Of a stretch of DNA of 26,589 nucleotides, positions 1-26,589 are shown one piece after another. A program made the position numbers and the translations under genes. Location: positions 1-26,589 of the IMG/VR virus record IMGVR_UViG_3300017728_000090; one strand, given 5' to 3'. Below the pieces are notes generated by a model. It was given only the letters and a program-made list of their open reading frames with translations, was not told the DNA's origin and made no database searches. This DNA is from a virus. Position 1 is the first letter of the stretch. The number at the start of each line of letters is the position of its first letter.

Positions 1-289
1 AGAATAATACAGGCATTCTAGCCACGTTTTTAGGTAATGTTACAAGTTTATATTTCATAACTTGAGTTTCATCAGGCACAGCTTCAACCAAAGGTAAAGC
101 TTCAATAGCTTGACCATAATAATTAGTACCTAATGCATGGTTTACATCCCATAAATTATAATCTATTTCATCGTCAGCTAATGCAAATTGTGTTATGTTA
201 AAAAACTCAGAACCTTGTGCTAAAAGCTCTCTTCCTTTTTTTGTTAGTATTGCATCTACAGTTATTGTTGTTTTGTCTAAATATCCCAT
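1..289 (-). CDS. phage structural protein, 3' part beyond the window
   Basis: The open frame begins with ATG at 287-289 and runs off the left edge, so about 96 N-terminal residues are visible and the stop is not. The protein opens MGYLDKTTITVDAILTKKG and continues with an acidic, mixed alpha/beta-looking sequence. I recall this N-terminus as a conserved virion or tail-associated protein in marine T4-like phages, but that is memory, not a search. A good Shine-Dalgarno (TAAGGAG, complement of about 298-304) precedes the start, and a TATATTTATA box lies about 30 bases upstream. It is therefore probably transcribed as its own late unit downstream of the large tail gene ending at 367. Confidence 0.75.
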   Translation of the reverse strand, partial: MGYLDKTTITVDAILTKKGRELLAQGSEFFNITQFALADDEIDYNLWDVNHALGTNYYGQAIEALPLVEAVPDETQVMKYKLVTLPKNVARMPVLF

Positions 290-319
290 TTGTAATTTCT
301 CCTTACATTTTTACTCGTA

Positions 320-329
320 TATAAATATA
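320..329 (-). promoter_or_regulatory. TATATTTATA box, putative late promoter
   Basis: The minus strand reads TATATTTATA here, in the 77-base gap between the 1544-aa gene and the structural gene starting at 289. The same 10-mer is found at 13357, 14250, 18969 and 25431, all in gaps with the same orientation. It resembles the Bacteroidetes -7 element TAnnTTTG with a final A, and is comparable in AT content to the T4 late box TATAAATA. Promoter function is inferred. Confidence 0.55.
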
Positions 330-366
330 TCTTTTCGATAAAATTAGTTAGTTACTGAAACCTAGT

Positions 367-3300
367 TTACCTAAACCTACCTGTTCTAGGACTAGGTCTA
401 GCCGATACTCGCCCAGATCCTCTCAATGGCCTGGTTCTTACCAATTCTCTATCTCCTGATCCATCGCCTGATGTTAGTACTCTTCCATCTCCGCCTTCTT
501 CAGCTGCTACATATTTGTATGGACTAATTTCATTAAATTCAACAACAGGACCTCCATCAACTGTTTGAGAAGATTCCATATTAAAATCAGAGCCTACTAT
601 TTTACACCCATTATAATATACATTTTTTATAGCCGTTGCCTTATAGTCTTGGAATTCTGCAGACTCTGTTAAAGGGTGAGATGGTAGGGCTTGTCCATTT
701 AAGTTCGAACCAAAATAATCATCTGTCCTATTTGATAATATATGACTTTCAGGTATTGGTCGGCCTAAAGATCTACTAAAGGCTGTTGCAAAATAATATA
801 ATTGTTTTTTTCTTTCAAATGATTTTCTAGAGCTTCCAATAAATGGAATATTAAACTCACTAGTATATTTTCGGTTTAATCCCCATTTGTTGTATCCATC
901 GGTTACATTTGGATTAGAAGATGCCGTATAATTATCTAACGTTCCAGCTCCTTCAAATATTCCAGGTAATAGTGGATGGTTGGATTGGCCTCCAGTTAAA
1001 TATGGTGCGTCGAAATAACTTGTGATAGGTACCGTTTGAATAGATCCAGTTCGTACAAATTTATATTTATCGTTTACTATTGTATTTTGGTGAGGTGGGT
1101 TATTAATTATTGTACCAACAGAATTTCTTTCCCAATAATTATTCCAAACTCGAGCACCATTATTACCAGTTGAATCTGCATTAGATAAATCAACAGTGGT
1201 ATAAATGTATCTAGAGCCTTCATACCTGTGATCGTACAAGTGTGTATAGTCCATTCCACCTTCTAGTTCTCCAACAGTAGTATTTAATAACGCCAAAGCC
1301 TTATCTTTGTTTGACAATGGAGAGTACGCTTTATTTATCTGCTTATTAAGATGCGGAGGAGTTAACATTTGACCGCTTTCTCTACCCTTTCTAGATGTAT
1401 CTGTTTCAGCAATTCCTCTATAAGATTCGCTAAAATAAGACCCAACTTCTGTAGTGTTTCCACTGGCAGATTGTATTCTTAGATTTAACGACCCGCCTAT
1501 AGAAGTTTCTTGAAATTCATTTGTGGCTTTATCTTTAAAATCATAACCAACAATACTTGTACTAGGTCTAGTTCTAACTTTTGGTCTTTCTAATCCATGA
1601 GGTTTAACCAATAAACCTACTTGAGCATTTGCTCTTGCCGGCAATAATTGACGAACTGTTCTAAATAAAGAATCGTCAAAGTATTTTAATATATATAAAA
1701 AATCAAAAAATGAAGGATTGCCAGTATATTTTTTAAAATAGCTTTCCCTTAAGTTTTTTAGAGGTGTATATGATTTTTTAAATTCATCGCTTGGCGATCC
1801 TACAAAGTTATCGTATTGGAATGGTCCAAAGTCATGGGCAATATCTAGTTCTATTTCGTCTTGTGGAGAAAAATAAACTCCTAATCTATTTTCGTCTGTT
1901 GGATTTTTGTCTGCCGAACTAAATTCTTTTTTTGCATCATGAGAAAGATTTCCTCTAAGGGCATTATCTTCTATTCTAATTTTTTCAGAATATGGAGATG
2001 GGCCTATATTTTTAGGGCTTAGTGTATAGTGTCTTTCTTCAAATTCTTCGTATTGAGCAATTCCAGGGTTAGTAAAGTTTCTAAACGTTGCATTTGAATA
2101 TATTTTATTTACTGTTGCTCCAGTAGAATCTATCAATTTAAACCTATGATTATTATTTGAAAGAGCTGTAGATTCTGGATGAGATGAAGATACTATAGAT
2201 CCATTAGAAAAGTCTACCCTATTAAGGTCACACCCTAATGGCCATCTTCCAAGCAATTCTGTAAAAGAACTCGTTTCATTTGTTGTGTTTGCTATTGTTC
2301 GAGGCGCACCAACATGATAATTAAAGTATGATTCAGTTAAATTATTGTGGTATACTCTCCACTCTTGCATAGATCCAGAAAATGTTTTAGTATTGGCTAA
2401 CGAGCTGAACGAATTTCCTAATGTTGCCGTCCAAGTAGCAGAACCTTGATCTCCACCTAAAAATTGTCTCAATGTACTCGCAGTTTCTGCTGTAGGATAA
2501 TCGTCTGACGCGTCTGAACCAGATATTGATTTACCCCAGGCAGAATTTAATACTCTACCATTGTTTGTTGTTCCATCTGTAGTATAGCTTGCACTTAACT
2601 GATGAGACATTCTACCGAACTGACTAAAATCTCCTTGTTTTTTGCAGAATAGTTCATATGTTAAATTTTGGCCGTGATGACTATTTATATTAACAGACTC
2701 AGTAAAAGCATATGCTTCATTAAGTTTACCTGCATCATATCTAGTTAAAGCAATATTCCAATAATCTCCATCAAAAATTGGAGCATATTTTGTAGAAGAA
2801 GTAACAGTTGTTTGTCCGTGACTTCCACTTAATGCAAAAACTATTCTACCATACGGACTATCTGTTGGGGCAGAAGGATTCATAGATCTAGTGTGTTCAG
2901 CTATAATAGATAAACTACCGCTATTCGTGTTCCATAAAACTGTATTATGTTTTAATTTGGAGTTGGCCTTTTTTCCTTGATGAGATAGATCTGGTATTTT
3001 AAATCTAAATTCCACTGTATCAGGGTATCTATCAGGACCTCTTTCAGCTACTGCAACGGCCCAAGGAGCATCAAGATAGGATCCTCCCGTTCCAGAGTGA
3101 CTTTCTATTCTTAAACCATAATTATATCTATCATATATTACCTTTGAATGTCTATTAGGTAGTTTTTGAGGACCACCATATTCATAAATTCTAAGTATTG
3201 TTGAAGGCAATCCATACATAGAAGTAATTGCTCGTATACTTCTTTCAGATCCTTTTGTTTTATAAACATATGGTAAATTATTTAATATTCTTTTCCAAAG

Positions 3301-5001
3301 TTCTTTTGTGATTTCTTCCTTAGAAAAAGATTGACTAGCTTGAGTATTATTTGCATATGTAACAGATTGACTAAAGTCGGCAGTATAATTTGTAGATGTA
3401 GCCCCGTAACTTCCAGAAGAATCTGTTCCCATGGCATATGTCCATAATTCGTCAAAGTCAAATCCTTGGTGAGGGTACCAACCAAAAGACTCTAATACTG
3501 GCTGCACTAAATCCTTAGACAGTCCTTCAAATAATGGGTTTTCTCTATCATGTATTTGGGTCAACTCTTTAACATAGTGGTAAATATAATCAAAGTGTTG
3601 AGACACCATATCAATATATGTTAAAAATTGTAGATTGTTTTCATCTTCGGCAATGTGAGAAGGAATTAGTTTTCTTAAACTATTTTCATTTTCTGCGTCA
3701 AAAATAGACGCAGAATATATTGCTCCTGTTCTATAATATAATTCTTCTCCTGGGTCTAAGCTACCAAACCATTGTTTTGCTTGGTTAGAATTTACCGATG
3801 CAAGTGTATATGGCTCAGTTGAATTTGTTTTTGGCCAAGTAAATGGCCAGTAATCTCCGTAATTGGATGATTGGTGAGAGGCAGACTCATAATATAAATG
3901 TTGCTCAAGTTCGTCAAAAGTGCTTATTACATTAGATTTTAAATTTGTAAATTTAGTTAAGTTGTTTTTATAATACACAGAGCTTGATGCAGCTGTTCCA
4001 GATAGACCAGTTAAATTTGTCGAAACTGAAGCGATTGCTTTATCATAAGATTCTATCTGTTGTAATTTATACTTAAAATTTTCTAATCTTTCGGTTGCGC
4101 TACCAAAATGGATTAAATTAGAAAAGTCTGTCCCAATTATATTAAAATTAAAATTTATTTTTGCATCGCCTAGACTTCCAGTTCTTCTAGATATTCTATC
4201 TAATATTTTATTTCTAACCGTTGGCTGTGTACTAACTAAATCGTCTATAGTTTTCCAACCAGTTGGTGCTGGAGTATCATATTTTAAATCTAATGTAAAA
4301 TCTGCAGGAGCCAGTAAATTTGGTCGTTCTGCTGGAGGGGTGTATTCAACTAGTATAGGTTCAGTTATAGATTCTATTACAGCTTTTACTATCCAAAGTT
4401 CATCTTTTTCTTCAATATTGTTAGGTAAAGGCTCATATAATTTTACAACCAATGAATGAGGCGATTCTGGATATGCTTTATAATCTACTAGCCAATTAAC
4501 TGCCAATAAAGCTTTATTTTCTCCAAAATTTAATCTAATGTCTCTAAAAAAATCTACTTCTACATCAACTAAATCTGGGTTTTGATCTCTACGACCAAAG
4601 GCCAAAAATTCTTCTGCTAAAAAATTGTTTTCTGGGTCAGATGGTCGCAATCTTATTTCAGTACGGCTATTCGATATTTCATCAACAATTAACGTTGTTG
4701 TATTATTACCAACAATATTTCTAAAAAAATTGTATTGTATATTAAATTTACCAGACCTGTAGCCTAAATTTCGTATATCGTTATGTATATCTAATTTAAT
4801 AGTTGGAGATTGATTTTTAGTATCTTCTTGATTAACAGACCAATTAGAAATATTGTACGCGCTTTCAATTACATTGTCACCGCTTAATACGTGCAATTCA
4901 ACATAGTCATCAAATAAACCTGTACCAAAATTAGTAAATATCGGCCTACTCTTTATAAGCTTAATGTCTTTAGGATCGTATGTATTTATTCTTGTAGCCA
5001 T
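367..5001 (-). CDS. large baseplate/tail protein with LamG-like domain
   Basis: A 1544-aa protein, the largest in the window, with ATG at 4999-5001 and an AGGAG about 12 bases upstream. It starts 7 bases after the Ig-domain gene and ends the baseplate cluster. The N-terminal ~550 residues are mixed alpha/beta. Around residues 579-610 lies a conserved-looking stretch, KGSERSIRAITSMYG followed by TILRIYEYGGP, which I associate with large tail proteins of marine myoviruses. Residues ~655-890 look like a LamG/concanavalin sandwich: VEFRFKIPDL, then DGDYWNIALTR, then FSGSMQEWRVYHN. Such domains usually bind glycans. The C-terminus is Arg/Gly/Ser-rich. By position it could be gp7- or gp10-like, or a P2 gpI-like tail protein; the exact equivalent is not certain. 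Structural role is strongly supported by context. Confidence 0.75.
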   Translation of the reverse strand: MATRINTYDPKDIKLIKSRPIFTNFGTGLFDDYVELHVLSGDNVIESAYNISNWSVNQEDTKNQSPTIKLDIHNDIRNLGYRSGKFNIQYNFFRNIVGNNTTTLIVDEISNSRTEIRLRPSDPENNFLAEEFLAFGRRDQNPDLVDVEVDFFRDIRLNFGENKALLAVNWLVDYKAYPESPHSLVVKLYEPLPNNIEEKDELWIVKAVIESITEPILVEYTPPAERPNLLAPADFTLDLKYDTPAPTGWKTIDDLVSTQPTVRNKILDRISRRTGSLGDAKINFNFNIIGTDFSNLIHFGSATERLENFKYKLQQIESYDKAIASVSTNLTGLSGTAASSSVYYKNNLTKFTNLKSNVISTFDELEQHLYYESASHQSSNYGDYWPFTWPKTNSTEPYTLASVNSNQAKQWFGSLDPGEELYYRTGAIYSASIFDAENENSLRKLIPSHIAEDENNLQFLTYIDMVSQHFDYIYHYVKELTQIHDRENPLFEGLSKDLVQPVLESFGWYPHQGFDFDELWTYAMGTDSSGSYGATSTNYTADFSQSVTYANNTQASQSFSKEEITKELWKRILNNLPYVYKTKGSERSIRAITSMYGLPSTILRIYEYGGPQKLPNRHSKVIYDRYNYGLRIESHSGTGGSYLDAPWAVAVAERGPDRYPDTVEFRFKIPDLSHQGKKANSKLKHNTVLWNTNSGSLSIIAEHTRSMNPSAPTDSPYGRIVFALSGSHGQTTVTSSTKYAPIFDGDYWNIALTRYDAGKLNEAYAFTESVNINSHHGQNLTYELFCKKQGDFSQFGRMSHQLSASYTTDGTTNNGRVLNSAWGKSISGSDASDDYPTAETASTLRQFLGGDQGSATWTATLGNSFSSLANTKTFSGSMQEWRVYHNNLTESYFNYHVGAPRTIANTTNETSSFTELLGRWPLGCDLNRVDFSNGSIVSSSHPESTALSNNNHRFKLIDSTGATVNKIYSNATFRNFTNPGIAQYEEFEERHYTLSPKNIGPSPYSEKIRIEDNALRGNLSHDAKKEFSSADKNPTDENRLGVYFSPQDEIELDIAHDFGPFQYDNFVGSPSDEFKKSYTPLKNLRESYFKKYTGNPSFFDFLYILKYFDDSLFRTVRQLLPARANAQVGLLVKPHGLERPKVRTRPSTSIVGYDFKDKATNEFQETSIGGSLNLRIQSASGNTTEVGSYFSESYRGIAETDTSRKGRESGQMLTPPHLNKQINKAYSPLSNKDKALALLNTTVGELEGGMDYTHLYDHRYEGSRYIYTTVDLSNADSTGNNGARVWNNYWERNSVGTIINNPPHQNTIVNDKYKFVRTGSIQTVPITSYFDAPYLTGGQSNHPLLPGIFEGAGTLDNYTASSNPNVTDGYNKWGLNRKYTSEFNIPFIGSSRKSFERKKQLYYFATAFSRSLGRPIPESHILSNRTDDYFGSNLNGQALPSHPLTESAEFQDYKATAIKNVYYNGCKIVGSDFNMESSQTVDGGPVVEFNEISPYKYVAAEEGGDGRVLTSGDGSGDRELVRTRPLRGSGRVSARPSPRTGRFR

Positions 5002-5008
5002 ATATACT

Positions 5009-6385
5009 CTAGAGCTCCTGATCTTTATATGTTATTTTATCTACTTCGTTGGTTCCTTGGAAGTCAAAACCTGTCGATGATTTGTGAGAGTTAAATTCAT
5101 CAACGCTATTAAACTTAATAGTTGGTTTTCCTGATTCTATAAAGAATATATAAGAGGTAGAGTCTTGATAATACTTTCCAATTGCCCTAGATCTAGATTT
5201 ATTTGCACTAGACTGAGCGATTGAACTAGCTTTAGAAATTAATGTTTTAGCTTGATTTGTTGACTTAGGTAAATCTTTACCTTTATAAAAGTTTGGTTCC
5301 TGATTAGATTCTACCCATTGATTTCCGTTCCATTCAGCTAAAAACCATCGACCATCTTCTGGGTCAAAATCAAAGTAATCATCAAATTGACTAAATTGTT
5401 CATCGTGGTCAACATCTCTAACAAGCGCTCCGGTTGGTAAGTTATTTTCGTCTAACTCCCGTAATAATCCTCCAAGCGGGTTTAAAAATAATGTTTGGCT
5501 AAAAACGCTACCTTTTTCGTTGGAAACTTCACAAGTATATCTACCTCGTTGTTGTAGTTGTACATTATATAATCGTAATACAGGAGAATTTCCAATAACT
5601 GAACCATTTGCAGATCCTATACCGTCTGCAGTAAATCTCCAAGTATATGTTAATCCTTCATCAATACGTTGTCCGTCATCGTCTATAAAACTATAAGCGT
5701 CAACCCAAAATGCTACGTTATTGTTTGAAGGCAATTGATAACTTGTTTCTCCTATTTCAGGCAAAGTCTGTATAGTATATCCATCACTTCTAGTACCATC
5801 TAATAATCCATATCCTGGATAACATTGTACTCCTATAATAGTTGGAGCTTTATTTGGGCCGTCTAATGGCTTAGGTTGTATTGCTAATTCAGAAATTTCA
5901 GTGTCAACTATTCTTTTAAAATTTGCGTCTTCAAATACAAATCTAGCATTAGCAACTATCATGTTTTCGCCGAGCTCTTCGCTTTCCTCTGTAGAAATTA
6001 TTACTCCTGTGGTTGTTCTGTTTACTTTTTCAGTTGGTATTTGTATATTTCCGTCTTCATCTCCTTCGTCTGAGGCTATTCTATTTTTATTTGCGGGTTT
6101 TACAGATATTGAACCAAGTGAATAGTCGAAATCTGATCTAAATTCATATTCTGACCTAGATTCTTTTAATGCCTCTATTTTAGCAGATCTTGCAAACGGA
6201 GTATATGTTTCTTCTATAACTTCAAACCTGTCGTCTGTGTTAGGTTTTTTCCTGACTATTTTTCTAGGCGCGTACTTATTTCCTCTAGGCAGTATTGGGC
6301 TAGTTGGAAATTTTGGTTTTCTTCTTTTACTGGCATTTGACCTCTTAGGACTGGTGCTCCTTTTATTTGATTTACTATACGCCAT
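5009..6385 (-). CDS. virion protein with Ig-like domain
   Basis: A 458-aa protein whose start overlaps the stop of the preceding 388-aa gene as TAATG, so the two are translationally coupled. The N-terminus (residues ~5-47) is strongly basic and disordered-looking, rich in Lys/Arg/Ser. Residues ~180-303 form an immunoglobulin-like domain: LTYTWRF with the core Trp at 249, and GRYTCEVSNEKGS with the tyrosine-corner Tyr283 and Cys285. The usual partner cysteine is absent (FWVDA at the equivalent strand), so no domain disulfide is expected. Ig-like domains are common accessories on phage tails and capsids, where they are thought to help weak carbohydrate binding. The remainder, including a short WFLAEWNGNQWVESN segment, is unassigned. 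Tail or baseplate location is inferred from neighbours. Confidence 0.7.
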   Translation of the reverse strand: MAYSKSNKRSTSPKRSNASKRRKPKFPTSPILPRGNKYAPRKIVRKKPNTDDRFEVIEETYTPFARSAKIEALKESRSEYEFRSDFDYSLGSISVKPANKNRIASDEGDEDGNIQIPTEKVNRTTTGVIISTEESEELGENMIVANARFVFEDANFKRIVDTEISELAIQPKPLDGPNKAPTIIGVQCYPGYGLLDGTRSDGYTIQTLPEIGETSYQLPSNNNVAFWVDAYSFIDDDGQRIDEGLTYTWRFTADGIGSANGSVIGNSPVLRLYNVQLQQRGRYTCEVSNEKGSVFSQTLFLNPLGGLLRELDENNLPTGALVRDVDHDEQFSQFDDYFDFDPEDGRWFLAEWNGNQWVESNQEPNFYKGKDLPKSTNQAKTLISKASSIAQSSANKSRSRAIGKYYQDSTSYIFFIESGKPTIKFNSVDEFNSHKSSTGFDFQGTNEVDKITYKDQEL

Positions 6386-7551
6386 TATTTAGACACCTTA
6401 AAAATATAGTCATTATCAAATATAGATTGGCTAGTCGGGTATTCATACTCTCCTCCAACAGACTTAAATACAAATTTATATCTTCTTTCTGGATAGAATT
6501 GGTCCATCCAAAGATTAAAATAATTTCCTCTATTATCTGCGCTAAGCTTCGTTCCTGGATTATCAAACGGTATAACTACTTCATCTGTCACGTAATCTCT
6601 AACAGAATAAAAAGATTGAGAAGGTAATCGATTGTTTGTTAGCGCAGCAGAAACTGTATCATATGTTTTAGCAGGAAATTTTTCTCTTACTACTAAATTA
6701 AATCTTTCTCTAGAGTTTCGCTCGTATGCGTGTTTCATATTTTTAATATCAACAATACTTTCAGTTTGAACAGTATCTAAAACGTTTAATGTTGATGATA
6801 CTAAATCTTCTCTCCAAATTACTTCTAATTTAGGTTGATATACTGTATGTGTATCAGTAGAAAAAAACTGTAGACTACCGTAAGGTTTTCCATTTCTTTC
6901 TTCATCAGCAGAACCACCATGGGACCCGCTTCTAAGAATTATAAATCCATCTTGTTTATATGTGCCATCAAACCATGAATTAACTATATCAGTAACATCT
7001 ATTCTTAGGTCCGTTGTTTCGTAATTAAAAGATTGGGTGGCTGTAGCAATAGAAGTATACCAGTTTCCACCACCAACAGTTGTTGAATAAGATCCTGTAG
7101 ATCCTGCAGCAAGTTGACTTCCACTTGTCCATTCTGTGCCAATGTAGTTTTTACCATCTTTAAACGTCCAACTAGCTCCTTCTTTAAGTTGTGTTATATC
7201 TCCATCAAATGTTCTAGATATTCGTCTACCTTTACCCATTAGCCAAGATCCACTTACTGGAAAGACTTGTATTCCATATTGATAATCTATTGAAGAAGCT
7301 TGTAGTGTATATAAATTTAGCACGTATTTTGGTGATGCCATGCCCACATAAGTACCAATAACTCCTGTCGATAAAGATTGAGATACATTATCTAAATCAA
7401 AATCAATTAATATTCTACTATTAAATGTATTTGCTGTATTAGACGCCGAAACAATTTTTGATATTTCTAATACTTCGTCTATTCCTGTATTCATACTAGA
7501 AGTCGACTCATATATCGTTGTATCTCGGTTTGCTTTTATTGAGTATATCAT
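6385..7551 (-). CDS. DNRLRE-like structural protein of the baseplate cluster
   Basis: A 388-aa protein with a clear Shine-Dalgarno (AGGAGATAAAAC then ATG). The N-terminal ~240 residues resemble the DNRLRE beta-sandwich seen in bacterial surface proteins: an opening IKANRDTTIYES, then SRILIDFDLD, DLRIDVTDIVNSW and YQPKLEVIWRED. Between these lie Gly/Ser/Thr-rich strands. A second part (~245-388) has ISIVDIKNM-like helical and aromatic sequence and ends FDNDYIFKVSK. It sits between the gp6-like wedge gene and the Ig-domain gene, so a role as baseplate periphery or fibre-attachment protein is likely. I cannot match it to a specific T4 gene product. The gene shares its last base with the next start (TAATG). 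Confidence 0.6.
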   Translation of the reverse strand: MIYSIKANRDTTIYESTSSMNTGIDEVLEISKIVSASNTANTFNSRILIDFDLDNVSQSLSTGVIGTYVGMASPKYVLNLYTLQASSIDYQYGIQVFPVSGSWLMGKGRRISRTFDGDITQLKEGASWTFKDGKNYIGTEWTSGSQLAAGSTGSYSTTVGGGNWYTSIATATQSFNYETTDLRIDVTDIVNSWFDGTYKQDGFIILRSGSHGGSADEERNGKPYGSLQFFSTDTHTVYQPKLEVIWREDLVSSTLNVLDTVQTESIVDIKNMKHAYERNSRERFNLVVREKFPAKTYDTVSAALTNNRLPSQSFYSVRDYVTDEVVIPFDNPGTKLSADNRGNYFNLWMDQFYPERRYKFVFKSVGGEYEYPTSQSIFDNDYIFKVSK

Positions 7552-7561
7552 GTTTTATCTC

Positions 7562-9445
7562 CTAGTAGCTTACAACCCTACCTCTAATATCTTTATCCGG
7601 GTATTTTACCTCGAATATTGCTGGATCTTGAGATGGATATATTATTTTGTTTTTTGTTGCTGCTGGAATATCATAAAAGTTTCCAGAATATCCAGAAGAT
7701 CTATCAAACTTACAGTGAAATTGTAAATCTATCACAGTTTGTACACCTTCTATTTTATCTAATTCTGTTGCAACATTTCCCGTAAATATTGGTTCATTAA
7801 ATTGCCATTTATCTATGTCAAATATTTCTTTAAGTTTAAAAATACACCGTGCTAAAACTTCTTTTCCTTGATAACCAGGAAGAGGAACTATTGAAAAGTC
7901 TATTCCTATGTTTATAATAAAACCATCTTTGATATTAATAGCGTCAGTCAACATTCTAAATTTACTTAAATAGTTTCTTAAATTTTCTTTAGTGACAATA
8001 TTTAAATCAGATAATTGCTTGCTTGAATTGTATCCTAGCACATAGCAATTGATGGCTAACGGGTTATCTATTGTTCCAGCAGTTTTTGGATTTTCTTGCT
8101 CATCTTGTATTAAATATGCTTTAGATACATTTCCAAATCTAGGCGGTAAAGAATATATTCTAGCTAAAAAGTCTTCTCTAGTTACGGCTCTATTTTGAGC
8201 AGCGAAAAAAGCTATTGCGTTTTGTCTAATTTCTTCATTAGTTTCAGCAGATTTTCCGCCTTTCGCTGGCCTAGGATTATTTGCAGCTACTGAACCTTTT
8301 ACAAAGTTTATTGTTTGTGTTGTTAATCCATCTTCATCTAAAGAAAAAGATATTGTTTCAATATCGGTTAGCGTTCCTGCTCTTACGTTTGACGATACTC
8401 CTCCTCCAACTAAATATTTTACAGTTAAATCAGTATTTGCAGGAGCTTGTCCATATGCTCTAGTAAACATTGTATTTGATGGATCCCATGCATTATCAAT
8501 CTGAGAAACGTTTCCATATGGCAAAGCTAATCCAACATTATCAGGGTTTGGAACTATTAATTCATCTGCTTGTCCTGAGTTTCCAGCACCAAACAAAATT
8601 TCTGTTTTCATATCTGGTCGAACATTAGTAACAAATCTTCTAGCTGTTCTCCTAAGTTTTAGTAGGTATGGGGTTTGATCTTTGAATTGAGATAATTCTT
8701 CGTCTTGAAGGGCCGTGTTTTGTACTTCTACAAAGGCTGTTTCTTGTGCTAAATAGTCTACTTCATGGTATTTATTTCCATCAGTATCATTTATACGTAA
8801 TATTTCTATAACGTTTTCGTCTAATAAAAGTCTTTTATCAAATTTTACAGGACTTTCGAAGGTAAATGAGGCCTCTTTTTCTTGTCCAGATTTTGCATAA
8901 ACAGATTTTTTAAGTAAAAAACTTTCAGGATTACCATTAGAATCTATTTTATAAATTGATATGTCCGTTGGGTCTAAAGAACTGCTAAATGTAAAATCTA
9001 TGGGTTGAGTTGTAAAAAAGCTAATATTTCCTTGTGTAGGTGCGTTAACAACCATTCCTTCGTCTATAACTGGAGCATAATTAAAATTAGGGCGAACGTT
9101 TTCTCCTGAGCCCAATGGTGGTAGTAATAAAAATATATCTAATTCTACCGTGGCAGCTACTGTTGGCTTAACTTTATAACCTAATCCTTTTGCTATTTGA
9201 ACTAAATTACTTTTTTCTTGAGCCTCTGTTATTAAGCTTTCTCTTAATTGATTATCTATATAATAAGAAAGAACATCTCCAACGTAAGACGCCATTTCTA
9301 TAAAAATCATTGATGGAGATGACTCGTTAAAATCATTAAAAATATCTGGAAAATAAGTTTTAGAAAAATCTATAAGCTTATCCCTATATTGTGTAAAGTC
9401 TTTATTTAAATAACGTAAATCTTTTTTTGCTGTTTGTAATGCCAT
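7562..9445 (-). CDS. baseplate wedge protein, gp6/gpJ-like
   Basis: A 627-aa protein of the gp6 / P2 gpJ / Mu gp47 family, which forms the ring of wedges in contractile-tail baseplates. Features supporting this are the helical N-terminus with DFNESSPSMIFIEMASYVGD and YYIDNQLRESLI (the family asks for a full-length bilayer of helices before a beta domain), VQIAKGLGYKV, and the central stretch NEEIRQNAIAFFAAQNRAVT followed by REDFLARIYSLP, which is the most characteristic part. The C-terminal domain (from ~480) is alpha/beta with DKIEGVQTVIDLQF. T4 gp6 is of similar length. The gene follows the gp25-like gene by one base, the order usually seen in contractile tail operons (gp25 then gp6/J). Confidence 0.88.
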   Translation of the reverse strand: MALQTAKKDLRYLNKDFTQYRDKLIDFSKTYFPDIFNDFNESSPSMIFIEMASYVGDVLSYYIDNQLRESLITEAQEKSNLVQIAKGLGYKVKPTVAATVELDIFLLLPPLGSGENVRPNFNYAPVIDEGMVVNAPTQGNISFFTTQPIDFTFSSSLDPTDISIYKIDSNGNPESFLLKKSVYAKSGQEKEASFTFESPVKFDKRLLLDENVIEILRINDTDGNKYHEVDYLAQETAFVEVQNTALQDEELSQFKDQTPYLLKLRRTARRFVTNVRPDMKTEILFGAGNSGQADELIVPNPDNVGLALPYGNVSQIDNAWDPSNTMFTRAYGQAPANTDLTVKYLVGGGVSSNVRAGTLTDIETISFSLDEDGLTTQTINFVKGSVAANNPRPAKGGKSAETNEEIRQNAIAFFAAQNRAVTREDFLARIYSLPPRFGNVSKAYLIQDEQENPKTAGTIDNPLAINCYVLGYNSSKQLSDLNIVTKENLRNYLSKFRMLTDAINIKDGFIINIGIDFSIVPLPGYQGKEVLARCIFKLKEIFDIDKWQFNEPIFTGNVATELDKIEGVQTVIDLQFHCKFDRSSGYSGNFYDIPAATKNKIIYPSQDPAIFEVKYPDKDIRGRVVSY

Positions 9446-9446
9446 A

Positions 9447-9983
9447 TTAGTCTGCCTTAATTTCTAATACAATGGTTCTTTCGTCTAAAGTATTATTTAA
9501 TAATCCCACTGTTAATTGTACTGATATTCCATGTAACCTATCAACAAAAGCCTGTGATCCAGCTGGAGATTGCGGAACAATTACATCTAGCTTTGATATG
9601 TTTATATATGGTAGCCAAAATTTAATGGCTTCCTCTATTTCTAATTTTATTTTTTCTCGTAATTCAGGAAAATGCGGTTCAAATAAGTATCTGCGAATAT
9701 TTGTACCAAAATTTGGATGCATTACTCTTTCGCCTTTTAGAGTTAAAATTAAATTTTTTAAATTGGTAACTGCTTGGTCAATTGACAAATAATTTAAATC
9801 GAATAATTTTCCACTTTTTTCTGTAAAAGGTAAACTCAAACCAAGAGATATATCATTTTCAAAATCCATAGGCTCTAGAGTAAACTCTTCTCTTCCTGGC
9901 CCAGGTTGATTTCCTCTTTTTACAATTCGACCTTTTCCAGGATCTATTTGTACGTTATATTCGTTATCAATTATTTTTTTCAT
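9447..9983 (-). CDS. baseplate wedge protein, gp25-like
   Basis: A 178-aa protein with the gp25/GPW fold. The diagnostic segment is residues ~67-115: DQAVTNLKNLILTLKGERVM, followed by HPNFGTNIRRYLFEP and then EIEEAIKFWLPYI. This matches the family pattern in which an N-terminal helix is followed by a GER.M.P.FG..L...LFEP signature. T4 gp25 is shorter (about 130 aa), and the extra residues here are a basic N-terminal tail of ~45 residues. It acts in the baseplate wedge beside gp6. Its ATG directly abuts the TAG of the upstream gene, indicating coupled translation. Confidence 0.9.
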   Translation of the reverse strand: MKKIIDNEYNVQIDPGKGRIVKRGNQPGPGREEFTLEPMDFENDISLGLSLPFTEKSGKLFDLNYLSIDQAVTNLKNLILTLKGERVMHPNFGTNIRRYLFEPHFPELREKIKLEIEEAIKFWLPYINISKLDVIVPQSPAGSQAFVDRLHGISVQLTVGLLNNTLDERTIVLEIKAD

Positions 9984-10424
9984 CTATTTTTTAACACCTT
10001 TCATTTTTGGGTGCTTCATCAAAGAGCTATAGTCTCTAGTTAAAATTCCTGCCAAGTTATCGTCTATTTGAATATGTTTTCTATCTTGCGGAATCATTTG
10101 TTCTACTGATGGTTTACCACCAAACATTTGATCTGGACTACCCATCCCCATGATATTTGCCAGTCCAGCTTTACCGTTGGTAAGTGTTTTACCTCCCATT
10201 GTTGGCCATTCGTTTTTTGAATTAGCTGTTTCGTTTAAAACGTCATTTAATATTGAATTGTCTGTATAATCCTTTTTTTCAAATAACTGTTCGGCGTGTT
10301 CCATCATTTGGCCAAATTCTCCGTTAGAAGAAGGTTTACTAGCATTTAGTTCTTCTTTTAATGCCAATTTAACTTCTTTTCTAACTACCTTTCTAATAAC
10401 TTCTATTAAATCTGATTTTTTCAT
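9984..10424 (-). CDS. conserved phage protein with helical N-terminus, possible virion component
   Basis: I choose the ATG at 10422-10424, giving 146 aa beginning MKKSDLIEVIRKVV, because a strong TAAGGAG lies about 9 bases upstream; a longer frame to 10484 starts in AT-rich promoter-like sequence. The first ~30 residues are an amphipathic, highly charged helix (VRKEVKLALKEEL). The remainder is low-complexity and Gly/Met/Asn-rich, with LANIMGMGSPDQMFGG and a basic C-terminus MKHPKMKGVKK. No known domain is recognised. It abuts the gp25-like gene, so a structural or assembly role is plausible. A TATATTTATA-like box at 10463-10472 and a GATAAATA at 10452-10459 could make it the first gene of a late transcript. 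Confidence 0.65.
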   Translation of the reverse strand: MKKSDLIEVIRKVVRKEVKLALKEELNASKPSSNGEFGQMMEHAEQLFEKKDYTDNSILNDVLNETANSKNEWPTMGGKTLTNGKAGLANIMGMGSPDQMFGGKPSVEQMIPQDRKHIQIDDNLAGILTRDYSSLMKHPKMKGVKK

Positions 10425-10462
10425 CAATAAAATCTCCTTATTGTATACAATATTTATCAATA

Positions 10463-10472
10463 TATAAATATC
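10463..10472 (-). promoter_or_regulatory. GATATTTATA box, variant of the late promoter element
   Basis: The minus strand reads GATATTTATA, one base off the recurring TATATTTATA 10-mer, about 38 bases before the ATG at 10424 and overlapping no gene. A second candidate box, GATAAATA at about 10452-10459, lies closer to the gene and resembles T4 late boxes. Either could start a transcript for the 146-aa gene and the gp25/gp6 genes after it. Confidence 0.4.
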
Positions 10473-10492
10473 AATAAAGGACAAATATTAAC

Positions 10493-10945
10493 CTATAACC
10501 AAGGTAAGGTTACACCGCTAACAGTATTTACAGCCGTTCCAGTCGCAAACCACTGTAGAGCAACCAAAGATAGTATTTGAGGAGCTTGTCCTTTTGACGT
10601 AATATTAATAATTGTTGATCCTTGTTGTTCCCATATAGGACATGGGGAGGTTGGAGGTACAGCCGCAAATGCAGGCAACATACCTAATCCAAGAGAAGTT
10701 GCAAAAGCGGCCGCTCCAGATTTCATTAAAGTTAGTCCAGGATCTTTATCTTGATTGTATGCATTAATAAATATTCCGAATGCTGCCTGTCTAGCTATTG
10801 TTCCAGTAACTGATGGAGGGGTTGGGTTTCCAAAACCGTTAAAAAAAGCATCTGCCCACCCATTTGCAAAAGCTAGCGCGTTATTTGGTGGGTTAGCTTC
10901 TAATTTAGCTACTGCTGCTGCGAATGCTGGAGGATTAAATGCCAT
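10493..10945 (-). CDS. conserved small structural-cluster protein, function unknown
   Basis: A 150-aa protein rich in Ala, Pro, Gly and Phe, starting MAFNPPAFAAAVAKLEANPP. It is largely helical and hydrophobic in the middle (ARQAAFGIFINAYNQD, KSGAAAFATSLGLGMLPAF) but has no obvious single membrane span. The C-terminus is beta-like (TAVNTVSGVTLPWL). Its ATG lies 2 bases after the stop of the spike-like gene, so it is in the same operon. I do not recognise the family. The position between spike and gp25-like genes suggests a baseplate or tail-tube component, but no motif demonstrates it. Confidence 0.6.
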   Translation of the reverse strand: MAFNPPAFAAAVAKLEANPPNNALAFANGWADAFFNGFGNPTPPSVTGTIARQAAFGIFINAYNQDKDPGLTLMKSGAAAFATSLGLGMLPAFAAVPPTSPCPIWEQQGSTIINITSKGQAPQILSLVALQWFATGTAVNTVSGVTLPWL

Positions 10946-10947
10946 AA

Positions 10948-11337
10948 TTATAGTGTAAAGTTTTGAGGACTTAAAAATTGTTTTAGCCTACTTTTTATAG
11001 ATGAATATTTTGCAGCGTTAATTGGAGGCCCACTTGGTCCTACAGGAGTTGGATGGGTTTCTGCTGCTAGTTCGTCGCATAGTTCTTCTAATAATCCTAA
11101 TAGAGTATCTCCAAGTACAACTGGTTCCTCTGCACCTAAACCTAAATATATTTCAGGACTATTAATTATTGTTTCTCCTCCGCTATCAATATTAAATGTT
11201 CCATTAGTTGAAACACCTACAGTTTGATCTCCTATAATTAAAATAGCGTCGTTTCTTGCATTAAATAATAATCTATCAGAAGTTATTATTACCTGTTTAC
11301 CTTCGTATTTATTCGGGCTATCTGGTTTGTATGCCAT
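10948..11337 (-). CDS. spike-like beta-helix baseplate protein
   Basis: A 129-aa protein with ATAAGGAGATAAATT directly before ATG. Residues ~12-75 consist of short beta repeats (VIITSDRLLFNARNDAILII, then NIDSGGETIINSPEIYLG), as in the gp5 C-terminal beta-helix and Mu gp45/P2 gpV-type spikes. A helix with GDTLLGLLEELCDELAAETH follows. The motif THPTPVGPSGPP is characteristic of phage spike and related baseplate proteins. The protein probably sits at or near the tail tip and works with the hub protein encoded immediately upstream (12 bases apart). In T4 these functions are fused in gp5; here the needle-like part is a separate polypeptide. Confidence 0.75.
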   Translation of the reverse strand: MAYKPDSPNKYEGKQVIITSDRLLFNARNDAILIIGDQTVGVSTNGTFNIDSGGETIINSPEIYLGLGAEEPVVLGDTLLGLLEELCDELAAETHPTPVGPSGPPINAAKYSSIKSRLKQFLSPQNFTL

Positions 11338-11348
11338 AATTTATCTCC

Positions 11349-12995
11349 TTATACTAGATTATCCCAAGTTGGGTGGCTTCTAGGTACTCTTGAGAATGGA
11401 CCTGTTCCAGGCTGGTATTCCCAGTGCCATCTTTCTTTTATAACTGTTCTAATAAAACCATATGTTGCCATATTTGCAACTAACCATTTGTATGTTTTTG
11501 TAATTTCTCCAGGTGGGTACCCTGTAAAGTTTGGATCTGTTTTTGGATTTCCCCATCTTTTACCCATTCCTGTTTGTATATCAAATGCCTGTCCATTTTG
11601 ATGCTTAGATGAACCTGGACCAGCAGTTAAAGGATCAAAATATCCTGTTTGCCTACCTTGGGCCGCCCAACCATCCTCAAATGTTCCAGCCGGTTTTGAT
11701 AATCCAGACTTGGTGCCTTGATAGGCTCTATCAGCATTTTGCCTTCTCAATGTTCGTTGTCCACTAGTAGAATATCCAGGACCAGATGCATTTTCCATTG
11801 GTCTAAAACCACTATTTAATGTTATTGTTATTCCGTCTTTTCCAGCTGCTTGTTTTACCTGTAATATTTTATCAGCAAATTCTTTATTTACTATTTTTCC
11901 ATCTATAACAACACAAGTAATTTTTTTAACAAATGAACCTCTAGAATACGCATCAAATTCTCCTGCAACAGGTAATTCTTCAACTGCTTCTTCAATATCT
12001 GCATCAGGAGCTGGTGGTGGTGTTGGTTGGTCATCTGCTTGGTTTGTTCCGTTATCTGGGGAAGGATCTGCACTATCGTTGCCTGTTCCTCCTTCTCCTG
12101 ATTGTTGTTCTGCATTACCTCCACTAGATGCCCCTGGATCATTTGGTGTATCTACGCCTTGAATTGCCTCTCTTTCAGCTGCTTGTGCGCTTTCATAGGA
12201 TTGATCGTATGAATCAGCTAATTTTGATGATACGTCAATAGGAATACTTTGACCGTCTAATAGCCATACTCCTGATGCATCTTCGTTTATATTTTCCTGA
12301 TGATAAGAACTGTCAGTTGTTGAATGGCCATTTGATATTATAGTTATCGGGGATCCTGGAATTCCTGCACTTGACCAATCATTCTCTGTTGTTGCATCTG
12401 GAGTAGTACTACCAAATCGTATACTTTGGCCAAATCTTCCTTCTATTATAGTATCTCCTTCATATGGAAATATTCTAGCTACCGATTCTGGCTCAAAATA
12501 CTCTCCAAAAGGTAGGTCATTTACATCTCCTTTTGGGTTTCCTGTAAAACTTCTATAGTCTTTGTCGTCATCTCCAGCTTTTGCTATATTATAACTTGCT
12601 GCTGGAAGTCCATTGTGATTCACCCCTTGCCAAACACCAATTGGCATACTTAAATAATATTTTTCTTGGGCTGCGCTTCGCAATTGAGCCGCTCTACTTG
12701 CTCCGGCGAGTAATAAAATTACTTCTCCTAATAATGGGTATTGCCTTAAATTTGGAAACAAAGGATTATACCAGTTACAAGAGGCAGCTGCTATTCCAAA
12801 TTGTCTTGGAAATGCTCTTGCCTGAACAGATCCAATTATTCTATATTGACTAGGATTCCAAGCAGGGTGAGACGTATCAAGAATAATGTCTACAACTTCG
12901 GCTGATTCTAATATTCCTTGTTGTACTTCTTTAGCTTGATTATTCTGTGCTTGGACAGGTTTATTACTTTTCTTGCTTGGTTGTATTCTTGGCAT
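11349..12995 (-). CDS. baseplate hub protein with C-terminal M15 peptidase domain
   Basis: A 548-aa protein that appears to combine a gp5-type hub with a cell-wall peptidase. Residues ~30-255 are beta-rich and include LLGEVILLL and RFGQSIRFGSTTPDA, the latter typical of hub/OB-fold proteins. A Ser/Gly/Asp/Pro-rich linker spans ~258-345. Residues ~355-535 form an M15 (VanY / L-Ala-D-Glu type) peptidase: NSGFRPM at ~394-400, the zinc-ligand signature SKHQNGQAFDI with His465 and Asp472, and ERWHWEY with His524 and Glu526. The enzyme would cut peptidoglycan stem peptides during penetration, in place of the lysozyme domain of T4 gp5. The start at 12995 lies inside the 3' end of the preceding gene (overlap 32 bases). 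Confidence 0.82.
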   Translation of the reverse strand: MPRIQPSKKSNKPVQAQNNQAKEVQQGILESAEVVDIILDTSHPAWNPSQYRIIGSVQARAFPRQFGIAAASCNWYNPLFPNLRQYPLLGEVILLLAGASRAAQLRSAAQEKYYLSMPIGVWQGVNHNGLPAASYNIAKAGDDDKDYRSFTGNPKGDVNDLPFGEYFEPESVARIFPYEGDTIIEGRFGQSIRFGSTTPDATTENDWSSAGIPGSPITIISNGHSTTDSSYHQENINEDASGVWLLDGQSIPIDVSSKLADSYDQSYESAQAAEREAIQGVDTPNDPGASSGGNAEQQSGEGGTGNDSADPSPDNGTNQADDQPTPPPAPDADIEEAVEELPVAGEFDAYSRGSFVKKITCVVIDGKIVNKEFADKILQVKQAAGKDGITITLNSGFRPMENASGPGYSTSGQRTLRRQNADRAYQGTKSGLSKPAGTFEDGWAAQGRQTGYFDPLTAGPGSSKHQNGQAFDIQTGMGKRWGNPKTDPNFTGYPPGEITKTYKWLVANMATYGFIRTVIKERWHWEYQPGTGPFSRVPRSHPTWDNLV

Positions 12996-13341
12996 TTTCT
13001 TCTTCCCATTTTACGGGTTGCTCTGATTGTTTTATTGTTTCCAATAGTTGTTTTCTTTCTTCATCACTTAGACTAAAATCACCACCTTCAGATTCTGATC
13101 TAGTCATAGCTCGTTGGACTATACTAGCCATTTTAACTAACATGTCGTCATTTTTAATTCCAACATCTAAATAATCCTTTATTAACGGTACTAAAATAGT
13201 TGCATCACTAATGTTTTTAATTAGTGGATGTAGTTGTGCAATTAAAGAATTTATCTGCTTATCTTTTTTCTTAGAATTTGTGTGTATTTCCTTTAATAAG
13301 TCAGAAAAATTCTTACCTTGAAATATTTCGTCTTCAAACAT
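12964..13341 (-). CDS. conserved small cytoplasmic protein heading the baseplate operon
   Basis: The ATG at 13339-13341 gives 125 aa starting MFEDEIFQGKNFSDLLKEI; the frame stays open upstream to 13416, but that stretch lies inside the terminator and promoter region and is unlikely to be translated. The protein is acidic and almost wholly alpha-helical, with coiled-coil-like segments (IHTNSKKKDKQINSLIAQLH; ERKQLLETIKQSEQP). No enzyme motif is visible. It overlaps the hub gene by 32 bases. Position at the head of the baseplate operon suggests an assembly chaperone or hub accessory protein. A TATATTTATA box lies only 15 bases before the start, with AAAGGGA between as a possible ribosome site. 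Confidence 0.7.
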   Translation of the reverse strand: MFEDEIFQGKNFSDLLKEIHTNSKKKDKQINSLIAQLHPLIKNISDATILVPLIKDYLDVGIKNDDMLVKMASIVQRAMTRSESEGGDFSLSDEERKQLLETIKQSEQPVKWEEENAKNTTKQEK

Positions 13342-13356
13342 AATAATTCCCTTTAG

Positions 13357-13366
13357 TATAAATATA
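13357..13366 (-). promoter_or_regulatory. TATATTTATA box, putative late promoter of baseplate operon
   Basis: An exact copy of the recurring TATATTTATA 10-mer on the minus strand. It lies just after an intrinsic terminator (13375-13414) and 15 bases before the ATG at 13341. The arrangement terminator - box - gene is the strongest positional argument in the window that this element starts transcription. Confidence 0.6.
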
Positions 13367-13374
13367 GTATTTCT

Positions 13375-13414
13375 GCAAAAAACAGAAAGGGCCTGGAAAT
13401 TTCTTCCCAAGCCC
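13375..13414 (-). terminator. strong intrinsic terminator
   Basis: On the minus strand GGGCTTGGGAA, loop GAAA, then TTTCCAGGCCC forms an 11-bp stem (13389-13414) closed by a GAAA tetraloop, with only two G-T wobbles. It is followed at once by TTTCTGTTTTTT. This is a textbook Rho-independent terminator. It lies 22 bases after the stop of the 75-aa membrane protein and ends the outer-membrane-protein/holin-like unit before the baseplate operon. Confidence 0.9.
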
Positions 13415-13436
13415 AATGTATTAAGTAATGTTTATA

Positions 13437-13664
13437 TTACTTTTTGTTTACGAAAAATTGTGCAATAATCAATAACACAACTAACCCTACAAATCCACCA
13501 TTACCTAGTGAACTTACTAAAGCAGTTAAATTAGCTATTACATCAAATCCGAATACTGTACCGCCAGTTAAGACAGTCCAAAGAATTGTTACAGGTAAAA
13601 TTGCCAACAATACTGTTGATAATCCACCAAAAAATCCTGTTATGTATTTAATTACATTATCCAT
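13437..13664 (-). CDS. small two-span membrane protein, holin-sized
   Basis: A 75-aa protein with AAGAGGAG eight bases before ATG. It has two hydrophobic spans, about residues 12-34 (GGLSTVLLAILPVTILWTV) and 50-71 (ALVSSLGNGGFVGLVVLLII), separated by a short Gly/Phe-rich turn, and a basic end FFVNKK. Size, two spans and charged tail fit class II/III holins, and it sits beside late genes. However, no endolysin gene lies next to it and no holin family signature can be recognised, so a non-lytic membrane role is equally possible. A strong terminator follows directly, which would make it the last gene of its transcript. Confidence 0.65.
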   Translation of the reverse strand: MDNVIKYITGFFGGLSTVLLAILPVTILWTVLTGGTVFGFDVIANLTALVSSLGNGGFVGLVVLLIIAQFFVNKK

Positions 13665-13727
13665 TTGAGTTTCTCCTCTTTTTTAAAATTAATAATTGTC
13701 GAGAGCATTTGTCCATTTGGACGTTAA

Positions 13728-14138
13728 TTAAAATTTAAGACCGAAACCTAACATTAGGTTCGTAGTCTTATCTCCTGTTGAGTAAACCACTTTAGGGTCT
13801 ACGTATACACCTTTGTGTATTGTGAATAATTTACCTAGACCAATATTTAAATTGTCTGTGTCTAAGCCTTTTGTTGCAGCATATACAAAATATCCTTTTA
13901 CAAAATATCTTGCATGGAAATCTAGTTCCATATCTACCGTCGAGTCTGCCTGTGAAACGGATAGGCCGATCATAAGATCGTCTGTCACGCCATATCCAAC
14001 AGTTGGTGCCACTGCCCATTCTGTCCATGCAACGTTTGCAACGTCACCAGTACCAATGTACCAATCGCCTTTTGTTTGAGCCTGTGTACTTAATAAAGTT
14101 GCACATGCCAATACTACTGTTAAAATAATTGTTCTCAT
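13728..14138 (-). CDS. outer-membrane beta-barrel protein encoded by the phage
   Basis: A 136-aa protein with AAAGGAGAG before ATG. Residues 1-20 form a Sec signal peptide (basic start, ILTVVLACATLLSTQAQ, cleavage probably after AQA or AQ). The mature part alternates hydrophobic and polar residues in strands (DWYIGTG, VAPTVGYGV, LMIGLSVSQ, MELDFHARYFV, NIGLGKLF, TTNLMLGFGLKF) and ends with Phe, the usual BAM recognition residue. This is the pattern of a small porin- or Opa-like barrel, here about six to eight strands. Phage-encoded outer-membrane proteins can block receptors or alter the envelope; that role is inferred. It has its own TATATTTATA box and an unusual repeat-bearing leader. Confidence 0.8.
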   Translation of the reverse strand: MRTIILTVVLACATLLSTQAQTKGDWYIGTGDVANVAWTEWAVAPTVGYGVTDDLMIGLSVSQADSTVDMELDFHARYFVKGYFVYAATKGLDTDNLNIGLGKLFTIHKGVYVDPKVVYSTGDKTTNLMLGFGLKF

Positions 14139-14249
14139 AAATTCTCTCCTTTGTTTGCTTGTTTAGAATGCTCTCTATTTAAGCCTTTATTGAATAACCT
14201 CGCGCTATTCATATAACCTTTATTTAATAACCTTTTTTCTATAACCGAA
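14139..14249 (-). repeat. leader with GGTTAT repeats upstream of outer-membrane gene
   Basis: The untranslated leader between the TATATTTATA box and the outer-membrane gene contains two imperfect copies of AGGTTATTnAATAAAGG (minus strand; about 14214-14230 and 14184-14200) and four GGTTAT hexamers in all. Each long copy carries an inverted repeat TTATTnAATAA. It may form RNA structure or bind a regulator. No function can be shown from sequence alone. Confidence 0.5.
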
Positions 14250-14259
14250 TATAAATATA
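14250..14259 (-). promoter_or_regulatory. TATATTTATA box, putative late promoter of outer-membrane gene
   Basis: An exact copy of the 10-mer on the minus strand, lying 5 bases before the last codons of the sigma-factor gene end (stop at 14265) and about 111 bases before the ATG at 14138. Transcription from here would give a leader of roughly 100 bases. Confidence 0.55.
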
Positions 14260-14264
14260 CTTTT

Positions 14265-15032
14265 TTAATTAAAAAAATTTCCATTTTGAAATTTAATAAA
14301 ATTTGCTGCGAAATCTTTTTTTATGACATTCACAACCTTAGTAATGTGTTGTGTTTTAGTGTCAGTCATTTCCCTAATTAAAATATATAGGGCTTTTTTA
14401 TTAAAAATTTCTATGTTTTTTCTTTCTTCGAATAGCCTTAAAACTGCATATGCTATTCTTTTATCTCTAGAAGATCTAAACCTTTCTTCAATTATACGAT
14501 AATAATATTCAGAAAATCTTTCCATAAAGACGTCTAAATCGTCTCTATATTCTTCAAGCGTTGTTTCTTGTTGAAGGTCTCTTTCTCTATCTATTTGTAC
14601 AATAGGTTTTTTTGATTTTAAATCTCTATAATTTTTGTTATTGTTTTGAATCAAATAATTTTTAGCGACTATACTAAAATATGAAAAAGCTTTACCTTTA
14701 CCTTCAACAAATTTAGGTAGTTTTTCAAGCATAAAAGCTATAACTTCGTGTTGTATTTCTTTTGGTCCTCCATCAAAGTAATAAAACTTAAATGTGTGAA
14801 TTATGTTTTCAGCTAATTTCATTAGAGGCGTATGTATGAACTCGTTGTACACTTTATTTTTAAGTACCATTTTAGGTTCTTTATTATAGGCAATAATTGC
14901 ACGCTCAGTTTCCAAAGTAAAATACATTTTATTTTTTCTTGGACGGCCACGCTTTGTTTTAAGTGCTTCTATGGCTGCTAATTCTCGTTCTTTTTCTAAT
15001 TCAGAATAAAATTTTTCTACTGGACTATCCAT
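14265..15032 (-). CDS. late-transcription sigma factor, gp55-like
   Basis: A 255-aa protein. Residues ~42-140 match the sigma-2-like core of T4 gp55: TPLMKLAENIIHTFKFYYF (region 2.1-like) and GKGKAFSYFSIVAKNYLIQN (region 2.3/2.4-like, promoter melting and -10 recognition). An AT-hook-like KRGRPRK lies at 27-33. The C-terminal part (~190-247) contains ALYILIREMTDTKTQHITK, which could be a helix-turn-helix. T4 gp55 is 185 aa and lacks region 4, so this protein is longer. It would direct host RNA polymerase to late promoters, plausibly the TATATTTATA boxes seen here. It ends the operon starting at 16695, with an 8-base overlap with the single-TM gene upstream. Late genes follow directly. Confidence 0.78.
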   Translation of the reverse strand: MDSPVEKFYSELEKERELAAIEALKTKRGRPRKNKMYFTLETERAIIAYNKEPKMVLKNKVYNEFIHTPLMKLAENIIHTFKFYYFDGGPKEIQHEVIAFMLEKLPKFVEGKGKAFSYFSIVAKNYLIQNNNKNYRDLKSKKPIVQIDRERDLQQETTLEEYRDDLDVFMERFSEYYYRIIEERFRSSRDKRIAYAVLRLFEERKNIEIFNKKALYILIREMTDTKTQHITKVVNVIKKDFAANFIKFQNGNFFN

Positions 15033-15327
15033 CGTTTTGCTCTTTAAATAACTTTTCTATTTTATTTATTTCGTCTTTTATCATATTAAATGTTGTTCCA
15101 ACTTCATCATCGCTTTCAAACATTTTTTGATTATCTAATTCTTTAATTTTATTAAGTATTAAAATCAAGGATTGGCCAACTGAAGATACCCAAACAAAAC
15201 TTTCGTTATTTGCGTCCTCTAATTTTTCATTTTTTATAAGTAAATTAAAAGCTGCATATCCTAACAATAAAACTAAAATGATTAAGACTGCTATTATAAC
15301 AAATAAGGTTGTTGGATAAATTTCCAT
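15025..15327 (-). CDS. single-span membrane protein, function unknown
   Basis: A 100-aa protein. Residues ~8-31 (FVIIAVLIILVLLLGYAAF) form one membrane span near the N-terminus. The rest is a soluble, acidic, helical tail (KIKELDNQKMF, KDEINKIEKLFKEQ), likely cytoplasmic and able to form a coiled coil. The start overlaps the stop of the HD-domain gene as TAATG, and its own end overlaps the sigma-factor start by 8 bases, so the three are co-translated. I recognise no family. Tight coupling to a sigma factor is not evidence for a regulatory role by itself. Confidence 0.65.
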   Translation of the reverse strand: MEIYPTTLFVIIAVLIILVLLLGYAAFNLLIKNEKLEDANNESFVWVSSVGQSLILILNKIKELDNQKMFESDDEVGTTFNMIKDEINKIEKLFKEQNDG

Positions 15328-16088
15328 TATTTATCTTCCCCAAATAAATCTTTAAAAAGATCTGCAGCATTATCGTTGGCACTAGATACCTTTGGTTTTT
15401 TGCCGTATGGTTTTGGATTATTTGCAAAAGCTTGTGTTACCTTATCCTTGTTTTTCCATTGTTCATATTCTATTCTAGAAGCCATATGGTCTGCATGATG
15501 TAATACAATTGGTAGATTATTCCATAATGCCTTTTCCTTTCCCCATGGTTTTAAATATGCATCGTTAGCAGAATCATAAACTCCGTCATGAGTAAGTATT
15601 CCTATCATCTCATTTTGGGAAAAGGAAATTCCATAATTTGAAAGTAACCAAATACTCCTATGAGGTACAGTCATATGTTGAATTTTAGGATTAGGGTCAT
15701 ATATTTTTCCTTGATTTTTTCTATGCCATTCGCTAGGGTTTGGTACGTAGTATTCATTTTCATTATCACCAACCTTTCCTAAATCGTGGTTTAGGGCACA
15801 AAACATTAGCTCTTCATGTGTATAGTTACTCATATCTGCACCCATGTCTTTCCATAAATTGTACAGTTGATCTGCGCATTTGCAAACCCTTAATACATGA
15901 TCGACATAGCCTCCTGCCCAGCTGTTGTGAAAATGTTCTATACCAGAAGCTGGCGCCAATGACATTCTATCGGCAAAACCGTTATACATTTCTAAAAGAG
16001 CTCGTTTTCTTTCACCTTCAAAATTGTCGTTAATTACTTTTAGTAAATCATTCCAATTTTCTAATATTTTTCTTTCGTCTAAATTCAT
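15327..16088 (-). CDS. HD-domain metal-dependent phosphohydrolase
   Basis: A 253-aa protein with the HD signature: His64 in GGYVDHVLRV, His101-Asp102 in FCALNHDLGKVGD, His143 in TVPHRS, and Asp200 in VLHHADHMASR. These give the H...HD...H...D set of metal ligands of the HD superfamily, whose members hydrolyse nucleotides or phosphodiesters. The substrate cannot be read from sequence. Phage HD proteins have been linked to nucleotide-pool or (p)ppGpp turnover, but this is only analogy. The C-terminus after ~residue 220 is a basic linker followed by an acidic-hydrophobic tail ADLFKDLFGEDK. It starts one base after the 80-aa gene ends and couples to the next gene by TAATG. Confidence 0.8.
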   Translation of the reverse strand: MNLDERKILENWNDLLKVINDNFEGERKRALLEMYNGFADRMSLAPASGIEHFHNSWAGGYVDHVLRVCKCADQLYNLWKDMGADMSNYTHEELMFCALNHDLGKVGDNENEYYVPNPSEWHRKNQGKIYDPNPKIQHMTVPHRSIWLLSNYGISFSQNEMIGILTHDGVYDSANDAYLKPWGKEKALWNNLPIVLHHADHMASRIEYEQWKNKDKVTQAFANNPKPYGKKPKVSSANDNAADLFKDLFGEDK

Positions 16089-16089
16089 A

Positions 16090-16332
16090 TTATTCTCCGT
16101 ATAAACTAAATTGGCGTGGGGGTTCTGGTGCTTTTTCTACCTGATCAATAGAGTATACCTTTCCATCAAAGGCTGCTAGGTGATAGTCTCTGCATCCAGT
16201 ATCTCTAAATATATATTCTAAACCATCCGTTAATGATTCAAGTATTGTATCTGTTCTGCCTACAGGTTTCCATCTGTCTCCTGGGGCTACTCTTTCTAGA
16301 ACTAGTGTTTTAATTTCTTCAATTTTTGCCAT
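16090..16332 (-). CDS. small protein of the sigma-factor operon, function unknown
   Basis: The ATG at 16330-16332 gives 80 aa beginning MAKIEEIKTLVLERV; a slightly longer frame would need TTG. It overlaps nothing downstream and begins inside the stop codon region of the preceding gene (stop at 16334). The protein has an N-terminal helix, then a short beta-like part with DGLEYIFRDTGCRDYHLAAF and GKVYSIDQVEKAP, ending PPRQFSLYGE. No domain is recognised. Compact position between two genes of the same operon supports it as real. Confidence 0.6.
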   Translation of the reverse strand: MAKIEEIKTLVLERVAPGDRWKPVGRTDTILESLTDGLEYIFRDTGCRDYHLAAFDGKVYSIDQVEKAPEPPRQFSLYGE

Positions 16333-16333
16333 A

Positions 16334-16567
16334 TTAATCAAATAATAATTTTAATTGTTTTTTGTCTTTAGTTATATTTTCGTCTTCAATTATACCAAAA
16401 GCATCTTTAACTGATGATTCGTGGTAACCTAAAGCATGCGCCATTCTAATACAAACTATTTTAAATTCTTTGCATGTCATTTCGTTTGGTAATTTTAATT
16501 CTATAGATTTTGCTTCTTTAGTATCATTACCTCTCTTGTAAATTAAAGTATCGTATTTCGTATCCAT
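16334..16567 (-). CDS. small acidic/basic protein, function unknown
   Basis: I start it at ATG 16565-16567 (77 aa, MDTKYDTLIYKRGNDTKEA), because TTTGGAG lies about 11 bases upstream; an in-frame ATG seven codons earlier has no ribosome site. A short helical region contains CKEFKIVCIRMAHALGYHES, followed by VKDAFGIIEDENITKD and a basic end. No family is recognised. It overlaps the 3' end of the 50-aa TM gene by 25 bases in another frame, which makes this stretch doubly coding if both are real. Confidence 0.55.
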   Translation of the reverse strand: MDTKYDTLIYKRGNDTKEAKSIELKLPNEMTCKEFKIVCIRMAHALGYHESSVKDAFGIIEDENITKDKKQLKLLFD

Positions 16568-16695
16568 TTTAAAAAAATCTCCAAACATATAATTGGTATA
16601 ATTAGTATCATTATAAAAAAACAGACTAGAGCTATAATAACTAAAGCTATAAAAACTATAGCGAATACTATTAATTCTTCTAGTAATTCTTTCAT
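16543..16695 (-). CDS. 50-aa hydrophobic membrane peptide
   Basis: The frame runs from ATG 16693-16695 to TAA 16543-16545: a short acidic start MKELLEEL, then one long or two short membrane spans (IVFAIVFIALVIIALVCFF and IMILIIPIICLEIF) and a basic end LKWIRNTIL. It would be the first gene of the sigma-factor operon, and its start lies only 6 bases after a 17-bp promoter-like core, so the message may be nearly leaderless. The strongly hydrophobic composition is not expected by chance in AT-rich non-coding DNA of this length, though Ile/Leu/Phe codons are AT-rich. No database family can be named. Confidence 0.5.
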   Translation of the reverse strand: MKELLEELIVFAIVFIALVIIALVCFFIMILIIPIICLEIFLKWIRNTIL

Positions 16696-16701
16696 ATAAT
16701 A

Positions 16702-16718
16702 TTAATATAATAAAAATA
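16702..16718 (-). promoter_or_regulatory. 17-bp promoter-like core, sigma-factor operon
   Basis: The minus strand reads TATTTTTATTATATTAA, one base from the core TATTTTTATTATATTTA found at 25150 and 25433 and near-identical at 20504 and 26085. It lies in the 38-base gap after the zinc-ribbon gene and just before the ATG at 16695. It likely serves the operon of the small TM gene, HD protein and gp55-like factor. A TTTGAAA lies just upstream. Confidence 0.5.
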
Positions 16719-16733
16719 TTTCAAACGGTAAAA

Positions 16734-17273
16734 TTATTTTTGATGTTTTTTAATGTATTCTTCTTTATCGAAGTTTCTTGGGAATTTTGCAAAAGCAACT
16801 TTAGAATGAAATTTAATCTGGCTTAGCAACGGTTTTTTATCTTTTTTCCATCTAGTTTTTGCAAGCTCTTTTTTTAGTTCGTGTAATTTTAAGGCTGCAA
16901 TACCTACTAGCTTATCTTTTTCAGATTTTGTCATTCTTTTGGATTTTTTTCTTTCAGATGTTTCAGTTGGATCTATTGTTCCTTTAAGTTCAGGCGCTTC
17001 TACTCCTTTATGATAAACATTTCCGTCTTTATCTACAAATTCATTCATAAGAGTCCAACCTCTTGGTTTATCAGATTTTTTATATGTAGTTTCTATTGGA
17101 CCAATCATTTCTTGAACACATTGATTACAAGTAACTGAAGATGATTCTTCTCCGCATTTAGACATTTGTCCGCAACGTTTACATTCCATCCACTTATATA
17201 GTGCTCCTTCTCTTTCATTCCAAGCAGTACCTTTTCTATATTCTACGTAGTATTCTATTTTTTCTTCTTTCAT
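16734..17273 (-). CDS. zinc-ribbon protein, function unknown
   Basis: A 179-aa protein whose start overlaps the stop of the membrane-protein gene as ATGA. Residues ~31-53 contain CKRCGQMSKCGEE and then VTCNQC, a likely four-cysteine zinc ribbon (CxxC...CxxC). The remainder is basic, with RKKSKRMTKSEKDKL and a long Lys-rich C-terminal helix (LKKELAKTRWKKDKKPL), so nucleic-acid binding is plausible. No enzyme motif is visible. Translational coupling to the coiled-coil membrane protein suggests the two act together, but the sequence does not say how. Confidence 0.68.
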   Translation of the reverse strand: MKEEKIEYYVEYRKGTAWNEREGALYKWMECKRCGQMSKCGEESSSVTCNQCVQEMIGPIETTYKKSDKPRGWTLMNEFVDKDGNVYHKGVEAPELKGTIDPTETSERKKSKRMTKSEKDKLVGIAALKLHELKKELAKTRWKKDKKPLLSQIKFHSKVAFAKFPRNFDKEEYIKKHQK

Positions 17274-18331
17274 AACAATCCCTTATTTCTTAATGTACCA
17301 ACCTCTACTCTAGTTAATTTTCCTTTTTTTAATTGAGCTTGCCAATATGATTTGTCTTTTTCTTTATATATTTCTAAATTTTCTGTTTTTGACGTGCCCA
17401 TAAGTTTTTCATTATGTTCAATCATTTCCTCTAAATCTTTATTATCTATTGTAGGCTCTGGCTGTTCTAAATTAATAGGATATGGGGTATTAAACTCCAT
17501 TCCTTCTGGAACAGACATAATTATATCTTTAGGTCTCTGCATTGTAAATGCCATATTTGCAGCTACAACAAGTGCTATAGCCAATGGGTCAAATACAAAT
17601 ATAATCATTAATAAGAACCAATTAACTACTGTATTCATATCGTATCCTGTAGTTTCTGCTAGATATTTTAGTGGTCCAAGTTCTCTTTGTTCTTCATTAC
17701 CTATTTGCTCGTTTAGAATAGCCATATCTGTTTGAGTAATAGAGTCTGTTATTGCCTCTAATTTTTTATTAATAACATTCCTGTCATTAAGCGTTCTAGC
17801 TAATTCATCTTGTAAGGCTCTTCTAGAGGATCCAGATGTTGTGGTAATTAGTTGTCCTGTTTTCTTATCAATATATTGTACTTGAGCTGGATTTGAAAGA
17901 GATATTCTTAAATCAGAAATAGACTTAGTTAAACCAGACTTTTCTATTTTAAGGTCTTCTTTTGTCTCTTCAAACCTTACCTGTTTTTGCTCTAATATAG
18001 CTAAAGACTTATCTAACAGTTCAGACTTAGTTGCAGTATCTTGATATGCTCCAGATAGGAAACCATAAATACCACCACTAGTAATTACCATTAAAACAAA
18101 ACATGCAACTCCTAAGTAAAACCTAAGAGCCTTATTTATAGTATCCCAATATTGATATAATAAAGACGCTACGACAAGTTTTGCAAATTCAAGACTACCT
18201 GCCATAATAATAACCTGTAAACTGGCACCAGCAAATAGTTTACTTAGACCGAAAACTGAATAAAATGCAGCTGAGCCTGAAACAGCGATTGCTGATAAGG
18301 CTATTATATATGGTAGAATTTTATCCTTCAT
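17270..18331 (-). CDS. multi-span membrane protein with long coiled coil
   Basis: A 353-aa protein with four predicted spans: residues ~6-28, ~36-60 and ~70-95, then a soluble coiled-coil-like region ~102-225 (e.g. LDKSLAILEQKQVRFEETKE, DLKIEKSGLTKSISDLRISL), then a fourth span ~235-262 (VNWFLLMIIFVFDPLAIAL). The C-terminal ~90 residues are soluble and charged. Similar architecture occurs in membrane proteins of other marine myoviruses as I recall, without known function. It shares four bases with the zinc-ribbon gene and starts 12 bases after the 205-aa gene. A role in remodelling the host membrane or assembling a platform at it is possible, but unproven. Confidence 0.7.
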   Translation of the reverse strand: MKDKILPYIIALSAIAVSGSAAFYSVFGLSKLFAGASLQVIIMAGSLEFAKLVVASLLYQYWDTINKALRFYLGVACFVLMVITSGGIYGFLSGAYQDTATKSELLDKSLAILEQKQVRFEETKEDLKIEKSGLTKSISDLRISLSNPAQVQYIDKKTGQLITTTSGSSRRALQDELARTLNDRNVINKKLEAITDSITQTDMAILNEQIGNEEQRELGPLKYLAETTGYDMNTVVNWFLLMIIFVFDPLAIALVVAANMAFTMQRPKDIIMSVPEGMEFNTPYPINLEQPEPTIDNKDLEEMIEHNEKLMGTSKTENLEIYKEKDKSYWQAQLKKGKLTRVEVGTLRNKGLL

Positions 18332-18342
18332 AAGAATAAGTA

Positions 18343-18960
18343 TTAATCTTTAATAAAAAAATGACAAGAATATAGAATAATGTCGTCGTCTATAGTTTCT
18401 TCAGTATACGATGTTAACTTATGACCTATACCTTCCAATATCTTTTTAATTTTATCTAGTGAAGTTTTACTTGTTGAACAAAGAGATAATCTATCTTTTT
18501 TAACGCTAACATTTACAGATGAAGGTGCTAAATTTGCAGCGTCGAAATAATCCGAATAGTTTAATGATTTTTCTATAGATTCTTTAAGGCTTTTGCCTTC
18601 AGATAATAATTTTACGTATCCATTTAACAAATCTTTAGGACAATTGTCTATCCAATCAGAAAAAAATTCTATATCATTATGAAAAATGTCTTGCTTATCT
18701 TCACTACTAAGTTGACCCCATAACACCTTGGTTACAATTTCTTCGGCTTCCTTTATTTCCTTATATAGGGTTCTATTTGCAATATTGTTAAAATATTCAG
18801 TAAAGTCAGTTTTAAATCGTTCAGTTGAAATAGAGTTAACCTCTTTTTCTGATAAAGAATCTAAATAAGATTGTAGATCTTCCTCTATGTTTTCCCAAAA
18901 TAGAGATTCGTGATCTAAAACTTCGTCAATTTTCCACATATGTCTTTTGTCAATTCCCAT
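18343..18960 (-). CDS. acidic helical protein, function unknown
   Basis: A 205-aa protein starting MGIDKRHMWKIDEVL. An alternative ATG lies at codon 8; I keep the first because it sits ten bases after a TATATTTATA box. The N-terminal ~130 residues are strongly acidic and helical (FWENIEEDLQSYLDSLSEKE, KEIKEAEEIVTKVLWGQLSS), and the C-terminal ~65 are more beta-like (VNVSVKKDRLSLCSTS, DDIILYSCHFFIKD). No family or catalytic residue is recognised. Next gene downstream begins 11 bases after its stop. Confidence 0.6.
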   Translation of the reverse strand: MGIDKRHMWKIDEVLDHESLFWENIEEDLQSYLDSLSEKEVNSISTERFKTDFTEYFNNIANRTLYKEIKEAEEIVTKVLWGQLSSEDKQDIFHNDIEFFSDWIDNCPKDLLNGYVKLLSEGKSLKESIEKSLNYSDYFDAANLAPSSVNVSVKKDRLSLCSTSKTSLDKIKKILEGIGHKLTSYTEETIDDDIILYSCHFFIKD

Positions 18961-18968
18961 AATCTAAT

Positions 18969-18978
18969 TATAAATATA
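18969..18978 (-). promoter_or_regulatory. TATATTTATA box upstream of 205-aa gene
   Basis: An exact copy of the recurring 10-mer on the minus strand, in the 31-base gap between the 79-aa gene (stop at 18992) and the ATG at 18960. If its initiation point lies 6-7 bases downstream, the transcript would start at or very near the first codon. Confidence 0.5.
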
Positions 18979-18991
18979 GTTGTTTGTTTAC

Positions 18992-19231
18992 TTATTGTAC
19001 TATTATTGCGTCTTCTATTGTTCTACATAAAAGATATTTATTATTACTTTTAAGTACGTGGTCACAAAAATGTTCTTCTTTCCACATTTTAAGTATTTGC
19101 ATTGCGACTTGTTGGGCAGTTAATCCATATTTAGATTTAGTAATTCCATAAGTATTTGGATCTATCATTCGCTCATTTATTTCCCTAACTACTACGTATG
19201 CATTTCCTTTGTGGTAAAATATTTTTTTCAT
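18992..19231 (-). CDS. small protein, function unknown
   Basis: A 79-aa protein starting MKKIFYHKGNAYVVVREINE, with a mixed strand-helix pattern, a central basic helix (SKYGLTAQQVAMQILKMWKE), and an end KYLLCRTIEDAIIVQ. Two Cys (CDH and LLC) and His do not form a complete metal site. No domain is recognised. It follows Hsp20 by 38 bases; that gap contains a small hairpin (TGGCC, loop CGCA, GGCTA) and no clear terminator, so read-through from the Hsp20 transcript is likely. Confidence 0.55.
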   Translation of the reverse strand: MKKIFYHKGNAYVVVREINERMIDPNTYGITKSKYGLTAQQVAMQILKMWKEEHFCDHVLKSNNKYLLCRTIEDAIIVQ

Positions 19232-19269
19232 ATAACTATTAGCCTGCGGGCCAGTTTTTTATTTATAAC

Positions 19270-19719
19270 CTATTTAATTGTAATTGTTTTTGGCTTACTT
19301 TCTGGAGAAACAGGTACTTCTAATCTTAGAAGGCCGCTTTCCATAGATGCCGTAATTTTTGATAAATCAAACTTAGGACTAATTTTCCACCCTAAATCAA
19401 AAGACCTTTTGGCAATACCTTTATGGATATATTCTCCAGCGTCTTTATTCGAATCATTAGATTCAATGTTTGGTTTAGTGTAAGAAACTTTTAAAGTAGT
19501 TCCATCTTCAGTAGAAAGACTTATATCTTTCTTATTTAATCCAACTGCAGCTATTTCAAATATTAAGGCTTCTTCGGTATACATAATGTCGACAGGATGG
19601 TTAATCTTTTTGTCTAGATTAGTTTCAAACGTTGATGCTTGATCGAAAAAATTCTTAAATAATAAATCAGTTGGGAATAGTCTTGTGCCGAAAGGCGTGT
19701 TCACTCTTAGTGTTGTCAT
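19270..19719 (-). CDS. small heat-shock protein, Hsp20 family
   Basis: A 149-aa protein with the alpha-crystallin fold. Residues ~35-149 give the family pattern: INHPVDIMYTEEALIFEIAA, VGLNKKDISLS, a mid region with YIHKGIAKRSFDLGW, and the end ITASMESGLLRLEVPVSPES with the final TITIK as the C-terminal I-x-I anchor. The N-terminal ~30 residues are hydrophobic and variable (FGTRLFPTDLLFKNFF), as is normal. Such ATP-independent chaperones hold unfolded proteins; phage copies are known in cyanophages, where they are thought to help virion assembly or protect host proteins during infection. TAAGGAG lies 7 bases before the ATG. Confidence 0.9.
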   Translation of the reverse strand: MTTLRVNTPFGTRLFPTDLLFKNFFDQASTFETNLDKKINHPVDIMYTEEALIFEIAAVGLNKKDISLSTEDGTTLKVSYTKPNIESNDSNKDAGEYIHKGIAKRSFDLGWKISPKFDLSKITASMESGLLRLEVPVSPESKPKTITIK

Positions 19720-19818
19720 AATAATCTCCTTAGATAATTTTAATTTTGTTAAACATTAGTTTTAACATATAACCGACTGACCCGCAGTACCAATCGTTAT
19801 ATAAAATAAATATCATGA
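19720..19818 (-). promoter_or_regulatory. Hsp20 leader with GATATTTATT box and hairpins
   Basis: The gap carries GATATTTATT at 19805-19814 (a variant of the TATATTTATA box), a possible hairpin in ACTGCGGGTCAGT, and a perfect six-base inverted repeat GTTAAA...TTTAAC at 19748-19766, then TAAGGAG. The leader would be about 85 bases. Whether it senses temperature is not shown; the Shine-Dalgarno itself does not pair with an obvious partner. Confidence 0.4.
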
Positions 19819-20064
19819 TTAAGCCGTTTTAGTTGACTTATTCTTACTTTCTTTTTGAACCTTTGCTTTTGCCTTAGATTTATATCCATTACGTTTATAC
19901 GTTCTTTTAGGTTTACTTTCACGTATAGCTTTTTTTAATAGATTAACAATTGTTCTTTTGTCAAGTATAATATTTTTAAGTTCTTTTATTTGGTTGCCTA
20001 AGTAAAAGGTAGTGGCTAAACTACCTAATACTAGACCCAATATTCCTGTTAATAATTCAGTCAT
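19819..20064 (-). CDS. small membrane-anchored basic protein
   Basis: The ATG at 20062-20064 (81 aa, MTELLTGILGLVLGSLATTF) is preceded by AGGAG at proper spacing; the longer frame starting at 20106 lies in the end of the upstream gene. Residues ~3-23 form one hydrophobic span. After it comes a Lys-rich tail (KRTYKRNGYKSKAKAKVQKE, ending KNKSTKTA), so the soluble part is highly basic and probably cytoplasmic, able to contact nucleic acid or membrane lipid. The upstream gene ends 10 bases before. No family is recognised. Confidence 0.6.
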   Translation of the reverse strand: MTELLTGILGLVLGSLATTFYLGNQIKELKNIILDKRTIVNLLKKAIRESKPKRTYKRNGYKSKAKAKVQKESKNKSTKTA

Positions 20065-20074
20065 ATTCATTCTC

Positions 20075-20395
20075 CTATCTATTTTGTTGCATATCAGAAA
20101 CAACATCCATAAAACCTACGTGAGCCTCAGATGTACGATGCATGTTTAATCTCTTTGAAGTTCTTGATGCTTCTTTAGCGTCAATCAATGTTTCAATAAG
20201 CTTATTGCATTCTGAAAATGTTAGGTCGAATTGTTTACCGCCAATATTTAAGGTACCAATCACGGGTTGATTAGCCTCTCCTTGTGCAGTTAATCCAGGT
20301 TTACCTTTCCAAAATATACTTGCCCATGTCGGACCAAATTTTGAAGGGTTAAACTTTGTTCTTTCTTGTCTGTTGTTGTAATTAAATTTTGCCAT
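20075..20395 (-). CDS. small conserved-looking protein, function unknown
   Basis: A 106-aa protein starting MAKFNYNNRQERTKFNPSKF. Residues ~20-60 are beta-like with GPTWASIFWKGKPG and VIGTLNIGGKQFDLTFSECN, followed by a helix (KLIETLIDAKEASRTSKRLN). The short pattern resembles small single-domain DNA- or single-strand-interacting proteins, but I cannot assign it. There is no Shine-Dalgarno, and the leader upstream is about 100 bases long, from the core at 20504. Confidence 0.58.
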   Translation of the reverse strand: MAKFNYNNRQERTKFNPSKFGPTWASIFWKGKPGLTAQGEANQPVIGTLNIGGKQFDLTFSECNKLIETLIDAKEASRTSKRLNMHRTSEAHVGFMDVVSDMQQNR

Positions 20396-20520
20396 TGTAT
20401 TTATTTTAGCATTATGCCTACTCTATTTCCATTTTGGACGGGTTTTCAGCTTAACCCCGGTAATTGTATCTTTCTTCAAACACTTTAAATAATAAAGTTA
20501 TATAAAATATAATAAAAATT
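20396..20520 (-). promoter_or_regulatory. 17-bp promoter-like core and structured leader
   Basis: At 20504-20520 the minus strand reads AATTTTTATTATATTTT, matching the 17-bp core in all but its two end bases. Directly upstream are TTGAAAAA and TATATCACAA, also present at 25450-25472. Downstream the ~105-base leader holds CTTTA...TAAAG and GGGTT...AACCC inverted repeats before the ATG at 20395. It contains no gene. Confidence 0.45.
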
Positions 20521-20546
20521 TTTGTGATATAAAAATGTTTTTCAAT

Positions 20547-20672
20547 TTATTTTTTATTTTTGTGCTTAATTTTGCGAGTGTATTTCTTTTTATTTTTTTG
20601 TATTTTTGGTTTGCAAGCATCCCATATCTCTTGCATGGTCAATTGTATTCTAGTTAGTTTACTCTTTTCCAT
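20547..20672 (-). CDS. 41-aa lysine-rich peptide
   Basis: ATG at 20670-20672 overlaps the end of the 58-aa gene, and TAA is at 20547-20549. The peptide begins MEKSKLTRIQLTMQEIWDAC and ends in a run of Lys/Arg-rich residues (KKKYTRKIKHKNKK). It could be a small nucleic-acid-binding or inhibitory peptide. Overlap with the upstream gene by 14 bases and lack of any other explanation for the frame support it modestly; poly-A-rich DNA can also yield Lys-rich frames by chance. Confidence 0.4.
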   Translation of the reverse strand: MEKSKLTRIQLTMQEIWDACKPKIQKNKKKYTRKIKHKNKK

Positions 20673-20835
20673 CTCTTAATTCTTTAATAAATCTTCTGTG
20701 CATTTCATCAAAGTGCCAATCTATATCGAAAAATTCTCCACTACACATTTCACCTAGCTTCATTTTTTCTTGGGCCGTTTTTAGACTTTCCCAAGCGTCT
20801 ATAAAATTATTGAAAGCTTTACTTAATTTATTCAT
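20659..20835 (-). CDS. 58-aa helical protein, function unknown
   Basis: ATG at 20833-20835 follows GGGGCG, overlapping the end of the 122-aa gene by 8 bases; an earlier in-frame GTG would add seven residues. The protein (MNKLSKAFNNFIDAWESLKT...) is mainly helical with IDWHFDEMHRRFIKEL near the end, and has one Cys. Nothing recognisable is present. Confidence 0.5.
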   Translation of the reverse strand: MNKLSKAFNNFIDAWESLKTAQEKMKLGEMCSGEFFDIDWHFDEMHRRFIKELRDGKE

Positions 20836-21196
20836 CGCCCCATTCTTTTCCGTCACTTATAACAAAAGACTCTGGAGTTTCTATGTAATCTGTTGGGTCG
20901 TAAGTTGAAGTATCTCCTGAAACAACTATATGATTTAAAGATTTTCTTAATTTTTTCTTGTTTCTATTATTGATTCTATTCCAGTATTCTACTGTATCTA
21001 AATTTCTCCAAGCTTCCCAAGCAGTTTTAGAAATTGCTAGGTCTGGATATTCTTCACCAATAATATTTTTACCTCTCTGGCCTATGTAAACCTCTCCGCT
21101 TGGCGTTGTAGTTAGTTCTGCTCCTGGGTATTTTTTTAATAATCTTTTTTTAGTTTTTGAAAACCTAGACAAGAATGCCTCTTTAGAATTTATCAT
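20828..21196 (-). CDS. basic protein, function unknown
   Basis: A 122-aa protein with a very basic N-terminus (SRFSKTKKRLLKKYPGAEL), a beta-like segment GEVYIGQRGKNIIGEE, a helical Trp-rich part (SKTAWEAWRNLDTVEYWNRI) with NNRNKKKLRKSL, and an acidic C-terminus ending GKEWGDE. The basic/acidic halves suggest nucleic-acid or protein interaction, but no family can be named. It starts 10 bases after the 169-aa gene. Confidence 0.58.
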   Translation of the reverse strand: MINSKEAFLSRFSKTKKRLLKKYPGAELTTTPSGEVYIGQRGKNIIGEEYPDLAISKTAWEAWRNLDTVEYWNRINNRNKKKLRKSLNHIVVSGDTSTYDPTDYIETPESFVISDGKEWGDE

Positions 21197-21206
21197 GTTA
21201 TATAAT

Positions 21207-21716
21207 TTAGTTGTTGTTGTAATATGTTGTCAATTTAGTTTGTTCATTCTTAGTAAGTTTATAAAACCAAACTAAAAAATCTCCACCACTTTTATCCTTT
21301 AAATCTGCTAATAGATCGTCCAATCCCTTTTCGCCAGAGTAATCTTTTTCAGATAGAGAAGATACCACCTCTCTATTTTCATGTTTATCTCCAAACTTCC
21401 TCCTATATGTAGTGTTGGTGTCAGGATTTCTTTCGTATATGTATGGTATTTCATCAACAGATTTTACCCAATCTTTTTCATCTCTATTGCGATTGTATTG
21501 GGATATTATCCATGAGTCTTTAGTTGTTTTCATAGACATTTCGTCTATTTCTGGTAAAGTTAAAAATTCTTTGTCTTCTAACTTAGCAAATTCGTCTTGT
21601 GAAATACTTACTTGTACAAAATCTTTCCAAGCAGTTGTTTGTGGTGTAATATTATAATACTCGGTAATTTTACCGCTTATTGCTTCTTCTTTGTTTATCC
21701 AAATATTTATTCTCAT
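21207..21716 (-). CDS. hypothetical protein
   Basis: A 169-aa protein with GAGAAGG eight bases before ATG. It starts MRINIWINKEEAISGKITEY and contains a helical acidic C-terminal half (SSLSEKDYSGEKGLDDLLAD, then GDFLVWFYKLTKNEQ). No domain is recognised. Its start lies within the 3' end of the 67-aa gene (overlap 47 bases in another frame), an unusually long overlap that argues for a genuine compact operon. Confidence 0.6.
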   Translation of the reverse strand: MRINIWINKEEAISGKITEYYNITPQTTAWKDFVQVSISQDEFAKLEDKEFLTLPEIDEMSMKTTKDSWIISQYNRNRDEKDWVKSVDEIPYIYERNPDTNTTYRRKFGDKHENREVVSSLSEKDYSGEKGLDDLLADLKDKSGGDFLVWFYKLTKNEQTKLTTYYNNN

Positions 21717-21873
21717 AACCTTCTCTTTTTTGTTTTACTATTCTATATGCTTCTTCTATTTTATCTCCATAAGTATAAAAGTGTCTATTTAAACTATGGG
21801 AAACTTCCAATACTTCATCCTTAATACCTTCGTTATAGGCTTGATATAGTATATCTTCTACTTTGTCTTGCAT
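21670..21873 (-). CDS. small basic helical protein, function unknown
   Basis: A 67-aa protein beginning MQDKVEDILYQAYNEGIKDE and ending in a basic tail (NKYLDKQRRSNKR). It is nearly all helix. It overlaps the upstream 89-aa gene by 16 bases and the downstream 169-aa gene by 47, so it sits in a translationally coupled run. No family is recognised. Confidence 0.55.
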   Translation of the reverse strand: MQDKVEDILYQAYNEGIKDEVLEVSHSLNRHFYTYGDKIEEAYRIVKQKREGYENKYLDKQRRSNKR

Positions 21874-22127
21874 TTTTCTATGTATCCATCAACCATTTTT
21901 TGTAATTTGGCGCATTTTTCATATTCCTCATAGGTAATAAAATAATTTATTAGCTTGTTTGCTAAAGATACTGGGTTTTTACTTCCCATATCTTTTTTCA
22001 TACCTTCCATTCCATGAGTTAGGAATAATTCGTATCCAGATTCCATAGCACCTCTTTGTATATCTTCAAAGAAATTTTCTAAATCTACCATACCAAATTC
22101 TCCTGATTTATCGTCAAATATCATCAT
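21858..22127 (-). CDS. helical protein of the lipoprotein operon, function unknown
   Basis: An 89-aa protein starting MMIFDDKSGEFGMVDLENFF; a second in-frame Met follows at once. It overlaps the stop of the lipoprotein gene as ATGA. Sequence suggests a helix bundle (MESGYELFLTHGMEGMKKD, VSLANKLINYFITYEEYEK) with two Cys. I recognise no domain. Confidence 0.6.
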   Translation of the reverse strand: MMIFDDKSGEFGMVDLENFFEDIQRGAMESGYELFLTHGMEGMKKDMGSKNPVSLANKLINYFITYEEYEKCAKLQKMVDGYIEKCKTK

Positions 22128-22636
22128 TTTAAAATTATATTTAGTTCCTTACTACTATTGTATCCATCTGCAAATTCAGCAGTTGCATGTATCGTTACTG
22201 TATCTCCAGACATATTATTTACAGGCGCAAACATTATATTAATTTCGCCATCTTCAGTACTATAACACGTTTCATTTATTGTTGGTACTTCAAAACCGTC
22301 AAACCAAGTTATATATGATGTATCTGTTGTACTGTATAAATAAGTATCATTTAACATGTTATTAAGGTGTACTATGTATCCTAAAGTATCTCCTATATAC
22401 CAATAGTGAGTACTTCTCCAATATACTTTTGTTAAATTATAGCTGTCATTTACTGGTGATACTTGGCCAGAGATTCGATGTATTGTTTGCCAACTGTCAG
22501 ATAACTGTAAATGATAAAAACCTAATGAGTCGGCAGTTAACCTTACATCTATCTCAAAATCATGGCCAAGAGGTTTTATATTATCTTTAGAACAAGAAAA
22601 TAATATTAATGGTAATATGAAGTATATATATTTCAT
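22124..22636 (-). CDS. phage-encoded lipoprotein
   Basis: A 170-aa protein with a type II signal peptide: MKYIYFILPLILFSC with the lipobox at 12-15 and lipidation at Cys15, then SKDN. The mature part is beta-rich and aromatic (LADSWQTIHRISGQVSP-like segment, YWRSTHYWYIGD, WFDGFEVPTINET, TVTIHATAEFADGY), like an Ig/beta-sandwich fold. In a Bacteroidetes host it would sit in the inner or outer membrane; the lack of an SDDDD-type export signal after Cys means surface display cannot be assumed. Phage lipoproteins such as T5 Llp block receptors, so a superinfection-exclusion role is possible. TAATG couples it to the preceding gene. Confidence 0.78.
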   Translation of the reverse strand: MKYIYFILPLILFSCSKDNIKPLGHDFEIDVRLTADSLGFYHLQLSDSWQTIHRISGQVSPVNDSYNLTKVYWRSTHYWYIGDTLGYIVHLNNMLNDTYLYSTTDTSYITWFDGFEVPTINETCYSTEDGEINIMFAPVNNMSGDTVTIHATAEFADGYNSSKELNIILK

Positions 22637-23022
22637 TAGTTCTTTACTTTACCGCTTATAAATTCTTTTTGTTTTCTAATGGCGTCATTTAAATCAGTCG
22701 AAGTGTCGTTAAATTTAGATTTTATAGTTTTAGAAGAAGCTATCTTAGCGCCTTTTTTATATACATATTCTTTATTTGTAATACCATTAGATTCTAAAAT
22801 TCTATGTAATCCAACCCCTGGATATATCATAAACCCTCTAGTGTCTCTACTATCTGGTACTTGTATTGTATATAGTGGTTGTTTATAATCTGTATCTATG
22901 TGATCCCAATTATCTCCTTGATAAGTTTGTTTTAATATTGCTCCAACATGGACTGATCCGTCAAAAAACTTAAATTTAACTTCAGTACCTATTTTATATT
23001 TGTGCTTTTTCTTTTTTGTCAT
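22636..23022 (-). CDS. SH3-like small protein with C-terminal KQK motif
   Basis: I use the ATG at 23020-23022 (128 aa, MTKKKKHKYKIGTEVKFKFF); an earlier in-frame start is TTG and lies in the end of the VWA gene. After a basic N-terminus, residues ~8-75 look like a small beta-barrel (VHVGAILKQTY, YTIQVPDSRD). A basic linker leads to a C-terminal helix TDLNDAIRKQKEFISGKVKN (~109-128). That last motif recurs at the C-terminus of the 148-aa protein and inside the 702-aa VWA protein, so the three likely bind one partner. It starts 10 bases after the VWA gene ends and couples by TAATG to the lipoprotein gene. Confidence 0.68.
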   Translation of the reverse strand: MTKKKKHKYKIGTEVKFKFFDGSVHVGAILKQTYQGDNWDHIDTDYKQPLYTIQVPDSRDTRGFMIYPGVGLHRILESNGITNKEYVYKKGAKIASSKTIKSKFNDTSTDLNDAIRKQKEFISGKVKN

Positions 23023-23032
23023 TTTTATATTT

Positions 23033-25141
23033 TTAGTTAGTTGCAAACATTTTGTTTAGTGAATTAGCTAGAGGAACTAGAGAGTTAGTATCAATAAATT
23101 CAGCGCCTTTACCATACATTCTAGTAAAGTTACCTTTGTCTGAACCGTAACCTCCAGTAATAAAATAGCTAAGAACTTTAATACCTCTAGATCTCATATT
23201 GTCTACTTGTTTTTTAGTATGGTTAATAGCAGTATCTCCATAGTAAGTAATATCTTTATTTTCAAAGTAAGGCTCGCCATCACTAAAGTTAATAAAGAAA
23301 CTTTCAACACCATTAGAACCATCAACAATTTCTTTTTGTATAGCTTCAAAACAAAGACCTTCAGGAGTAGTACCTGGACAAGTTATGTATTTGAATAAAG
23401 ATTGTATCTTTGTAATCTTATCTTTTCTACTGTCATAAGCAATAAAGATTGCTGGAGTCATTTTTCTACCTACATCTTCAGTACTTCTATAAGATATAAC
23501 TACATCTAAGTTTTGCACCATTGAAGCTGCTTTGGCTATTGCAACAGTAGCTACTTGAGCATTTTGCCATTTTGAACCACTCATAGAGCCTGAAGCATCA
23601 ACACTGATATGAACTATTGCTGGCTTAAATCTTTCTTCAAACACCTGTTGAAATACGCTTTGATAGCCATGTCCTAGACTAGCAACCAATCTTCTGTCTA
23701 GTTTACCTTTGTTAAGTCTACTGTATTTTAAGGTACGTTCGTCATTCCTAACTTGCAATTTTCTACCTAGTTTAGAACCTAAAACTATACCTTTATTGAT
23801 AGCTTCTTCATTACTTTCCATTCTCCACCTGTAGTTTTTAGAAAATGTATTGTAAACATTAGACTCAGCTAAATTATCTGAAATATTCTTAATAACTAAA
23901 CAATCTGTACCGTTACCAGTATGGTGGTACCAATTTTGTGGAAGACCTTTACCAACAGTCTTTTGGTCTGATCCAGAATCAGAAATAGCTTGTACATTAT
24001 TTTTATCTTTTTTAGAGATATTAGACTTTTTAACTTTACCGTTAAGAAGTTCTTTTTGTTTTTCAATAGCTTTATCTAGACTTGCTTTTTGAGACTCTGA
24101 AAGCTCTATATTTTTAGAAGCTTTACCACTCGTAGCTGGCTGATTGTTATTAACAATATTTTCAGCTATTTGATCGATGTCGTCTTGAGTTAACTCTGCA
24201 TCTGTAGAACTTGAACCTGCATCGCCACTTTGTTGTGATTGATCGTTATCACCATCGTTTGTATCTCCACCATTATCAGGCTCTTCATCTAATTCGGTAT
24301 CAGGAATATTAGATTCTATTGTATTGAATATTTCAATGGCAACCTTAAGGGAAGCTTCAGTAGATTGTAATTTATCGATATTTTTTAAGTCTAATAGAGA
24401 CCAGATTTTTCTTAAATTAGGAAGTGCATCTAGATTTCTGTTTGAATTAGTAATGTTTATTAAACGGAACATGTAAGATTCTAAATCAAGACTTGTTTTT
24501 TCGTTTGATTGAAGGGCTTTGTCTATTATATTTGCATGAAAGTATTTGTCATACATAGCGTGATAGTATCCTTGATAGCCTGGAGCATTCTTAAAAATAA
24601 AGTAATCTATTCTTCTGTCTTCGACATAGTTAAGAATCTGCTTTACAGTATCGTTGACGTATTGTTGGGCCTTTCTAGTATTGTAGAGACTATTATTTAT
24701 ATATCTATCTTCTTCATCTGACCAAAACTGCTCGTACCAATTGTATTTATGAGCAATTGCGTTAAGATCAATTTCACTAGTATAATCAGCTAGACGAGAT
24801 AACAAAGAGAAGTCAGTTAACTTACAGTGAGAACCTTCATGAAGAGCTAGACCCACAGTAGGATCGAAATCTTTATCTTTTATATTACCAGAAATAACTA
24901 CTGCTTTACCATCAGTATAGCTTTCGTCTTTACTACTATATGTAACAGGAATATTTTCTCCAGTAACAATTCTTACAAAGTTACCAATAGCACGTTTAGT
25001 CGCGGCCATTTTAACGTAGTCTTTACCAGGTTTAATTTCTTCTCCAGTAAGAATGTCAACGTTATCGTTTGTGTCGTAGTCGTACCAGAAAGAAGAGTTT
25101 GAATATTTTTGCATGTTATATTTGTTAGGTTTATCAATCAT
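23033..25141 (-). CDS. VWA-domain protein with HExxH motif, CobT-like architecture
   Basis: A 702-aa protein. Residues 101-105 read HEGSH, an HExxH zinc-metalloprotease motif (in VGLALHEGSHCKLTDF), with NYVEDRRIDYF at ~171-181 offering Glu174 as a possible third ligand. An acidic, low-complexity linker lies at ~283-345. Residues 354-370 (SLDKAIEKQKELLNGKV) match the C-terminal tails of two neighbouring proteins. A C-terminal von Willebrand A domain starts near 507 with an intact MIDAS: DASGSMS (Asp515, Ser517, Ser519), GTTPEG (about Thr591) and FSDGEP (Asp621). CobT-type proteins, with a MoxR/CobS AAA+ partner, have this general layout; no such ATPase is in the window. Catalysis is inferred. 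A 17-bp promoter core ends 8 bases before the ATG. Confidence 0.85.
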   Translation of the reverse strand: MIDKPNKYNMQKYSNSSFWYDYDTNDNVDILTGEEIKPGKDYVKMAATKRAIGNFVRIVTGENIPVTYSSKDESYTDGKAVVISGNIKDKDFDPTVGLALHEGSHCKLTDFSLLSRLADYTSEIDLNAIAHKYNWYEQFWSDEEDRYINNSLYNTRKAQQYVNDTVKQILNYVEDRRIDYFIFKNAPGYQGYYHAMYDKYFHANIIDKALQSNEKTSLDLESYMFRLINITNSNRNLDALPNLRKIWSLLDLKNIDKLQSTEASLKVAIEIFNTIESNIPDTELDEEPDNGGDTNDGDNDQSQQSGDAGSSSTDAELTQDDIDQIAENIVNNNQPATSGKASKNIELSESQKASLDKAIEKQKELLNGKVKKSNISKKDKNNVQAISDSGSDQKTVGKGLPQNWYHHTGNGTDCLVIKNISDNLAESNVYNTFSKNYRWRMESNEEAINKGIVLGSKLGRKLQVRNDERTLKYSRLNKGKLDRRLVASLGHGYQSVFQQVFEERFKPAIVHISVDASGSMSGSKWQNAQVATVAIAKAASMVQNLDVVISYRSTEDVGRKMTPAIFIAYDSRKDKITKIQSLFKYITCPGTTPEGLCFEAIQKEIVDGSNGVESFFINFSDGEPYFENKDITYYGDTAINHTKKQVDNMRSRGIKVLSYFITGGYGSDKGNFTRMYGKGAEFIDTNSLVPLANSLNKMFATN

Positions 25142-25149
25142 TTACATAG

Positions 25150-25166
25150 TAAATATAATAAAAATA
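25150..25166 (-). promoter_or_regulatory. 17-bp promoter-like core of VWA gene
   Basis: The minus strand reads TATTTTTATTATATTTA, identical to the core at 25433-25449, with TTTTTTTATGTCG upstream (shared with the site at 26085) and one TTGTTAATAACT 12-mer at 25215-25226. An ATGTAA start-stop pair lies between the box and the ATG. Initiation 6-7 bases after the box would make the message almost leaderless. Confidence 0.55.
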
Positions 25167-25214
25167 ATCGACATAAAAAAATCCTGGGTGATTATTTTCA
25201 ATATATTTTCAAAA

Positions 25215-25226
25215 AGTTATTAACAA
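25215..25226 (-). repeat. TTGTTAATAACT 12-mer, copy 1
   Basis: First of four exact copies (others 25478-25489, 25499-25510, 26140-26151), each about 28-65 bases upstream of a 17-bp promoter core. GTTAATAAC is a perfect inverted repeat about its central base, as an operator half-site pair would be. This copy overlaps the stop codon of the 62-aa gene. Confidence 0.65.
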
Positions 25227-25408
25227 TTTGTTTTACTAAATAGAGCGCATCCAGAAAATATTGCTCCTGTTCCAGCTGTTATAGCAAAAAAGGCTAATTC
25301 GTTTAAAGGATCAGCGAATGGTACATAGTTTAAGATCTCTCCAGTACCTGTAATATATGCTAGATAGAAAGAGATAGCTGCTGCGATTGTGAATTTTAAT
25401 TTAGTCAT
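25220..25408 (-). CDS. 62-aa membrane protein, function unknown
   Basis: A small hydrophobic protein beginning MTKLKFTIAAAISFYLAYIT. Two hydrophobic stretches (about residues 5-20 and 38-57, the latter AFFAITAGTGAIFSGCALF) and a short polar turn suggest a two-span membrane protein, or a cleaved signal peptide followed by a hydrophobic domain. It has no lipobox. It precedes the VWA gene, with its own 17-bp core and a TATATTTATA box upstream. Confidence 0.55.
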   Translation of the reverse strand: MTKLKFTIAAAISFYLAYITGTGEILNYVPFADPLNELAFFAITAGTGAIFSGCALFSKTNC

Positions 25409-25430
25409 AGTTAATTGTTGTTATTTATAG

Positions 25431-25449
25431 TATAAATATAATAAAAATA
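25431..25449 (-). promoter_or_regulatory. combined TATATTTATA box and 17-bp core
   Basis: Here the two element families coincide: the 17-bp core TATTTTTATTATATTTA (25433-25449) continues into TATATTTATA (25431-25440). Upstream lie TATCACAA and TTGAAAAA (also at 20521-20546). Two TTGTTAATAACT copies at 25478-25489 and 25499-25510 are 21 bp apart, about two helical turns. The ATG of the 62-aa gene is about 23 bases downstream. Confidence 0.55.
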
Positions 25450-25477
25450 GTTGTGATATGAAAACTTTTTCAACTAG

Positions 25478-25510
25478 AGTTATTAACAATCCGTGTGAAG
25501 TTATTAACAA
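25478..25510 (-). repeat. tandem pair of TTGTTAATAACT 12-mers
   Basis: Exact copies at 25478-25489 and 25499-25510, in the same orientation with 21-bp period. They sit between the GC-rich island (25513-25596) and the promoter elements at 25431-25449. Paired spacing suggests cooperative binding by one protein on the same DNA face; no protein can be named. Confidence 0.6.
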
Positions 25511-25512
25511 CT

Positions 25513-25596
25513 CGGGGTGGGGCGGCGCGCGATACTCATGAGGTGGTCCTCGACGCGGTAGTTTCCGACCTTATGCCTACGTGGCTCTCGCGAGCC
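25513..25596 (-). other. 84-bp GC-rich island, possible structured RNA or insertion
   Basis: By hand count, 56 of 84 bases are G or C (about 67%), whereas the surrounding genes are around 30-40%. No ORF of useful length is present on either strand. On the minus strand it starts right after the 148-aa gene stop with GGCTC, loop GCGA, GAGCC (a perfect 5-bp stem with a GNRA loop), then GAGG-ACCA-CCTC and CGG...CCG pairings. It could be a short structured RNA, a remnant of an insertion, or a site bound by a protein. No known RNA family is recognised. Confidence 0.55.
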
Positions 25597-25598
25597 TT

Positions 25599-26045
25599 TT
25601 AACCTATAACTTTACCCATTATAAGATCCTTTTGCTTTTGAATTGCGGCATCAAGATCAGAGTTAGAAGGGTTAATAGCATATCTTTCACGATCTTCAGG
25701 GGAGGAAGGGATTTTACCTCCACTTACGTTACCTCCGTAATATGAAACGCCTTTAACGTTTTGCATATATTCAATAGGTTTAAGTGTATATCCAGCGGGT
25801 GGCATCATCGTACCGACAAGGCTTTTTTTACTTCTACCTATTAGATCTTTAGTCGATACACGATAGGTTTTCTCGCCCATAACACAAAAGACTTTTCCGT
25901 TATTTGCAACAGAAGAGGCAAGGTGACCGTGGCAACGTATATTTCTATAGTTAGGTAAACCTATCTTATTGTAAACTTGATTGTAGATTTGGAATTCGAC
26001 TACTTCTCCGTGTTTATAGTCTAGTTTGTCGCTTTGTAATAGCAT
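25599..26045 (-). CDS. small beta-barrel-like protein with C-terminal KQK motif
   Basis: A 148-aa protein starting MLLQSDKLDYKHGEVVEFQI. Residues ~10-68 look like a small beta-barrel (HGEVVEFQIYNQ, VFCVMGEKTYRVS). The middle is Gly/Pro-rich (GTMMPPAGYTLKP, YYGGNVSGGKIP). Residues 130-146 (DLDAAIQKQKDLIMGKV) form the motif shared with the 128-aa and VWA proteins. The general plan of barrel, flexible linker and C-terminal helix matches the 128-aa protein, so they may be distant paralogues. No enzyme motif is visible. A 17-bp core variant lies upstream at 26085-26101. Confidence 0.65.
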   Translation of the reverse strand: MLLQSDKLDYKHGEVVEFQIYNQVYNKIGLPNYRNIRCHGHLASSVANNGKVFCVMGEKTYRVSTKDLIGRSKKSLVGTMMPPAGYTLKPIEYMQNVKGVSYYGGNVSGGKIPSSPEDRERYAINPSNSDLDAAIQKQKDLIMGKVIG

Positions 26046-26084
26046 AGTTTAATTTTTAGTTATTATTAGTTAATTAATTATAGG

Positions 26085-26101
26085 TAAATATAAGAAAAAT
26101 A
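26085..26101 (-). promoter_or_regulatory. 17-bp promoter-like core of 148-aa gene
   Basis: The minus strand reads TATTTTTCTTATATTTA, one base from the core. It shares TTTTTTTATGTCG upstream with the 25150 site and has a TTGTTAATAACT 12-mer at 26140-26151. The leader before the ATG at 26045 is about 40 bases. Confidence 0.52.
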
Positions 26102-26139
26102 AACGACATAAAAAAATTATTTTGCGATTATTTTTCAAA

Positions 26140-26151
26140 AGTTATTAACAA
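26140..26151 (-). repeat. TTGTTAATAACT 12-mer, copy 4
   Basis: Exact copy on the minus strand directly after the stop of the GIY-YIG gene and upstream of the core at 26085-26101. Confidence 0.6.
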
Positions 26152-26589
26152 TTAGAAACTACTGTTTAAGAGTGGTAACTTATTGTATTGTGTATAGTGG
26201 TTAGATATAAGAGCAGACTCAACAAGGGAGGCTACTTCTATAGGTAGAGGTAGGTATTCAACAGAGACATGTTCCATTAAGTCTTTATAGGTACGATCTA
26301 GCTTATATACCCAAGTCTTACTGTGTTGTTCGTTGCATCTTAATCGTCCATCCTTAGTAAGTTCTTTAGAGTCTGCGAATCGCGTGTGTCTGATAAATTT
26401 ATAGGTACGGGACCTAATACTACAGACCGACATACCGTAATAGATAACCTCTCCTGTACGGGTGTCTGTATATCTATAGACTCCAGGTACGTCATATTGT
26501 GTATCGCCTCGAGTCCATGCATTCTTTAGTAGCTTAGCCTCTCCCCAAGGTGGAAGTGCTTTAAGAAGCCCTAGTCCTGCGTAGACTAT
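26152..26589 (-). CDS. GIY-YIG nuclease, 5' end beyond the window
   Basis: The frame is open from the right edge to TAA/stop at 26152, giving 145 visible residues; the true start is outside. Counting from the edge, PGVYRYTDTRTGEVIYYGMS (35-54) holds the GIY (GVY) and YIG (YYG) elements, SIRSR (57-61) supplies the catalytic Arg, and LVESALISNHYTQYNKLPLL (122-141) gives the conserved Glu124 and the closing Asn142. Such domains cut DNA in homing endonucleases and repair enzymes; no second DNA-binding domain follows, so a free-standing homing type (Seg-like) is possible. Bases 26461-26580 are about 47% GC, well above the tail genes. It may be a recent acquisition. Confidence 0.8.
   Translation of the reverse strand: MVYAGLGLLKALPPWGEAKLLKNAWTRGDTQYDVPGVYRYTDTRTGEVIYYGMSVCSIRSRTYKFIRHTRFADSKELTKDGRLRCNEQHSKTWVYKLDRTYKDLMEHVSVEYLPLPIEVASLVESALISNHYTQYNKLPLLNSSF

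Follow-up and report, generated by a model that had tools for sequence, protein, structure and literature searches.

A conserved low-copy GC-rich element at the 3′ ends of ORFs in relatives of an AT-rich marine phage

Introduction

Bacteria and organelles commonly carry short non-autonomous repeats, but descriptions of such repeats in phages are rare. The GC clusters of yeast mitochondria, for example GC42, are short GC-rich palindromes in an AT-rich genome with sporadic intergenic copies; their hairpin is constrained relative to synonymous sites, and GC42 itself, 42 nt long, is multicopy and shows presence/absence polymorphism among strains (PMC4478555). The Rickettsia-specific palindromic elements (RPE) are 105–146 bp long, have 12-bp terminal inverted repeats and many copies, and are found between genes, fused in frame with ORFs, and also inside RNA genes (PMC2229807). 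REP sequences are high-copy GC-rich palindromes of 20–40 bp, one end of which bears GTAG or CGTC; they lie outside or at the ends of genes and have proposed roles in mRNA stability, and their RAYT proteins are Y1 transposases (PMC3733652).

The element described here is like the GC clusters in being GC-rich, with a hairpin, in an AT-rich genome, a likeness of description rather than of compared sequence. It is like RPE in occurring both between genes and fused to ORFs, and like REP in being a GC-rich element with a short hairpin at gene ends. Among phages, mobile regulatory cassettes of T4-type phages are the subject of a 2010 paper by Arbiol et al. (listed in PMC4177764). The cassettes reportedly are stem-loop elements between the genes of large myoviruses; these are said to lie at the borders of conserved and variable modules and to carry an early promoter within the unit. 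The element resembles these cassettes as a stem-loop element at borders of conserved and variable modules.

Results

A GC-rich island and its neighbors

The window analyzed here is the whole of IMG/VR record IMGVR_UViG_3300017728_000090, 26,589 bases of an AT-rich marine phage. The 84 bases at 25513–25596 have a GC content of 0.667, against a window mean of 0.328 (SD 0.064). A first-pass annotation had claimed that no other stretch of this length comes close, and this is borne out: the runner-up non-overlapping 84-base window reaches 0.548, and 100 simulated first-order Markov sequences gave no 84-base value above 0.595. At its maximal extent the GC-rich segment spans 25511–25596. Within it, composition and homologous copies place the element, about 78 bases long, at 25519–25596 on the minus strand, where it scores 90.7 bits with a covariance model (R2, see below) of which this copy is itself a part.

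Upstream on the minus strand is an ORF of 148 aa (25599–26045), 56% identical to its homologue in contig L002. Its stop codon, TAA at 25601–25599, is adjacent to the island, as had been noted; the island starts two bases beyond it. The other end does adjoin short repeats, previously reported as 12-mers: a 13-mer, AAGTTATTAACAA (or GAGTTATTAACAA), lies at 25498–25510, with a second copy at 25477–25489. Further copies of AAGTTATTAACAA lie at 25214–25226 and 26139–26151, and the 13-mer precedes promoter-like sequence. We also note a 34-base intergenic repeat with a TATATTTAC-like −7 region at 25149–25182, 25432–25465 and 26084–26117. The 13-mer and the 34-base repeat form a repeated module ahead of ORFs, which is probably this phage's promoter class.

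Downstream are an ORF of 62 aa (25220–25408, minus strand), which is not conserved beside the element in relatives, and a VWA/CobT-like protein (23033–25141, minus strand), which served as syntenic anchor and as reference for neutral divergence. The island holds no ORF in the window, as had been stated, though relatives do have one there. A plus-strand ORF across the core was considered and rejected, since the sequence read by eye is interrupted by TAG in the window.

Locus A in related phages

Relatives were found by search with the VWA/CobT-like protein; none were obtained with the 148-aa ORF. All are metagenomic contigs that share this gene order and come from other metagenomes; most break off near the island, and together they form one small phage group. 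The region upstream of the VWA gene is present in four relatives besides a near-duplicate contig (L003, of L002). In each of these the island is present, with the strand unchanged from the window: L002 at 939–1026, L004 at 190–264, L006 at 140–215 and L015 at 5316–5390. We call this single syntenic locus, found in five phages from different metagenomes, locus A. The copies form two subtypes, the window with L002, and L004, L006 and L015 together; as these track phage relationship, recent horizontal spread is not required to account for their similarity.

The recurrence of the element in independent metagenomes excludes an assembly artefact, a worry raised in the first-pass annotation; the island is real. 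That annotation had named absence of the island from reads, or a lack of conserved pairing in relatives, as grounds for abandoning its proposal, and what we find is an island that recurs and a hairpin that is kept. A composition so far from that of the rest of the genome could also suggest foreign DNA newly acquired from a GC-rich genome. Such an origin, like an artefact, is extremely improbable, because the element is syntenic and conserved across these metagenomes and has no match in plasmids or named phages, while exact-pattern matches in bacteria look random. The exact 26-base island pattern gave zero matches, and distant blastn searches of plasmid and phage collections found nothing matching the element. 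Core patterns in IMG/VR retrieved the known relatives and otherwise only L009 and L014, both chance matches within the coding sequence of contigs richer in GC. More than 100 core matches in bacterial genomes, scattered across GC-rich taxa, were likewise judged to be chance. The named relatives Microcystis phage Mel-JY01 and LR756508 are too distant, and lack the element.

The sequence that follows the element varies. A tRNA-Glu(TTC) gene lies within a few bases downstream in L006 and L015, and in L004 the next ORF begins about 13 bases after the element; in the window and L002 the tRNA-Glu is absent and the 13-mer repeats come after the element. The window and L002 both lack tRNA-Glu and tmRNA, and the relatives keep at least one of the two; the losses are possibly linked (window 25497–25520; L002 1020–1040).

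Several other RNA features were seen in this group. Permuted tmRNA genes (RF04321, above cut-off) are found at L004 7094–7249, L006 6767–6923, L007 4227–4394, L015 11484–11702 and L089 3629–3869, with ARAGORN tags such as GEQVEMAMAA. The tmRNA site in the window, between ORFs 18343–18960 and 18992–19231, is about 31 bases long and holds no tmRNA; L002 also lacks it despite identical gene order. In the relative G007, tRNA-Glu is preceded by a different, unrelated element (L017, about 1584–1662, minus strand); it measures about 78 bp, and a perfect inverted repeat of 10 bp, TTAAGGAGGC...GCCTCCTTAA, closes it. A DUF805b RNA motif is found below threshold in the window (20415–20460, minus strand; 22.4 bits, cut-off 35.6), upstream of ORF 20075–20395, and above cut-off in L004 (5567–5602) and L089 (3054–3093).

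The overlapping ORF and conservation of the nucleic acid

In the four relatives, an ORF has its 3′ end inside the element, taking up the 5′ two-thirds of it, and the element continues past the stop codon. This ORF has a UVR-like motif, EEYEKCAxxRD, and the tail SETTASRTTS(C). The order in L002 is the homologue of the 148-aa ORF, followed by the EEYEKCA ORF with the element. In the window the EEYEKCA ORF is missing, and the element alone directly follows the stop codon of the 148-aa ORF; a remnant frame lacking a start codon, KARESHVGIRSETTASRTTS* (25536–25598, minus strand), matches the C-terminus of the relatives' EEYEKCAxxRD…SETTAS ORF. The ORF-less state of the window is derived. None of the examined relatives of the UVR-like ORF (80 loci fetched) has an island at its ORF end.

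Alignments of the five phages define a 29-base core, GAAACTACCGCGTCGAGGACCACCTCATG (also given as GAAACYACCGCGTCGRRGACCACCTCATG; 25537–25565, minus strand), which has 0–3 differences among them. Fourfold degenerate sites of the VWA gene differ by 29–49% among the same phages, and the probability of such conservation of the core under neutral drift is 2e-4 to 2e-7 for most pairs, and 0.012 for the closest pair (the window and L002). For distant pairs, conservation is higher in the island than in the part of the ORF just upstream, for example 0.80 vs 0.57 between L006 and L002.

The reading frame is not what is conserved. The sequence GGCTCGSGAGAGC is read as GAG-GCT-CGC in L002 and as GGC-TCG-GGA in L004; in L015 a one-base deletion in the core turns the protein tail from TTS* into PPHE*, with the flanking bases unchanged; and in the window the bases of the element are retained although they code for nothing. 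The frame or the ORF has been broken in three separate ways with the DNA undisturbed, and these alignments strongly support the view that selection at locus A acts on DNA or RNA rather than on the peptide.

The same comparison bears on the proposal that the element is no more than the 3′ end of a protein gene, decaying and unusual in its codon usage. In four phages an ORF does end in the element, its ETTAS tail being conserved, and the window keeps the frame without a start. However, the element is conserved beyond the stop codon as well as before it, the frames in L004 and L015 differ from that in L002, 4-fold positions in the ORF tail show no variation, and the window retains the bases as non-coding sequence, while the other UVR-like relatives examined have neither the tail nor the element. 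A decaying gene end is therefore very unlikely.

A second copy at an unrelated ORF

Two covariance models were used, R1 from the five locus A copies and R2, which adds a sixth, copy B; E-values for both are rough. Copy B, which is diverged, was found by scanning with R1 at L224 1500–1571 (10067–10138 in the L015 contig), inverted relative to locus A. The R1 match is marginal (E 0.03–0.2, varying with the amount of sequence scanned). The reverse complement of copy B, GCGGCCCACGAGGGCCTATAGGTCGACCACCGC...CTACCGCGTGGGTTTTTTTCGCGCGCGCCGCC, has the same order of parts, namely hairpin, ACCACCGC and TCGCGCGCGCCGCC. Its alignment scores, 39 local and 38 global, compare with shuffle means of 19.6 and 8.4, and none of 1000 dinucleotide shuffles reached either score; the reverse-orientation control gave P of 0.58 (local) and 0.16 (global). 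The P value for copy B is optimistic, because the shuffle test was made on a copy already picked out from about 230 kb of scanned contigs of relatives, but the margin is large.

The terminus opposite the hairpin, TATCGCGCGCCGCCCC in the window (25519–25534, minus strand), includes TCGCGCGC..GCCGCC, which is common to all copies, and L002 and copy B share an exact 14-base match, TCGCGCGCGCCGCC. Between locus A and copy B, both termini and ACCACCGC are conserved best.

Copy B ends about 13 bases ahead of the next ORF, and itself makes up the 3′ end of an ORF that is unrelated. Homologues of this ORF in L239–L242 (77–79% identical) end in ...KVYKI(KK)* exactly where copy B starts, and the element is absent at the homologous ORF end. 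These ORF ends are consistent with insertion of copy B, but are not proof of it. The genes downstream in L239–L242 differ from those past copy B, so the junction may mark where two modules meet and not a clean insertion.

In total, six copies at two loci are known, the second locus in one phage only, and a scan of 48 further phage records with R2 found no more. Two GC-rich stretches in G007 (L017 2300–2345 and L008 2269–2344) were rejected as copies: they resemble the element only weakly (best P values over several tests, 0.02 and 0.008), R2 misses both, and one of them sits in ordinary coding sequence. Neither target-site duplications nor terminal inverted repeats were seen by eye in the flanks of the six copies. 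The Y1 transposase family (PF01797) has no match in nine partial contigs, and matches 10 of 14 control genomes.

The relative G008 (41 kb) has two copies of the element. It has no homologue of the gene at 26152–26589 in the window, and the earlier suggestion that the island arrived together with this neighboring ‘GIY-YIG’ gene is not supported. The window contains no match to the Pfam GIY-YIG family, and both the gene label and the link are therefore unproven, the motif having been recognized by eye only. The putative GIY-YIG-like gene (window 26152–26589; L002 1–153) is 98% identical over its last 51 aa, whereas the adjoining ORF is 56% identical, as expected for recently exchanged DNA.

The inversion of copy B makes gene orientation immaterial, as it would be for a DNA site, double- or single-stranded, acting in binding, recombination, replication or packaging. 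A site bound by a protein or used in packaging was among the options of the first-pass annotation. The termini, as the best-conserved parts, and the location at borders of conserved and variable genes would suit such a site. Known sites gave no match, however, and the low copy number and the position within ORF ends fit many other readings. We consider a DNA site unlikely.

The terminal hairpin and the case for a structured RNA

The hairpin GGCTC-GCGA-GAGCC occupies 25583–25596. The first-pass annotation had drawn attention to this perfect GNRA-capped stem, which is present, on the minus strand, but is not significant by itself: a perfect 5-bp stem with a 4-base loop arises in 10% of dinucleotide shuffles of the island, and in 27% when loops of 3–6 are allowed. 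The folding energy is also ordinary, with z of −0.1 to −0.25 for the minus strand of the window and −0.6 to +1.6 over all copies and both strands. Hairpin and stability alone are thus no evidence.

Comparison of the copies gives a family pattern, GGCYC-NNGA-GRGCC, with loops GCGA, GGGA or ACGA, of which the first two are those of the five locus A copies. The hairpin is paired in 29 of 30 pair cells across the six copies. Pair 4, which is U-A in the other five copies, is C-G in copy B, and this amounts to one compensatory change. The check for covariation in homologous regions that had been proposed thus yields a compensatory pair, but does no better than shuffled columns: the score is equalled by 248 of 500 column shuffles (with six copies, a small sample and low power), and the consensus fold of the five locus A copies has no covariation. 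A model with an outer helix (GGC.CGCGA/UCGCG.GCC) was discarded because it is not kept in L004. The island is unmatched in Rfam (release 15) at the gathering threshold or at E<=10, and copy B has only a sub-threshold match to RybB (20.9 bits, cut-off 40). An intrinsic terminator was also rejected: there is no terminator-like site within 25000–26200, the minus-strand hairpin has no T run, and in L004, as at copy B, about 13 bp separate the element from the next ORF.

These results bear on the reading of the element as a structured non-coding RNA, encoded on the minus strand after the upstream gene and before tRNA-Glu, with no mobility involved. For the structured-RNA option of the earlier annotation, the nucleic-acid conservation, the kept hairpin and the compensatory pair to copy B speak in favor; folding stability, Rfam and covariation lend it no support. 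High GC in an AT-rich genome, conservation irrespective of frame, the GCGA/GGGA-looped hairpin, the single orientation of the five locus A copies and the tRNA-Glu immediately downstream in L006 and L015 all fit an RNA. The tRNA cluster of phage T4 contains stable small RNAs, in a position comparable to that of the putative RNA from the element. Besides the stability no better than shuffles, the want of any Rfam match to the island and the consensus fold without covariation, the inversion of copy B relative to transcription argues against it, as does the lack of a recognizable promoter or terminator belonging to the element. A structured RNA from the element is possible; that it accounts for the locus without mobility is doubtful.

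Discussion

By the features tested, with no inverted repeats, no duplication and few copies, the element is not a GC cluster or an RPE. Both of these have several copies at unrelated loci, and here there are two loci in the L015 contig, a weak copy number. Unlike GC42, the phage element is 70–88 bp long, has one or two copies per (partial) genome, and has a hairpin of only 14 bp; unlike RPE, it has no long terminal inverted repeat and only two loci. It differs from REP in its ends, GGCTC and GCCGCC, and in that Y1_Tnp is unmatched in the partial contigs, and from the T4-type cassettes in that promoter-like sequence lies outside it and the next ORF begins about 13 bp after it (L004 and copy B).

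The explanation that we prefer, to which we give an even chance, is that the island is one copy of a low-copy GC-rich repeat of about 70–88 bp that occurs at ORF 3′ ends, with the locus A copy kept for a role in cis. The repeat has the hairpin GGCYC-NNGA-GRGCC at one end and TCGCGCGC(GC)GCC at the other, and it is found at ORF 3′ ends in either orientation, where the ORF extends into the repeat. Its copies would come from insertion or copying, as with the yeast mitochondrial GC clusters and RPE. The copy at locus A would now be retained in cis. It would most likely act as an intercistronic hairpin element, transcribed where the upstream gene ends, and would affect processing or stability of the upstream mRNA or, in the two phages where tRNA-Glu comes next, of that tRNA. 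In the window the ORF that once ended in the element has been lost, and only the element is left. We place the mRNA or tRNA-Glu leader role first because the five locus A copies share their orientation; with copy B inverted, an ordinary folding energy and few sequences, a DNA site is nearly as possible.

More tentatively, the element may be a phage analogue of the mitochondrial GC clusters, that is, a non-autonomous element of AT-rich marine phages that copies itself to gene 3′ ends, giving proteins new C-termini and genes new stop codons, and that marks the borders of module exchange. We see this as a real possibility, though not the probable outcome.

An element of about 80 bp that is kept at the level of nucleic acid while its ORF shifts frame, loses its stop or vanishes makes a clean test case for non-coding selection in overlapping phage genes. 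If the mobility is true, the element would also provide a means to trace the gain of new gene ends and the exchange of modules in AT-rich phages.
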